Shown: one piece after another, positions 1 to 64,000 of the stretch
How positions within the stretch are numbered: position 1 is the stretch's first letter
How the letters are laid out: every line of letters starts with the position of its first letter
Assembly: GCA_015491995.1 (NCBI GenBank)
Contig: WGFY01000068.1
Location: 1 to 64,000 of the forward strand
Source of the DNA: Mesoaciditoga sp.
Lineage (GTDB): Bacteria; Thermotogota; Thermotogae; Mesoaciditogales; Mesoaciditogaceae
DNA: 64,000 bases
Reading direction: 5' to 3'
Notes under the pieces: model-generated
The model's database searches: none
What the model was told of the DNA's origin: nothing
Seen by the model: the letters and a program-made list of their open reading frames with translations, nothing else
Translations under genes and position numbers: made by a program

Positions 1-855
1 TATTCGCACAAACTAGGCACAGGATGGATAGATGTTGAAGAAGAAGAAAAATTCAAAGTCATATCTCCAGGTGTGAATTTGAAAATCTTCAATCAAAATC
101 TTTTGATTGAAGACCATTTTGTCGAGAAAAAGCTTGATAAAATCATTAAAAAGCATACAAATGCTCGAAGATTTGCATTGCCTTTGATAATTCTATCAAG
201 CCGTATTGACGCAAAAAAGAATCACATTTCAGCTTTAAAAGCCTATGCCCAAGACGAATGGCTAAAAGAACACGCTAATTTTTTAATAGTGGTTCGGGGA
301 ATGAAAGATGTGTACAAAGAGTACAAGAACCTCGACAGTCCCGAAAGATCCGTGTTTGAAACGCTGATAAGCTTGATCGATAAAGAAAAGTTAAACGATC
401 ATGTCTTCTTCTTAGATATAAACGGTCAAAAAGAGTTGGCGTCACTTTACAGAATCGCTTCTAATAGGGAATCTGTTTTTTGTAATCCAGCTCTCTACGA
501 ACCATTTGGGCTATCTATAATAGAGGCAATGGCATGTGGTTTGCCAATTGTGGCAACGAAAAATGGAGGTCCGTCGGAAATACTTAAAGAATCAAAAGAA
601 GAATATGGAATACTTATAAATCCGGAGAGACCATCGGAAATAGCAAATGGCTTTGAGTTTGTTTTAAAAGACAAACAAGCATATCAAGAATTCAAGGAGA
701 AGGGCATAGGCAGAACAAAGACCAAATACACTTGGCAAGAAACGGCCAAGCAGTACCTTCAAGCCATTGAAAAAAAAATAAATCTTTCATTTGAAAAACC
801 AGGGGTTCCAAAGTACTTTCTCTTTGGAGAATTAGCTCCTAAGCTGAACATTTGA
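1..855 (+). CDS. GT4-family glycosyltransferase (sucrose-phosphate-synthase-like), 5' truncated by window edge
   Basis: Frame is open from base 1 (YSHKLGTGWIDVEEEEKFKVISPGVN...), so the ORF-track start at 73 is internal; GT-B motifs PALYEPFGLSIIEAMACGLPIVATKNGGPSEI. Confidence 0.85.
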   Translation, partial: YSHKLGTGWIDVEEEEKFKVISPGVNLKIFNQNLLIEDHFVEKKLDKIIKKHTNARRFALPLIILSSRIDAKKNHISALKAYAQDEWLKEHANFLIVVRGMKDVYKEYKNLDSPERSVFETLISLIDKEKLNDHVFFLDINGQKELASLYRIASNRESVFCNPALYEPFGLSIIEAMACGLPIVATKNGGPSEILKESKEEYGILINPERPSEIANGFEFVLKDKQAYQEFKEKGIGRTKTKYTWQETAKQYLQAIEKKINLSFEKPGVPKYFLFGELAPKLNI

Positions 856-858
856 GGA

Positions 859-2346
859 ATGTTGCGCATGTGGGCTGTCATCTTGAAAACGATCTTTTAC
901 TGGCTCGGAATTCCATGGGCTGTTGTTGCGCTTTTTGACGTCTTTACAACGGCGCCATTTCACTTCATTTGGGCAATTGCGCTTGGGTTAATTGGCATAT
1001 TTTGGTCTCTTCTTTCAAGTGTTTATTTGCTTTTGAGTGGAAATGGATTGCCGTTTTTTGGTAGAAAATCTCCTAAAATACTTGTAACTTGTGGACCATA
1101 TTCAACGTCCAGGCATCCTGCATATTTCGGATATATCGTCTATACCCTCGGATTTTATTTGCTCTTCAACCCTCTGGCAATTGTAGGATGGGTAGCTGAG
1201 ATCTTTTCCATTTTGCTCTTGATCTTTGTGGAAGAGCGTTCTCTTGCAAAAAAATTCCCGGAATATGCGGGATACAAAAAGAAAAAATCATCTCTTATTC
1301 CTTTGAGAAAATGGGAAACTGACAGGGTAAAAGATCCACCTTTTCTCTTTGCCATTTTGTATATCGTGGGAAAGTTTATCATAAGATTTTTCTACGATGT
1401 TAAAGTCTATGGGAAAGCACATATTCCAACGCCACCGTATGTGATGATATCAAATCACAACTGCTATTTTGATCCATTCTACATTATGGATGCGATGAAT
1501 GTTTACATGAAAGCGCCTCTAAGCTGGGCTCACTATGAACGTATGAAATGGCTTATAGATAACGTGGGAATGTTTCCCATAAAACGCTACACCACGGACT
1601 CTACTGCCGTTTTGAAGATGGTTAGGACTTTGAGAAAGAAAGGGGTTGTAGGTATTTTCGTCGAAAACGAAAGAAGTTGGGATGGAAGACCTCTTAACGT
1701 TAAAAACGGTATTGATCGGCTACTTGAAACACTGAGAATGCCCATTTTGCCTGTGAGAATAGAAAGGGCACATTTGATGTGGCCGAGGTGGGGATCCCAC
1801 TTTCATAAGGGTAGAGTGAATGTCGTGATCGGGAAATTGGTTGATGCGAAAGATTATTCAAAGGCCATAGATTTTGTATTAAAAGATACAATAACTATAA
1901 ACTCGGTATACAAAGATTACCGAGGAATAGAATCCTATCTTTGGAAATGTCCAGAATGTGGAACAGTTGGCGGCATAGAATCCAGCAAGAGTGGTTTTGG
2001 ATGCTCCCACTGCCACAGAAAATGGCATTTCCCAACTGTTGAAGAGGTTAGAATTATGCATGATAGCATATTTCCTTCGCACTTTGAGGAACTTCCAATA
2101 TTTGACGAGGCCATTGTGGATGGTATCGAGTCGACTATCACATTGACTAAGGAACAAATAAAAATCGGGCAAAACACCCTCCCGCTTTTTTCTGTGAAAG
2201 CCACTCTTATGGAATCACGTCATGACTTTTACATTTATACCGGGAAATTGTTTGAAATCCGTCCCCTTTCCACATCACCGTTGATGTGGAAAGAATGGAT
2301 GGATTTCTTAAAGAAAGGAGATACGAATTATTGGAGGTATCGTTAA
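859..2346 (+). CDS. Fusion protein: N-terminal isoprenylcysteine/phospholipid methyltransferase-like membrane domain + PlsC-type acyltransferase + C-terminal zinc ribbon
   Basis: GPYSTSRHPAYFGYIVYTLG and EERSLAKKFPEYAGYKKK typical of ICMT/PEMT; NHNCYFDPF (NHxxxxD) and ENERSWDGRPL of PlsC; CPECG...CSHCH zinc ribbon. Confidence 0.75.
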   Translation: MLRMWAVILKTIFYWLGIPWAVVALFDVFTTAPFHFIWAIALGLIGIFWSLLSSVYLLLSGNGLPFFGRKSPKILVTCGPYSTSRHPAYFGYIVYTLGFYLLFNPLAIVGWVAEIFSILLLIFVEERSLAKKFPEYAGYKKKKSSLIPLRKWETDRVKDPPFLFAILYIVGKFIIRFFYDVKVYGKAHIPTPPYVMISNHNCYFDPFYIMDAMNVYMKAPLSWAHYERMKWLIDNVGMFPIKRYTTDSTAVLKMVRTLRKKGVVGIFVENERSWDGRPLNVKNGIDRLLETLRMPILPVRIERAHLMWPRWGSHFHKGRVNVVIGKLVDAKDYSKAIDFVLKDTITINSVYKDYRGIESYLWKCPECGTVGGIESSKSGFGCSHCHRKWHFPTVEEVRIMHDSIFPSHFEELPIFDEAIVDGIESTITLTKEQIKIGQNTLPLFSVKATLMESRHDFYIYTGKLFEIRPLSTSPLMWKEWMDFLKKGDTNYWRYR

Positions 2347-3602
2347 AGTAATCTCTTTTTTAGGGGACCAACCCAAAGGGTTTCCAATATAACAGTGGTT
2401 AAAACCACTATGACCGTGACACTCAAAATCGTTTCTCCCCATTGGATCAACTGCACGTTATGTGAAGATCTTCCAAGTGCTAAAGGTAAACTTGCAAGCG
2501 CAGCCGGTACAACACCACGAGGACCTTCCAAGGAAATGAAAACGTATTCTTTCCACGACCATCTATTAAGTGGTAACAGTGTGCTCACGGCAACTGGTCT
2601 TGCAAAGAAAACAACCACTCCTGCAATTATACTTCCAAAAAGTAGATTGTTGGTTATTATCCCAAGATCCAAGCTTGCTCCAAGAAGTAAGAAGATGAAG
2701 ACAGTTGACAGATCGGAAAGATGTCCGTTGAAAACCATCTCCGCATTCAAGGCTTTTTGTACACCTTCAGGTTCTTTGTGCTTTTTAAAGAATATCTTAT
2801 GATTGCCAAGAACTATTCCAATAACAGTTGCCACCAAATATCCAGATGCTTGCAGCGCTTCGCCAATAAAAAATCCTCCAAAAGCAATGGACAAAGAATA
2901 AATAACAGGAGCTCTCTCCAATTTAAGCCATCTGATAAGCCAATAACCTAAAATTCCAAGTCCTGCGCCTATAGCGATTGAACCTCCAACTTCATATATA
3001 AAGAACAGAATAGCGGCCGGATAAATCGTGGTATATCTTGCAATCGCTTCCAAAAGGTGCGCGCTTTGAGCGGTTGGAAGTATGAACGCAATTGCAAGCG
3101 ATGTTAAAACTATACCCAAAGGATCGTTGAATATAGACTCCGTTACTACAACCGTTTTTATATTCTCATTCACTTTGTTTTGTCTGAAGAGTGGTATGAG
3201 CGTTGCCGGATCCGTTGCGGATATTATCGCGCCAAATAAAAATCCTACTTTAAAGGGAAGATGGAAAAGCAACGAAAAAGCCACTGCGGCAATTGCAGCC
3301 GTCACGAGCAAACCAATGGTATCCAACAGGCCAATGGTGGACATATGTTTTTTTAAAAGAGTCCATTTCAACTCTTGACCTTCGGTGAAGAGGATTATAA
3401 CAAGCCCAAATACTCGCACGTAGTTAAAAATGTAGTGAGCCATTTCTCTGTTAATGGCTCCCATGATGGGTCCAAATATCATTCCGATGATTATCAAAAT
3501 TGGCACGAACGATATGTGCACTCTTTCACTAAAAAGATACGATATCATACCTAAAAACATCACCAGTGCCAACGTATAGGCTAGCGCATCTACATTCAAC
3601 AC
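2343..3602 (-). CDS. CPA1-type sodium/proton antiporter (NhaP-like)
   Basis: Multi-TM protein with SATDPATLIPLF, ESIFNDPLGIVL and SLEGPRGVVPAALA motifs. Confidence 0.85.
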   Translation of the reverse strand: MLNVDALAYTLALVMFLGMISYLFSERVHISFVPILIIIGMIFGPIMGAINREMAHYIFNYVRVFGLVIILFTEGQELKWTLLKKHMSTIGLLDTIGLLVTAAIAAVAFSLLFHLPFKVGFLFGAIISATDPATLIPLFRQNKVNENIKTVVVTESIFNDPLGIVLTSLAIAFILPTAQSAHLLEAIARYTTIYPAAILFFIYEVGGSIAIGAGLGILGYWLIRWLKLERAPVIYSLSIAFGGFFIGEALQASGYLVATVIGIVLGNHKIFFKKHKEPEGVQKALNAEMVFNGHLSDLSTVFIFLLLGASLDLGIITNNLLFGSIIAGVVVFFARPVAVSTLLPLNRWSWKEYVFISLEGPRGVVPAALASLPLALGRSSHNVQLIQWGETILSVTVIVVLTTVILETLWVGPLKKRLL

Positions 3603-3684
3603 AAAGCATCACTCCTTCTTCATCACAGGGATTCTACACCTATTTTTATAAGTTTTTTTTAAGATTTCACTACAACTCAAAATT

Positions 3685-5304
3685 TCAACGAATATTTCTC
3701 ACTACTTGTCCGATCATTGGAAGAAAATCCTTCTTTCGAGACATGACCTTGTCCAACCTTACAGGTTGTTCTCGAGCATTGAATTTGTTTAAGCAAATCG
3801 AATCACCAGAAACAAAAAGATCGCTTGCATTCTCAAAGACATTCGTGAAAAGTGCAAAGAAACAATCCATACTCATCACTCTTCTCAGATAATCCATCTT
3901 AGCCTTTATTTCTTCAGAATGTCCTTCGCTATACTCAAATGAAGGCACCATCGCTTGAGATATTATCACATTTTTCTCAAACAAAACGTAACGCTTGGTG
4001 TCCCTTGTTAAAATTTCTTCCAAAGATAGTCCATCAAATTTCATACCCGCTTCTACGAGCTTTGTTCCGAATTTCTTTATATCGACTTTTGCTATTTTGG
4101 CCAAATAATTTGCAATTTTCACATCAGAGGGAGTTGTTGTTGAAAGCCTCAGTACCAAAGTATCGGAGAGAATGCCACTTAGAAGCACTCCCGCAATTTC
4201 ACGTGTCAATTTCACATTGAATTCCATGTATTTTTTCGCTATGATGGTACAAGTAGAGCCTAAAGGATCGTTTAAAAACTTTATCGGTCTCAGTGTGCTT
4301 ATGGTCCCTAATCGGTGGTGATCTATTATTTCTAATATCTCAGCTTTTTCAATTCCGTCCACCGCTTGAGCGTATTCGTTGTGATCAAGCAGTATGACAG
4401 ATTTATGAATATCTTCCATCAAAGTAGTTCTTGTGATAACACCGAGGAGCTTTTCGTCATCATCCACCACACAGGCGCTTCTAAATTTAGATGAGTATAC
4501 AAGTTCTCTTGCATAATCAAGGGTGTCTTCCATTCTAAGAGTGGGGACATACTTCGTCATTATCATCTTCGCAGGAAGTGACAAGTTGATCATTTTTCCT
4601 ACGCCAAAAGCATCAAGAGATGTTGAAAGCACTGACGTGTTATGTGCTTTAGCTTCTTTTTCCACTCTTTCTCCAACAGGTGCATTATCCACGACGATCA
4701 AAGATGCTATTCCGGAATCTATCAAAGCTAACTGGGCAGGTTCATCATCACCAACCACTGCCACATCGTCGGAAGAAAGCTTTGAAAGCGCTACGTGCAA
4801 CGCATCGACAGCGGTGTACACTTTTCCGCTTAAAAAATCGCTGCCTTTCACAACGATTCTGGCTCTCAATATTCGAGCAAGAGTTTCCAATCTTATGGGT
4901 GCAACACGAAGTGGCTCTATTTTAAGCCTTTTCACGTAAACCTTTGCAAGACCCCGTTCGCTGATAAGTCCCACAAGTTTTCCATCAGCATTTGCTATGG
5001 GAACATTTTTTACATCATGTGAATCCATCAAAGCTGCCACATCAACTGTTGGAACATCTTCACCTGCGCTTACGAGTGGAGGAATACGAATATCGGATAC
5101 TTTTGCTTCCACGCTCTCCACATATATTGGTAACTTCATTTTGAAAAAAGAAAGGGCAAACTCTGTTTCAGAATTGATTTCACCACAGCGAGCCGCTGTA
5201 TATTCAGCGTTGTCAACACTGTTCAAAAAATTTGCATATCCAATAGCACTGCAAATACTATCGGTGTCTGGATTTTTGTGACCGATCACGTATATCTTGC
5301 TCGT
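3685..5304 (-). CDS. ppaC: Family II (DHH-DHHA2) manganese-dependent inorganic pyrophosphatase with inserted CBS/DRTGG regulatory region
   Basis: SKIYVIGHKNPDTDSICSAIGYANFLN, DHHRLG, CBS repeats; start placed at ACG (5304-5302) rather than the GTG at 5289, see findings. Confidence 0.85.
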   Translation of the reverse strand, partial: TSKIYVIGHKNPDTDSICSAIGYANFLNSVDNAEYTAARCGEINSETEFALSFFKMKLPIYVESVEAKVSDIRIPPLVSAGEDVPTVDVAALMDSHDVKNVPIANADGKLVGLISERGLAKVYVKRLKIEPLRVAPIRLETLARILRARIVVKGSDFLSGKVYTAVDALHVALSKLSSDDVAVVGDDEPAQLALIDSGIASLIVVDNAPVGERVEKEAKAHNTSVLSTSLDAFGVGKMINLSLPAKMIMTKYVPTLRMEDTLDYARELVYSSKFRSACVVDDDEKLLGVITRTTLMEDIHKSVILLDHNEYAQAVDGIEKAEILEIIDHHRLGTISTLRPIKFLNDPLGSTCTIIAKKYMEFNVKLTREIAGVLLSGILSDTLVLRLSTTTPSDVKIANYLAKIAKVDIKKFGTKLVEAGMKFDGLSLEEILTRDTKRYVLFEKNVIISQAMVPSFEYSEGHSEEIKAKMDYLRRVMSMDCFFALFTNVFENASDLFVSGDSICLNKFNAREQPVRLDKVMSRKKDFLPMIGQVVRNIR

Positions 5305-5307
5305 ACT

Positions 5308-7149
5308 TTATTCCCCCTTTAGGTGCACATCTAACAGAAGTAAATCGGTTGGCGTAACACCTTGAATTTTTGCAGCTTGACTGAGATCTTTAGGCTTAAA
5401 TTTGTTAAGTTTTTGAACGGACTCGGTAGAGAGCCCCGAAATTTTTGAAAAATTAAAACCATCAGGTATTCGCACTTTCTCGAGATTTTGAAGTTTTTTC
5501 ACACTAACGAGTTCTTTTTGAATATAACCACCATATTTTGCTTCTATCTCAATTTCTTTTATAGCTTCGGAATCCATAAAGGGTTCTGGATCGTAGGGTT
5601 TTACATCTTCATATGTAATTTTGGGAGCACGCAACAAACTCAAAAGCGATACGTGCTTTTCAGTTTTGAGTTTTCCTTTTAATTCTTCTGGGACTTTTAA
5701 ATGTATCTTTCCAAGTCTTTCTATACCATCATTAACGTTTTTCTCAAGCCTCAACACACGTTCGTAAAACCCTTTATCTATCAATCCTGCCTCATAAGCG
5801 TACTTTGTCAATCTTAAATGTGCGTTGTCATCTCTCAAAAGCAACCTGTATTCCGCACGTGAGCTTAACATACGGTAAGGCTCGTCCACACCTTTAGATG
5901 TGATGTCATCTGTCAAAACACCTATATATGCCTCGTATCGTCTCAAAATGATCTGCTTACCACCTTTGAGTTTCAATCCGGCATTTATACCGGCAACCAT
6001 TCCCTGGCCAGCCGCTTCTTCGTACCCACTTGTTCCGTTGATCTGACCGGCCAAATACAGATTTTCAACAATTCTGGACTCTAACGTCTGATAAAGCTGC
6101 GTTGGATCAGCATAATCGTACTCTACAGCGTAAGCTGGGCGAATGATCCTGGCATGTTCTAACCCTTTCAAAGTATGAAGCATCTCTATTTGTGTGCTGT
6201 AAGGCAAAGAGGTGCTGAAACCGTTTATGTAATATTCCAAACTTTCTTTTCCTTCTGGTTCTACAAAAAGTTGATGAGAATCTCTATCTGGGAACTTTAC
6301 AACCTTATCTTCAATGGATGGACAATACCTTGGACCAATGGAGTTGATGAGTTTCACATCACCGTACATAGGAGAAAATTTCAAATTTTCGCGTATTATC
6401 TCATGCGTCTTGACATTAGTCCTTGTAATATAACATGGATAATCTTTTGAAAGAACTACCGCTTTGTCTCTGTAAGAGAATGCCAAAGGATCATCAGACG
6501 TATCTTGCCGTTCAAGAGTGGAAAAGTCTATTGAAGATTTGAGCACCCTTGGCGGTGTTCCAGTTTTAAATCTTGACATTCTTATTCCAACTTCTTTAAG
6601 GCTATCCGTAAGTCCTTCAGCAGGAGGCTCTCCCATACGCCCAGCAGGCAAAGAATTCGGACCTATGAATATCCTTCCACCTAAAAATGTCCCCGTTGTC
6701 ACTATAACCGCATGACAATCATATTTTATGCCGAGTGCTGTTCCAACACCGTTCACACGCCCTTTATCAACGAAAATCCTCGTTGCAATCCCTTGGCGAA
6801 GGGTCAAATTCACATGATCAAGGATAACCTGTTTTGCCCTTAGTGAATAAGCGTATTTGTCAACTTGCGCACGCAAAGCTCTAACTGCAGGACCTTTTGA
6901 GGTGTTAAGTATGCGTATGTTTATCATGGCACGATCCGTAATGCGCGCCATTTCCCCTCCCAATGCATCTACTTCCCTGGCAATTTGCCCTTTTGCCGGT
7001 CCTCCGATCGCCGGATTGCATGGTGTCCATGCAATGGTATCAAGGTTTATTCCAAGCAACAGCGTTTTCAATCCTTGCTTTGCGGTGACTAAAGCTGCTT
7101 CTGTTCCGGCATGACCAGCTCCTATTACCACAACATCGTACTTTTCCAA
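5308..7149 (-). CDS. mnmG: tRNA uridine-5-carboxymethylaminomethyl modification enzyme MnmG (GidA)
   Basis: [14 protein letters not shown] motif, [38 protein letters not shown]. Confidence 0.97.
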
Positions 7150-7230
7150 TTCAGATCACCTTTCATGTTCCAAATTTTGTTAAAACTTGACATTTAAGTT
7201 AAAAAGTGGTACCATTTAGGATGGTAAAAC

Positions 7231-7253
7231 AAAAAGGCGGTGAAATTCACCGC
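7231..7253 (-). terminator. Rho-independent terminator of the tRNA(CAT) gene
   Basis: Stem GCGGTGAA/TTCACCGC (7237-7253) followed on the minus strand by CTTTTT. Confidence 0.7.
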
Positions 7254-7269
7254 ACGTGTTTTTTTGCAT

Positions 7270-7345
7270 TGGTGGGCTCAGGTGGACTCGAACCACCGAC
7301 CGCCCGGTTATGAGCCGGGAGCTCTACCAACTGAGCTATGAGCCC
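7270..7345 (-). tRNA. tRNA with anticodon CAT (Met or Ile2), CCA encoded
   Basis: GGGCTCATAGCTCAGTTGGTAGAGCTCCCGGCTCATAACCGGGCGGTCGGTGGTTCGAGTCCACCTGAGCCCACCA folds as a cloverleaf; anticodon loop CTCATAA. Confidence 0.95.
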
Positions 7346-7357
7346 TTAAACGAATAG

Positions 7358-7386
7358 ATTATAAACTAATTGGCCGTTTATGTCAA
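7358..7386 (-). promoter_or_regulatory. Consensus sigma70-type promoter for tRNA(CAT)
   Basis: Minus strand TTGACA - 17 nt - TATAAT, just upstream of the tRNA. Confidence 0.85.
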
Positions 7387-7424
7387 GGTGGGATACGCGA
7401 GGAAAAGCGAGGTGATTGGAAACA

Positions 7425-7586
7425 ATGGTTTATGAAACAGATCCTGTAAAGACTCTTCTTCCTAAGTATCCCCGTTTAGTCATAATAAAGGCCGCGTTCA
7501 ATTTATTCAAAGATCATAAAAAGATAAGCAGCAAAGCCTTAAAAAGGATCATAGAAGAAGAATTCGAAAAATGTGGAAGTAGCTAA
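7425..7586 (+). CDS. Small hypothetical protein, 53 aa (MVYETDPVKTLLPKYPRLVIIKAAFNLFKDHKKISSKALKRIIEEEFEKCGSS)
   Basis: ATG preceded by GCGAGGTGAT Shine-Dalgarno-like sequence, coding-like composition, followed by a strong terminator; below the ORF-track length cutoff. Confidence 0.6.
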   Translation: MVYETDPVKTLLPKYPRLVIIKAAFNLFKDHKKISSKALKRIIEEEFEKCGSS

Positions 7587-7602
7587 ACGTTAATTTCATG
7601 GG

Positions 7603-7637
7603 AAAAAGCAGAGTGTACTTACACTCTGCTTTTTTTT
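7603..7637. terminator. Bidirectional intrinsic terminator between the 53-aa ORF and the EamA gene
   Basis: AAAAAGCAGAGTGTA-CT-TACACTCTGCTTTTTTTT; stem GCAGAGTGTA/TACACTCTGC with A- and T-tracts on both sides. Confidence 0.9.
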
Positions 7638-8500
7638 GGGGGGTGCACCAGCTGGGAAAATATTGCCGCTCCAACTATCAAACTGAACCCGATAAGCTGG
7701 GTAGTTGAAAATCTTTCTCCCATTAAAATCATAGAAAAAACAGCGGCTACAATAGGCTCACCTGCATAGATAAATGCGGAAGGAATCGTTCCCACATTTT
7801 TTTGATGCTTCATTTGAATCAGTACTCCAAAAACGCTTGCAAAAATTGCAATAACCGCGATCATTGCGACTATTTTGAAATCCCAGTTGTCATGATGAGG
7901 ACTTAAGAAATAAAACGGAATGTTTGTAATTGTCACGAACATCATCTGATAAAAAGTGAGCGTTATGTGCTTGTTTTTCAATCTCTTCGTCAACACGGTT
8001 GTTGAAACAACCTGAAATGCGAAAGCGATCGCACAACCTAATGTAAGTAAATCACCGTAATTAGGAGAGAATATTTCCCCAGACAAATTGGAAAGATATA
8101 TTCCAGCAGTGGCTATTAACAAAGCAAAGATCGTGCTTAGCCTTATCGAAATACGTTCTACGAATATCGCCACAAACGGTATAAGAACAACGTAAAGCGA
8201 GGTGATGAAACCACTTTTGGCAGGTGTAGTATAAACCAATCCCCAAGTTTGAAAGATGTAACCAAAAGAGATGAGAAGTCCAAGGATCGTTCCTTCTTTC
8301 CAAACTCTTACAAAATCCTTTTTAATAGTTGGAAAGAAAAGAATTAGCATGATCACATCTGCAACGAAAAATCTTGAGATGTTTAGGGAAAAAGGGGAAA
8401 TTCTGCTTAAAATCATCTTCTCCAAAGAAAAAGTTATTCCCCATATAATCACCAATAAAATGAGTAGAAGCGCACTTCTTATTTCATCTTTTCTTCTCAT
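7619..8500 (-). CDS. EamA/DMT-family transporter
   Basis: 10-TM EamA pattern (WGITFSLEKMIL, AKSGFITSLYVVLIPFVA, GEPIVAAVFSMILMGERFSTTQLIG); start at MRRKDE with upstream GGAGGGAGC. Confidence 0.85.
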   Translation of the reverse strand: MRRKDEIRSALLLILLVIIWGITFSLEKMILSRISPFSLNISRFFVADVIMLILFFPTIKKDFVRVWKEGTILGLLISFGYIFQTWGLVYTTPAKSGFITSLYVVLIPFVAIFVERISIRLSTIFALLIATAGIYLSNLSGEIFSPNYGDLLTLGCAIAFAFQVVSTTVLTKRLKNKHITLTFYQMMFVTITNIPFYFLSPHHDNWDFKIVAMIAVIAIFASVFGVLIQMKHQKNVGTIPSAFIYAGEPIVAAVFSMILMGERFSTTQLIGFSLIVGAAIFSQLVHPPKKSRV

Positions 8501-8595
8501 GCTCCCTCCATTAAATTCGTTAATTATGCTAACTATTTTGTAGCTTATCACAAAAAGTTTTAAAATGGAACCGGTTCAAATTGAAAAAGGAGAAA

Positions 8596-8676
8596 ATGTA
8601 CGCACTATCCACTTCATGTGGCAACACATCTTGTTGGAATTGTGGCGAGACTCATGACTGTTCTGGCAGGAAGTAG
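8596..8676 (+). CDS. Possible 26-aa cysteine-rich peptide (MYALSTSCGNTSCWNCGETHDCSGRK)
   Basis: ATG closely preceded by AAAAAGGAGAAA; four Cys spaced C-x4-C-x2-C-x5-C; very short, other frames are also open. Confidence 0.25.
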   Translation: MYALSTSCGNTSCWNCGETHDCSGRK

Positions 8677-8757
8677 ATCGATGCCAACCATTCTGATGTT
8701 CACTGAGAAAAGCATAAGTATGCTATAATTATTAAAAATGACAAGGGGTGAAGAAGC

Positions 8758-10662
8758 TTGTCGAAGGCTTTTTATGTTACAACACCGATTTATTACATAA
8801 ATTCAGATCCACATGTAGGTTCCGCCTACACGACTATCGTTGCGGATAGCGTTGCGCGATACAAGAGAATGATGGGCTACGATACGTTCTTCCTTACCGG
8901 CACCGATGAGCATGGTCAGCATGTCTTAAGAGCTGCGCAAAAAGCAAAAAGGGATGTAAAGGAATTTGCGGATGAGCTTGCCGAGCGATTTGTTAAACTA
9001 TGGAAAGAACTTGGAATATCCAACGACGCTTTTGTCAGAACTACAGATGACTACCATGTAAAAGCCGTTCAAGGATTTTTCCAGAAAATGTATGACAAAG
9101 GCGATATTTATTTGGGTAAATATGAAGGTTGGTACTGTGTTAACTGTGAGACGTTTTGGACAGAAAAAGACATCGGAGAAGGTAAGCTATGTCCAACTTG
9201 TCTGAGACCATTGGAACACGTTGAAGAGGAAAACTACTTTTTCAGACTTTCCAAGTACACCGAACCTTTGCTTGACCATTTCAAAAAGCACCCAGACTTC
9301 GTTGAACCGGCATTTAGACGAAACGAAATGATGAAAATTCTCGAAAGCGGGCTCGAAGATATAAGCGTTTCAAGAACGTCATTCGATTGGGGAATCCCAA
9401 TTCCATTTGATCTAAAACATGTTGTTTACGTATGGTTTGACGCACTTATCAATTATGTATCCGCAATAGGATACGGTAGAGACGATGAGATGTTCAACAG
9501 ATATTGGCCTGCGGACGTTCACTTTATAGGAAAAGAGATCAATCGTTTTCACTCTTTAATTTGGCCTGCGATGCTTATGAGTGTTGGACTTCCTCTTCCA
9601 AAGAAGATATTTGCCCATGGATGGTTAACGGTTAACGGTGAAAAAATATCCAAATCGAAAGGTAACGCCGTGGATCCGAGGGCGTTGATCAACGCATACG
9701 GTATAGATGCGGTGAAGTACTACTTGTTGAGAGATATTCAATTTGGAAATGATGGAGATTTTTCTGAGGATAATTTGATCACGAGAATAAATGCCGATCT
9801 TGCAAACGATCTCGGAAATCTTGTTCATAGAACCCTTTCCATGATATCCCAAAATTTTGAATTTCTTCCCAAGCCAATGGAAGATGGAAAGTACGATGAC
9901 AAGCTTAAAGGCCTTACGGAAAAGACCATCAAAGAATACTTCGAATATATGGACAACTTCAAATTCACTCAAGCGCTTGAAGGCATATGGAAGCTGATAA
10001 GGTTTGGAAACAAGTACATAGATCTCACAGAACCTTGGCTTTTGGCTCGAGACGTTTCTAAAAAAAATAGATTGGCAACCGTGCTTTACAATCTTTCCGA
10101 TGCCATAAGGAATGTTGCGATCATGTTGTCTCCCATTTTGATAAAAACGAGCGCTGAGATCATGGAGAAGATGAATCAGGATTTCAACGACGTTGGAAAC
10201 CTTGGATGGCACAAAACGATTTCAAATGTGAAAATCATGGTGGGAGACCAGTTGTTCCCAAGAATAGATGTAAAAAAATGGAAAAAGGTGATAAAGATGA
10301 CCGAAGAAAAGAAAGTAGAGGTTCAAGTCACACAAAAGCCACAAGTCACTATCGAAGATTTTGCGAGGCTGGATCTCAGAGTTGCAAAGATACTATCGGC
10401 AGAACGTGTGCTCAAATCTGAAAAACTCATAAAATTGGAATTAGATCTTGGTAGCGAGAAGCGGCAAATAGTCGCCGGGATTGGCAAAGTTTACATGCCA
10501 GAATCTTTGATAGGCAAAGAGATAATCATCATATTCAATCTCAAAGCCGTAAAACTCATGGGAATAGAATCGAATGGGATGCTGTTAGCGGCAAAAGATG
10601 GCGAGAAACTTAGAATATTGACCGTTGATGGGCAAGTAGAACCCGGTGCAAAGATTTCGTGA
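8758..10662 (+). CDS. metG: Methionyl-tRNA synthetase with fused C-terminal tRNA-binding domain
   Basis: TPIYYINSDPHVGSAYTT, KISKSKGNAVDP (KMSKS), CPTC zinc site, C-terminal DFARLDLRVAKILSAE EMAP/Trbp111 domain; TTG start. Confidence 0.97.
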   Translation: MSKAFYVTTPIYYINSDPHVGSAYTTIVADSVARYKRMMGYDTFFLTGTDEHGQHVLRAAQKAKRDVKEFADELAERFVKLWKELGISNDAFVRTTDDYHVKAVQGFFQKMYDKGDIYLGKYEGWYCVNCETFWTEKDIGEGKLCPTCLRPLEHVEEENYFFRLSKYTEPLLDHFKKHPDFVEPAFRRNEMMKILESGLEDISVSRTSFDWGIPIPFDLKHVVYVWFDALINYVSAIGYGRDDEMFNRYWPADVHFIGKEINRFHSLIWPAMLMSVGLPLPKKIFAHGWLTVNGEKISKSKGNAVDPRALINAYGIDAVKYYLLRDIQFGNDGDFSEDNLITRINADLANDLGNLVHRTLSMISQNFEFLPKPMEDGKYDDKLKGLTEKTIKEYFEYMDNFKFTQALEGIWKLIRFGNKYIDLTEPWLLARDVSKKNRLATVLYNLSDAIRNVAIMLSPILIKTSAEIMEKMNQDFNDVGNLGWHKTISNVKIMVGDQLFPRIDVKKWKKVIKMTEEKKVEVQVTQKPQVTIEDFARLDLRVAKILSAERVLKSEKLIKLELDLGSEKRQIVAGIGKVYMPESLIGKEIIIIFNLKAVKLMGIESNGMLLAAKDGEKLRILTVDGQVEPGAKIS

Positions 10663-10672
10663 GGTGTGAATA

Positions 10673-13090
10673 GTGGAGGAAATAATTAAGAGATCTATCT
10701 CAGATGAATTGGTCGATTCTTATATAAATTACTCGATGAGCGTTATCATTGGAAGAGCCATACCAGATGTAAGAGATGGTCTTAAACCCGTTCAAAGGCG
10801 TATACTTTACGGCATGTATCAGCTTGGCCTTAAAAGCGGAAGTTCCACAAAAAAGAGTGCAAGAATAGTCGGAGAGGTTATGGGGAAATACCATCCTCAT
10901 GGAGATATGGCTATATACGATACGTTGGCAAGAATGTCCCAAAACTTCACGATGAGATATCCAATCGTGCATGGTCAGGGAAACTTTGGCTCAATCGATA
11001 GAGATCCTCCCGCGGCAATGAGGTATACCGAAGCAAAACTTTCCAAAATCGCGGAGGAAATGCTTACGGATATAGAAGAAAATACAGTTGACATGATTCC
11101 GAACTTCGATGAATCCCTAAAAGAACCAGTTGTACTTCCTGCAAAAATACCTCAACTCTTGATGAACGGAGCATCTGGCATAGCCGTTGGAATGTCAACG
11201 TCTATACCACCACACAACCTTGGAGAACTCGTTGATCTCATGGTGGCGCTCATGGAAAATCCAGACATTCCCACTTCAGAAGTGGCAAGCATGTTAAAAG
11301 GTCCTGATTTTCCAACTGGTGGGACGATAATGGGTGTTGAAGCGATCCGAAAGATATATGAAACTGGACATGGTTCGGTGATCGTGAGAGGTAAAACCGT
11401 TTTTGAAGAACATAAAAAACGAATGAGAATAATAATAACAGAAATGCCTTACGGAGTTTCGAAAGCAGGACTTATAGAAAATATTGCGGATTTTGCTAAG
11501 AATTCAAAAGAGAGCTTCATTACAAACATACGTGACGAATCGGACAGAAATGGGCTAAGGGTGATGATCGAGTTGGCGCGGAGCGCAAATCCGAACGTTG
11601 TGCTCAATCGCTTATACAAGCACACTCCTCTTCAGTTTTATTTCCCTGTGAACATGCTCGTGATAGATCATGGCAAGCCTAAACTTATGAATTTGAAACA
11701 GATGGCCATGGCTTTTATAAATCACCGTTATGAAGTTGTGAAACGCAGAAGTGAATATGAATTGGATAAATATTCAAGGCGCGCTCACATAGTCGAGGGG
11801 CTTATAAAAGCTTCGCGTGCAATTTCAAGCGTCATAAACGTGATAAGAGATGCAAAAGATCCAGCAGATGCAGCTCAAAAACTTGTAAAAGTATTGGAAG
11901 TTTCTGAAGAACAATCAAAAGCAATTCTTGATATGAAGCTCCAGCGTTTGACATCTCTTGAGCACAAGAAGTTAGACAACGAATATCAAACACTTATAGA
12001 CCGTATGGCAAAACTTCAAACAACTCTTGGCGATTCCTTCAAAATAATGGAAGAGGTAAAAAAAGAGCTTTTGGAGATGAAAGACAAATATGCCGATAAA
12101 AGGCGAAGCGATATAAAAAACAGCTTAGAACTTATAAACGTCGAAGATCTACTCACAGATGATGATTTGGTGGTTACCGTTACCCATGATGATTACATCT
12201 CTTCCACAAAATTAGACGCTTATAAAAGTCAAAATAGAGGTGGAAAGGGAAACATTTCGTTGAGAACACGCGATGAGGATTACGTGGAACATGTCTTCAT
12301 AACTTCGAGATTGAGTTATACGATGTTCATAACGAATTTCGGACGTGCTTATTTCATAAAAAACTACAATATCCCGGAAAGTAACAAAGGAACTAAAGGG
12401 AAGTTGATACTCAATTACCTTAACCTTTCACAGGGAGAAAAAGTTAAATCGGTGCTTTCGCCTGGCAAATCCATAGACGATTCCAAAGATCTTTTGATAG
12501 TGACCAAAAAAGGCCGTATAAAGCGCACGTCACTTGGAGAGATATCCAGGAGAACTAATGGAATATACGTTGTGAAATTAGAAGAGGGCGATGAAATAGT
12601 CGATGCGATGCTCGCAAGATCAGGCAATGAAAATGCCAAAGTAGCCCTTGCAACGGTAAAGGGAAAGTTCATATCCTTTGAGATCAAAGAAGTTAGAAGA
12701 ATGGGGCGAACTGCCATGGGAGTCAGCGGGATCAAGCTGAGAAGTGATGACGAGGTTGTGTCTATGATCATACCATGGGCAGAAAACGTCCAAGTTTTGA
12801 CCATCAGTGAAAATGGATATGGGAAACGAACGAATTTCAAAGATTACAGGGTTCAACACCGTGGAGGATACGGTATTAAAAATTTGAGATTGACTGAGAA
12901 AAATGGTCTGATAGTTTCTGTGAAGCCTGTAATTGATACCGACGAGATCATAGCCGTTACGGCAAGTGGAAAGGCAATTCGATTTAAAGCGTCCGACGTT
13001 TCGATAACAAGTCGTGTGACTCAAGGTGTTAAATGTGTCAGGCTAAATGATGGTGACAAGGTGGTTGCGATTGCCATTTCGAGGGATTGA
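10673..13090 (+). CDS. gyrA: DNA gyrase subunit A
   Basis: [41 protein letters not shown]-terminal box QNRGGKG. Confidence 0.97.
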
Positions 13091-13096
13091 TTCGAT

Positions 13097-13834
13097 TTGA
13101 AAGTAATTTGCGTTGTTGAGTACGACGGAACCAATTTCCATGGCTCCCAATATCATCCAGATGTCCGTACCGTTCAAGGTGAATTCAACAGATCTTTGGA
13201 GACGATTTTCAAACAACATCTCAAAACGGATATGGCCGGAAGGACGGATGCAGGTGTGCATGCCAACTACCAAGTTTTTTCTTTCGAACGAATTAACAAA
13301 AGAATGGAAGAATCAAACGTAAAAGATGCCTTGAATTCCGTGCTTCCGAAAGATACGCATGTTAGAGATGTTTGGTTCGCACCAGATAATTTTTCACCAC
13401 GTCTTGCGGCTAAAAAGAGAGTGTATCAATATTTCATATACAACCACCCAGAGAAAGATATATTCCTTCGTAACAGAGCTTGGTGGTTTCCGTACCTTTT
13501 AAACGTTGAAAAGATGAGAGAAGCTGCCGTTATCCTCGAAGGAGAACATGATTTCACCTCTTTCGTTGCAAAGGATAAAAAGGATGATCGAAGTCCCGTG
13601 AGATTTATTTACAGAATCAGAATACTCAAGATATCATCTTTCATACTCATTCGTGTTGAAGGAAAATCCTATTTGAAGCGTATGGTCAGGAACATCGTCG
13701 GAACATTGGTAAAAGTCGGGGTTGAAACGTGGGAACCTTTACATGTTAAAGAACTCCTTGAAATGAGAGATAGAAGCAAAGCGGGAGCGACAGCTCCCGC
13801 GCATGGTTTGTATCTATACCGTGTTTATTTTTGA
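13097..13834 (+). CDS. truA: tRNA pseudouridine synthase A
   Basis: YDGTNFHGSQYHPDVRTVQGE, AGRTDAGVHA, FLRNRAWW, RMVRNIVGTL. Confidence 0.95.
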   Translation: MKVICVVEYDGTNFHGSQYHPDVRTVQGEFNRSLETIFKQHLKTDMAGRTDAGVHANYQVFSFERINKRMEESNVKDALNSVLPKDTHVRDVWFAPDNFSPRLAAKKRVYQYFIYNHPEKDIFLRNRAWWFPYLLNVEKMREAAVILEGEHDFTSFVAKDKKDDRSPVRFIYRIRILKISSFILIRVEGKSYLKRMVRNIVGTLVKVGVETWEPLHVKELLEMRDRSKAGATAPAHGLYLYRVYF

Positions 13835-13852
13835 AATTCGGAGGCTTTTGAT

Positions 13853-14641
13853 TTGAAAAAGAGACTCGATGAATTGCTATTTAAACGTGGATTGTTCCAA
13901 TCGCAAAGCCGTGCGAAAGCTGAAATACTCGAGGGGAACGTCATCGTTAACGGCACTCTTGCCAGAAAGGCGGGCAAACCAGTTTCTGATGATGTAAAGG
14001 TAGAAATAAAGAAAAAAAACCCGTACGTTTCGCGCGGTGCATACAAATTGATAAAAGCGTTGGACGAGTTTGAGATAGTTCTTAATGGAAAAATCGGTTG
14101 CGATCTTGGTGCATCAACGGGCGGTTTTACCCAAGTTATGCTTGAAAGAGGTACAAAAAAGGTTTATTCCGTTGATGTTGGATATGGGCAATTTGCATGG
14201 AAGTTGAGAAATGATTCGAGAGTTATTTTAAAAGAACGAACGAATGCACGTTTTTTAACACTCGAGGATTTTGGAGAAAAGATCGATTTCATCACATGTG
14301 ATCTTTCTTTCATTTCGTTAAGGCTGATTTTCCCCGTTATAAAAAGACTGCTGAATTTGAGTGGCTCCGTGGTTTGTCTTGTGAAACCACAATTTGAGGC
14401 TGGACGTGATAGGATAAAAAAAGGTGTTGTTAGATCAAAAGAAATACATATAGATGTTTTGAAAAATACGATGGATTCTGCGGAAGAAACGGGATTGCAT
14501 TTGAAAGGTTTAACTTATTCCCCTATAAAAGGCCCAGCCGGGAACATAGAATTCTTAGCGTATATGAATCTTAGTCATGAAGAAGAAATAGATCCAAGGG
14601 CGGTTGTGGACTTTGCATGGAAAGAACTCACGGAGGGATGA
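13853..14641 (+). CDS. tlyA: TlyA-family rRNA 2'-O-methyltransferase (S4 + RrmJ-like domain)
   Basis: RLDELLFKRGLFQSQSRAKAEI (S4), GCDLGASTGGFTQVML, VKPQFEAGR. Confidence 0.9.
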   Translation: MKKRLDELLFKRGLFQSQSRAKAEILEGNVIVNGTLARKAGKPVSDDVKVEIKKKNPYVSRGAYKLIKALDEFEIVLNGKIGCDLGASTGGFTQVMLERGTKKVYSVDVGYGQFAWKLRNDSRVILKERTNARFLTLEDFGEKIDFITCDLSFISLRLIFPVIKRLLNLSGSVVCLVKPQFEAGRDRIKKGVVRSKEIHIDVLKNTMDSAEETGLHLKGLTYSPIKGPAGNIEFLAYMNLSHEEEIDPRAVVDFAWKELTEG

Positions 14642-14644
14642 AAA

Positions 14645-17116
14645 ATGTCATTGATAAATAAATTGTTCGATCAGAACAAAAAGTACTTGAAAAGTTTTGC
14701 GAAGATCGTAGAAAAAGTCAAAGCATTTGAAGAAAAAATGAAAGAATTGAAAATTGAAGAATTCCCGAATAAAACGAAAGAATTTCGAGAAAGAATAGAA
14801 AATGGTGAAACGCTGAACGATATATTACCTGAAGCTTTTGCGCTTGCCAGAGAAGTTTCTCAAAGAATATTGAGTATGCGTCCATTTGACGTTCAGATAA
14901 TGGGAGCAGTTGCACTTCACAGGGGAATGGCAACCGAAATGAAGACTGGTGAAGGAAAAACCCTTGTTGCGGTTATGCCAGCCTATTTGAATGCCCTGAC
15001 CGGCAAAGGTGTTCATGTAATAACAGTTAACGATTATTTGGCGCGTAGAGATTCCGAATGGATGAGACCTGTTCACAAAGCCCTGGGCCTTTCAGTCGGT
15101 GCCATTCAGTCCAACATGGATCCGGATGAAAGGCGTGAGATGTACAACTGTGATATAACATATGGAACGAACAACGAAATGGGATTCGATTATCTAAGAG
15201 ACAATCTTGCTTACTTGCCAGAACAACGAGTTCAAAGAGGTCATAATTACGTGATTGTGGATGAGATAGATAGCGTTCTCATCGATGAAGCCCGTACCCC
15301 TTTGATCATCTCGGGCCCTGCCGGGACATCGTCAAAGCTCTACAAGATGTTTGCTTCCCATGCAAAGAAATTCAAGCCGGAAACTGATTTTAAAATAGAT
15401 GAAAAATCCAAAACGGTTAGCCTCACCGAAGAAGGAATTAAAAAAGCAGAAAAAGTTATTGGAATAGATAATCTCTACGATTCACAAAATGTCAACTACA
15501 ACTTTCACCTTTTGAATGCTCTAAGGGCGCTTCATCTGTACAAACGCGATGTGGACTATCTTGTGCGAAATGGTGAAGTGATGATAGTCGATGAATTTAC
15601 AGGACGTGTGTTGGAGGGAAGACGTTACAGCGAAGGGCTTCATCAAGCCATTGAGGCAAAAGAAGGCGTACGAGTAAAAGAAGAAACTATAACATATGCT
15701 ACGATAACACTTCAGAATTACTTCTTGATGTACAAGAAGATCGCAGGTATGACGGGGACGGCTTACACCGAAAAGGACGAATTCGATCAGATATACAACA
15801 TGGAAGTTGTAGTTATACCGACGAACAAACCCGTTGTGCGCAAGGATATGAACGATCTGATTTTTAAAACCGAAAAAGAAAAATTCGATGCGATAGTTGA
15901 GGATATAGCCGAAAGTCATGAAAAAGGACAACCGGTCTTAGTTGGAACCATATCGATAGAGAAGAGTGAGAGACTTAGCCAGATGTTGAAAAAGCGCGAC
16001 ATTTCTCATGAAGTCTTAAACGCAAAGCATCCTGAAAGAGAGGCCGAAATCATAGCCAAAGCTGGGCAAAAGAGTGCCGTTACGATAGCCACCAACATGG
16101 CCGGTAGAGGAACGGATATAAAACTTGGAGATGGTGTAAAAGAAGTCGGTGGCTTGTACGTCCTTGGAACAGAAAGGCATGAAGCTCGAAGGATAGACAA
16201 CCAACTTCGAGGAAGATGCGCCAGACAAGGCGATCCTGGCGAAACACGTTTTTATCTTTCAACGGAAGACAATTTGCTAAGGGTATTCGGTGGGGATAAG
16301 ATGAGATCGTTGATGAACACCTTAAAAATATCAAAAGGTGAGCCAATAGAGCACGGCATGTTGAGCCGTCTCATTGAGCAAGCACAAAAGAAAGTTGAAG
16401 GGATTCATTTTTCCATAAGAAAACATCTTCTCGAGCTTGATTCGGTTCTTGATAGACAGAGAAATGCAATTTACTCTCATCGTAATTGGATATTAAATGG
16501 TAGTGAAGTAGAAGAGCACCTCATGGAGATATTTGAAGATGTTGTGGATAGGAAAATGGCCAAATATTGTCAAGACAAGATCGCTGAAAATTGGGATATT
16601 AAAGGGTTAGAAAACGAGTTGAAAACGATCTTTCCATTTATTTCCTTAGAAAAAGAGATAAAAAATGTTGTGCCCTTAAAGAAAGAAGATCTGATGGGAG
16701 AGATAAGGGGAAATTACGAACTTAAAGTGGTTGAGATCGGTAAAGAACAATTTCCAAACATAATAAAATATGTAATGCTCAGGGTCATAGACGAAAGATG
16801 GAAAATGCATCTTCAAACGGTGGATCATCTTAAAGAGTCCGTGAATCTTAGAGCCTATGGTCAGAAAGATCCTGTCATAGAATTCAAACGCGACAGTTAC
16901 GAAATGTTTGAAGAAATGGTTGACGGCATGTACGATGACATTTCCGCAATAGCATTTAGAATAGTGGTCGTTGATGAGCAGAAAGAGAAAGAACGTGCAA
17001 GAAAGAGTTTCGCCGTCTTGCAAACTCAACATGATGATTTTTCCTTTGGCCCAAAAGAATCAAAAGGTAGATCGAGTGTATCCACAAAACATAAAAGAAT
17101 GCGCGTGAAAAAGTGA
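14645..17116 (+). CDS. secA: Preprotein translocase ATPase SecA
   Basis: MKTGEGKTLVA, VDEIDSVLIDEARTPLIISG, TNMAGRGTDIKLG, QLRGRCARQGDPGETRFYLS. Confidence 0.98.
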   Translation: MSLINKLFDQNKKYLKSFAKIVEKVKAFEEKMKELKIEEFPNKTKEFRERIENGETLNDILPEAFALAREVSQRILSMRPFDVQIMGAVALHRGMATEMKTGEGKTLVAVMPAYLNALTGKGVHVITVNDYLARRDSEWMRPVHKALGLSVGAIQSNMDPDERREMYNCDITYGTNNEMGFDYLRDNLAYLPEQRVQRGHNYVIVDEIDSVLIDEARTPLIISGPAGTSSKLYKMFASHAKKFKPETDFKIDEKSKTVSLTEEGIKKAEKVIGIDNLYDSQNVNYNFHLLNALRALHLYKRDVDYLVRNGEVMIVDEFTGRVLEGRRYSEGLHQAIEAKEGVRVKEETITYATITLQNYFLMYKKIAGMTGTAYTEKDEFDQIYNMEVVVIPTNKPVVRKDMNDLIFKTEKEKFDAIVEDIAESHEKGQPVLVGTISIEKSERLSQMLKKRDISHEVLNAKHPEREAEIIAKAGQKSAVTIATNMAGRGTDIKLGDGVKEVGGLYVLGTERHEARRIDNQLRGRCARQGDPGETRFYLSTEDNLLRVFGGDKMRSLMNTLKISKGEPIEHGMLSRLIEQAQKKVEGIHFSIRKHLLELDSVLDRQRNAIYSHRNWILNGSEVEEHLMEIFEDVVDRKMAKYCQDKIAENWDIKGLENELKTIFPFISLEKEIKNVVPLKKEDLMGEIRGNYELKVVEIGKEQFPNIIKYVMLRVIDERWKMHLQTVDHLKESVNLRAYGQKDPVIEFKRDSYEMFEEMVDGMYDDISAIAFRIVVVDEQKEKERARKSFAVLQTQHDDFSFGPKESKGRSSVSTKHKRMRVKK

Positions 17117-17129
17117 TGAGGTGGTTTTT

Positions 17130-18245
17130 GTGATAAATTATGACTTGAGAGTTAAAATTGAAGACATTCAAAAGCGTTTTAATGAGATAAAAAAGTTTCT
17201 CGATGTGGATAAGGTGAAAAAGGACATCAAAACTTTGGAATCCAGAACATCTTCAGGCGAATTCTGGAACGATATGCAAAATGCCCAAGATACTTTGAGA
17301 AAATTGAAAACGGTGAAGGAAAGGTATGACAAGTTCAACGTTATCAGATCCAAGATAGAAGATCTCGAGGTTGGAATGGAGTTAGCCGAAGATGATGATG
17401 ATTTCGTTGAAACGCTTGGAAAAGGGGCAGTTGAAACGCAAGAACTTCTTGAAAGCTTTGAAATGCTTATGATGCTCAACGGCAAATTCGATGATTTGAA
17501 TTGCTACCTGTCTATTCATCCTGGAGCCGGTGGAACGGAGTCTCATGATTGGGCAAGTATGCTTTTAAGGATGTACACGCGTTGGGTAGAAAAACATGGA
17601 TTTGAAATTGAAGAGATAGATTTGCAGCCAGGAGACGAAGCCGGTATAAACAGTGCAACTCTTCTTGTAAAAGGTGAAAACGTGTACGGCTTCTTGAAAT
17701 ACGAAAGAGGAGTTCACAGACTTGTTAGAATTTCTCCATTTGATTCTGCCAAAAGAAGGCACACCTCTTTTGCCTCAATAAACGTCATTCCTGAGTTCAA
17801 AAAAGATGTTGAAGTGGATATAAAAGATGAAGATTTGAAGATAGACACGTATCGTTCATCTGGAGCTGGAGGTCAGCATGTCAACAGAACAGATTCTGCC
17901 GTGAGGATAACACATCTACCAACAGGAATAGTTGTAACATGCCAGAACGAAAGATCGCAAATTCAAAATAGAGAAGTTGCGATGAGAGTCCTAAAAGCAC
18001 GATTATATCAGCTGGAGTTGGAGAAACGTGAACAAAAACTTAAACGAATTCAAGGGAACTTAAAAGAAATTGGCTGGGGAAGTCAAATAAGATCTTACGT
18101 CTTTCAACCGTACACAATGGTTAAAGACCATAGAACTAATCACGAAACTGGCAACATTCAAGCTGTGATGGACGGTGATATAGACGACTTTATATACGCG
18201 GAGCTCGTTTTTTTTGCGAGAAGTAATATGGATACTGGTATTTGA
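17130..18245 (+). CDS. prfB: Peptide chain release factor 2 (in-frame, no programmed frameshift)
   Basis: GGQHVNRTDSAVRITHLPTGI; likely GTG start at 17130 after GAGGTGG. Confidence 0.93.
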   Translation: MINYDLRVKIEDIQKRFNEIKKFLDVDKVKKDIKTLESRTSSGEFWNDMQNAQDTLRKLKTVKERYDKFNVIRSKIEDLEVGMELAEDDDDFVETLGKGAVETQELLESFEMLMMLNGKFDDLNCYLSIHPGAGGTESHDWASMLLRMYTRWVEKHGFEIEEIDLQPGDEAGINSATLLVKGENVYGFLKYERGVHRLVRISPFDSAKRRHTSFASINVIPEFKKDVEVDIKDEDLKIDTYRSSGAGGQHVNRTDSAVRITHLPTGIVVTCQNERSQIQNREVAMRVLKARLYQLELEKREQKLKRIQGNLKEIGWGSQIRSYVFQPYTMVKDHRTNHETGNIQAVMDGDIDDFIYAELVFFARSNMDTGI

Positions 18246-19083
18246 ACTTTTTTTCGGAGTGGTCGCACTTTCAATTCCGGTTTATGTTTCAACACAGAGT
18301 GGTGTAAACAACGAATACATCATATCCGTTAGGAGTTGGAATGAGGAGTTTTGGAACTCGTTAGGTAAGCTGTGGAACATGTTTCCCACGAGACCTACTT
18401 ACATGATGATTGCAAAAGGAAACTTTGGTCCGGAGATGGGATTCACCGTTTCGTATCCCGACAGTTTTCGAGTACTTGTTGAGATAAGATATCCAGTTTC
18501 TCAAATGAGAGCCACTGTGGCTCATGAGCTCATGCATGTTTTCCAATTCGCATGGATAAAACGCTACAAACATTTAATGCCTTTATGGGTAATGGAAGGG
18601 CTTGCCACATGGTATGGTGGCAAAAAAGGGACGTATATAAGCCCACTTGGAGATAATCCATTTTTGTTTTGGTCAGTGGATATTTTGAAATACAAATCAT
18701 ATCCTAAAAGTGAAGAGGCTAAAGGGGAATATTATTCCGAAGTTTATGCCCTTTTTAACGCTATAGATGCGAAGATCGATCTTGCAAAGAATTTCCAAAA
18801 AATCCTGTATTACACCGAGAAAGGAAAAAGTTGGCAAAACGCGCTTTCAAAAGTACTTGGCGAGAATTTTAACGAGTTCTACTCTCAGTGGAGAAAAGAA
18901 AATTTGCTTCTTATTTCTTTGAAATTCGCGTCTTTTTGGGGAATATGGATGGGAATGCCGTTATTTCTTTTGGTGATTTTTTTCGTTAAGCGTTCCAAGA
19001 ATGACGATAACATAAGCCAAGATGATGTAGAAAAATTGGAAAAATCATATGGTAAGGAATATTGGAAAGGTGACGATCGTTGA
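18214..19083 (+). CDS. Membrane-anchored HExxH (gluzincin-like) metallopeptidase
   Basis: ATVAHELMHVFQFAW ... WVMEGLATWYGG; N-terminal and C-terminal hydrophobic segments; 32-bp overlap with prfB. Confidence 0.7.
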   Translation: MREVIWILVFELFFGVVALSIPVYVSTQSGVNNEYIISVRSWNEEFWNSLGKLWNMFPTRPTYMMIAKGNFGPEMGFTVSYPDSFRVLVEIRYPVSQMRATVAHELMHVFQFAWIKRYKHLMPLWVMEGLATWYGGKKGTYISPLGDNPFLFWSVDILKYKSYPKSEEAKGEYYSEVYALFNAIDAKIDLAKNFQKILYYTEKGKSWQNALSKVLGENFNEFYSQWRKENLLLISLKFASFWGIWMGMPLFLLVIFFVKRSKNDDNISQDDVEKLEKSYGKEYWKGDDR

Positions 19084-19997
19084 AGAAAATTACGTTGTTG
19101 GCAGGACAGAGAAGCGAAAACTACGGAGAAAAGCTAACATACAAACAGATGTCCGAAGTTCTTCACGATAGAGACGTTAAAGTGATGATCCCCCACAATT
19201 TAAGGGAGGCAATTAAATGTATCATCATGTCAGACGGAGTGATTTTTTCTGGTAGAAGAAGAGTTGAAAACTTGGATGCACTTGACGTTATGGATATCGC
19301 GCTTGAATTTGAAAAACCGGTGTTCCTCTTTGGCATTGGCCTTGGTGAAATGAAAGAAGCAGGTTTGAAAAGATTTTCGACAGCTCTTATGAGTTCACTT
19401 ATTTCAGGTTTCCTAACAGATCGATCTTCTACAAGATGGGCTTCGTTTTGGGCCGGCTCACGCGTGAAAGTGGGAACGGATCTCGCTCACATTTACCTTC
19501 TAAATCACGCAAAACGTGAAAAATCAAAATTCGCCGTTTTTTCACCTAAAAATACTGGTGCTCTTCGTAATTACAGAGAATTTAGATGGCTTCCTCGTCT
19601 TGATGTAAGAGTGATCGTGGCAAATCCGATTGACTCACACGCTGCCGTAGAAGTTTCACATAACGTTCAAACAGATGAAGTTGTCATTCTAAAGGCAACG
19701 GAAGATGTCATGAATGCGATATCAAATGCGAAATTTGTCTTGTCAGAAAGATTTCACATCTCTTTAACGGCTGAAAGCTTTGGAGTCCCGTTTGTTCATA
19801 TAGGAAGAAGGGCAAGAAGATATTTCGGAAAAGAGTTCTCTAACAACTTTTCGTCTCCTGATGAAGTGGATATGGCCATGGCATTTTCAAAACTTGATGA
19901 AAAGGTACCACCTTACTACACATCTTTTGATGAAATTGCGAAATCACGTTTCAAAGAAATGCTAAAAGGCTTGGAAAAATTCTTGTTTTTTGTATGA
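19080..19997 (+). CDS. Polysaccharide pyruvyl transferase-like protein (CsaB-type)
   Basis: MSDGVIFSGRR, SNAKFVLSERFHISLTAESFGVPFVHIG motif typical of the PS_pyruv_trans family. Confidence 0.7.
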   Translation: MKKITLLAGQRSENYGEKLTYKQMSEVLHDRDVKVMIPHNLREAIKCIIMSDGVIFSGRRRVENLDALDVMDIALEFEKPVFLFGIGLGEMKEAGLKRFSTALMSSLISGFLTDRSSTRWASFWAGSRVKVGTDLAHIYLLNHAKREKSKFAVFSPKNTGALRNYREFRWLPRLDVRVIVANPIDSHAAVEVSHNVQTDEVVILKATEDVMNAISNAKFVLSERFHISLTAESFGVPFVHIGRRARRYFGKEFSNNFSSPDEVDMAMAFSKLDEKVPPYYTSFDEIAKSRFKEMLKGLEKFLFFV

Positions 19998-20012
19998 ATT
20001 GGAGGGATATAA

Positions 20013-21095
20013 ATGGTTTCTGATCTTATCTACCTTGTGATCAAAATGTTCTCCATGAGAAGATGGAATAACAAGCCTACTGTTGAGCAAAACAGCGAGG
20101 CTTCCAACAGCGGATTTGTCCTTCATGTTGCACATCTTTTAGGAATGTTAGAACAAATTAATGGAAGGGATGTTGATTTCACGAAACTGCTGGCCAGAGG
20201 TGCTCTTAAAGACATGCCCAAATGCATCCTCTCAGACATATCTTTAGAAACGAAGCGCGCCATCCAAAAACTTTCTCCAGATCTTTGGATGGAGGTTTAT
20301 CACGGAGCGATTAACGATGTCATAGAATCCGTTCCTTTCAAATGGAAGGATGATTTCAAAAATGATATGATCAATTCCAGAGATGATTCTATAGAGGGTA
20401 AGATTTTAGATGCTGCCGATCTTTACGCAGCCCATGTTGAAGCAGAAGTCAACAGCAGACTTTTTCCAGAATACTTCTCCGACATAAGAGAGGCCATCGA
20501 AAAAAAATTAGAAAATGTGAAACTTCATTCCCTTAAAGCGTTGCTTAACAGCACCGATATGAAAAGGTATCTCGTCTATGTGCGGACTTTGATGCACGCG
20601 ATTAGATGGAATCAACATTCACGCACCGTTCCAACTACGGTTGCCGGGCATACGCTTTTTGTGGTATTTGTGGCTTATCTTTTGGCATTAGAAGATGGAA
20701 GATCAGACACTCTAAACGTAATGGAGCGTGCTCTTTTTCATGATGTTCCCGAAGCACTTACTGGCGATATTATTTCTCCGACTAAGAGACGCGTTGAAGG
20801 ATTTGAAAACGTGATAGAAAAGGTAGAGTCGAAGATGGTTCATGAGGTTTTGCTTCCCCTTTTACCAAATGAAATATCAGGTTATTACGCTCCGCTAATG
20901 CTGGAACCATTTGGAGGAGGTTTTGAAGGAAAGATCACACGCGCAGCTGATCTAACGGGTAGCCTGATAGAGTGTAAAATAGAGATGGATAACGGCGTAA
21001 AAGCAAGCGTCTTTGAGCACGGTTATCAAGAGATAAAAAGGCAGCTTTTACTTATGAAAATAGACTCTGTAAGGGATTTGATTGCAGCACTGTGA
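20013..21095 (+). CDS. HD-domain hydrolase (YfbR-like) with a degenerate N-terminal duplicate
   Basis: C-half AGHTLFVVFVAYLL...RALFHDVPEALTGDIISPTKRRV...ITRAADLTGSLIE; N-half ARGALKDMPKCILSDISLETKRAI...ILDAADLYAAHVE. Confidence 0.8.
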   Translation: MVSDLIYLVIKMFSMRRWNNKPTVEQNSEASNSGFVLHVAHLLGMLEQINGRDVDFTKLLARGALKDMPKCILSDISLETKRAIQKLSPDLWMEVYHGAINDVIESVPFKWKDDFKNDMINSRDDSIEGKILDAADLYAAHVEAEVNSRLFPEYFSDIREAIEKKLENVKLHSLKALLNSTDMKRYLVYVRTLMHAIRWNQHSRTVPTTVAGHTLFVVFVAYLLALEDGRSDTLNVMERALFHDVPEALTGDIISPTKRRVEGFENVIEKVESKMVHEVLLPLLPNEISGYYAPLMLEPFGGGFEGKITRAADLTGSLIECKIEMDNGVKASVFEHGYQEIKRQLLLMKIDSVRDLIAAL

Positions 21096-21115
21096 AACGC
21101 AAACATTCAAGCACA

Positions 21116-21145
21116 AAAGGGCACATTTGTGTGCCCTTTCTTTTT
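21116..21145. terminator. Intrinsic terminator downstream of the metG-HD operon (also facing the tRNA cluster)
   Basis: AAAGGGCACA-TTTG-TGTGCCCTTT followed by CTTTTT. Confidence 0.85.
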
Positions 21146-21222
21146 GGAGCAGGTGATGGGATTCGAACCCATGACCTCCGCCTTACCAAGGCGGCGCTCT
21201 AGCCTACTGAAGCTACACCTGC
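21145..21222 (-). tRNA. tRNA-Thr (GGT)
   Basis: GCAGGTGTAGC...CCGCCTTGGTAAGGCGG...CACCTGCTCCA; CCA encoded. Confidence 0.93.
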
Positions 21223-21240
21223 ATCCCAATTAATAAAATA

Positions 21241-21315
21241 TGGAGCGGGAAACGGGGGTCGAACCCGCGACCTTCTGCTTGGCAAGCAGACGCTCTACCC
21301 CTGAGCTATTCCCGC
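21241..21315 (-). tRNA. tRNA-Gly (GCC)
   Basis: GCGGGAATAGCTCAGGGGTAGAGCGTCTGCTTGCCAAGCAGAAGGTCGCGGGTTCGACCCCCGTTTCCCGCTCCA; CCA encoded. Confidence 0.95.
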
Positions 21316-21322
21316 TCGTTGT

Positions 21323-21407
21323 TGGTGCGAGAGGTGGGACTTGAACCCACACGGGTTTCCCCACTGGATCCTAAGTCCAGCGCGTCTGCCAGTTCCGCCA
21401 CCCTCGC
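21323..21407 (-). tRNA. tRNA-Leu (TAG)
   Basis: Long variable arm (class II), anticodon loop CTTAGGA; CCA encoded. Confidence 0.95.
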
Positions 21408-21419
21408 GCTTTCGCTTTT

Positions 21420-21495
21420 TGGTGACCCGTGCGGGATTCGAACCCGCGGCCCCTTGATTAAAAGTCAAGTGCTCTACCAGCTGAGCTAACAGGTC
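21420..21495 (-). tRNA. tRNA-Lys (TTT)
   Basis: GACCTGTTAGCTCAGCTGGTAGAGCACTTGACTTTTAATCAAGGGGCCGCGGGTTCGAATCCCGCACGGGTCACCA; CCA encoded. Confidence 0.95.
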
Positions 21496-21513
21496 TCTTT
21501 CAAAGACAAGTCG

Positions 21514-21542
21514 ATTTTACCATACGAACCCCCCTAAGTCAA
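21514..21542 (-). promoter_or_regulatory. Promoter of the tRNA Lys-Leu-Gly-Thr operon
   Basis: Minus strand TTGACT - 17 nt - TAAAAT immediately upstream of tRNA-Lys. Confidence 0.75.
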
Positions 21543-21719
21543 GAGCACGAATGAACTTACACAAAATCTGTAAGTTGGTAATCCTCCTGTTAACATTTGC
21601 AAAATTAGGACGAATCAACTATGATTTTTTAAGATACCCAAGGACTATTTCTTCAGATTTGGGAGACATCTCGGCATCTTTGTCTCTTTTAAAACTCACA
21701 AGGCTTTTAAAAGGCTATA

Positions 21720-22703
21720 TCACATCGTGTACTCTTTCAAAGACTTTTTTGCGTTCAAGACAACCTCTTTTATCACCTCTTCAAGCTTTGTGTTTTTACA
21801 GCTGCATCCAGATGCTCGTGCATGTCCTCCTCCACCAAAATCAAGGGCTATTTTGCTAACATCCACGTAATTTTTAGATCTAAATGATATGTTCACTTGA
21901 TTTTCCGGCCACTCAATAAAGAGAATTGCAATTTCTACACCGTATATTGCCCTTATCTCTCCGACGAAACCACCTGCATCTTCATCCGTGCAATCGTTTG
22001 CTTTAAACATACTCGAAGATATATAAGCCCATGCAAGCTTGCCATCTTCTTTTATCTTCAAAGTTCTTAGCATTTCTGATTGAAGCTTTAATTCGTTGAT
22101 CGTCTTATGCTCTAACACAGCCGAAGATATATGCTGAATGTTAGCGCCAAGCTTGACAAGCTGAGCGGCGTATGAAAAAACCTTGTAATTGGCGTTGGTA
22201 TATTTAAAAAAGCCAGTATCAGTCGCTATTCCAAGAAGGTTTATCTCAGAGAGATTTGAATCGTATTTCATTCCCAATTCCTTCCCTATCTCATAAACTA
22301 TTACGGCTGTTGCGGCGTAAGAAGAATCGTAGAAATCGAACTCCCCAAATCCAACATTCGTTTTATGATGATCCAAAGTTATGTCAGGATTTTTACCTTT
22401 AAGTAGTTTAATCGAATCCCCTATTCTTGAAATTTCAGAACAATCAACCACCATGGACGTATCGTATTTGTAATCTCCAAGCTGTTCAACATTTTTGATC
22501 TCCTTAACACCATACAGGTTTTTGTAAAACCATGGAATGTTATCCGCTATGCATCCTTCAGCTGTTTTTCCGATTTTCCTCAGCATCAAAACCATAGTGG
22601 CAATTGAACTTATATCGTCACCATCAGGCTTTGTGTGTCCTATTACAAGAATCCTTTTTGATTCCTTTATTCTTTCAACTACTTCGTTCAAAGTTCTAAG
22701 CAT
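21720..22703 (-). CDS. nrnA: NrnA-like DHH-DHHA1 phosphoesterase (oligoribonuclease / pAp phosphatase type)
   Basis: VIGHTKPDGDDISS, LDHHKTNVGF, FGGGGHARASGCS. Confidence 0.85.
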   Translation of the reverse strand: MLRTLNEVVERIKESKRILVIGHTKPDGDDISSIATMVLMLRKIGKTAEGCIADNIPWFYKNLYGVKEIKNVEQLGDYKYDTSMVVDCSEISRIGDSIKLLKGKNPDITLDHHKTNVGFGEFDFYDSSYAATAVIVYEIGKELGMKYDSNLSEINLLGIATDTGFFKYTNANYKVFSYAAQLVKLGANIQHISSAVLEHKTINELKLQSEMLRTLKIKEDGKLAWAYISSSMFKANDCTDEDAGGFVGEIRAIYGVEIAILFIEWPENQVNISFRSKNYVDVSKIALDFGGGGHARASGCSCKNTKLEEVIKEVVLNAKKSLKEYTM

Positions 22704-22721
22704 GATAGAATCATCTCCAAG

Positions 22722-23000
22722 TCACTTTTTATACTTGCCGTTTCCCAATTGTAAAGCAATCATATCTACTAAAGGTTTCAGCTGTTTTTTCGTAGCTTCT
22801 TGCGAATACACATTCATCAGCCACTGTTTGTACCATTTTTCGGCAGAGCTTTGAGGTATAACCGATGATTTTACCACACTTTTCTCCATTTCTTCAAACA
22901 TCTGTGACACCAAAACAGAAGCAAATTGTTCGGCAACCGCGCGCACTTTGTCTGTTGGAAGCTCTTTCGCCGTGATCAAGCTTATAGGAGATGTTATCAC
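22722..23000 (-). CDS. flgJ: FlgJ-like rod-binding protein
   Basis: Short FlgJ N-terminal-type sequence (FASVLVSQMFEEMEKS...), directly after flgI with 4-bp overlap. Confidence 0.7.
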   Translation of the reverse strand: MITSPISLITAKELPTDKVRAVAEQFASVLVSQMFEEMEKSVVKSSVIPQSSAEKWYKQWLMNVYSQEATKKQLKPLVDMIALQLGNGKYKK

Positions 23001-24022
23001 ATTATCACCACACTTTGCTGAATTACACCTGATTTGTGAAGCGATTCTATTATTGCAATAATGTCTTGTGGAGTGGCTCCAAGCTCTTTAAGAGCGGCTA
23101 TAAGATTTGCAACGGTATTTGAAGTGGTTTTCGTTCCGCCGGTGGAAACATTTCCATTGGTTATGGAAATTGAAAAATTACCGTAGCTCATCGTAAAATC
23201 AGGAAGTTTCATGTTTCCTCCAAAAATAACGGTCCCTGTACGCTCGTTTATCACTATCTCTTGTGGAACATTCGGTGTAACCAAAATTTGTTCTACGATC
23301 GCAAGAAAATCTATTAATTTGCCTTGAAACACTTTGGGCACTTTTACATCCACGGCAGCGGCATCCACTGCTTTTGAGATATCGCTCTCAAATTTTCCGT
23401 TCACGGCTTGAGCTACCCTTGCAGCGGTGACAAAATCCGGTCTGTTAAGTAGGAGAGTGACGATGTTGGATTTCACTATGTCAGATGGGATAAGCTTCTG
23501 CACTATGGCTCCATCTGGTATTGTCCCAACAAGGAGATATCTTTTTTGAAGGGAAGCAGATTGGTTTGTTTCGTTACCACCAAGTGATATTTGTCCCTGT
23601 GCAACTGCGTAAACATTTCCATCTGCTCCGTAGAGCGGTGTTTGAAGAAGTACTCCACCTTTTAAACTTTTAGCATCTCCAACTGATGAAATCGTAACAT
23701 CCAATTTCATCCCAGGATAATAGAAAGGTGGAATGTCAGCGGTGACCATGACAAGTGCTGAATTTTTAGATTTAAGCTCGGCAGCCGTTGTGATCACGCC
23801 GAAGTTCTTAAGCATGTTCGCAATTAAAGTGGATGGCATTTGACCACTGTCTCCACTTCCGTCTAGCCCAACCACAACTCCAACACCAAAAAGCTGATTA
23901 TCCATTGCTCCCCGAATTTTGGTAATATCTTCTATCCTTACAACAGATGTTGCAAAAATTCCGGTTGCAAGGATCGTGAGTAAAAAAATACAAAATATTC
24001 TCTTCAAATCACTCACTTCCAT
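22997..24022 (-). CDS. flgI: Flagellar P-ring protein FlgI
   Basis: VRIEDITKIRGAMDNQLFGVGVVVGLDGSGDSGQ; start at MEVSDLKRIF just after the flgH stop. Confidence 0.93.
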   Translation of the reverse strand: MEVSDLKRIFCIFLLTILATGIFATSVVRIEDITKIRGAMDNQLFGVGVVVGLDGSGDSGQMPSTLIANMLKNFGVITTAAELKSKNSALVMVTADIPPFYYPGMKLDVTISSVGDAKSLKGGVLLQTPLYGADGNVYAVAQGQISLGGNETNQSASLQKRYLLVGTIPDGAIVQKLIPSDIVKSNIVTLLLNRPDFVTAARVAQAVNGKFESDISKAVDAAAVDVKVPKVFQGKLIDFLAIVEQILVTPNVPQEIVINERTGTVIFGGNMKLPDFTMSYGNFSISITNGNVSTGGTKTTSNTVANLIAALKELGATPQDIIAIIESLHKSGVIQQSVVIM

Positions 24023-24023
24023 C

Positions 24024-24638
24024 TTAGAATAATATTGAGGCAAGTGAACTGAATATCCAAGTTATCCACCTGTCTTGATTCATTCCTTCTTGAAAGATCA
24101 GATTTCCATCGTACCAGATCTTCAAATTGGCAATTTCAGATGAGTTTACACTGTTATTTTGATTTATATCATTCGGATTTACCATTCCTTGAATTTGAAC
24201 TTGCTTCATAGATTGCCCGACTTTAATTTCTTTGGCTCCTTTTATCAAAAAATTGCCATTAGGCTCTATTTTAGTTATCACCGCGGCTATTTGTGTAACA
24301 AACTGTGATTGATTTTTAGAAGTTGAGCTCTTATTGACTATCTTGTTAGCAGTAGAACCGAGGGAAATGAATTTGGTAATGTCAAAAGACGTAACGGATT
24401 TCAAAAGCCCAACGAGAATTGATAGCAATCCGCCCTTGTAGTTGGGGTTATCATATGAAAAGGAAGCAGTGATGTTATCGTAAACCATGATATTTAGCGT
24501 GTCACCAACAGAATTTGCAACCTTCATCGCAAATGGGCTTTTAAACTTCTTGTTGTTTGATGAATTCCACAAAGAATTGGCAAAGGATAAAGATAAAATT
24601 ATCGTCAAAATTAGAAAAAGCGCACTGACTTTTCTCAA
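24024..24638 (-). CDS. flgH: Flagellar L-ring protein FlgH (no lipobox Cys)
   Basis: FAMKVANSVGDTLNIMVYDN..., EPNGNFLIKGAKEI, GMVNPNDI; TTG start after TCTGGAGGCGA. Confidence 0.8.
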   Translation of the reverse strand: MRKVSALFLILTIILSLSFANSLWNSSNNKKFKSPFAMKVANSVGDTLNIMVYDNITASFSYDNPNYKGGLLSILVGLLKSVTSFDITKFISLGSTANKIVNKSSTSKNQSQFVTQIAAVITKIEPNGNFLIKGAKEIKVGQSMKQVQIQGMVNPNDINQNNSVNSSEIANLKIWYDGNLIFQEGMNQDRWITWIFSSLASILF

Positions 24639-24639
24639 C

Positions 24640-25773
24640 TCAATCGCCTCCAGAGTAAACGCGTATCTTTGGACCTTTTTCCACCATACCATAAAGCATG
24701 TATCCATTTTCAACATTTCTTACGGGTATTACCTGACCTATATTCCCATTCTGCATGGCTCTAACAAAAGTGGTCACAGTCATTGAAGGATAAGAGATGT
24801 AAGCCATTAAAATTTGACTGGCAATCACATCAGGTGGTAATTTTAAACCTGCCAACGATATGATTTGTTCTTGTCTAAAAGACCATGTTGACATCTTTCC
24901 TATACAATCATCAATCGAAGTGGAGTAAAGAGTGGTTGTCGAATAGACGTCTAAACGCTTTATCTTTAAAGAATGCCTGGTTAGCTTTTGACCATAGTGA
25001 ATGTTCTGTGCAGCCACCACCACATTTTCATATTCATGAGGAATGTACTCTAAAAGGGCTGACGCTTTCACCTTATTAGATGATGAAATGAAGTTTACGG
25101 GAACTACTATCAACCTTGCAGGTGAATTGACTGGCTTCCCTACCTCTATACGATCAAAATTCAAATTTGGCACATTGCTTTTCAAAGATAATGTAACACC
25201 TTTTCCAATTGTTGAAATTACAACTTTAGCCACGCCCTCTACACTTTTCACACTGCCAATAGAAGTGGTTTCAAAATTCACATTCACGTACATATTCATT
25301 TCATTTTGCTTCAGCTCCAACAGAGCAAAGTAGTTTCTACCAATTTTGGAGATGTTTTTAACATTTACGCTGCAAATTGCAAACGGTGTTTCAACACTTG
25401 GAAGATTCGTTAAAAAAACATGAGTTTTCATCTTTTGGGCTAAGGCTTCTTGAATCTTAGAGAGATCCATGACAAAAACTTTAGAAGTGATCTTTATTTC
25501 ATTTGAAATGGACGAAACCTTTAACCATTTGATCTCTCTTTCTGCTTGAATTTTAACGACGTTCGAATTTATAACGTAACTGTTACCTGGTTGCGGAGAA
25601 AATGCCACCACGAATTTTTTTAACCTTTGAGCTGAAACACCATCAAATGTGGAAGCCAAATCGTATAAGGTTACGTATTTCCCACTCACGATCGCGTATG
25701 ATTTCAAAGTAAGGGTTGAAGAAAGTGCGATAACCCCCAAAATGAAGATCAATGCAAAGGTGAAAGCTTTCAA
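24640..25773 (-). CDS. flgA: FlgA-like flagellar basal body P-ring formation chaperone (SAF domain)
   Basis: C-terminal VVAAQNIHYGQKLTRHSLKIKRLDV SAF pattern, gene order flgG-flgA-flgH-flgI. Confidence 0.75.
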   Translation of the reverse strand: MKAFTFALIFILGVIALSSTLTLKSYAIVSGKYVTLYDLASTFDGVSAQRLKKFVVAFSPQPGNSYVINSNVVKIQAEREIKWLKVSSISNEIKITSKVFVMDLSKIQEALAQKMKTHVFLTNLPSVETPFAICSVNVKNISKIGRNYFALLELKQNEMNMYVNVNFETTSIGSVKSVEGVAKVVISTIGKGVTLSLKSNVPNLNFDRIEVGKPVNSPARLIVVPVNFISSSNKVKASALLEYIPHEYENVVVAAQNIHYGQKLTRHSLKIKRLDVYSTTTLYSTSIDDCIGKMSTWSFRQEQIISLAGLKLPPDVIASQILMAYISYPSMTVTTFVRAMQNGNIGQVIPVRNVENGYMLYGMVEKGPKIRVYSGGD

Positions 25774-25779
25774 CTCACA

Positions 25780-26565
25780 TCATCTCTTAAGGGTAGCCGC
25801 ATCTTGAAGCATCGTATCAGACGTCTGAATGACCCTAGCATCGAACTCGTACGCACGCTGGGCGTTGATCATATCGACCATTTGTTGGATAACATTCACA
25901 TTTGACATTTCAAGATATCCTTGCCTGAGTGCTCCAAACCCGTCTTGATTTGGAACGCCTTGGATCGGTTGTCCAGATGCTGAAGTATCCGTATAAAGGT
26001 TATCTCCTATGGCATTCAGCCCAGAGGGATTAAGAAATTTCACAAGTGTAATGCTCCCCACCTGGGTAGGTGTACCGTTAGCTCCCATAACCGTGACGGT
26101 TCCACTTGGGGCTATATCTATAGATGTTGCATCAGAGGGAATGACTATGTTTGGCACGACAACATATCCATCAGATGTTACCATTCTTCCTTGGCCATCC
26201 AATTTGAAACTTCCATCTCTCGTGTAGGCAATATGGCCGTTTTGAAGTTGTACCTGAAAAAAACCGTCTCCACCTATTGCCAAATCCAATGGATTCCCAG
26301 TGGATTTGATATTACCAAGTGTGAAAAGCCTGTTTGTAGCGACCATTCTGACTCCATGACCTCTATAAAGCCCAGTTGGTGATTGTGTACTTTGAGATGT
26401 AGGTGTGCCAGCCGTGAAAATATCTTGATATGCAAGTGATGCAAATTCAGCCCGAGTTTGCTTGTAACCCGTGGTATTCACGTTTGAAAGGTTGTTTGCT
26501 ATCGTGTCCATCATAAACTGTTGTGCGTTCATTCCTGTAGCAGCTGTTGAAAGTGATCCTAACAT
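25780..26565 (-). CDS. flgG: Flagellar basal-body rod protein FlgG
   Basis: SLSTAATGMNAQQFMMDTIANNLSNVNTTGYKQTRAEF; C-terminal SNVNVIQQMVDMINAQRAYE. Confidence 0.93.
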   Translation of the reverse strand: MLGSLSTAATGMNAQQFMMDTIANNLSNVNTTGYKQTRAEFASLAYQDIFTAGTPTSQSTQSPTGLYRGHGVRMVATNRLFTLGNIKSTGNPLDLAIGGDGFFQVQLQNGHIAYTRDGSFKLDGQGRMVTSDGYVVVPNIVIPSDATSIDIAPSGTVTVMGANGTPTQVGSITLVKFLNPSGLNAIGDNLYTDTSASGQPIQGVPNQDGFGALRQGYLEMSNVNVIQQMVDMINAQRAYEFDARVIQTSDTMLQDAATLKR

Positions 26566-26580
26566 TTAAACCATCCTCCC

Positions 26581-27282
26581 TTATCTTGCGCTTCCAACCC
26601 TTATGGCGATTGAGAAGAGCGTATCTTCTGTTGTAACCACTCTTTGAGATATCTCGTAGTGCCTGTAGGCATTTATCATGTCCACCATTTCCCTTACCAC
26701 GTTGACATTTGATGATTCAAGGTACCCATTCATGACTTTGGCATCAGGTTTTAGTATGAAACGCCCACTCTTCTTTGTCGGTGCAAATGAGGTGTCTCCT
26801 ACTTTTTCGAGATCTTTTGGATCTTTTACATCAAAGACAGCAGGCTTTTCCCCGCTTAAAACTTTTACAGGTTCGAGTGCGGAGTTGAGAACTTCTCTAC
26901 CACTTTTATCGACCAGATTTCCATCTGCCGAAACACTAAAACTGCCATTTCTTGTGTACAAGATGGTTCCATTTGATTTGGTTGCAAAAAATCCCTTCCC
27001 ATTTATGGCAAAATCAAACTTGCCATTCGTTTTCTTCAAAGTTCCTTCACTCATATTTGGAGTAACTTTATCCACGACCACGGCGTTATCCGTTGTTCCT
27101 AAAAACGCATCTATTTGGTTCAAGGATGTTCTGTAAATTGGACGCTCCATTATGGATTTAAAAGACATAGAATCACTTTTATAACCTGAACTGTTGACAT
27201 TAGCAAGGTTGTTGGAAATGGTGTTGATCATAGATTGATCTACAAGCATTCCCATTGTCGCCGTATAAAAACCTGTATGCAT
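26581..27282 (-). CDS. Flagellar hook-basal body protein (FlgF/FlgG paralog)
   Basis: MINTISNNLANVNSSGYKSDSMSF; SSNVNVVREMVDMINAYRHYE. Confidence 0.85.
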   Translation of the reverse strand: MHTGFYTATMGMLVDQSMINTISNNLANVNSSGYKSDSMSFKSIMERPIYRTSLNQIDAFLGTTDNAVVVDKVTPNMSEGTLKKTNGKFDFAINGKGFFATKSNGTILYTRNGSFSVSADGNLVDKSGREVLNSALEPVKVLSGEKPAVFDVKDPKDLEKVGDTSFAPTKKSGRFILKPDAKVMNGYLESSNVNVVREMVDMINAYRHYEISQRVVTTEDTLFSIAIRVGSAR

Positions 27283-27518
27283 TTACACCACCTCATGGTA
27301 TTTTTCGATACGAAACTTCATTGATCCTACTCTCAATGTGCGCAAATATGCCTAACTAATGGTTAGAGCGATATAATTTTCAAAGATCGCACAGTGAATT
27401 GCGATTATGTACATTCCAAAAATATAAGAGATATGTTAAATTTGTCATTCTCACGTTGGACAAGCAAATGCTTTTAAGAAAAGTGTTAACAGTGGTAAAA
27501 TTCGTCTTTGGCACTTCA

Positions 27519-27556
27519 AAAGCACCTTGACTTTTTATACGAAGATGTGCTTTAAT
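27519..27556 (+). promoter_or_regulatory. Promoter of the V-ATPase operon with flanking inverted repeat
   Basis: TTGACT (27527-27532) - 18 nt - TTTAAT (27551-27556); AAAGCAC/GTGCTTT arms at 27519-27525 and 27547-27553. Confidence 0.6.
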
Positions 27557-27572
27557 TTCAAAATAGGTTCTA

Positions 27573-27920
27573 ATGGAAGAAGGGTTTAAAGTGAAAATAG
27601 AAACGGTCGTAAAAGAGCTTGTATCCTCCGAAAAGGATTCTAAGGGTATCATTCAAAATACGAAAGAAAAAAGTGAAAAGATGATAAAAGAGGCTGAAAA
27701 GAAAGGAAAAGAGCTTCTTGAAGCAAAAACGAACGAAGCAAACGTAACGGCAAGAAGGATACTGGAAGATTCAAAAGAAAAAATGCGAACATACGACGAA
27801 AAGATGTTGGATGACGCTCGAAAAAAGTTCAAGAACATCAGAGAGACGTATTTGAATATGAAAAACGAGATAATGGAGAATTTTATATCTGATTTTCTTA
27901 AAGGGAAAAAGAATGGGTAG
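27573..27920 (+). CDS. V-type ATPase peripheral stalk subunit (G/H-like coiled coil)
   Basis: Charged coiled coil, first gene of the ATPase operon; GTG at 27591 after GAAGAAGGG may be the real start. Confidence 0.75.
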   Translation: MEEGFKVKIETVVKELVSSEKDSKGIIQNTKEKSEKMIKEAEKKGKELLEAKTNEANVTARRILEDSKEKMRTYDEKMLDDARKKFKNIRETYLNMKNEIMENFISDFLKGKKNG

Positions 27921-28998
27921 CATACTGGCATATGCTGGCGTAAGAGCAAAATTAGCCGGTATGGCAAACCGCTTTTTAAAAAAAAGCGATTACGAAATAC
28001 TCATGAGTAAAAAAAGTGTGCCAGAAATAACAACATATCTCCAGCAAACCAAGATGTACTCAAAGGCTTTGAAAAATATCAATCCTGAAGAATTACATCG
28101 AAGATATTTGGAGATGTTGCTGAAAGCGGATTTGGTGGAGGATGTGAGGAGATTTTTTACGTTCTTCGTAACTTTAGACAAGGCATTCGCATCTTACGTG
28201 ATAAGAATGTACGAAATTGAGAATTTGAAGTTGGCTCTAAGGAATACGCTTGTGGAAAAGGAATCAAAGAAAAATCTGGAGGAACTGAAAAGCAAATTTT
28301 ATGATTTGGGCAAGAGAGCACTTGTAGACCCCATGAAGGTGGCTTCAGCCGTTGGTAAAGATGAAATACTGAATTCGTTGGAAAGCACTCCTTACTATGA
28401 AGTGGTGAGAAACGTGTTCGTTAGTTATAAGGGAGAAACGCCAAATTTGATTGGAAGCGTGGAAAACGGATTGGATAGATGGTTGTTTTTTGGCTTTCTA
28501 AATGCGGCAAAGGATTTAGGATACGATGACTATATGATAGTTAAAGAAATGATAGGAGAGCGAATCGATCTCATCAACATAGAATGGATAATAAGGGCAA
28601 AAAGTTTTTATTCTTTAAGGGCCGAAGAACTTTACAATTCTCTTATTCCTATGGAATTCAGAATGAACGTGTCATTGCTACACAAGCTGTGCGATGCAAA
28701 GCACTTTGAAGAGGATTTAGAACTTCTTATCGGAAGTTCATACAAAAATCTTTTTAGCGATATTTCTGAAAGTTCAGAAAACGTAACGCCGGAGATGGTA
28801 ACACTCGCCATGAGAAAATACCTTTACGGGAAGACCAAAAGGGCCTTATCTACGTTAGGCGGCTTCTCAATAGCTTCGTTTTTCCATTATCTTTTCCTTA
28901 AGGAGTACGAGATAATGGATATAACGACTATAATTGAAGGTGTTCGATACAATATAGAAGCGAAAGAGATAGAGAAATACTTGACAGCATCATTTTGA
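27913..28998 (+). CDS. V-type ATPase subunit C
   Basis: AYAGVRAKLAGMANRFLKKSDYEILMS; position in operon. Confidence 0.85.
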   Translation: MGSILAYAGVRAKLAGMANRFLKKSDYEILMSKKSVPEITTYLQQTKMYSKALKNINPEELHRRYLEMLLKADLVEDVRRFFTFFVTLDKAFASYVIRMYEIENLKLALRNTLVEKESKKNLEELKSKFYDLGKRALVDPMKVASAVGKDEILNSLESTPYYEVVRNVFVSYKGETPNLIGSVENGLDRWLFFGFLNAAKDLGYDDYMIVKEMIGERIDLINIEWIIRAKSFYSLRAEELYNSLIPMEFRMNVSLLHKLCDAKHFEEDLELLIGSSYKNLFSDISESSENVTPEMVTLAMRKYLYGKTKRALSTLGGFSIASFFHYLFLKEYEIMDITTIIEGVRYNIEAKEIEKYLTASF

Positions 28999-29007
28999 GG
29001 TGATGAT

Positions 29008-30948
29008 ATGGCAGTAGTCAAAATGAAAAACATTACTCTTGCTTTTCCAGAAGAAGACTCCGAGAATGTAAGCCTGGATCTGCTTTCATCTGAATCGTTT
29101 GAGCCAATGGAAATAAGAGGAATTCTTGTTGAGAATGTGGAAAAAGAACTTTTGCAACTTGAAAATAAAAACCCGTATCAAGAAGTGTACACAGAGATGG
29201 TGCAGTTCTTGAAGATGACCGAATACACTCCTAATTTCGATAGCTCCAAGATAAATGAGAAATTCGATCTTCAAAAAACTCTAAAAAGATTTTCGCTTTT
29301 GAACAAAAGCATAAAGAGATTTTTCGATAAAAAAAATGAGCTGGGCAAAAAACTTCAAGAGTATGAAAAAGTGCTCTTCTACGTCAGAATATTGGCTGGG
29401 TTGGACGTTGAAATGGAAAATCTATCAGAAATAAGAAGAATAAAAATGTTTTTTGGAAGGGTTCCGGTAAGACATTACGAGCCTTTGGTGGAATCTTCCC
29501 TTAACGTTCCAATTTTGGTGTTAGAGACGAACAGAGATAAGGACAGCTCTTGGATATTTGTTTTCACGACGCCAGACTTCACAGATGAAACACATAAAAT
29601 ACTCCAATCGGCCTACTTTGAAGAAGACAAACTGCCGGTTGATTATCAGGGAACACCAAAAGAAATTCAAAGAAGAATCGAATCACTCATCAAAATAACA
29701 AAAATTTCCATGGGAGAAAACGACAGCGTTGTAAAAAAAGTTCTCTATGCGAGTAAGGAATTCGTGGATGATCTTTATTCAACAATCGTTTCGCATAAGA
29801 GAGCTTACGATTTATCGACGTTCAACAACACCACACCACAAAAAAACGTTCATTTTATAAGTGGATGGATGCCGATGAGTGAGGTGAACAACCTTGGCAA
29901 GAATTTGGGAAGAGACGTGTTGTTGATAGAGAATTCTTCCGAAGAAATTGTCCAAAAAAATTCCTCCATAAAAATTCCAGTAAAGTTGAAAAACAGGGGA
30001 AAGATCGTTCAATCTTTTGAATTCATAACGCAAATGTTTGGTACTCCCCGTTATGGTGAAATAGATCCAACACCATTTATCACAGCGTTCTTCATATTCA
30101 TGTACGGTTTTATGTTAGGTGATGTAGGACATGGATTGGTGCTTTTCCTATTCGGATATTTACTCTATAGAAAAGGATCTGGCAAATTTGGAATTGTGAT
30201 GATGAGCTCGGCACTTTCATCGGTTTTTTTTGGTTTTATGTATGGATCGATCTTCGGGTTTGAAAATTGGATACCAGATTTATGGTTAAGACCGATCATT
30301 CAGATAAACCAACTGTTAGAAATTTCCGTTTTCTATGGGATAGGAATGTTGATATTTGGAATGGTGTTGAACGTGATAAATGGTTTCAAACAAAAAGATA
30401 TGGAAAAAGCTTTGTTCAGCGCGGAAGGTATAGTAGGTTTGATCTTTTACATTCCGTCCATAATTCTTACGACATTTTACTTTATAAGTAAACCAATACC
30501 ATTTAGCCCAATGTTTTGGGAAGTACTGTTGGGTACTTCGTTGGTAATCATGTTTTTCAAGAAACCGTTGGCACAAATTATCACGCATCAGCGAGTTTCT
30601 TTACCAAACGGTTTCTGGGTTGAGAGTGGATTTGGAATGTTTGAAACTCTAATTTCTTACCTTAGTAACGCCATATCTTTCGTCAGGTTAGCGGCTTTTG
30701 CGTTAACTCACGAGGCTCTATTCGTGGCATTTTGGGTTTTAACGTTGATGGTACTTCCAGCTCCTGGTGGAGATGCTTGGGCATTTATCGTTTTCATGTT
30801 AGGTCAATTCATGCTCGTTGGCTTAGAAGGATTGGTGGTTTTCATTCAAGATCTAAGGCTTATATACTATGAATTTTTTACCAAATTTTTTGAAGCAACT
30901 GGTAGAGATTTCCATCCATTTCTTTTCGTGGAAGGTGATGTTAAATGA
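29008..30948 (+). CDS. V-type ATPase membrane subunit I (a)
   Basis: TPFITAFFIFMYGFMLGDVGHGLVLF, LSYLSNAISFVRLAAFALTHEAL. Confidence 0.92.
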   Translation: MAVVKMKNITLAFPEEDSENVSLDLLSSESFEPMEIRGILVENVEKELLQLENKNPYQEVYTEMVQFLKMTEYTPNFDSSKINEKFDLQKTLKRFSLLNKSIKRFFDKKNELGKKLQEYEKVLFYVRILAGLDVEMENLSEIRRIKMFFGRVPVRHYEPLVESSLNVPILVLETNRDKDSSWIFVFTTPDFTDETHKILQSAYFEEDKLPVDYQGTPKEIQRRIESLIKITKISMGENDSVVKKVLYASKEFVDDLYSTIVSHKRAYDLSTFNNTTPQKNVHFISGWMPMSEVNNLGKNLGRDVLLIENSSEEIVQKNSSIKIPVKLKNRGKIVQSFEFITQMFGTPRYGEIDPTPFITAFFIFMYGFMLGDVGHGLVLFLFGYLLYRKGSGKFGIVMMSSALSSVFFGFMYGSIFGFENWIPDLWLRPIIQINQLLEISVFYGIGMLIFGMVLNVINGFKQKDMEKALFSAEGIVGLIFYIPSIILTTFYFISKPIPFSPMFWEVLLGTSLVIMFFKKPLAQIITHQRVSLPNGFWVESGFGMFETLISYLSNAISFVRLAAFALTHEALFVAFWVLTLMVLPAPGGDAWAFIVFMLGQFMLVGLEGLVVFIQDLRLIYYEFFTKFFEATGRDFHPFLFVEGDVK

Positions 30949-31412
30949 CACTTTTTCAATTCCTTGTTTTCTTGGTTTTCTTGATGATGTTGATATCTTT
31001 TTTGATTTTCAGGGGAAATATGCTGAAAACACAAAAGAAGAGAAAAAAGGAGGCTTCGGATGTGAAATTGATCAAATACACAGCCCTTGGGGGAAACGTC
31101 ATCATCGGCTTAGCCCTTCTTGCATTGTTTCTCACTCCAGATAAAGCAACGGCAGCGGCCATGAATTCATCAATATCGTCAACGATGAAATTACTTAATC
31201 CGGCGGGACTTGGATTTATAGGCGCGGGACTCTCCACCGGTTTGGCTTCTATCGGTGCTGGATGGGGAACGGGTATAGTTGGTGGTTCTTCGATAAAAGT
31301 CGGTCGCTTAAACAGTGGAATGCTTGGAAAATCCATGATATTCGCAGGACTCGCAAACGGGGTTGCAACTTATGGTCTTATAATCTCTATTCTCATTCTC
31401 AGCAGAATTTAA
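30945..31412 (+). CDS. V-type ATPase proteolipid K1 (extra N-terminal 2-TM module; Glu replaced by Asn)
   Basis: GLGFIGAGLSTGLASIGAGWGTGIVGG ... MIFAGLANGVATYGLIISILIL; AAC codon at 31356-31358. Confidence 0.88.
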   Translation: MTLFQFLVFLVFLMMLISFLIFRGNMLKTQKKRKKEASDVKLIKYTALGGNVIIGLALLALFLTPDKATAAAMNSSISSTMKLLNPAGLGFIGAGLSTGLASIGAGWGTGIVGGSSIKVGRLNSGMLGKSMIFAGLANGVATYGLIISILILSRI

Positions 31413-31429
31413 GGAAGTTGGTGAACAAT

Positions 31430-31894
31430 ATGCTTTTAGTGTTTGTAGGAATATTTAGTACTCTTGTAATAACGATATTGATGTTGGAAACAGTTTTGAA
31501 CAAAAAACTATTTGTTGAAAGTCGTTACACTAAAAAATTGAAAAAGCTGATAATTTCTAATTTAGGAGTTTTGGTTTCTCTCATGTTATTTGGACTGGTT
31601 ATGATTTCTCCCGACAAGGCGGTGGCGACACCCATCACAAATAGTGGCGAAGGAATAACCAAACTTGCAACCACCCTTATAAATCCTGGACTTGGATATA
31701 TCGGTTCAGGGCTTTCCACGGGATTGGCATCGCTCGGGGCAGGAGTTGGAACCGGAATAGTTGGCGCCAAGTCCATAAATATCTTAAGATTTAATCCAAA
31801 ACTCCTTGGAAAATCCATGATATTCGCAGGGCTCGCAAACGGAGTCGCAACTTATGGTCTTATAATATCCATACTTATAATGAGCAGAGTTTGA
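31430..31894 (+). CDS. V-type ATPase proteolipid K2 (extra N-terminal 2-TM module; Glu replaced by Asn)
   Basis: GLGYIGSGLSTGLASLGAGVGTGIVGA ... MIFAGLANGVATYGLIISILIM; AAC codon at 31838-31840. The ORF-track start at 31262 lies inside K1 and is not credible. Confidence 0.88.
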   Translation: MLLVFVGIFSTLVITILMLETVLNKKLFVESRYTKKLKKLIISNLGVLVSLMLFGLVMISPDKAVATPITNSGEGITKLATTLINPGLGYIGSGLSTGLASLGAGVGTGIVGAKSINILRFNPKLLGKSMIFAGLANGVATYGLIISILIMSRV

Positions 31895-31910
31895 AGGGAG
31901 GAGTTTTAAA

Positions 31911-32369
31911 ATGTTTGTTTCATTCGTGTTGATGTCTTTAACCGTGTTCGCCACCATAATTCTTGGTGTGATATTCAGTAACAAAAGGGTTATGGAGCAT
32001 GTGAGCTCTCCTGTAAAAGTGGGTAAGAGAACTTTGGGAATTAACATGGTCTCCTTGTTTAGTTTCATGACATTTGCCATTCTCTCGTTGATCCCAAGTG
32101 GGCATGCTTTTGCGGCTACGGCAAATTCCGCAGCAACTTCTGTCGCGGTTACTATCAACCCCGGCTTGGGATACATAGGCGCGGGCCTTTCCACTGGGTT
32201 AGCATCAATGGGAGCAGGAATAGGTGTTGGCATTGCCGGAGCAGCAGGTATAGGAGCCATAAGTGAACAACCTGATATGCTTGGAAGAACGCTTATTTAC
32301 GTTGGATTGGCGGAGGGAGTTGCCATTTACGGTTTGATCATATCGATAATGATATTCGGAAGGATTTGA
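31911..32369 (+). CDS. V-type ATPase proteolipid K3 (canonical ion-binding Glu retained)
   Basis: GLGYIGAGLSTGLASMGAGIGVGIAGAAGIGAISEQPDMLGRTLIYVGLAEGVAIYGLIISIMIF; GAG codon at 32313-32315. Confidence 0.92.
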   Translation: MFVSFVLMSLTVFATIILGVIFSNKRVMEHVSSPVKVGKRTLGINMVSLFSFMTFAILSLIPSGHAFAATANSAATSVAVTINPGLGYIGAGLSTGLASMGAGIGVGIAGAAGIGAISEQPDMLGRTLIYVGLAEGVAIYGLIISIMIFGRI

Positions 32370-32686
32370 CTAAAATGAGATTCTTCCTCATCAGTGATAA
32401 CATAGACACTCAAATAGGTTTAAGACTTGTTGGAGTAAAGGGTGTTGTCGTTCATGAAAAGGAAGAAACGCTCACAGCATTAGAAAAAGCAAAAAAAATG
32501 AAAGACGTGGGAATAATACTTATGACTGAAAAAATTGCGACTCTCGTCCCAGAAATTGTCTACAAATCAAGAACTTCAAAATCGCTTCCTCTTCTAACGA
32601 TTATTCCAGATAGGCATGGAACGACGCGTCCTAAGGACTTTATAACCCGTTATGTTAAGGAAGCAATTGGAGTGAGGATAAAGTGA
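32366..32686 (+). CDS. V-type ATPase subunit F
   Basis: DNIDTQIGLRLVGVKGVVVHEKEE; size and position. Confidence 0.85.
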   Translation: MTKMRFFLISDNIDTQIGLRLVGVKGVVVHEKEETLTALEKAKKMKDVGIILMTEKIATLVPEIVYKSRTSKSLPLLTIIPDRHGTTRPKDFITRYVKEAIGVRIK

Positions 32687-33297
32687 ATATCGAAAAGAAA
32701 CTCAATTCTCTGAAAGAATATGTTAAATCTAAAGCATTGAATGAAGCCGATGAAATAATCAAAACGGCTAAAATTCAAGTAAAAAAAGTGGATAAAGAGT
32801 ACAAAGAAAAAGCTGAAGAAACTTATTCGAGAATAATAGAAGAAGCCAAGAAGAAAGTGTCAACCATGGAAAGGCGTGAAATGGCTCAATCGCGTGCAAA
32901 AGCATCGAAGATGTTTTTGGATGCCAAAAACGAGATTTTGAAATCGTCACTTGAAGAATTGAAAGGTAGAATTTACGCTTTAAGTACTAATAAAAAATAC
33001 GAAGAACTTCTTGAAAAACTTACGTTGGAAGCGATAAAGGAATTAGGTAAAAAAGAGGTCATCGTATCCGTTAGAAACGAAGACGATGCAAAGATGAAAA
33101 GCATCATAAAGAAATTGGAAAAAGATTTGAAAGCAAAAATCACTCTTTCCACTGAACATGTAAAGATCATGGGAGGCGTGATAGTGACAATCATAGATAA
33201 TCATGTTATGGTGGAAAACACACTTGAAAACAAATTCGAAGAAGTGAAAGAAAGCTTCATCTCACTTTTGTTTTCAAGATTAAATGTCGATGGGTGA
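32683..33297 (+). CDS. V-type ATPase subunit E
   Basis: N-terminal coiled coil and C-terminal GGVIVTIIDNHVMVENTLENKFEE. Confidence 0.87.
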   Translation: MNIEKKLNSLKEYVKSKALNEADEIIKTAKIQVKKVDKEYKEKAEETYSRIIEEAKKKVSTMERREMAQSRAKASKMFLDAKNEILKSSLEELKGRIYALSTNKKYEELLEKLTLEAIKELGKKEVIVSVRNEDDAKMKSIIKKLEKDLKAKITLSTEHVKIMGGVIVTIIDNHVMVENTLENKFEEVKESFISLLFSRLNVDG

Positions 33298-35093
33298 TGC
33301 AAATGAATAAAACAATTGGAAAAGTTTACATGATAAACGGTCCTGTCGTTAAGGCGAAGGAAATGACAGGGGTCATGATGCACGAAGTTGTAAAGGTTGG
33401 AAATTTGAAGCTTACAGGAGAGGTGATCTCTCTTGAAAATGATGATGTTACCATCGAGGTCTATGAGGAAACGTCAGGATTGAAACCAGGTGAACCGGTA
33501 GAAGGGACAGGGGAACTTTTATCAGTGATATTAGGTCCTGGAATCATAAAGAGTGTTTACGATGGGATTCAGCGTCCTTTAAATGTACTCAGAAATAAAT
33601 CCGGTGACTTTCTTGAAAGGGGAGTCAACGCTGATGCGTTGGACATGAGTAAAGAGTGGGAGGTTGAAGTTCTGGTAAAAGAGGGCGATCGTGTTGTTCC
33701 CGGGCAAGTGGTGGCAAAAGTTAAAGAAACAGCGTCCGTTGAGCATAGAATCATGATTCCGCCGGAGATATCCGGAAAAGCAGCAGATGTCCAGAAGTCT
33801 GGAAAATATAATTTGGACGCAAATTTGTTGACGGTGGAATTAGATAATGGCGGTAAAAGAGGTGTGAAACTTTATCAGAAATGGCCCGTTAGAGTTCCAA
33901 GACCGGTGAAGAAAAGATTGGCACCTTCCGAACCTCTGATAACTGGGCAACGCGTCATAGACACTTTTTTCCCGATAAGTAAAGGTGGAACGGCGGCAAT
34001 TCCTGGTGGATTTGGAACAGGAAAAACCATAACGCAGCATCAGCTTGCAAAGTGGTCAGATGCCGATATAGTTGTGTACATAGGATGTGGAGAGCGTGGA
34101 AATGAAATGACCGAAGTGCTGGAGGAATTTCCTCAGCTTAGAGATCCACGTAACGGGCAACCTTTGATGGAAAGAACGGTACTAATAGCAAACACATCAA
34201 ACATGCCTGTTTCAGCGCGCGAAGCTTCGATATATACTGGCGTAACGATAGCTGAATATTTCAGGGATATGGGGTATCATGTTGCCCTTATGGCTGATTC
34301 AACTTCAAGATGGGCGGAAGCACTCAGAGAGATATCAGGGCGTTTGGAAGAAATGCCGGCTGAGGAGGGATTTCCACCGTATTTGTCTTCAAGATTGGCT
34401 GAATTTTATGAACGTGCTGGAAAAGCAACTTTGTTAGGGAGCGTGGATAAAGTTGGATCCATTTCCATCATAGGAGCTGTGTCTCCTCCAGGAGGAGATT
34501 TCTCAGAACCGGTTACAACACATACGAAAAGATTCATAAGATGTTTTTGGGCATTAGATAAATCGCTTGCAAACGCGAGACACTATCCGTCTATAAGCTG
34601 GTTGAATAGCTATAGTGAGTACACAATGGAGCTAAAAAATTGGTTTGATGAGAATGTCAACCCCGATTTTGCAAATCTTGTAAAAAAAGCGATGAACATC
34701 TTCAGTGAAGATGACAATTTGCAGCAGATAATAAAACTGGTCGGGGAGGATGTCCTTCCAGATGATCAAAAGCTTGTCGTTAGGGTAGCGAATATATTGA
34801 AAATTGGTTATCTACAGCAAAGCGCATTCAGCGATGTGGATGCATTTTGTGAACTTGCCAAACAAAACGAGATGTTGAAGCTAATTTTGATGTATTACGA
34901 TCGTGCGATGGTGCTTGTTTCAAAAGGTGTTGCGATTTCGGAAGTGCTAAATGAGACCATGATAAATACCTTGATGAGGATGAAAGAAAAAATTCCAAAT
35001 GACAAATTAAATGAATTTGAGGAAATTGAAAAAAGCCTTGAATCTTTATTCGACTCGTTGAACAAAAAGTACAATCAGGCAAAGGAGGCGTAA
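33294..35093 (+). CDS. V-type ATPase catalytic subunit A
   Basis: [53 protein letters not shown]-type motif. Confidence 0.97.
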
Positions 35094-35097
35094 TGAT

Positions 35098-36486
35098 ATG
35101 CCCCTTAAAGAATATGTAGGCTTATCACAGATAAACGGGCCGCTCGTTTTTGTGGAAAATGTTGAGAATATTGGATACAACGAAGTGGTTGAAATAATTT
35201 TCAGGGACAAAAAAAGGTTTGGTCAAGTTGTGCAAGTCAGTAAGAATTTTGCCGTGATTCAAGTTTTTGAGGGAACTGAAGGTCTTAATCTAAACGAGAC
35301 AAGGGTAAAATTTTTAGGGAAAACATTGCAGATAAAGGTGTCCGAGGAAGTTTTGGGAAGGACATTCAATGGTATAGGAAGGCCCATAGATGGTGGAGCA
35401 GAAATAGTCAATGGAGTTTATAAAGATGTGAACGGTTCTCCAATCAATCCAGCATCGCGTATGTATCCAAAGAATTTTATACAAACTGGCATATCCGCTA
35501 TTGACGGCCTCATGACACTTATACGTGGACAAAAGTTACCCATCTTCTCAGGCAATGGCCTTCCACATAACAGATTGGCCGTTCAAATAACGAAACAGGC
35601 TAAATTAAAGGGAGAAGAAAGTGGCGATTTTGCAATAGTATTTGCCGCGATGGGGATAAAACATGACGATGCACAATATATCTTGTCAAGCTTTGAAGAG
35701 TCGGGTGCTGTTAAAAATGTGGTCACATTCTTAAACCTTGCAGATGATCCAACAATTGAAAGAATTTCAACTCCTCGTGTCGCCCTCACCGCTGCTGAGT
35801 ATTTGGCATTTGAAAAAGATATGCATGTTTTGGTCATATTAACCGATATGACCAATTATTGTGAAGCCTTACGTGAGCTATCCACCGCTAGGGGAGAAGT
35901 TCCATCTAGAAAAGGCTACCCAGGGTACCTTTATAGCGACTTGGCAGCTATTTACGAAAGGGCTGGCATGATAAATGGCAAAAAGGGGTCTGTTACCCAA
36001 ATTCCCATTTTATCGATGCCAAATGATGATATAACACACCCAATACCGGATCTTACCGGTTATATTACAGAGGGACAAATAGTTTTAAGCAGAGAACTTC
36101 AAAGGAAAGGTGTCCACCCACCGATAGGCATATTGCCCTCTTTATCAAGGTTGATGAAAGATGGGATAGGAAAAGGATTTACACGTGATGATCATCCACA
36201 CGTCTCGAGTCAGCTTTTCGCAGCCTACAGTCGTGTTCAAGAAACAAGGGCATTGGCTTCCATAATAGGTGAAGAAGAACTGACAAACGCGGATAAAAAA
36301 TACCTTAAGTTTGGTGAAGCTTTTGAAAAGGAATTTTTATCTCAAGGTGAAGAAGAGGATAGAATGATCGAAGAAACACTTGATATAGGTTGGCGTGTTT
36401 TAGGATATTTGCCAACATCAGAGCTTACACGTGTAAATGAGGAAGAAATCAAAAAGCGTTATAAAGCAAGGGAAGATGTGAAATGA
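35098..36486 (+). CDS. V-type ATPase subunit B
   Basis: [50 protein letters not shown]. Confidence 0.97.
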
Positions 36487-37097
36487 GTGTCAATGTTTCT
36501 CCTACAAAAAGCAAGCTAATAGAAACGAAAAGATCACTTGTTTTGGCAAGAGAAGGGCACACGTTACTCGATAAAAAGAGAAACGTTCTCATAAGGGAGA
36601 TGATGCGCCTTATAGATTCCGCGAGAGAAATTCAAGAGAATATGGAAATAGTTTTCACCAATGCCTATGAAAGTTTTCAAAAAGCGAATTTGAGTATAGG
36701 CATAGAGCATGTTGAAGAAGTTGGAATTGCAATAGAAGAATTCTCAGATCTGGCGATCAGATTAAAAAGCATAATGGGTGTTGAAATCCCAGAAATAGAT
36801 GATATTTCTGAAGAAATAAGACTCTCTTACGGATTCGTTAAGACGGATGCAAACTTAGATGGGGCACATAAATCCTTTAAAAAGGCACTTTCTTTAATTG
36901 CAAATCTGGCCGAAATAGAAACAACGGTTTATAGGTTGGCAAGAGAAATAAAGAAGACTCAAAGAAGAGTTAACGCGTTGGAAAACGTTCTAATCCCTCA
37001 ATACGAAGAGACCGTAAAATTCATCGAATCTTACATAGAGGAAACGGAAAGAGACGATTTCTTTCGTATGAAAAGGTTAAAACAGAAAAAGGCATAA
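36483..37097 (+). CDS. V-type ATPase subunit D
   Basis: [52 protein letters not shown]. Confidence 0.95.
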
Positions 37098-37239
37098 TCT
37101 GACATAAATTGGAGGGCCTTTTGGCCCCCAATCCACCCTGATTTAACCAAAACACAACTTCGCTAACAAGAACATTCTATCACCATCACGATTAGAAGTC
37201 AACAAGATTTTACATTTGGCGTTATTGGTTTTCGCATTA

Positions 37240-39900
37240 TTAATCTTTCTCCCACTTAATTAGAATTGTTTTTACCTTACTTTTTTGGGATTCTAAAGTG
37301 TCCTTCTTTTTTGACCAGAAATTTTCCATGCTCTTCTCAGCCATGTTCGAACCCTCAATCTCAAGGTTGAATGGAGGTTCAACGTGCACTTTTGATTCAT
37401 GATCCGAATGGTTTACCCACCTTACCACCACGGCTTTCCCGTTTTGTGCCATCTTGAAAGCCGATAGAAAGGCGCCGCTATCGAATTTGAATTCGAGAAT
37501 GCTAAAAGCCTTCTTTTTTTCTTGATTTTCAGATATTTCTATGGCAATCGGATCGATCAAGAAACCTTTTGCCATTTCGTACGCTTCGATCTCATCACCT
37601 TTTTTCAACAGCGCAAAGGAGTAATGATATGAGTACTCTCCAACACATTGCGCTTGAGGTGTCGGAATTTGAGGGCCAGCATTTCCCTTTCTTGTGAGAA
37701 GATCGTCACATGAGAGCCAGCCTACAGATCTGAGAAGTGTGAAATTCACTTTGGTTTCTTCTTCCAACACATGGCTTTCATACTCATGAATCCCACGTGT
37801 TGTCACAACAATTTTGCTTTTGTCTCCCCTAAGAAGTGCAAAACTCTCCATAGCGTACCTTGAGATTTGCTCTTCTGCATACGAATCGTCATAAATTCTG
37901 AGATCCACGGGATGGGAAACCAGCCCAAAATATCCGTCATTCTTGACTTCTATCAACTTTTCAGGTAGTTTAGCTACAAAGCTCAGTTTGTGATCCAAAA
38001 CGGTGTTGCTCAGATTGAGATCAACGTCGATCTTTGGGAAATCCCTGTAAAGTTTGTAGAGTATATGGAAAGTGATCGTGTCTCTTTCTTCTGCTCTTGA
38101 TTTTCTGGAATCGTCAAGCGATTTTGGAAGTTCCATTTCCATCTCAACTTTTATTTTTTTCATGAAAGCATGATCTTCGATCGATATCGCGTTGGCGTGT
38201 TGATTCAAGCTCGTGAACGGTTTGTCTCCTTCGATTGGAGAAAAATTGTACTCATCACCACTATCTGCGATATCTTCAAAATAGTTCAACGATTTGTAGA
38301 TCACATCATTTACCTTGTCTTTCAAATCAAAACTTCCGTCATCGTTCAAGTGAAAATTGTAAAAGTCATTTTCGAAATCTGGATTTTCAGATATCTCTTC
38401 GACGTTTTTGTTCTCTTCGCTTTTCTTTAAATAAAATACTTTGAACCCTATAGGAGGCAATTCAGCTTTAAAGGTCAGTATCTTAGAAGTGTGAAAGAAC
38501 AATTTCCAAGGTGTTGACGCGCTCTGAAAAATGGAAAGATCGGTTAAAAGTTTCATGTAGTTCTTTCCGCTCATTTCATTTAAAAATTCCATTTTTTCTT
38601 TCCCATCGCTTGCAGATTCCATGAACGATTCGCACTTTTTGCCATTTTCATCAACAACTTCATAAGCACCGTCCAAAGAATTTACTATTTCTGCACTTAC
38701 AACGGAATTTCTTTCGTATTCATAAGGGTTGAAGACCAAAAAAGGAATACCAAGATTCGAATCGGCATCCATACCATTTGATATTTCTCTCATGTACTTG
38801 GCAACAAGCGAAGAGCCAATTTCTATTGAATTCATTAGCCTCGATTCCACATCCTTGTGAACCGCATCCACACTACATCCACATATGCTATCATGCGGTT
38901 GAGATTTAAGGATCAACTTCCATCCCTGATTTATTTCGCCAGCGTTGACTTTTTTGCCGTTCATCCACAAATACGCGGAAAGAGGCTCAACATATCTGAC
39001 AAACAACTGCTGAGCGTCAAAATTCAAAATCTTGAGATAAATTCTGGTGGAGGTAACATCTTTTAAGACCGGTTCGTACTTTGGATCTTTGAGCTCTCCG
39101 TGAACTTCTTTGAGAGACGGATTTTCACGAATCACGCTATCAACGTAATCATCAATCGTTGAGTGTATGATGTTTGCTTTAAATTCTTCTCCCCATGAAT
39201 GAAACTTTTCAGGAAGCTCATATATGGGAAACTCGTGATCAGTTCCGTTCATGATGAGCATGTTGTCAGTCGTCTTGTGATCAGAAAGAAATTTGATCTC
39301 TTTGGAGAAAACATCCTTCATCTCTGATACACTTCTTCCGAAGTGTGCACCATTCCCATAACCATGAACAAGATTCACCGTTAGCACCCCATCACCGTTT
39401 GGAGACTTCCAGATGAATTCCGTGTCTCTACAAGCGTCTCCAACACCTCTCCAAATCACAGTTGTTTTCAATCCAAGCCCGTTCAAGAGAGAAGGCGTGT
39501 AGGCGTTATGACCAAACATGTCGGGAAGATATCCGACATACATACTCGGAACATTTAACGATCTCAAAACATCTTGTCCTATAAGAAAGTTTCTTATCAT
39601 CGCCTCACCTGTTACCAAGAATTCATCTGGAAGTATGTACCATGGCCCAACGATGATTTTGTGATCACGTATGAGTTTTGCCAACTTTTCTCTGTTTTCG
39701 GGATACTCTCTAAGATAATCTTCAAGAACCACACTTTGACCATCCAACATGAAATGTTTGAAATCAGGGTATTTTCCAACATTCTCTATTAAATCGTCTA
39801 TAAGATTGATAAGCCTTCCTTTGAAAATCTCAAACGGCTCGTACCATTCTCTATCCCAATGTGTGTGTGTTACAACGTGAACATCGATTTTTTCATGCAT
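37240..39900 (-). CDS. GH38 alpha-mannosidase
   Basis: VHVVTHTHWDREWYEPFE, LPDMFGHNAYTPSLL, SQPHDSICGCSVDAVHKD. Confidence 0.93.
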   Translation of the reverse strand: MHEKIDVHVVTHTHWDREWYEPFEIFKGRLINLIDDLIENVGKYPDFKHFMLDGQSVVLEDYLREYPENREKLAKLIRDHKIIVGPWYILPDEFLVTGEAMIRNFLIGQDVLRSLNVPSMYVGYLPDMFGHNAYTPSLLNGLGLKTTVIWRGVGDACRDTEFIWKSPNGDGVLTVNLVHGYGNGAHFGRSVSEMKDVFSKEIKFLSDHKTTDNMLIMNGTDHEFPIYELPEKFHSWGEEFKANIIHSTIDDYVDSVIRENPSLKEVHGELKDPKYEPVLKDVTSTRIYLKILNFDAQQLFVRYVEPLSAYLWMNGKKVNAGEINQGWKLILKSQPHDSICGCSVDAVHKDVESRLMNSIEIGSSLVAKYMREISNGMDADSNLGIPFLVFNPYEYERNSVVSAEIVNSLDGAYEVVDENGKKCESFMESASDGKEKMEFLNEMSGKNYMKLLTDLSIFQSASTPWKLFFHTSKILTFKAELPPIGFKVFYLKKSEENKNVEEISENPDFENDFYNFHLNDDGSFDLKDKVNDVIYKSLNYFEDIADSGDEYNFSPIEGDKPFTSLNQHANAISIEDHAFMKKIKVEMEMELPKSLDDSRKSRAEERDTITFHILYKLYRDFPKIDVDLNLSNTVLDHKLSFVAKLPEKLIEVKNDGYFGLVSHPVDLRIYDDSYAEEQISRYAMESFALLRGDKSKIVVTTRGIHEYESHVLEEETKVNFTLLRSVGWLSCDDLLTRKGNAGPQIPTPQAQCVGEYSYHYSFALLKKGDEIEAYEMAKGFLIDPIAIEISENQEKKKAFSILEFKFDSGAFLSAFKMAQNGKAVVVRWVNHSDHESKVHVEPPFNLEIEGSNMAEKSMENFWSKKKDTLESQKSKVKTILIKWEKD

Positions 39901-41077
39901 TGCTTTTCTTTCTTTCTTCAACATGCTCAACACTCCTATTTTCCAACCATTTCATAGTTGCGTAAATTGCTGATCCAATCGTAACGGCATCTTCTGGAAT
40001 TTCTGAAAGCATTACATCCACTTTTTGATCGCCAAATAAATACTGCGAAAACATCTCTCCTATCGGATGTATCAACACATCTTCAAGTACCGACATCTTT
40101 CCACCAACGAAGACCGTTTGAGGACCTACCACATGAACTGCGTTGATCAAAGCCGCACCGATCCATCTTGCGGCTCTTCTTACCAATGGAGCAACCAATT
40201 CTTTTCCCTTTTGAGTTTGAAGAAGTTTTGATATGTCTTTGATGTTCTTAACGTCTAAACCCTTTGCTCTCACATCTTCGATCAACAAATCCGCGCCTGC
40301 GATATCTTCAAGGTATTTGAACTTTCCGCGATCGTAAAAAAGATTATGTCCTATCTCCCCAACGTAATCGTATGTACCTTGATAAAGCTCGTCATCGATC
40401 ACAATTCCGGCTCCTATGCCTTCATTTGCAAGTACGTACATGAAATTCTTTGTTTGTTTTCCGCCGCCACACCACTTTTCGGCAAGAGCTCCAACGTTTG
40501 CATCGTTCTCTATCCAAATGGGCAACCCATATTTCTCTTTCACCATTTTTCCCAACGGTACATCTTTCCAACCCTCGAATTTTGGTGGTTGCCTTACGAT
40601 TCCCATTTGGGAATCTAATGGTCCAGGAATACCAATTCCAATGGCCCCAATTTCGATTCCGAGCTTTTTTGATTCCATCATCGTTCTATTTATACTTAAA
40701 AAGAGCTTGCTTAAAATATTTTTGAAACTTCTTTCTCCATAAAGCGTCCCTTTCTTTTTCAGTATTGGATTCATCTGAGCATCAATTAGTGTAGTTCTAA
40801 CTTTTTCTCTTCCAAGGTGCACTCCAATCGTGTACACGGCGCCTTTTCTCACGCGAAGGGGAGTGGGAGATTTTCCGACGCTACCGGTTGAGACACTCTC
40901 GGATTCTTCAACGATTTTCATTGATAGGAAATCTCTTATGATGTCTGAAACGGTCGTTTTCGTTAAACCCGTTATGCGCGAAAGTCCAACTCGTGAAATA
41001 CCTTCTTCTTTCAACAACAGGTGAAGTAATGTGATAGCGTTTTTGATTCGTGTATCCTCTGGTTTTAGCACTAACAT
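39893..41077 (-). CDS. ROK-family transcriptional regulator (NagC/XylR type)
   Basis: N-terminal HTH (GISRVGLSRITGLTKTTVSDIIRDF), ROK core GIGIPGPLDSQMG, WIENDANVGALAE. Confidence 0.9.
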   Translation of the reverse strand: MLVLKPEDTRIKNAITLLHLLLKEEGISRVGLSRITGLTKTTVSDIIRDFLSMKIVEESESVSTGSVGKSPTPLRVRKGAVYTIGVHLGREKVRTTLIDAQMNPILKKKGTLYGERSFKNILSKLFLSINRTMMESKKLGIEIGAIGIGIPGPLDSQMGIVRQPPKFEGWKDVPLGKMVKEKYGLPIWIENDANVGALAEKWCGGGKQTKNFMYVLANEGIGAGIVIDDELYQGTYDYVGEIGHNLFYDRGKFKYLEDIAGADLLIEDVRAKGLDVKNIKDISKLLQTQKGKELVAPLVRRAARWIGAALINAVHVVGPQTVFVGGKMSVLEDVLIHPIGEMFSQYLFGDQKVDVMLSEIPEDAVTIGSAIYATMKWLENRSVEHVEERKKSNA

Positions 41078-41117
41078 GCATTTCTCCTTTCAATCAATAA
41101 GGAAACTTTCTTTACTA

Positions 41118-41166
41118 ATTCTATTACCCTTAAATAAAAATGTCAAGTGGCAAAAATGACCATTTT
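41118..41166 (-). promoter_or_regulatory. Promoter and candidate operator of the ROK/alpha-mannosidase operon
   Basis: Minus strand TTGACA (41146-41141) - 17 nt - TAGAAT (41123-41118); palindrome AAAATG-AC-CATTTT at 41153-41166. Confidence 0.65.
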
Positions 41167-41332
41167 AGTCGATTACGATCACCGAAAACAGCTGAGTGAC
41201 AATTAAAGTGTTTTTTCTCTGGAAATCGAAGAGTTTTGGAATTCAATTATTCATCTTTTCGAAAACAGCACGAAAAATCAAAAATATATCATATATATGT
41301 AAAATGCATTAAAAATTTTTGGAGGTGTTTTT

Positions 41333-41659
41333 ATGAAGATCATGCTTGCAACGAATGAGCCATCACTTGAAAGTCAGGTAGCTGACAGATTTGCAAGAGC
41401 TCCTTACTTTGTGATATACGATACGAGCACAGAGAAGTTTGAAAGCGTTGAAAACGCTGTGGACATGGCTCATGGAATGGGACCAAAAGCCGTTCAAATA
41501 GCGATCGATAATGGAGCCGAGGTTTTGATATCCGCATTGCCAGGCGGAAACGCAATGGAGGCACTGAAAAGTGCCGGAATAAGTGCATATGACGGAAGAG
41601 GTTTTAAAGTTTCCGAAGCCGTTGAAAAGTTCAAGAATGGAGAATTGAAAAAAGCATGA
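41333..41659 (+). CDS. NifX/NifB-like dinitrogenase iron-molybdenum cofactor family protein (ORP-like)
   Basis: ADRFARAPYFVIYDT, NGAEVLISALPGGNAMEALKSAGISAYDG. Confidence 0.85.
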   Translation: MKIMLATNEPSLESQVADRFARAPYFVIYDTSTEKFESVENAVDMAHGMGPKAVQIAIDNGAEVLISALPGGNAMEALKSAGISAYDGRGFKVSEAVEKFKNGELKKA

Positions 41660-42510
41660 AAATTGCCGTACTTTCAGGGAAAGGCGGGACCGGAAAGACC
41701 ACTGTAGCGACTAATTTGGCTTATTCGTTGCATCGAGATGGGAAAAAGATTCAGCTCCTTGACACAGATGCGGAAGAACCAAACTCCCACATCTTTTTTG
41801 ATGTGAATTACACAAGCGAGGAATCCGTCAACATTTTAATTCCAAAAATCAACAGAAATGTCTGTACTCATTGTGGAAAGTGTGCACAGGCTTGCGAATT
41901 CTCGGCAATAAGCGTTTCGCCAAAACATATCATGGTTTTTGAGTACTTGTGTCATGGCTGTGGTGTTTGCTCCATGGTGTGCCCCGTAAATGCCATTTCT
42001 GAAGAGCCAAAAGAAATAGGAAAAGTAAGATTAGGTCGTACAAAAGAAGGAATATCATTTGGCGAGGGTGTCTTGAACGTTGGTGAACCATCTCCTGTCA
42101 GGGTTATAAGGCAATTGAAAAAACATATCGATCAAAATGCCGAGGTTGTCGTCCTTGACTCACCACCAGGAACTTCGTGCCCTGTGGTGGAAACGTTACA
42201 AGATGTTGATTTCGCTGTGCTCGTTACCGAACCCACACCATTTGGGTTGCATGATCTCAAGTTGTCCGTAAAAGCCATTAGCGACTTGAACATTCCAATG
42301 GGAGTTGTGCTGAACAGATATGATGGCTCTTACGTCAAGGTTGAAAAGTATCTCAAAGAAGAAAATATTCCTTTGATGATGAAAATACCTTACGATGTGG
42401 ATATCGCACGAAGCTATTCGAATGGTAAGCTTTTCTCTGAGGTCAAAAGCGAATACGTTGCGAAATTCAACCATCTTTTCCAAAAAATCGAGGCGATGTC
42501 CAAATGTTAA
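41656..42510 (+). CDS. MinD/ParA-superfamily ATPase with inserted 2x[4Fe-4S] ferredoxin domain (paralog 1)
   Basis: SGKGGTGKTTVATNLA; CTHCGKCAQACEF and CHGCGVCSMVCPVNA. Confidence 0.92.
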   Translation: MKIAVLSGKGGTGKTTVATNLAYSLHRDGKKIQLLDTDAEEPNSHIFFDVNYTSEESVNILIPKINRNVCTHCGKCAQACEFSAISVSPKHIMVFEYLCHGCGVCSMVCPVNAISEEPKEIGKVRLGRTKEGISFGEGVLNVGEPSPVRVIRQLKKHIDQNAEVVVLDSPPGTSCPVVETLQDVDFAVLVTEPTPFGLHDLKLSVKAISDLNIPMGVVLNRYDGSYVKVEKYLKEENIPLMMKIPYDVDIARSYSNGKLFSEVKSEYVAKFNHLFQKIEAMSKC

Positions 42511-43379
42511 AACAGATAGCCGTTGTCAGTGGAAAAGGCGGAACCGGCAAAACAACGTTATCGGCATCTTTTTCATACCTTGCCCAAGAGCATGTAATGG
42601 CCGATTGTGATGTTGACGCCCCGAACTTGCATATAATTTTGAAGCCGGAAGTGAGGGAAACCCACGAATACATTGGCTCTAAAAAGGCCGTTTTAGACCA
42701 ATCAAAATGCGTGAAATGCGGTATGTGTCAAGAAGCTTGCAGATTTGAAGCCATAGGATTCGACGGGGATCGTTATTTTGTAAGAGAATACGCGTGCGAA
42801 GGATGCAACGCGTGTGTGATGAAATGTCCAACAGGGGCATTGAGCCTTATGGATGCTCTGAGTGGAGAGTACTATTCATCTGAAACTGAAAAAGGCCCAA
42901 TGGCCCACGCGCTTTTAAGACCTGGTGAGGAATCAACAGGTGGGCTCATCGCGGAAGTCAGAAAAGAGGCTGTTAGTGCGGCTCACGAAAAGGACTATCA
43001 TCTCATAGTGATAGACGGTGCCCCGGGCATTGGGTGTCCGGCCACATCTTCGGTAACATCGACAAGCTATGTCATAATCGTATCTGAACCAACTATGAGT
43101 GGCTTACACGATCTTAAACGCATAGTTCAAACGGTTGAACATTTCAAAATACCTATGGGAATAGTCATAAACAAATACGATATGAACGAATCTCAAAGCG
43201 ACGAAATAAAAAGGTATTGTGAAGAGAAATCGTTGGAAATATTGGGAGAAATACCATACGATGTAACCGTCAAGAGCGCAACGGAAGAGGCAAAGCCTGT
43301 CGTGACTTTCGACAGCCCAGCTTCAAGCGAAATACAGAAAATATGGAACAAGGTTGAAAACAAAGTGATGAAGAGGTGA
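42504..43379 (+). CDS. MinD/ParA-superfamily ATPase with inserted 2x[4Fe-4S] ferredoxin domain (paralog 2)
   Basis: SGKGGTGKTTLSASFS; CVKCGMCQEACRF and CEGCNACVMKCPTGA. Confidence 0.92.
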   Translation: MLKQIAVVSGKGGTGKTTLSASFSYLAQEHVMADCDVDAPNLHIILKPEVRETHEYIGSKKAVLDQSKCVKCGMCQEACRFEAIGFDGDRYFVREYACEGCNACVMKCPTGALSLMDALSGEYYSSETEKGPMAHALLRPGEESTGGLIAEVRKEAVSAAHEKDYHLIVIDGAPGIGCPATSSVTSTSYVIIVSEPTMSGLHDLKRIVQTVEHFKIPMGIVINKYDMNESQSDEIKRYCEEKSLEILGEIPYDVTVKSATEEAKPVVTFDSPASSEIQKIWNKVENKVMKR

Positions 43380-43385
43380 TGTAAA

Positions 43386-43703
43386 ATGCCATGGGTTAAA
43401 GAAGATCAGTGTAAAGGTTGTGGCATATGCGTGAACGTATGTCCTGTAAATGGGGCCATAAAGATGGTCAACGGTAAGGCACAGATAAACAACGCCATAT
43501 GCACGCGGTGCGGGAAATGTATGGAAGCGTGTCCAACCAATGCCATAAGACCGAATTCCGAAAACCCTGCCATGCGCGGAGTAGGACGTGGAGGAGGATC
43601 CGGCATGGGTCGTGGTATGGGTAATGGAACGGGTCGTGGTCAAGGCCGTGGTATGGGCGGCGGCCAGGGTCGTGGCATGGGTCGTGGCCGATCAGGTTTC
43701 TGA
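43386..43703 (+). CDS. 2x[4Fe-4S] ferredoxin with Gly/Arg/Met-rich C-terminal tail
   Basis: CKGCGICVNVCPVNG, CTRCGKCMEACPTNA then GRGGGSGMGRGMGNGTGRGQGRGMGGGQGRGMGRGRSGF. Confidence 0.9.
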   Translation: MPWVKEDQCKGCGICVNVCPVNGAIKMVNGKAQINNAICTRCGKCMEACPTNAIRPNSENPAMRGVGRGGGSGMGRGMGNGTGRGQGRGMGGGQGRGMGRGRSGF

Positions 43704-43705
43704 TC

Positions 43706-44644
43706 ATGATCTACAAGCACGTTTACGGTCCCGTTCCTTCAAGAAGATTAGGCAGGTCTTTGGGGGTAAGTCCTATACCATCGAAAACTTGTAATTATTC
43801 GTGTGTTTACTGCCAACTTGGAAGAACCGATCGAATGACAAACATAAGAGAAGATTTCTTTGCCCCACAAGAATTGTTAAGCGAGATAACGAATGCGGTA
43901 AAAGAGAATACAAGCGGGATTGATTACGTAACTTTTGTCGGTGAAGGAGAGCCGACATTGTGCAAATCACTGGGGTATTTGATCGATGAGACCAAGATGA
44001 GAACACATTTGCCCGTTGCCGTTATAACCAACGGTTCCTTGCTTTGCAAATCATCTGTTGGAGAAGATCTGGTGAACGCGGATATTGTACTCCCTTCTCT
44101 TGATGCTGGAGACGAAGAGACTTTTTTGAAGATCAACAGACCTCATAAAGCGATCGAATTCAAAGCGATGGTAAACGGATTGAAGGAATTTTCTAAGATA
44201 AGGCACGGAGAGCTTTGGATTGAAGTCATGATCGTAAAAGGCCTTAACGATTCGGAAAAAGAGCTTGAAGAGATGTTTAATATTCTTCAAGAAGTGAAAC
44301 CAGATCGTGTTTACGTGAACGTTCCCATTCGGCCACCGGCCGAAAGTTGGGTTGAGATTCCAGATGAAGATTCAATTGCCAAGGCTCATGAAATTTTGCA
44401 CAGCTACATCATCGATAAATATGAAGAAGGGGATTTTCACATAGACGATCCTTCTCAGCTTTACGACGAAATTTTGAAAATATGTGAACGTCATCCGATG
44501 AGAGAAGAACAGATAAGAAAATTGGCAAATGAGTTTGGAGTATCTTCAGATGAAATCGTTTCCAATGTTGGAAATAACACGGAGGTCAAAGTCGTTCAAT
44601 ATCACGAGAAACGTTTTTTCGTTGTAAAACCAAAAAGAATTTGA
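43706..44644 (+). CDS. Radical SAM protein (COG0731-like)
   Basis: GPVPSRRLGRSLGVSPIPSKTCNYSCVYCQLG; VTFVGEGEPTL. Confidence 0.88.
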   Translation: MIYKHVYGPVPSRRLGRSLGVSPIPSKTCNYSCVYCQLGRTDRMTNIREDFFAPQELLSEITNAVKENTSGIDYVTFVGEGEPTLCKSLGYLIDETKMRTHLPVAVITNGSLLCKSSVGEDLVNADIVLPSLDAGDEETFLKINRPHKAIEFKAMVNGLKEFSKIRHGELWIEVMIVKGLNDSEKELEEMFNILQEVKPDRVYVNVPIRPPAESWVEIPDEDSIAKAHEILHSYIIDKYEEGDFHIDDPSQLYDEILKICERHPMREEQIRKLANEFGVSSDEIVSNVGNNTEVKVVQYHEKRFFVVKPKRI

Positions 44645-44654
44645 TCAAAAATCG

Positions 44655-44687
44655 AAGTGCGGACGCGTTAAGCCTCCGCACTTTTGT
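44655..44687. terminator. Intrinsic terminator between radical SAM and MIF-like genes
   Basis: AAGTGCGGA - 11 nt - TCCGCACTT followed by TTGTTTT. Confidence 0.8.
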
Positions 44688-44701
44688 TTTAATCACAAAG
44701 T

Positions 44702-45034
44702 TTAAAATGTCGTCTTGTTCCATCCCCACATCGTTCCTTTTGCATTTGTGAAGTTTATGTAAATCCTGTCGGGGCTCAATCTCAAACGTTTTTCAAGAAA
44801 TTCACAAATGGCTTTTGAAAGTCTTATCGTTTCTGATTCTGAAAGTCCGATGCTTCTCAAATCGACAAACGCGCATGGTTCTTCACTTCCACCAAAGGTC
44901 ATCTTTTTTTCTTCCAAAGAAACCATAACGTATTTTTCGGGTTTTGCAAGTTCTTTTGCGATGAAAGACGATAATTCCTTGATCAGTGAAGAAGTATCGA
45001 CTTTTATGTTCGTCTGAATACTCAAATACGGCAT
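44702..45034 (-). CDS. MIF/phenylpyruvate tautomerase family protein
   Basis: MPYLSIQTN (Pro1), MTFGGSEEPCAFVDLRSIG, RLRLSPDRIYINFTN. Confidence 0.9.
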   Translation of the reverse strand: MPYLSIQTNIKVDTSSLIKELSSFIAKELAKPEKYVMVSLEEKKMTFGGSEEPCAFVDLRSIGLSESETIRLSKAICEFLEKRLRLSPDRIYINFTNAKGTMWGWNKTTF

Positions 45035-45076
45035 ATCTTACACCTCCATTTTGAATTCCACTTACCGCTTTAAAGT

Positions 45077-45103
45077 ATACCAAAAAAGATCCTTTTGTGG
45101 TAT
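45077..45103 (+). promoter_or_regulatory. Inverted repeat overlapping a -10-like element upstream of the 83-aa ORF
   Basis: ATACCA (45077-45082) / TGGTAT (45098-45103); TATGAT at 45101. Confidence 0.35.
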
Positions 45104-45131
45104 GATCATTCAGAAATAAGGAGGGAACAAC

Positions 45132-45383
45132 ATGGAAGAAAAAGAAGAATATCTCGAAAAATATGTTAATGCAATTAAAACTGCAATCGAAGAAGCCCCT
45201 CTAAGAAAAGATGATTCCGTGTACATTTCTGATTTATGGGTCATAACATCTTTGCCAATCGATCTTATAATAGAATGCGTGAAGTCTAAGAAGTTTGAAA
45301 TTCCATCTCGTGTAAAAAGAATTACAAACAAGGGAAAAGTTGTGGTCAAGAATCCACGCTATTTTTTACAGGAAGATGTCTGA
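45132..45383 (+). CDS. Hypothetical protein, 83 aa
   Basis: ATG preceded by AAGGAGGG; coding-like composition. Confidence 0.75.
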   Translation: MEEKEEYLEKYVNAIKTAIEEAPLRKDDSVYISDLWVITSLPIDLIIECVKSKKFEIPSRVKRITNKGKVVVKNPRYFLQEDV

Positions 45384-45387
45384 TCGA

Positions 45388-45657
45388 TCACTCGTCTTCT
45401 TTTTTTCTCATTTTTTTTACTCTTTTCTTCCCAGCTCTCGTGATAAAAAACGAAAATGCCACCAAACCTATGATGATGGCCCCAACGACAAGCATTTTGG
45501 TCATGTTAGTAGAAAGTGATTCCATTCCTATTTTGAATTCAGAATAAACAAGCAACATGATTAGCAACCAAATTGCGACTTGGGCAAGCATCAGTGAAAT
45601 CAAGTAAATAGAATCGGCTTGAACCGATAGACCTTTTTCATCTTTCAAACGAGTCAC
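45388..45657 (-). CDS. Small 2-TM membrane protein, unknown function
   Basis: Two hydrophobic helices and a basic C-terminal tail; 4-bp overlap with the endonuclease V gene. Confidence 0.65.
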   Translation of the reverse strand: MTRLKDEKGLSVQADSIYLISLMLAQVAIWLLIMLLVYSEFKIGMESLSTNMTKMLVVGAIIIGLVAFSFFITRAGKKRVKKMRKKEDE

Positions 45658-46298
45658 ACCTCTTTCTTCAATTTTTTGCTGTAGAAGTCCGCTAAACGAG
45701 TTGGTTCCGGTAATTTATATCCGTTGCACGTTTTCAAAGTGTACTCAACGCAATCCGATAAATTCACGAAGCTTCCTGGTGATACGAAAAGTGGCTTGAT
45801 TCCGTCTTTTGTTCTCAAAACCACACCTATTTTTTCATTCCCATTGCAGATATATTCAAAATCCCCACGTTTTTCCGATGGCATTTTGTATCTTCCAAAG
45901 AGATGAGATTTTGCAACTCCTATTGAAGGCTTATCAAATGTCAAAGCCATGTGAGCGGCCAAGCCCAACTTGCGCGGATGCGCTATTCCTTGACCATCAA
46001 AGAACAGCAGATCCGGAACGCTTTCCAGCATAGCATAAACTTTCTTTATCGCTGGACCTTCTCTAAAGCTCAATAGACCCGGAATGTATGGAATGTCTAC
46101 TTTTGAAGTGATCCATTTCATTTCAATTAGATCGAGTTCAGGGTACTTCAACACCACACCAACCGCCAAAGCGATTCCTTTACTCGGAAAAGAAAGATCG
46201 AATCCAGCGACAAGCTTTGGAATATCTCTCATTTTTTTTAGAACAACTTTTGATGAAAGTTCCCTTTGGAGTTTTATCAAATTAGACATGTTAACCAT
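45654..46298 (-). CDS. nfi: Endonuclease V
   Basis: VAGFDLSFPSKGIALAVGVVL, LLFFDGQGIAHPRKLGLAAHMALTFDKPSIGVAKS. Confidence 0.93.
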   Translation of the reverse strand: MVNMSNLIKLQRELSSKVVLKKMRDIPKLVAGFDLSFPSKGIALAVGVVLKYPELDLIEMKWITSKVDIPYIPGLLSFREGPAIKKVYAMLESVPDLLFFDGQGIAHPRKLGLAAHMALTFDKPSIGVAKSHLFGRYKMPSEKRGDFEYICNGNEKIGVVLRTKDGIKPLFVSPGSFVNLSDCVEYTLKTCNGYKLPEPTRLADFYSKKLKKEV

Positions 46299-46924
46299 CA
46301 GTATATTTTACTTACCGCCCATCTTAAATGTTTGTAAGGCTGACCCGTAGCTGAAGAGATGACTCTCATCACTATGACATCACGTTTTTCGCTTTTGCCA
46401 TCTTCAAAAGTGAGTTCGGTTTCTAATTTGTAAGCCGCAAATTGAGGGATACCCTCTCTTACCGAAAGCATCGTCTGTACAGTTGATTTGTTGTAATTGA
46501 GCAAACGCGAATTCAGTTGGTCAGCGTTGATGCTTTTATCAACATATCCTGTTTTTTTCAAAAATGCCAAAGAAGTTGAATTGACGAAGACGTAGTTTTG
46601 GAACACTTTTATCAAATCTTCTTTGTTCAGCTTCACTTTTTTCAACACCTTCACCGATTTTACTTTTCTGTCCAAGTACGTTTTCCAAAACAGCTTAGAA
46701 ATATCCTGTTGAGAGATGTTTTGGGATATTATTTCATATGTACCGGCTGTAATAAGAGCGTTGGTGTATATTGGATCCAGATGATCCATGTTGGCATTAG
46801 GACCATTTGTTATCACTCCGATCACTACTTTGTCCATGTTATCTCCTAACGAAAATACCAACCACATTCCCACAGCTATTGCCACAAGCACTATGAATAT
46901 CTTGAGCTCCGTAGAGATTTTCAA
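46298..46924 (-). CDS. Hypothetical membrane-anchored protein
   Basis: Single N-terminal TM (IFIVLVAIAVGMWLVF), translationally coupled in the operon. Confidence 0.7.
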   Translation of the reverse strand: MKISTELKIFIVLVAIAVGMWLVFSLGDNMDKVVIGVITNGPNANMDHLDPIYTNALITAGTYEIISQNISQQDISKLFWKTYLDRKVKSVKVLKKVKLNKEDLIKVFQNYVFVNSTSLAFLKKTGYVDKSINADQLNSRLLNYNKSTVQTMLSVREGIPQFAAYKLETELTFEDGKSEKRDVIVMRVISSATGQPYKHLRWAVSKIY

Positions 46925-48738
46925 CTTTTGTCCTCCTTTCCAAGGCTTAAAATAGATAGAAATACGCTTTTAGGGATAACTACGTTGCCAAGCATTCGCA
47001 TTTTTTTCTTCCCTTCCTTTTGCTTTTTTAAGAGTTTCATCTTTCTTGTAACATCTCCACCATAGCATTTGGCAAGAACATCTTTTCTGTAAGCTCTAAC
47101 TGTTGCTCGCGCAATTATTCTACCACGTGTGGTGGCTTGAATCGGAACTTCAAATTGCTGTCGAGGCATCTTTTCGGCTATACTTTCAACAAGCGCTTTG
47201 GCTATCCTGTAAGCTTTTTCCTCATGGATCAAAGTACTTAGCGCTTTAACAGGCTCTTTGTTTATGAGTACGCCAATTTTCACAAGCTTTGAGGCCCTGT
47301 AATTTGAAGTTTCGTAATCCATAGACGCATACCCATGACTGATCGCTTTGATCCTATCAAAAAAATCGAATATCATCTCAGCCAGTGGCATTTTAAAGTT
47401 GAGGGCAATTCTGTTTTTCCCAGCATTTTCTGTTGAAACGAATTCACCACGCTTTTCGCTTTGAATGAATCCCACGATTGCTCCCATTGTCTCAACAGGA
47501 GTGATTATGCTCAGATCCACGTATGGCTCCTTTATCTTGATGTACTCTCCTTCTTTTGGCATTCTCGATGGATCCGTGTTCTTCACAACCGTCCCATCAT
47601 TCATCACAACTTCGTAAACGACGTTTGGAGCTGTTGCAATAACATCCAATCCAAATTCTCTTTCCAGCCTTTCAATGACTATTTCCATGTGTAAAAGTCC
47701 CAAAAAACCACATCTGAATCCGAACCCTAAAGCGGAAAAATTATCTGGCTCGAAAGTAAAGGCCGCATCGTTCAATTTAAAACGTTCGAGGCCTTTTCTA
47801 AGCTCTTCGTAATCTTTTGGATCCGAAGGATACAATCCAGAGTAAACAACTGGTTTTACCTCTTTGTATCCGGGTAAGGGGGTACTCGCCGGATCGTTTG
47901 CCAAAGTTATCGTATCACCTATGCGTGCCTGATCTGCGCCTCTCATAGAAGCCGCGATGTATCCTACTTCACCAGCTGAAAGTGTTTCCACAGGAGACAT
48001 ATAAGGCGAAAAAATTCCAACTTCCATGACTTCATGAGTTTCTTTGGTGGACATCATTTGAATCACATCGTGGGTAGAAACTCTCCCTTCAAACACCCTC
48101 ACATGGGCTACCACTCCCTTGTATGAATCGTAATTCGCATCGAACACGAGTGCCCTTAGCCTATCATCGGACCTTCCCAATGGCGCAGGAATTCGTTTCA
48201 CCACTTCTTTCATAAGTTCTGGCACACCTTCGCCCGTTTTTGCGCTTATGAGTAGCGTTTCATCCGACTTTATTCCTAACGTGTCGTAAAGCTCCTGACG
48301 AGTTTCTTCGATGTTTGCATTTGGCATATCTATTTTGTTTATGGCAGGCACGATTTCAAGATCGTTTTCTATGGCAAGATAAGCATTCGCAACGGTTTGA
48401 GCTTCAACACCTTGAGTGGCATCTACAAGCAAAATAGCTCCTTCACATGCCGCCAGGCTTCTTGAAACTTCATAGGAAAAATCCACATGCCCAGGTGTGT
48501 CGATGATGTTGATTTCGTACGTTTGTCCATCATCTGCCTTGTACATGATCTTGACAGGTTGGGCTTTTATGGTAATACCTCTTTCTTGTTCTATATCCAT
48601 CGTATCAAGATACTGGGCATGCATTTTCCTTGCTTCCACACTGTGAGTAAGTTCTAATATTCTATCTGCCAATGTGGATTTTCCATGATCTATATGTGCG
48701 ATGATCGATATGTTTCTTATCAATGATTTACCGTACAT
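46921..48738 (-). CDS. lepA: Elongation factor 4 (LepA)
   Basis: IAHIDHGKSTLADRILE, DTPGHVDFSYEVSRSLAACEGA, C-terminal YGGDVTRKMKLLKKQKEGKKKMRM. Confidence 0.98.
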   Translation of the reverse strand: MYGKSLIRNISIIAHIDHGKSTLADRILELTHSVEARKMHAQYLDTMDIEQERGITIKAQPVKIMYKADDGQTYEINIIDTPGHVDFSYEVSRSLAACEGAILLVDATQGVEAQTVANAYLAIENDLEIVPAINKIDMPNANIEETRQELYDTLGIKSDETLLISAKTGEGVPELMKEVVKRIPAPLGRSDDRLRALVFDANYDSYKGVVAHVRVFEGRVSTHDVIQMMSTKETHEVMEVGIFSPYMSPVETLSAGEVGYIAASMRGADQARIGDTITLANDPASTPLPGYKEVKPVVYSGLYPSDPKDYEELRKGLERFKLNDAAFTFEPDNFSALGFGFRCGFLGLLHMEIVIERLEREFGLDVIATAPNVVYEVVMNDGTVVKNTDPSRMPKEGEYIKIKEPYVDLSIITPVETMGAIVGFIQSEKRGEFVSTENAGKNRIALNFKMPLAEMIFDFFDRIKAISHGYASMDYETSNYRASKLVKIGVLINKEPVKALSTLIHEEKAYRIAKALVESIAEKMPRQQFEVPIQATTRGRIIARATVRAYRKDVLAKCYGGDVTRKMKLLKKQKEGKKKMRMLGNVVIPKSVFLSILSLGKEDKS

Positions 48739-48739
48739 C

Positions 48740-51700
48740 TCAAGCCTCCACGTTCGTTTCTGAGAATTCCGAAAATTCCACCGGTATTACGGTTGAAGTC
48801 CCATTTACCATGGTTATACCATAAAGGGTGTTTGATTTTTCCATGACTATCTTGTTGTGAGTCATGACCAAGAAATTCGAATTTTTTGAGTATTCACTCA
48901 ACAGATCAACGAATCTCTGAGTGCTGAAATCATCAAGGGCAGCGTCGACTTCGTCAAGTATGTAAAAAGCACTTGGATTTATCATCAAAAGAGAGAATAT
49001 CAAGGCAAGGCCCATAAGAGAGCGTTCACCCCCTGAAAGCATGTACAACTTTTGCGTGCGTTTCCCAGGTAATTTCACATTTATTTCGATCGGTGAATCC
49101 AACACATCTTCGCCTGTGAATAAGAGATAGCCATTTCCTTCTGAAAAAAGAATCGAGATCATCCTGGCGAAATTTTCATTTACCATTTCAAGGGTTTTTA
49201 CAAGAAGATCTCTTGCCTCTTCGTCAGTACGTTTAATCACGGATTCAAGAGAGGCTTGAGATTTTTCCAAGTCATTCTTTTGATCGGTTAATTTTTGGTG
49301 TCTTTTCTCAACTTCGCCATACTCGTCGATGGCAGAAAGATCAACGGCACCTAAGAACTTCAACTTCCTTTCATAATTTTCCATCTCTTCAGAAATCACT
49401 TTCAACTCTTCTTCACTCAAAAGTGAATTCTCTTCCTTGGAACCGCCCGATTTCAGCAACTCGTTCAAAGAGCTTTCAATTGCCGATCCAAGTGAAATTT
49501 CATCTATCTCCAAAGTGTGCAATTCTTCTCTGAGATTCTCTATTCTTTCTCTTCGAATGTTCGTTTCCCTTTCAAGACTTTCCAACTTTTTCAAAGTTTC
49601 AGCTCGGCTACCTTTTGAGTTTTTCGACCGGCTGAAAAGTTCTTCCATGTCACGCCTCACAGAGCTTAGATCTCGTTCAACCAACTCAAGGCGTTCTTGA
49701 GATTCTTTCACGTCTTTAGAAATCGTTTCCAACTTCAAACTTATCTCAGAAATTTCAACTTCTATATCATCTGTACGCTTTGATAACCTGCTTGCTTCTT
49801 TGTGATAGCCACTGCTTCTTTCTCGAATGGAATTAACCTTCATCTTCAGATCTATCATCTTCTCTTGAAGATCTTCTATCGCTTGATTTCTTTTTAAACT
49901 CTCCGTGGAATCCCCTTTGAGTTCAATTTCGAATTGCAAAGTTTTGGCATCTATCTCTTCCATTTTTACATTTGCTTCTTCAACGACTTTCCTATCTTTT
50001 TCCATTCTCCTTAGGTAGTCACTTTTAAGCTTTTCAAGATCATTTACCTCTTTTTGCAGGGAAACAAGCTGAGAAATTAACGACTTTTTGCTGTTTCGAG
50101 AATTGTTAAGTGCAAGGTTCTCTTTTAGAAGGGAGCGTTCAACATCATTCTTTTCTTTGAAAGCTATTTCTTGGCTTATTTGCATGTCAGTGATCTTGGC
50201 ATCAAGCTCTTTCAATTTTCCAACAACTCCAACTATTTTGTTTTCCATATCCCTTAGAAGGCGCTTGTTTGAAACGAAATCAGTACGCTCGATGCTTCCA
50301 CCGGTTATCGTACCAAAAGAAGATACAAGCTGACCATCTAAGCTGACGATCTTGGAACGAACTCCATCGTTGTTCTTCAACTCTATCGCATCTGATAAGG
50401 TTCTCACTATCAGATCTCTTGAAAACAAGAAATTGACAAGGCCTTCATATCCCTTTACAGCTTTGACAAGGCGAAAGGCATATCCGATCATGCCACGTGC
50501 CGATATTATCGACGTTTTGGTGTTGGGTTCTCTCAAGTCCACCATATCAACAGGAATAAAAGTCGCACGCCCACTTCTGGTGCGCTTCAACATCTCGACA
50601 CAATCTTTTGCGGACTTGGAGTCTCTTACCACGATATTCTGGGCACGTCCACCGAGCAAAACGGATACGGCTACTTCCACATCTTTTGGGACGTCTATTA
50701 GGTTGGCCACAACATCCACCACGCCGTCTATTTGAGCATTCATAACTGCTCTAACTGCTCTGGAGTAACCAGCATATTCCTCCACGCTCTTTTTCAAGAT
50801 ATCATGTTTTGAGATCAGTTCTACTCTTTTGAAATTCAGGGTTTCTCTCTTTTTTTTAAGAGATGAGATCGTGTTTTCTATTTCTTTCCGCTTAGAATCC
50901 AACTCCATGAGTTTCTTGTTATGCTCTTCAAGTGTATTTTCTTCATTCGACTCTTTTGAGACAATTTCATCGAGCTCTTGTTGAAGTTTTTCAGCTTTCA
51001 TCTTTTTGTCTCTTATTTGAGATTCAAGAATCTCAAGACGTTGCTGAAGATCTTTTACATTCTCAATTGCCTTGGATTTAGACACTTCCAATGAATTACG
51101 TTCTTTGGTCAATCTTGAGATCTCGATTTCCAATTGAGAGTGTTTTCTCTCGTTGCGAGATATCTCTTCTGTCTTATCCTCGTAATCTTTTTCCAATTCT
51201 TCGAGGCTTAGAGAGAGTTTTCTATCCTCTTCATCAAGACTAAGCGTCAATCTTCTAAGCTCTTCAAGTCGCTCAAAGTTTCTGTCAAGCTCTTCTCGCA
51301 TGGAATCTTTTTTTGTTCCCAATTCCACGTAAGCGGTTCTATCGCTCGAAAGCTTTGAAGAGTACATCTCTTTCAAATTGGACAAGGTCTTTTCACGTTC
51401 TCTGTACTTTTCCAACTCGCTTTCAAATCTTTTTATCTCCTCTTCAACGCCAGAAGAAAGCTCTTTCAATTCCGAAGTCTGAATCTCTAAATCGAAAAGT
51501 TCTTTCTGTAATTTCTCCATCTCTGAAGATGTGTTGGACATCTTTTCTTCGATCCCTTTCATCTTTTCTGAATTCAAAAGATAAAAATGGCCGAAATAAC
51601 GCCTCTTTCTAATGTCAAGCTCACCTTCGTACTCTTTGTATTTTTGAGCGCGTTTGGATTTGAGATTCAAAGATCTCAAGGTTCTCTCAACTTCCTTTAT

Positions 51701-52261
51701 TATGTTCTTCAACATATCAAGGTTGCCTTGTACTTCTGAAAGTTTCGAAAGGGTTTCAATTTTTTTTGCTTTGTATATGGCAACACCAGCTGCTTCTTCT
51801 ATCAACGTTTTTATCTGCTCAGGGGATGAATTGACTAAATTTGACATTTCACCTTGGCCTACGATGGAGTAAAGATCGCGACCTGTTCCAGTCCCCGTGA
51901 AAATCCTGGCGATGTCTTTCAACCTCGTTTGAGATCCGTTAAGAAGGTAAACGTTCTTTCCTTCGGCAGTGTACACTCTTTCAACGGATATGGTTTTATC
52001 CTTATCGTTAAAAACAGCCTTCACCCATGCACGATCGGCACGCCTCAAGCTTTGAGAACCGGCGTAAAGCACATCTGACGTTGAAGACATTCTCAACTTG
52101 GCGTTGGCCCTTTCTCCAAAAAGCCATCTAACGGCATCGACAACGTTTGACTTTCCCGAGCCATTTGGCCCGACAATGCATGTTATTCCTTTGGAAATGC
52201 TAAAACTCGCATATGCTCCAAAAGATTTGAATCCTTCAACTTCCAAATTCACGAGTCGCAT
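48740..52261 (-). CDS. smc: Chromosome segregation protein SMC
   Basis: GPNGSGKSNVVDAVRWLFGE, hinge, LSGGERSLMGLALIFSLL, DEVDAALDD. Confidence 0.97.
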   Translation of the reverse strand: MRLVNLEVEGFKSFGAYASFSISKGITCIVGPNGSGKSNVVDAVRWLFGERANAKLRMSSTSDVLYAGSQSLRRADRAWVKAVFNDKDKTISVERVYTAEGKNVYLLNGSQTRLKDIARIFTGTGTGRDLYSIVGQGEMSNLVNSSPEQIKTLIEEAAGVAIYKAKKIETLSKLSEVQGNLDMLKNIIKEVERTLRSLNLKSKRAQKYKEYEGELDIRKRRYFGHFYLLNSEKMKGIEEKMSNTSSEMEKLQKELFDLEIQTSELKELSSGVEEEIKRFESELEKYREREKTLSNLKEMYSSKLSSDRTAYVELGTKKDSMREELDRNFERLEELRRLTLSLDEEDRKLSLSLEELEKDYEDKTEEISRNERKHSQLEIEISRLTKERNSLEVSKSKAIENVKDLQQRLEILESQIRDKKMKAEKLQQELDEIVSKESNEENTLEEHNKKLMELDSKRKEIENTISSLKKKRETLNFKRVELISKHDILKKSVEEYAGYSRAVRAVMNAQIDGVVDVVANLIDVPKDVEVAVSVLLGGRAQNIVVRDSKSAKDCVEMLKRTRSGRATFIPVDMVDLREPNTKTSIISARGMIGYAFRLVKAVKGYEGLVNFLFSRDLIVRTLSDAIELKNNDGVRSKIVSLDGQLVSSFGTITGGSIERTDFVSNKRLLRDMENKIVGVVGKLKELDAKITDMQISQEIAFKEKNDVERSLLKENLALNNSRNSKKSLISQLVSLQKEVNDLEKLKSDYLRRMEKDRKVVEEANVKMEEIDAKTLQFEIELKGDSTESLKRNQAIEDLQEKMIDLKMKVNSIRERSSGYHKEASRLSKRTDDIEVEISEISLKLETISKDVKESQERLELVERDLSSVRRDMEELFSRSKNSKGSRAETLKKLESLERETNIRRERIENLREELHTLEIDEISLGSAIESSLNELLKSGGSKEENSLLSEEELKVISEEMENYERKLKFLGAVDLSAIDEYGEVEKRHQKLTDQKNDLEKSQASLESVIKRTDEEARDLLVKTLEMVNENFARMISILFSEGNGYLLFTGEDVLDSPIEINVKLPGKRTQKLYMLSGGERSLMGLALIFSLLMINPSAFYILDEVDAALDDFSTQRFVDLLSEYSKNSNFLVMTHNKIVMEKSNTLYGITMVNGTSTVIPVEFSEFSETNVEA

Positions 52262-53232
52262 TCAGACATCTCCCTGAGTGACAAAACGTGTTCATGAAGC
52301 CAATCATCAAAAAACAGCTCACCTTTTTCACTCTTAATTCTAATTCGAGAATCATTCACGAAGTTCAATCCAAGATCTTTATTTCTCCCAACAATTTGAG
52401 ATCTCAATCGTATTGGACCAAAAACTTCACTTGCTGATGTTGAAATGAGAAATTTCCTGTAGAGTCTGGATCTTGCCAATTCACCAAAAGAAGGATGGTA
52501 TGGTCCTGCAATTACGTTGATCAACGTTCGTTCATCTTGATACATTCCAATTCTCTCAACTGATATCTCGCCATCCCAAAAAACTCCGATCATATCCGAT
52601 ACCCAATCCAAAGCTTCGTCAAGCGATTGAGGGCTATAAGTTCCCTTAGCATATAATTCTGCCAAATTCGTATTTTTCAAGATCAAAGTTGGATGTACTC
52701 TCACACCATCAACGTTCAATTTTTTCACCTCAAAAGCCGAAAAAATGGACTTTTCTTTGGTGTCTTGAGGGAGTCCGGTCATCAAATGAACTGAAACTTT
52801 GATTCCCACATTTTTCAATTTGTTCACGGCAAGACGAACGTCTCCCACCTCGTGATCACGTCTGGCGGCATTAAGAACATCTTGACACATCGATTGAGCT
52901 CCGAGTTCAACCATTCTCACATCATGCTCTTTCAAAAAAACCACATCTTTTATCTCATCAGGCCTTGTTGAAATCCTTATTCCATCCATTCTCAATTCTC
53001 TTTCACATTTGTAAGCCTCTTGAAGTATATCTTTCCAACCTTCAATCGCGGTAAAAGTCCCTCCATAAAGAGCAAGCTCTGAATTTTCGTCTCCGCGATA
53101 AAAATCGTAAGCTTGCCGGATTTCATCAGATATGGATTTTGGAAATGTTCTCATCGTTGCCATCCATTCGTTGCAAAAGATACACCTGTGTTTGCAACCC
53201 GCATTGGGAAAGAAAATAGGAATTATTTTCAA
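52249..53232 (-). CDS. Elp3-like radical SAM protein
   Basis: CKHRCIFCNEW, LYGGTFTAIE, VELGAQSMCQDVL. Confidence 0.85.
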   Translation of the reverse strand: MKIIPIFFPNAGCKHRCIFCNEWMATMRTFPKSISDEIRQAYDFYRGDENSELALYGGTFTAIEGWKDILQEAYKCERELRMDGIRISTRPDEIKDVVFLKEHDVRMVELGAQSMCQDVLNAARRDHEVGDVRLAVNKLKNVGIKVSVHLMTGLPQDTKEKSIFSAFEVKKLNVDGVRVHPTLILKNTNLAELYAKGTYSPQSLDEALDWVSDMIGVFWDGEISVERIGMYQDERTLINVIAGPYHPSFGELARSRLYRKFLISTSASEVFGPIRLRSQIVGRNKDLGLNFVNDSRIRIKSEKGELFFDDWLHEHVLSLREMSECDS

Positions 53233-53918
53233 AGTTTGCTCATTCTTCTCAAAGCCACTTTTGCTGCCATCTGCTCCGCTGATTTCTTAGAACGACCTCT
53301 CCCTTGACCATAAATCTCACCATTCACCTTTACTTCAAATGTATACGTTTTTTTATGAGCCGGTCCACTCTCTTTCACCAGCATGTACTCTGGCAAAGTC
53401 CCAAAATGCTCTTGAGTGTATTCTTGAAGTGTCGTCTTGTAATCGAAAAAGATTCTCTTCTCGGTAACCGCTTTTATCTTTTTTACCAACAACTTTGAGA
53501 TTATCGAATACGCTGTATCGAATCCATAATTGAGAAAAACGGCCGCCATCGTCGATTCAAAAATATCTGCAAATATCGATTCCATATCGTCGGTTGATGA
53601 TTTTAGGCTCTTTCCAATCATGACAAGTGTGGAAAGTTCAATTTCTTTGCTAACCTCACAAAGTACTGGCTCACTTCCCACAACGGCTTTTATCTTTGCC
53701 ATGTCCCCTTCTGGCATGCTTTCAAAGTTCTTAAATGTTTGATGTGCTATGACAAATCCTACAATGGAATCTCCAAGAAATTCCAAACGTTCATAAGATT
53801 GGACTCCCCTTTCGTTGGCATAAGAGCTGTGAGTGAGCGCACGTTCAAAATAATATGGAAAGGGAGGTTCGTCATCTATTTTAAGGACTTCTAACACCTT
53901 TTCTACGAGTTCAGACAT
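53229..53918 (-). CDS. rnc: Ribonuclease III
   Basis: ERLEFLGDSIVGFVIA, SIFADIFESTMAAVFLNYG, C-terminal dsRBD. Confidence 0.96.
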   Translation of the reverse strand: MSELVEKVLEVLKIDDEPPFPYYFERALTHSSYANERGVQSYERLEFLGDSIVGFVIAHQTFKNFESMPEGDMAKIKAVVGSEPVLCEVSKEIELSTLVMIGKSLKSSTDDMESIFADIFESTMAAVFLNYGFDTAYSIISKLLVKKIKAVTEKRIFFDYKTTLQEYTQEHFGTLPEYMLVKESGPAHKKTYTFEVKVNGEIYGQGRGRSKKSAEQMAAKVALRRMSKL

Positions 53919-54642
53919 CGATCCTCTTCTCTCCTTTGAAAAAATTCACCGCTCTTTCGACTTCGTTTGTTATGACGGCATAAGCCTTATGAGCTTTTGC
54001 AAAACCGAAATCCATAATGGTGTTCGTTCCCCAAAAGATCATTTTGATTCCATGTTCATTTGCAAAATTAATGAATTCATCTAATCCTTCAAAGCCACCC
54101 ACTTCGGATGGGATGTTGTAAGAAAAAGCATCTATTTCAAGGCTGAGAGCCATGGATTCTTTTAGAATTTTGATGTGTTCTTCTCCGAAAAGCATGCCCA
54201 ATTTTATGTTCTCATCTATCTCTCTTACATGAGCAAGAGTCGAATGGTTAAAGGAAGAAATGAGAACCCTCTCTGGCACATTGTCATTCACGAGTTTCAT
54301 AACTTTTTCCTCAAGGTATGGGTAACTCATGACATTCGTTTTCAGTTCTATGTTGATGAATACCGACTTTGGTATTTCATGAAATACTTCTTCAAGGGTA
54401 GATATCTTTTGTCCTAAAGATTTGAGCTTTTTCATATCTTCAAGAGTTTCATCTTTGATCCATCTATGCTTGCCGTAAGTTCTGTACAAGTTTTCGTCGT
54501 GACATACCACCATCTTACCGTCTTTGCTCAAATGAACATCTAATTCAATTCCATCTGCACCGTATTCTAACGCTTTCTTAAAAGAAAGAATCGTGTTTTC
54601 AGGATACGATCCAGAATATCCCCTATGACCTAATATCATCAT
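53911..54642 (-). CDS. Glycerophosphodiester phosphodiesterase
   Basis: LGHRGYSGSYPENTILSFKKALEYGADGIELDVHLSKDGKMVVCHDENL; start at MMILGHRG. Confidence 0.92.
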   Translation of the reverse strand: MMILGHRGYSGSYPENTILSFKKALEYGADGIELDVHLSKDGKMVVCHDENLYRTYGKHRWIKDETLEDMKKLKSLGQKISTLEEVFHEIPKSVFINIELKTNVMSYPYLEEKVMKLVNDNVPERVLISSFNHSTLAHVREIDENIKLGMLFGEEHIKILKESMALSLEIDAFSYNIPSEVGGFEGLDEFINFANEHGIKMIFWGTNTIMDFGFAKAHKAYAVITNEVERAVNFFKGEKRIDV

Positions 54643-54643
54643 C

Positions 54644-55273
54644 TCACACCTCCAAAATATCTCCTTTGTAAGCTTTTTTAACAAAAGCCTTGTACGTTAA
54701 AGGGCAACTTTCCCTGAAAAATTTTGCCACTGCAATTGCATAACTTCGAATTTCGTACTGCGCATGCTTATCCGCTCGTAATTTCAGGAAGTTCATAAGG
54801 CTTCGGACGTTAACCGTCCAATACCACTGCGTGTACAAGCTCATGGGTAGTACCACACGCGCAACTTCTCTTTTCACGCCTGATTTAAGAAGATGTTTGT
54901 ATGTTTCGAAGGCGTCATGCATTGCATTTTCCATCTCTTTTACGTTACCGCCTGCACGCGTTTCATCCGGTATGTAGAATTCTTCATCAAACTCGGTAAA
55001 CCTTCCGGAACGTTCACTAAACGATCCGATCCTATGCCTAAACCATTGCCGCGCTACGAATATGGGAGCCTTCACATAAAATGTGAGTGTTATATGCTCA
55101 AAAGGTGATTCGTGTCCATTTACCATGAGAAGACTTATCAACCTTTTGTCCCCCTCAAGATCTGGCGTGGACATGTAGGATATTCTTGCAGCTCTTACGG
55201 CAGCTTCATCACCACCGAAGACGTCTAAAAGTTCTACAAAGCCTTTATCAAGTACGTTGATTTTCTTGTCCAC
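54644..55273 (-). CDS. thyX: FAD-dependent thymidylate synthase ThyX
   Basis: [19 protein letters not shown] (RHRxxSxxExSxR motif). Confidence 0.95.
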
Positions 55274-56591
55274 TTTCTTTCCTCCATTGGTTTAATTTGT
55301 TATGTAAAGTGCTAAGGCTTATGCCTAACGCTTTGGCTGTCTTCGTTTTGTTCCCATTATAACTTTTCAGAGTGAATTCTATCAACATCTTTTCGGCTTC
55401 ATTCAGAGTGGTTCCCATCACAATTTTGACGTATTCATCATTTCTTTTTACAACCTTTGGAGGAAGATCGTCAACATCTATCTTCGAGCCTTTCGAAAAT
55501 ACTATTGCAGATCTAACCACATTTTGGAGTTCTCTAACATTACCAGGGAAAGAATACTCCTTCAGAACATCAATTACTTTTTTACTAAAAGGTTTGAAAT
55601 TTGTCCCCATTTGCTTGGAAAGCACATGAGAAAAATGTTCAACAAGAATTGGAATGTCATCTTTTCTCTTTCTTAAAGGCGGAATTTCTATTTTGATCAC
55701 ATTTATCCTATAATACAGATCTTCTCTGAAATTTCCGTTTTTAACTTCTGATTCCAAATCCTTGTTGGTGGCGGAGAGTATACGAATATTCACGTTTTTC
55801 GTGCTCAAGCCTCCCAATCTTTCCACCTCAGAAGTTTCGAGTACTCTTAAAAGTTTGACTTGAACGGGTTTAGGAAGCTCTCCTATTTCATCCAAGAAAA
55901 TCATCCCGTTATCTGCAAGCTCGATCTTTCCAGCTTTTGATTTCATAGCACCGGTGAATGCACCCTTTTCATAGCCAAAAAGCTCCGATTCAAACAGATC
56001 TGATGGAACAGCGCCACAATTCACCGCTATGAAAGGACCATTTGAACGATCGCTAAGATTCCATATTGAGCGTGCAACCAATTCTTTGCCAGTTCCAGAT
56101 TCTCCTTGAATGAGGACAGTTACATTTTTGGAGGCAATTGTGGCAATCGTGTCACGTAGTTTTCTCATCTCACTGCTTTCACCAACTAAGTTCGTTGGTA
56201 GCTTCAAAGAGAGGTTCTCAAGTTTCAAAGCGCGGTTTTCCAGTGCCCGTTCAACTTCAGTCGTAAGACTTGCAAGCTCGAAGGGCTTTGGGATGAAATT
56301 GAAAGCTCCTAATTGTACGGCCTTAACGGCTGTATTTATATCCCCATGGGCACTTATGACTATGACCTCCGACTTCTTAACAAGTTTTTCAACAATTTCC
56401 ATCCCATTACCATCTGGGAGCATCATGTCTAAAATCACAAGATCATAACATGATCTCTTCACGGCATCTCTGGCTTCCTTAAGGCTTTTCGCACCTTTAA
56501 CGTTGTATTCTTCCATCTCAAGCACTTTACATATCAATTTGTTCAAACTTTCATCGTCTTCTACAATTAAAATATCAGCCATTTTCATCAC
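55248..56591 (-). CDS. NtrC-family sigma54-dependent response regulator
   Basis: Receiver ([14 protein letters not shown]), AAA+ [18 protein letters not shown]-terminal Fis-type HTH. Confidence 0.95.
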
Positions 56592-57942
56592 CGAAAATCG
56601 GAACGTGTATCCTTACAACAGTCCCTGATTTTTGCTTGCTTTTTACTTCGATCTTTCCGCCATGCGATGTAATCACCCTCTTGACTATGCTCATACCCAG
56701 CCCTGTTCCCCCAGTTTTCAAGCTAAAAAACGGCTCGAAAATGTAATCGACATCATCGGGAGATATTCCAACACCGTTATCTGAAAAGATCAAATTCACA
56801 CTCTTTAAGTTTCTTTCAACATTCACGATGATCCTTCCATTATTTCCTTCGCAGGCATCCATTCCGTTTACAAGGACATTCAAAAAAGCGGAATTAAGTG
56901 CATTTGTATCTCCAAGTATTGGTATACTTTGCTGAGAGCATTTGAAATTGATCTCCACATTCTTATCCCTTGCACGTATTCTTGCCAGTTTAACGGATTC
57001 CATCACAACATCCACGATGTTTATAGGTTTGAGATCGTAATGAGGGTTTGAAAATTCGAGAAAGCCTTTAGATCTTTCCTCCAAGCGCCTAACTTCTTTG
57101 TCCAACACATCAAGAGTTTCGGATAGCTCTGGATCGTTTGCCAAGATCTGACGCTTCAAAAGTTGGACGGACAATTTAAGGGACGCTATTGGAGTTTTTA
57201 TTTCATGAGCTACGGAAGCCGTCATTTTTCCAAGCAAAGCCAGATTTTCTGCACGATTCAAGGCATTCTCGAGGTTGGATATTTCGGTAACATCTTCCAA
57301 AATATAAAGAGTGGCGAACTTGTTTCTCAAACTCATCGTTATTTCACGGATTACAAGTCGCTTCTTCACTCTTTTCGTCGATACAACCTTCTTGGCTTTA
57401 TCGAAAATAATCCCATAAAACCTGAAAAAATCCTTGATCTTTTTACTTTTCCATTCCGAACGATGAGTTGAAAATATCTTTTCAGCACCGCTGTTCATCA
57501 TCAAAATTTCGCCATCATCTTTTGTCATGATAATACCCTCTTCAAGGGACTCGACTATACTTCTATACTCGTTATATGTTTCTAAAAGTCCTTCGCGCTC
57601 TCTGCTAAGCGTATCGGCAAGCTTGTCCACTTCTCTCAATATTTCATCCAGTTCTCCCTTCAATCCTGCCCTTTTCGAAGGCTTTAAAGTGAGAGAAGTG
57701 CGCTTCACACGGTTCATAAGTGTTATCAAAGGCCTGTCTATAAATTGAAAGATAAAAAAATCACCAACGATGTAGAAGATGAAGTCGATTACCACCATCG
57801 TTACCCAGTAAGGAACGGTTGAAGGAGAAAGGAAAAAATATAAGAACAACTCCAAAGAGACAACAGTTGAAAACAAAAAAATGAACGATTCTTTTCCGAG
57901 GCGTGTATGGCTTTCAGCTTTGGAAAAGGGCCATAATTTCAC
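56575..57942 (-). CDS. Membrane sensor histidine kinase (PAS-HisKA-HATPase)
   Basis: VAHEIKTPIASLKLSVQLL, FSDNGVGISPDDVDYIFEPFFSLKTGGTGLGMSIVKR. Confidence 0.93.
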   Translation of the reverse strand: MKLWPFSKAESHTRLGKESFIFLFSTVVSLELFLYFFLSPSTVPYWVTMVVIDFIFYIVGDFFIFQFIDRPLITLMNRVKRTSLTLKPSKRAGLKGELDEILREVDKLADTLSREREGLLETYNEYRSIVESLEEGIIMTKDDGEILMMNSGAEKIFSTHRSEWKSKKIKDFFRFYGIIFDKAKKVVSTKRVKKRLVIREITMSLRNKFATLYILEDVTEISNLENALNRAENLALLGKMTASVAHEIKTPIASLKLSVQLLKRQILANDPELSETLDVLDKEVRRLEERSKGFLEFSNPHYDLKPINIVDVVMESVKLARIRARDKNVEINFKCSQQSIPILGDTNALNSAFLNVLVNGMDACEGNNGRIIVNVERNLKSVNLIFSDNGVGISPDDVDYIFEPFFSLKTGGTGLGMSIVKRVITSHGGKIEVKSKQKSGTVVRIHVPIFGDENG

Positions 57943-57945
57943 TTT

Positions 57946-58647
57946 TCACATCACCATTCCTCCATCAACATTTACGATCTGACCGGTTACATAGGAAGCG
58001 GCCGGAGAGGCCAAAAAACTTATCACATCAGCCACATCTTCGGGCTTACCATATCTATTCATTGGGATCAAAGTTAAATACTGTTTCCTACGACTTTCAT
58101 CCAATTTTACCGTCATATTCGTTTCTATAAAACCGGGGGCAACGGCATTGACTCGAAGCCCTTTCCTCGCATACTCTTTTGCCACACTTTTTGTAAAAGC
58201 AATTATGCCACCTTTGGAGGCCGCATAATTGGACTGACCAGCTGAGCCGACAAGCCCAACGACCGATGCAACGTTCACAATTGCACCACCATCTTTTAAC
58301 ATTTCACGAATCACAGCCCTTGTCATTCTGAAAGTTCCCGTAAGGTTTACCTCTAAAACTCTCTCCCACTCTTCATCTTTCATACGAAGCAGTAAATCGT
58401 CATACGCTACTCCGGCGTTGTTCACCAGCACTTTTATTTTTCCAAGATCTCTTGCAAAGTTGATCGTTTGCACAACATCACTTTGTGAGCTTACATCTGC
58501 CCTTATCGTATGAGCCTTAGTTTCATCAAGACCACCCGGAGAGTGCACGTAGGTTGCAACTATCACATATCCATCTTCGATGAGCTTTTTAACCACAGCC
58601 AAGCCTATTCCCCTACTTCCACCGGTTACAATTGCAACATCGCTCAT
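57946..58647 (-). CDS. fabG: 3-oxoacyl-ACP reductase FabG (SDR)
   Basis: TGGSRGIG, NNAGVAYDDLLLRMKDEEW, YAASKGGIIAFTKS, VTGQIVNVDGGMVM. Confidence 0.9.
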   Translation of the reverse strand: MSDVAIVTGGSRGIGLAVVKKLIEDGYVIVATYVHSPGGLDETKAHTIRADVSSQSDVVQTINFARDLGKIKVLVNNAGVAYDDLLLRMKDEEWERVLEVNLTGTFRMTRAVIREMLKDGGAIVNVASVVGLVGSAGQSNYAASKGGIIAFTKSVAKEYARKGLRVNAVAPGFIETNMTVKLDESRRKQYLTLIPMNRYGKPEDVADVISFLASPAASYVTGQIVNVDGGMVM

Positions 58648-59417
58648 GTTGAGGCCTCCAATCTTAATCTCTCTCTCGGATGAACCTTTAACAATTTTTC
58701 CGCTCTTGAAAATTTAGAAAGAATTTCGATGTAACCACATATCCCGTTACGTAAGATAAGATCGTTGTTTTCTCCATCTCGTTCATCATCCGTTACAAGG
58801 ACGTTTCTCTTGTTAACCTTGATTTCATCACCAATTTCCACCTTTATTTCAACGAGTGAATCGAATGGTATGTTCGTTTCAACACTTCCAAATTCATTTA
58901 TGAAAGAAACCTCACCTTCCACAGCATCTTTCAATATCTTAGGAGGTTTATGCTTTAAGCTGTAATAAGTCATGTACAGATCCCCTACTTGATCGAATTC
59001 CATATCAAGCGACAATTTCGCGGCAATTGGTGTTAAAACTTTCAAAGCCGATTCCGTGATGGACATTGGAAATCCGTTTGAAGTTTCAACGCGTCTTATT
59101 TGACGAATGCCAAAGCGTTCGATCGTTGCGGTGAGTGTGCCGTTGTCAAAACCAACGAATATTTTCTCATCCTTGGTTAACAACGCAATTGGTATTCGTG
59201 CACCATCGTTCAAACCATCGATCACGCTAAGAAAAATGGTATTTTTAGGCATGTGAGAGGCAAAACGTTCTATTACATACGAAGCCGTGTAAACATCACC
59301 ATACCCAATTGGGGTGGAAATTTCTACCACATTAAGATGTGAAGCCAAGGTCATCAAATTCGCCTTTACGATCTTCGTGAAGATGTTGTTATTCTGGTCG
59401 CTGACGAGTACTATCAT
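58644..59417 (-). CDS. Divergent SAM hydroxide adenosyltransferase (DUF62-like)
   Basis: VGFDNGTLTA and C-terminal beta-barrel-like region GEVSFINEFGSVETNIPFDSL. Confidence 0.65.
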   Translation of the reverse strand: MIVLVSDQNNNIFTKIVKANLMTLASHLNVVEISTPIGYGDVYTASYVIERFASHMPKNTIFLSVIDGLNDGARIPIALLTKDEKIFVGFDNGTLTATIERFGIRQIRRVETSNGFPMSITESALKVLTPIAAKLSLDMEFDQVGDLYMTYYSLKHKPPKILKDAVEGEVSFINEFGSVETNIPFDSLVEIKVEIGDEIKVNKRNVLVTDDERDGENNDLILRNGICGYIEILSKFSRAEKLLKVHPRERLRLEAST

Positions 59418-59419
59418 TT

Positions 59420-60784
59420 TCAGATTCCTTTCTTTGCCACGTTAGCAGCGATAAGAATCGGATCCCACACGGGTGCAAAAGGTGGTGCGTAAGACAGATC
59501 AAAAGTGGATAATTCTTCGACATCCATTCCGGCGGTTATGGCAGATGCTATAACATCAATTCGTTTTGAAATATCCGAACCTGCCATCTGTGATCCAAGA
59601 ATTTTTCCGGTGCCTTTTTCGTAAACCAACATAACATGAATTTCCTTGCTATCCGGGTAGTAATGCGCTTTTGATTTTGATTTGATAATCGACATTCCAG
59701 CGTTAAATTGCTTTGAAGCCTCTTTGTACGTTAAACCTGTCCGGGCATATTCAAGATCGAATATCTTGGTGACTGCCGTTCCAAGTACTCCTTTGAACTC
59801 TTCTTTCCTACCAGCAGCATTTCTTCCGGCTACTCTTCCCTGCTTGTTTGCGGTCGTTCCTAAAGGAATGTACGCCTCGTCGTTTGTTATTCTGTGATAA
59901 GCGGTGGCACAATCGCCGCAAGAATACACATCATCGAAGTTTGTCATCATGTTGGAGTTCACAGAGATGGCACCTTTTTTTCCAAGGTGGATACCACATT
60001 TCTTAGCCAATTCTACCTGTGGTATTACACCAGCAGCCACCACCAACATATCGGTTTCAAGTATGCCATTTGTCGTTCCCAATCTGATCATCGAGTCTTC
60101 TTCATCTTCAACGAATTTCAATTGGGTAGACGTCAAAAACTTAACGTGATTCCTTTTGAGTTCACCCTCTATGAATTCGCTCATTTGCGGATCAGCAGTT
60201 GGCATAACATCTTTCATCATCTCAACAATTGTGACGTTTACACCGCGAGAACCGATAGCCTCAGCCATTTCCAAACCTATATATCCCCCTCCTAAAATAA
60301 CCGCATTCTTAGGGTGATCGTTGTCTAAAAATCTTCTAAGTCTAATGGCATCTTGAAGTGTCCTAACCTTGAAGATCCTCTCTTCAATTTTCAAGCCTTC
60401 AATCGGTGGAATAAAAGAAGTCGCACCTGTTGAAAGGATAAGCTTATCAAAGTACACTTTTACGTTTTCACTATAATCGTTGAAATTTTTAACCGTTAAA
60501 AATTTGTTGTTTGGGTCTACAGACGTAACTTCATGAGAAATTCTCACATCCACCCCTTTACTTTTTTCAAACGCTTCAGGAGTGAATATGACTATATCTT
60601 TGTAATCTTTCGCAAGACCTTCCACATAATAAGGAATTCCACATCCACCATAAGATATGAATTTGTCCTTTTCAAACAAGACAACTTTAAGATCTTCATT
60701 CTCTCTAACCGCGGCAGCTGCCGCACTTGTTCCCGCGGCAACTCCTCCTATAATGGCAATATCCACTCTTTCTTCTCTCATCAA
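59420..60784 (-). CDS. CoA-disulfide reductase / NADH oxidase family FAD-dependent oxidoreductase
   Basis: SYGGCGIPYYVEGL, ILGGGYIGLEMAEA, VYSCGDCATAYH. Confidence 0.9.
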   Translation of the reverse strand: MMREERVDIAIIGGVAAGTSAAAAAVRENEDLKVVLFEKDKFISYGGCGIPYYVEGLAKDYKDIVIFTPEAFEKSKGVDVRISHEVTSVDPNNKFLTVKNFNDYSENVKVYFDKLILSTGATSFIPPIEGLKIEERIFKVRTLQDAIRLRRFLDNDHPKNAVILGGGYIGLEMAEAIGSRGVNVTIVEMMKDVMPTADPQMSEFIEGELKRNHVKFLTSTQLKFVEDEEDSMIRLGTTNGILETDMLVVAAGVIPQVELAKKCGIHLGKKGAISVNSNMMTNFDDVYSCGDCATAYHRITNDEAYIPLGTTANKQGRVAGRNAAGRKEEFKGVLGTAVTKIFDLEYARTGLTYKEASKQFNAGMSIIKSKSKAHYYPDSKEIHVMLVYEKGTGKILGSQMAGSDISKRIDVIASAITAGMDVEELSTFDLSYAPPFAPVWDPILIAANVAKKGI

Positions 60785-60853
60785 ATCACCTCATTAGGGA
60801 TTGTATGCTCAACACACTTTAAAATCAGAATAAAAAAGTGATATTCACTATCA

Positions 60854-61330
60854 TCAACGCCCATCTTTTTGAAGTTGAATGTGTATAGAATCACCCACCC
60901 TTACCTTTCCACCCTTTAAGACCGTTGCAAATATGCCCTCAGTTGGCATGATACATTTACCAACGGTTTTGAATACAGCGCAATCTGTGTGGCATTTTTT
61001 CCCATGTTGCGTTACTTTCAGCAAAACATCGTTTCCTATTTTTATCATGCTCCCTATGGGTAGTGTAGTGAGAAGTTCTATTCCTTGAGTTGTCACATTC
61101 TCCGAAAATTCCCCAGGATTCACCTTGAAATTGCTGTTTGCATTGAACTTTTCAATACTCTCGATGGAGAGCAAACTGATCTGCCTGTGCCAATCACCTG
61201 CATGAGCATCGTTTTCAATACCGTAATTTTCAACGAAGTTGGCACCTTCGACGTTGTACTTTATAGTTCCCCTTTTTTCCGAAATGGAAAGCGCAAATAT
61301 TTTAGCATTACTTCGCTCTGTATTCACCAC
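60854..61330 (-). CDS. MOSC-domain protein
   Basis: GIENDAHAGDWHRQISLLSIESIEKF, FSENVTTQGIEL, CHTDCAVFKTVGKCIMPTEGIFA. Confidence 0.88.
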   Translation of the reverse strand: MVNTERSNAKIFALSISEKRGTIKYNVEGANFVENYGIENDAHAGDWHRQISLLSIESIEKFNANSNFKVNPGEFSENVTTQGIELLTTLPIGSMIKIGNDVLLKVTQHGKKCHTDCAVFKTVGKCIMPTEGIFATVLKGGKVRVGDSIHIQLQKDGR

Positions 61331-61745
61331 TCTTACCTCCAGATTTGTACAGAAGTCTCACATCCTCAATTCGTATGCTTCTGTCGATTGATTTGCACAT
61401 GTCGTACACATTCAAACATGTTATGGATACTGCCGCCAATGCCTCCATTTCAACACCTGTCTTCCAAGTGGCAACAGTTGAAGCTTCAACCCTTAATCTA
61501 TCTTCTCCATTAGGGATGATCTCAACTTGAACGTTGCTCAACGGTATGGGATGGCACATTGGTACGATCATGGGAGTGTACTTTGCTCCCATTATCCCCG
61601 CAGTCTGAGAAACACATAACACATCCCCTTTTCTGATTTTCTTCGACAAAATCGCGTTCAGCGTTTCCGGTTGCATCCTTACATACCCTTCCGCTACGGC
61701 GACCCGTTTTGTCAGTGGCTTTGAATCGACATCTATCATATTCAA
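61308..61745 (-). CDS. moaC: Cyclic pyranopterin monophosphate synthase MoaC
   Basis: MIDVDSKPLTKRVAVAEGYV, VPMCHPIPLSNV, TGVEMEALAAVSITCLNVYDMCKS. Confidence 0.96.
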   Translation of the reverse strand: MNMIDVDSKPLTKRVAVAEGYVRMQPETLNAILSKKIRKGDVLCVSQTAGIMGAKYTPMIVPMCHPIPLSNVQVEIIPNGEDRLRVEASTVATWKTGVEMEALAAVSITCLNVYDMCKSIDRSIRIEDVRLLYKSGGKSGEYRAK

Positions 61746-62728
61746 CCTCCTATGGAATTCATTTTCTTTCCAAGGGCTCTGTATGTCCCATGACTGAAAG
61801 GTTTTAACTTCACAAAGTTTGCCATCTTGTCCTTAATCTCTTCATCATTCAAATCACTCCTAAGCAGCTCTTTTACGTTTAGTTCACCACCGAGTATCAG
61901 GCAAAGCCTTAACATCCCATCTGGAGTAATTCTTAGACGATTGCATTTATCACAAAAATGAGGCTGACTGTACGATATAAAACCAACAACGGATCCATCA
62001 CCGGTTTTGTAGTATTCTGCAGGTCCATCACCAAATTTTTCGTTCATTTTAATCAGTCCTTTTGACTTTGCTACTTTTTCTTTTAAAGCATCAAAAAAAA
62101 CAGGTTCTTTCTCATTTTCTCCCACTTTCATGTACTCTATGAATCTTATGGGAACAGGTATGGATTTTGCAAAATCGATCAAGTCATTTATTTCATATGC
62201 GTTTTCCTTTATCACAACTGTGTTGATCTTTGTCTTGATTCGCATTTTCTCAGAAGCGATTATAGAATCCATCACGCTCCTCATAAAAGCCCTTGGCATA
62301 CCGCTTATCTTTTCAAAAGTCTCAGCATGCACACTGTCCAAGCTTATGTTTATGGAATCCAAAGAATCTTTAAGCTCGGGGAGGAACTTTTTCAGTACAA
62401 AACCATTCGTGGTAAGAGCCGTTCTAAGTCCCAACTCGTGCAACATGGATACGAGTCTTTCAACTCCTTGCCTTACAAGTGGTTCTCCACCTGTGATTCT
62501 AACTTTTCTCGTTCCCATGCTTTTAAACAGCTTGGTCAGCCTTTTGATTTCTTCATAAGATAAAAGTTCTTCCTTTGGAAGAAACTCCATTCCCTCTGAT
62601 CGGCAATAAGAACAAGAAAACTGGCATCTATCCGTGATGGAAAGCCTTAGATAATACAAACTTCTTCCGTAGGAATCCGTAAGTTTTTCGTTAATGACGA
62701 TCAACACCTCTTTTCCATAAAAATGCAA
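61742..62728 (-). CDS. moaA: GTP 3',8-cyclase MoaA (start codon uncertain)
   Basis: DSYGRSLYYLRLSITDRCQFSCSYCRSEGMEF, RITGGEPLVRQG, SQPHFCDKCNRLRITPDG. Confidence 0.95.
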   Translation of the reverse strand: MHFYGKEVLIVINEKLTDSYGRSLYYLRLSITDRCQFSCSYCRSEGMEFLPKEELLSYEEIKRLTKLFKSMGTRKVRITGGEPLVRQGVERLVSMLHELGLRTALTTNGFVLKKFLPELKDSLDSINISLDSVHAETFEKISGMPRAFMRSVMDSIIASEKMRIKTKINTVVIKENAYEINDLIDFAKSIPVPIRFIEYMKVGENEKEPVFFDALKEKVAKSKGLIKMNEKFGDGPAEYYKTGDGSVVGFISYSQPHFCDKCNRLRITPDGMLRLCLILGGELNVKELLRSDLNDEEIKDKMANFVKLKPFSHGTYRALGKKMNSIGG

Positions 62729-62835
62729 CGATCATTGCTTTCAAACTTTTCATCTATATTTTAACACAGACGAACAAACCACCCCATCTTTTAAAATGAA
62801 GTGGCTTTTCACTCATGTCAAATATCATAAAACGT

Positions 62836-63495
62836 TCAGACGCCTGGTATCTTAATTCTTTTTTCTACAAATGAAAACGCCCACGTGATGGTCAATATGA
62901 CCATAAGGTATATAAGGGCGACTCCAAGAAAGACATCCATGAATTCGAAGTTTCTACTCGCAACGAATTCTCCTTGAGCCATAAGTTCTGGAACACCCAC
63001 GAGATATGCAAGAGACGTGTATTTAACAAGGTAAACGAACTCATTTGTCCATGATGGCAGCACCTTTCTAAGTGCTTGTGGCATGATGACCAAGCGAATG
63101 GCTTGCCACTTTGTCATTCCCATAGAAATGGCGGCTTTCATCTGGCCTTTTTCCACGGATTGCATGGCACCTCTTATGTACTCTGCCTGGTAAGCACCGC
63201 TGTTCAACGAAAAACTTATCACCGATGCCACCAAGGGAGAAAAATGGATCCCAATCTGCGGAAGTGAAAAATAAATTATGAAGAGCTGCACCAACAACGG
63301 TGTTCCACGGATAATTTCAACGTAGGCAGTAGAAAAACCATAAGCAAGCTTCCCACCGTAAACCCTTTCTATCGCGGTAAACATACCAATTCCAAAACCA
63401 ACAATTATAGAAATAAAGGCCAGTTCTAAGGTGAATTCCAGCCCTTTTAAAAGAAAAGGCAAAGCCTGAATGAATATAAAGATGAAATGATTCAT
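62836..63495 (-). CDS. Polar amino acid ABC transporter permease
   Basis: [54 protein letters not shown]. Confidence 0.93.
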
Positions 63496-64000
63496 GATCC
63501 ACTCCGAAATTTTGAAAGGAATTGGCGCGTGCGCTCTTTTTCTGGATGTGATAGTATCTTTTCTGGTGTTCCCTGTTCAACGATATAGCCATTTTCCATG
63601 AAGATTATCCTATCGGCTATGTCCCTGGCAAATGACATTTCATGTGTTACGATGAGCATGGTCATACCACCTTTGGCCAATTTTCTCATGACTTCCAACA
63701 CTTCACCTACCAACTCAGGATCAAGCGCTGACGTGGGCTCATCAAAGAGTATGAGCTCTGGTTCCATGGCAAGTGCCCGCGCGATACCAACTCTTTGCTT
63801 TTGCCCTCCAGAAAGTTCTGCGGGATAAGCTTCTGACCTTGAATCAAGCCCAACTTTCATAAGGTTTTCCAAGGCCACTTTCGTCGCATCGCCCTTCGAA
63901 AGCTTTTTAACCTTTAATGGCCCTATTCTAACGTTATCAAGGACTGTTAAATGATTGAAAAGATTGAATTCTTGAAAAACCATTCCGATCTTCTGCCTCA
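63492..64000 (-). CDS. Polar amino acid ABC transporter ATP-binding protein, truncated by window edge
   Basis: [22 protein letters not shown] (frame open to base 64000), [36 protein letters not shown]. Confidence 0.95.

Follow-up and report, generated by a model that had tools for sequence, protein, structure and literature searches.

The window is a 64,000-nucleotide stretch of a Mesoaciditoga sp. assembly from the Mesoaciditogaceae-type Thermotogota (GCA_015491995.1, contig WGFY01000068.1, positions 1 to 64,000). It carries an intact V/A-type ATPase operon at 27573-37097 on the + strand, with the gene order H-C-I-K1-K2-K3-F-E-A-B-D, in which the stator Arg motif and all of the non-K subunits are intact. 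The genes are:

27573..27920, +, probable subunit H/G (peripheral stalk), assigned by position, the AhaH match being weak and below the cut-off
27913..28998, +, subunit C (AC39/d), seated on the ring; PF01992
29008..30948, +, subunit I (stator a-subunit); essential-Arg motif FVRLAAFAL (Arg560), QDLRL near the C-terminus
30945..31412, +, K1, V-type proteolipid of 155 aa; PF00137; Asn codon AAC at 31356-31358
31430..31894, +, K2, V-type proteolipid of 154 aa; PF00137; Asn codon AAC at 31838-31840
31911..32369, +, K3, V-type proteolipid of 152 aa; PF00137; Glu codon GAG at 32313-32315
32366..32686, +, subunit F; PF01990
32683..33297, +, subunit E; PF01991
33294..35093, +, subunit A (catalytic); PF00006, PF16886
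35098..36486, +, subunit B; PF00006
36483..37097, +, subunit D (central stalk); TIGR00309 above cut-off

Genes for F-type subunits c and a, one of each, lie on another contig of the same genome, which makes the V-type enzyme its second rotary ATPase. In subunit I, Asp615 (within QDLRL) lies two residues ahead of the second conserved Arg in all K1-lineage genomes, including G017, described below; the position is Ser, Ala or Thr in the other Thermotogota read.

The C-terminal hairpins of K1, K2 and K3 match PF00137 (ATP-synt_C) with 45, 53 and 68 bits, respectively, against a cut-off of 24 bits. Among the NCBIfam V-type subunit K equivalogs, the best (NF004888) gives 70.9 bits for K3, 42.1 for K1 and 41.3 for K2; the cut-off is 101, and this test does not discriminate because K3 too scores below it. 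An earlier, sequence-only reading had placed Asn, Asn and Glu at one position of the three proteins, and the codons bear this out, each lying exactly 18 codons before its stop. The ion-binding carboxylate of the outer helix is present in K3 and absent in K1 and K2. That reading had also considered that another carboxylate might occupy the ion site of K1 and K2; their predicted hairpin membrane segments contain no acidic residue. K1 and K2 are within the PF00137 domain family, yet by the carboxylate criterion they are predicted not to be ion-carrying subunits. They are also, as had been proposed, separate genes rather than the second hairpin of a fused protein, with reading frames of their own and an order that is kept in relatives. 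An upstream K2 start at 31262, present in the list of open reading frames, was rejected, as homologues and alignment favour 31430. Each K protein further has an N-terminal helix pair ending in AxA, a signal-peptidase-like motif that had gone unremarked; this pair is common to the V-type K proteins of most Thermotogota and is not what is new here. The Na+ ligands of c rings are an inner-helix Gln/Glu and a Ser/Thr following the Glu (PMC2359735). K3 departs from this pattern, with Val and Gly at these inner-helix and +1 positions, so the coupling ion is probably H+.

The occurrence of these genes was followed in a survey of 104 Thermotogota genomes, whose V-type loci were then read. Asn at the ion site is confined to one family among the Thermotogota V-type K loci read. 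The arrangement K1(Asn)-K2(Asn)-K3(Glu) is found in the window genome (G000), G015 and G016, and K1(Asn)-K3(Glu) in G013 and G014, while G009-G012 have a single Glu-bearing K. An Asn-bearing K1 is thus present in five genomes of three genera and an Asn-bearing K2 in three, always with one Glu-bearing K3 downstream. Asn is kept in all eight intact K1/K2 copies of these five genomes and Glu in all 11 K3 or single-K copies; each remaining Thermotogota V-type K that was read has Glu in at least one hairpin. The conserved K1-K2-K3 order with Asn, which the sequence-only reading had proposed to look for in related genomes, does occur in two other assemblies at high synonymous divergence. An assembly artefact or chance was rejected, because these two independent assemblies share K1-K2-K3 and two more share K1-K3. 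Named relatives of K1 come from Mesoaciditogaceae and Thermotogae MAGs. A search of mainly open-access literature returned no description of a site-less proteolipid encoded by a separate gene.

K1/K2 (n = 8) and K3/single K (n = 11) show fixed differences at seven positions of the hairpin, which are -29, -8, -7, -4, 0, +4 and +12 relative to the Glu. At the ion site, the changes from K3/single K to K1/K2 are Val to Thr at -29 (the inner-helix equivalent of Gln32 in Na+ rings), Glu to Asn at 0 and Ile to Thr at +4. In the cytoplasmic loop, the acidic SE[QK]P[DE] of K3/single K is replaced by basic residues in K1/K2. Within K3 itself, SEQPD occurs only in the three genomes with K2, and SEKPE or SEKPD in those without it, including G017. 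The Gly-zipper of the inner helix (G104, A105, G106, G108, G110, G113) is invariant across K1-K3, which makes ring packing of K1 and K2 plausible, and YGLIISI, the outer-helix sequence after the ion site, is fully kept in both. Together, the changes resemble those expected of a protomer that would still pack in the ring, with its site made neutral and polar. An AlphaFold model of K1 (10-row alignment) had a mean pLDDT of 52.7, too weak to back either fold or packing.

Selection on these genes was estimated by the Nei-Gojobori method from between-species comparisons of the 68 hairpin codons. The hairpin dN/dS ranges over 0.011-0.045 in K1, 0.031-0.109 in K2 and 0-0.101 in K3. Most dS values are about 0.6-1.4 (about 0.6-1.3 for K1 and K2), and the N-terminal part evolves faster than the hairpin in nearly all K comparisons. 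Purifying selection acts on the hairpins of K1 and K2 with about the same strength as on that of K3. On these values, the idea that K1 and K2 are generally decaying pseudogenes was rejected, although this description does hold in G017. There, a decayed K1/K2 remnant lies between intact subunit I and K3 (L037:8001-8440); it has 1-base and 33-base deletions, 2-base insertions and a premature stop, and K2 as a gene of its own has disappeared. The last 90 bases of the remnant match the K2 end as well, as expected if K1 and K2 had recombined before decay. This loss means that K1 and K2 are not essential in every lineage.

K1 and K2 form one clade with 100/100 support, parted from K3 by a long branch. 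In the simplest history, the change from Glu to Asn occurred once, before K1 and K2 split, and such a single origin is probable. Over their last 33 codons, K1 and K2 of the same genome share 78-85% nucleotide identity, and gene conversion at these similar 3' ends could also have contributed to the shared Asn. The tree built from subunits C, I, A and B has g4 (G015-G017) branching outside G000 and g3, and K2 is missing from g3. This topology points to a loss of K2 in g3 or to its transfer between lineages. The K2 of the window genome is nearer to the K2 of G016 than the tree of the other subunits predicts (window 31430-32369; L035/L036), a hint that lineages have recombined within the K cluster. 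Genomes with and without K1 also differ at 22 positions in subunit I and 13 in subunit C. Co-change of these subunits with K1/K2 was rejected, because G017 keeps nearly all of the 22 and 13 positions after losing K1/K2; the positions track ancestry.

Translation signals differ among the K genes. K3 has a strong Shine-Dalgarno sequence of its own, AAGGGAGG, and the pairing energies are -13.4 to -15.8 kcal/mol for K3 and all single-K genes, -11.9 to -12.4 kcal/mol for K1, and -10.6 to -13.6 kcal/mol, from interrupted pairings, for K2. The K1 start overlaps the stop of subunit I (ATGA) in all five genomes, while single-K starts fall 24-48 bases past that stop. These signals weakly suggest that K3 is the bulk subunit and that K1, coupled to a subunit I present once per complex, is a minority protomer. 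In fungi, c' and c'' are minority protomers. With K3 as bulk and K1 as minority, charge dilution of the ring may be mild instead of two thirds.

We consider the best explanation to be that K1 and K2 enter a heteromeric ring as a permanently neutral minority and so lower its ion/ATP ratio, and give it a probability of roughly 0.5. The operon would encode a complete ATP-driven V/A-type rotary pump in which K3 serves as the bulk, ion-carrying proteolipid and K1 and K2 are built in as specialized neutral protomers, Asn and the two Thr forming an uncharged polar site in place of the proton-carrying Glu. The hairpins of such a ring would outnumber the ions carried per turn, and the lower ion/ATP ratio would let one ATP pump against a steeper gradient, which would be of benefit when the external pH is low. 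The operon is placed among candidates for the heteromeric-ring class by its several proteolipid genes, whose ion sites are not equivalent. The sequence-only reading had offered much the same interpretation; it is partly supported, in that K1 and K2 are real, selected, separate, conserved in order and free of a carboxylate in the hairpin, while assembly into one ring, the proportions there and a lower ion/ATP ratio are its inferred part.

A ring with n carboxylates moves n ions per 3 ATP. At 50 kJ/mol ATP, the computed balancing gradient is 130 mV for n = 12, 155 mV for n = 10, 194 mV for n = 8 and 389 mV for n = 4, the 12-hairpin ring being an assumption borrowed from Thermus; one pH unit corresponds to about 65 mV at 330 K. 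Cultured members of the order grow at pH 4.1 to 7.5, and Athalassotoga at pH 4.5-7.5 (PMC7795431). Over the order's pH range, a mild dilution would aid proton export, and a steep-gradient benefit in this thermoacidophilic family is a plausible inference. Against it, Athalassotoga, also thermoacidophilic, manages at low pH with one K and without K1/K2, and G017 has dropped both. It is also conceivable, though we think it unlikely, that the ratio of K1/K2 (basic loops) to K3 (acidic), set by translation, serves as an adjustable gear that tunes the ion/ATP ratio of one enzyme.

Several known rings offer points of comparison. The F-type ring of Acetobacterium woodii has a 9:1 ratio of c2/3 to c1, as cited in PMC8904574. 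Like the ring proposed here, it is bacterial and combines products of different proteolipid genes, and its hairpins outnumber its ion sites. The A. woodii enzyme is F-type and its c1 joins the blank hairpin to one that bears a site, whereas here the blank protomers are two separate genes in a V-type operon. Blank hairpins do not keep the rings of A. woodii and of eukaryotic V-ATPases from working, and the c/c'/c'' set of the latter likewise comprises several proteolipid paralogues, with about half of the hairpins lacking the carboxylate. Each eukaryotic paralogue has one essential Glu and two or more hairpins, unlike K1 and K2, which have no Glu at the site. The best PDB matches of K1 include eukaryotic c'', with Trp at the same inner-helix position; the K1 Trp, inside the Gly-zipper (GAGWGTG), is kept in all five K1 copies and aligns with that of c''. 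Kinship through this common Trp was considered and taken as probably coincidence. Duplicated hairpins often lose ligands (PMC2359735). The two-hairpin K of Enterococcus hirae and archaea (e.g. PDB 2bl2) likewise arose by duplication and kept the site in one hairpin but not in the other, as did the two-hairpin K proteins of Thermotogota G058-G061; such a fusion fixes the ratio of blank to working hairpins at 1:1, which separate genes do not. K3 matches the L/K ring of the Thermus thermophilus V/A-ATPase (PDB 5gar and others) at E = 2e-10 and resembles it in having a single hairpin, a hydrophobic N-terminal stretch and one Glu. The T. thermophilus ring is homomeric, from one gene product, whereas the window operon has three K genes.

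Among the rival explanations, the one that survives best is unlikely but credible: K1 and K2 would be ring-like proteolipids outside the rotating ring, acting in ring assembly, lipid plugging or as a membrane partner of subunit I or C. Translational coupling of K1 to subunit I, loops that would face the central stalk and are strongly unlike those of K3, and dispensability in G017 would all fit such a role. However, the Gly-zipper and YGLIISI are fully kept, as ring packing needs, and an assembly factor has no obvious need for conserved exact ion-site residues.

Tolerance of neutral protomers in a ring is not automatic, since in the Bacillus PS3 c10 ring one Glu to Gln protomer abolishes pumping (Mitome 2004, as cited in PMC8809890). 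K1 and K2 might therefore act as a brake, with rings containing them stalled or slow and their level throttling the pump or blocking proton back-flow. The halting of that F-type pump by a single neutral protomer (PMC8809890) favours this idea, as do the F-type ATPase encoded in the same genome and the weaker translation signals of K1 compared with K3. We regard it as rather doubtful, however, because K1 and K2 are embedded in the operon, where no regulation of their own was seen, and two neutral paralogues would be odd for one brake.

The state of G017, where K1 is broken by indels and separate K2 is gone, with a remnant end that is also K2-like, together with the absence of K2 from g3, could indicate that K1 and K2 are functionless K3 duplicates that are being lost. 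This is improbable, since the hairpins of five genomes are under strong purifying selection at high synonymous divergence and Asn and both Thr are retained throughout. Least probable is an Asn/Thr site that binds or passes the ion in another way, so that every protomer still counts: the two Thr could join Asn in a polar pocket, but the membrane segments of the K1/K2 hairpins lack an acidic residue and the rotary mechanism requires a charged group responsive to the stator Arg.

Site-less proteolipids are also encoded elsewhere in the phylum. The F-type operon of G057 (one contig of 2,039,943 bases) has two tandem c genes between a and b (L056:6121-6375 and 6473-6772). The first has a two-carboxylate site (GEG...CETTGLY), and in the second both carboxylates are lost (GAG...CGTTGLY; inner Glu to Ala, outer Glu to Gly). 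No relative carrying such a second c gene was found among the loci compared. The two cases point to at least two separate origins of site-less tandem proteolipids among Thermotogota.

Compared with known heteromeric rotor rings, the proposed ring would be new in that its blank protomers are free-standing genes. The charge-diluted mixed ring raises the question of how the motor passes blank protomers, given that a Bacillus F-type ring is stopped by one. One family provides a natural comparison set for this, with K alone, K1 and K3, K1 with K2 and K3, and a recent loss. On current understanding, two things fix the ion/ATP ratio of rotary ATPases: ring size, and hairpin fusions in which some sites are blank. 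If the proposed ring is real, separate and selected genes for site-less proteolipids would add a third, under which the ratio could vary with expression.

Follow-up and report, generated by a model that had tools for sequence, protein, structure and literature searches.

The three V/A-ATPase c subunit precursors of a Mesoaciditoga operon carry a two-helix module that is probably a cleavable leader

The window, a 64,000-nucleotide stretch of Mesoaciditoga sp. DNA (contig WGFY01000068.1), holds a V/A-ATPase operon with three c subunit (K) genes, K1, K2 and K3, whose translated sequences each comprise a TM segment, a basic loop, a second TM segment, an AxA motif, a flexible linker and an ordinary c hairpin. 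We consider it probable (about 0.8) that the N-terminal two-helix module is a cleavable leader of a V/A-type c subunit precursor. The module is a variant of the leaders of already known leader-bearing c subunits and is apparently undescribed: the literature searched (most subscription journals were outside its scope) contained no description of a two-helix c subunit leader, and we found no N-terminal sequence, mass or structure for any member that has one. The operon runs in the order H-like, C, I, K1, K2, K3, F, E, A, B, D, with the following features:

27573-27920, plus strand: H-like stalk subunit (NCBIfam AhaH, 8.8e-7, under that model's cut-off)
27913-28998, plus strand: subunit C (NCBIfam AhaC, 1.2e-27)
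29008-30948, plus strand: subunit I/a (NCBIfam subunit I, 1.1e-56)
30945-31412, plus strand: K1, V/A-ATPase K (c) gene, 155 aa, from sequence
30945..31154, plus strand: putative K1 leader, two TM segments and basic loop, ending TPDKATA/AA (slash, predicted cut; from sequence and the alignment column of the -1 residue)
31155..31409, plus strand: K1 predicted mature part, 85 aa, linker and c hairpin (PF00137 at residues 92-151)
31430-31894, plus strand: K2, V/A-ATPase K (c) gene, 154 aa, from sequence
31430..31627, plus strand: putative K2 leader, two TM segments and basic loop, ending SPDKAVA/TP (sequence, alignment)
31628..31891, plus strand: K2 predicted mature part, 88 aa, linker and c hairpin (PF00137 at residues 91-150)
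31911-32369, plus strand: K3, V/A-ATPase K (c) gene, 152 aa, from sequence
31911..32114, plus strand: putative K3 leader, two TM segments and basic loop, ending PSGHAFA/AT (sequence, alignment, AF2 helices 2-23 and 34-60)
32115..32366, plus strand: K3 predicted mature part, 84 aa, linker and c hairpin (PF00137 at residues 89-148, AF2 helices 85-117 and 123-151)
32366-32686, plus strand: subunit F (NCBIfam/Pfam)
32683-33297, plus strand: subunit E (NCBIfam/Pfam)
33294-35093, plus strand: subunit A, read from its translation
35098-36486, plus strand: subunit B, read from its translation
36483-37097, plus strand: subunit D, read from its translation

The K1 ATG overlaps the stop codon of subunit I as ATGA. 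A mechanical list of open reading frames starts K2 at 31262, which is spurious; the gene spans 31430-31894. The initial annotation had the three proteolipids occupy 30945-32250, which is right at the start but too short at the end, since K3 runs to 32369. An F-type c subunit is also encoded in the same genome (G000:C28:4120-4311), and F- and V-type ATPases are both present in the thermoacidophile Athalassotoga saccharophila (PMC7163026).

That each proteolipid carries an additional N-terminal two-TM module, as first noted, is borne out by the window, where the sequences quoted for it are found, and by Pfam: PF00137 scores 45.0, 53.1 and 68.4 bits on K1, K2 and K3 (cut-off 24) over the second half of each protein only, which leaves the N-terminal half of each without a Pfam assignment, and Pfam has no model for the two-helix module. 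The top NCBIfam match for all three is NF004888 (PRK06251, V-type ATP synthase subunit K, 102 positions), which on K3 reaches 70.9 bits against a cut-off of 101 and covers residues 54-149; model and protein thus have the second leader helix and the hairpin in common, whereas the first leader helix is absent from the model. Mean pairwise identity across 80 nonredundant aligned rows is 28% in the leader, 17% in the linker and 73% in the hairpin, and in 108 relatives both TM segments persist together with the basic loop and the AxA column, more than chance would give. The description of the leaders as divergent in sequence and constant in topology therefore stands, except that a few leader positions are strongly conserved. 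An AF2 model of K3 from 74 sequences has helices at 2-23, 25-30, 34-60, 85-117 and 123-151, with pLDDT below 50 in the linker (68-79) and a pTM of 0.48; the model is one of two separate helical hairpins with a disordered linker between them, their relative placement not being firm.

The precursors resemble Enterococcus hirae NtpK and other double-hairpin K subunits in their length of ~155 residues, in having four TM segments before any processing and in offering one potential ion carboxylate. NtpK, however, consists of two homologous c hairpins and has no leader, whereas in K1-K3 the first helix pair has no kinship with c hairpins and carries a cleavage-site motif at its end. Total length and the four TM segments are what would favor reading the module as the decayed first hairpin of a duplicated V-type subunit, which we find barely credible. 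When leader and hairpin profiles were compared by hhalign, the probability of a match was 0.3%, the level of ten shuffled controls (0.1-0.6%), whereas genuine NtpK proteins encoded in the same genomes gave 82-98% for both halves; this agrees with the earlier impression that the modules do not look like c-type hairpins. Nor does the leader resemble the first hairpin of genuine NtpK proteins, and several of the same genomes (e.g., that of E. callanderi) encode a separate true double-hairpin subunit.

The end of the module has the marks of a processing site. The (-3,-1) rule of signal peptidase I holds at one alignment column pair in all 108 rows (96 at the next-best pair), although these rows, from Thermotogota, Bacillota, Spirochaetota and Atribacterota, are related and partly picked by similarity to K3 and so are not independent trials. 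The -1 residue (A68, K3 numbering) is Ala in 102 rows, Ser in 4 and Gly in 2, the -3 residue is A, V, I, S, L or T in nearly all, and a Pro stands six residues ahead of the -1 residue in 94/108. Small residues at -3/-1 after a hydrophobic helix, the pattern of a signal peptidase I substrate, thus occur in 108/108 rows, and one signal peptidase I is encoded in the window's genome. The leader differs from a classical signal peptide, a single helix with its N-terminus inside, in having two helices and an N-terminus predicted to lie outside. Conservation of AxA could in part be structural or ancestral, alanine being common around the site. The basic loop has on average 5.7 Lys plus Arg, and zero in no row of the 108 relatives, while a mean of 0.09 lie ahead of TM1 and both N-terminus and linker are almost without them; mean net charge is +4.5 for the loop, 0 for the N-terminus and -1.0 for AxA plus linker. 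Under the positive-inside rule, this charge pattern gives an outside N-terminus, an inside loop and an outside AxA, followed by the known c orientation. AxA is accordingly predicted to face the outer side of the membrane, where signal peptidase I acts.

The closest precedent is the c subunit of Thermus thermophilus (subunit K/L; 5gar, 6qum), a single Glu-bearing hairpin behind a leader ending AFA/A. A profile built from 74 relatives aligns with Thermus c (5gar_O, 99 residues) over residues 4-99, leader included, so that the second leader helix and AxA fall on the Thermus leader and AFAA, the ending given in the initial annotation, on AxA. The Thermus residues E63, T54 and R49 named in the cryo-EM paper (PMC7367684) fit the 99-residue chain only when 19 residues are removed, an offset that puts residue 1 right after AFA, and Thermus ring structures include 73-74-residue chains without the leader. 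By analogy with this relative, the numbering lends indirect support to cleavage of the K leaders, although the Thermus leader is simpler: one helix starting inside, in contrast to the two helices of K1-K3, which start outside and have the basic loop between them.

The same comparisons bear on whether the extra helices are cut off or retained, a choice that the initial annotation had posed. Retention, in which they would stay as part of a four-helix protomer and line the ring on its inner or outer side, like the extra N-terminal helix that the eukaryotic ring has in its single copy of c'', appears quite unlikely to us. The leader residues conserved across phyla, the purifying selection on the leader and a length equal to that of four-helix NtpK all speak for it; on the other hand, the strict (-3,-1) rule would have no evident purpose absent cleavage, the module has no homology to the c hairpin, and a ring of ~12 hairpins, judging from the Thermus c12 ring, offers little room for 24 further helices. 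The hole of the Thermus c12 ring is filled by lipid (PMC7367684). Foldseek searches with the K3 model also failed to give a four-helix match: Thermus single c hairpins came top, NtpK was matched over one hairpin only (75 columns) and yeast c at 12.4 Å rmsd over 155 columns, with none of these structural matches below E = 0.001, as expected for short helical hairpins. The (-3,-1) pattern and the Thermus alignment and numbering strongly favor a cleaved leader; fold and profile comparisons lend a retained one no support.

We propose that insertion leaves the N-terminus of the two-helix module outside and the basic loop facing the cytoplasm, so that the second leader helix would end on the outer side. 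There, signal peptidase I would cut after AxA and release a subunit of 84-88 residues, in which an ordinary c hairpin of outside-in-outside topology follows a few flexible N-terminal residues; the freed subunits would go on to build the rotor ring. In this scheme, the second leader helix with AxA is the counterpart of the simple Thermus c leader, and the first helix is the addition by which the leader starts outside. The sequence analysis establishes the architecture with its conservation, the topology signals, the cleavage motif, and both translation of the leader and selection on it, whereas cleavage itself, the identity of the protease and roles past insertion are inferred.

Both translation signals and codon evolution indicate that the leader is made. 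The possibility, raised at the outset, that downstream starts yield a hairpin-only product finds no support: K3 has no in-frame ATG, GTG or TTG between TM2 and the hairpin, and the in-frame candidates in K1 (ATG at residues 73 and 81) and K2 (GTG at residue 65) all lack a Shine-Dalgarno-like core. Such starts are missing from 65/108 rows, and four rows have one with a Shine-Dalgarno-like core. By a lenient motif set, these cores are present at nearly all chosen starts of the relatives. Values of dN/dS between related genomes, rough since dS is often near or above 1, are ~0.04-0.24 in the leader where computable, ~0-0.11 in the hairpin and higher in the linker. Purifying selection on leader codons, together with the cores at the starts, indicates that the leader is translated.

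The best-kept leader positions over the 108 rows are T15, G19, K39, N45, P62 and A68 (K3 numbering), and the first four of these keep their residue across phyla, in at least ~85% of rows. The conservation of these four exceeds what a throw-away signal needs and counts against a simple cleaved leader; it suggests a specific fit, perhaps to an insertase or an assembly step, and the leader may do more than targeting. One form this might take is a leader that is cleaved yet persists as a free two-helix peptide, aiding ring assembly or plugging the ring hole. The conserved residues, unusual for a mere signal, and the fact that the leader accompanies every copy agree with such a peptide, but Thermus manages with a simple leader and one relative, L024, seems to have lost the first helix; we hold it to be very unlikely. 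At the locus L024 (genome G001), the same c hairpin is preceded by a single lysine-rich helix where the two-helix module would be, which, as read from the sequence of an incomplete genome, appears to be a natural replacement of the module by a conventional signal peptide and counts in favor of the leader reading.

The three genes differ at the ion site. K3 keeps the site Glu (Glu135, codon 32313-32315), whereas K1 and K2 have Asn instead (Asn138, codon 31356-31358, and Asn137, codon 31838-31840), so that only K3 has a carboxylate in the outer helix; K3 is the canonical c member, and K1 and K2 are carboxylate-less paralogues. The motif is LANGVATYG in K1 and K2 and L[AG]EG in K3 and every other aligned relative. 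K3 lacks both the classic Gln in helix 1 and a Ser/Thr after the Glu, and the absence of these residues points to H+ as its probable ion. Within the family, K1-K2-K3 sets occur in three genomes (the window's own, G000, together with G014 and G015) and K1-K3 sets in two (G012, G013), and G008-G011 have one K. Asn is present in 8/8 K1/K2 copies from five genomes of the family, and these copies share V106T and I139T (K3 numbering) and have all lost the SE motif of the cytoplasmic loop. In the tree they group as one clade (support 100/99) with long branches, possibly helped by gene conversion, and their hairpins are under strong purifying selection. Gene conversion is also suggested by the DNA at the start of the last helix (31308-31409 in K1 vs. 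31790-31891 in K2), where third-position identity is 71% in G000 and 82% in G015, compared with 35-53% elsewhere in the hairpin. Subunit I, read from its sequence, retains both Arg of the ion path. In a further genome, G016 (L007, minus strand, between subunit I and K3), K1/K2 are reduced to one broken hybrid, the only open part of which is a K1 leader of 72 aa ending DKAMAQL, beside an intact K3; the K1/K2 paralogues can therefore be lost.

The likeliest role for K1 and K2 is that of blank protomers in a mixed ring, although a regulatory or assembly role is possible. Eukaryotic V-ATPases also have several proteolipid paralogues per ring (c, c', c''), of which c'' has an extra N-terminal helix. 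To our knowledge, all of the eukaryotic paralogues retain the carboxylate, in contrast to K1 and K2. A more elaborate proposal joins the two themes: the leader would be a built-in assembly factor, a chaperone hairpin that directs closure of the ring and afterwards is either clipped off or stays on as a free peptide, and a ring that mixes the Glu-bearing K3 protomer with the two Asn-bearing ones, K1 and K2, would reach an NtpK-like low ion-to-ATP ratio with single hairpins. We consider this combination unlikely. If it were true, the low ratio that NtpK obtains by hairpin fusion would be obtained here by blank single hairpins, and it would suit proton export by a thermoacidophile.

The layout had implicitly been taken as peculiar to this operon, but the architecture is widespread and recurs in Thermotogota, Clostridia, Halanaerobium, Spirochaetota and Atribacterota. 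In 103 genomes of Thermotogota, almost every V-type K that occurs shows this two-helix-leader layout. Scanning one genome per species gave at least 521 confirmed relatives; the best 80 of these, chosen by similarity to K3 and all inspected, share the layout and come from Clostridia, Tissierellia, Halanaerobium, Spirochaetota and Atribacteria. In a less biased sample, for which 200 genomes were taken evenly across the phylum to which E. callanderi belongs, 15 have a strong match (≥85 bits), eight of which cover the profile from position 1 or 2 to the end and one from position 8, and most other matches cover only a c hairpin. Several genomes, among them G103 (E. callanderi), G104 and G106-G110, encode a double-hairpin K in addition to the leader-type K with its single hairpin, and genomes with both probably have two kinds of V/A-ATPase. 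Litty and Mueller reportedly described in 2020 a Na+ A1AO ATP synthase of Eubacterium limosum/callanderi KIST612 "with a V-type c subunit." The idea that this subunit was a misread two-helix-leader K was dropped; the true double-hairpin subunit of E. callanderi (G103:C5:133849-134274, with Q and ET motifs) is the likelier match.

Judged by gene length alone, hundreds of bacterial V/A-ATPase c genes could pass as four-helix "V-type" subunits. If the first helix pair is a leader, their rings would be built of single hairpins and the ion-to-ATP ratio deduced from the genes would be wrong. This raises the question of why a leader with an outside start and conserved residues persists in several phyla. 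In addition, the Glu-less paralogues in one family of thermoacidophiles provide a natural test of whether blank sites are tolerated by a rotor.
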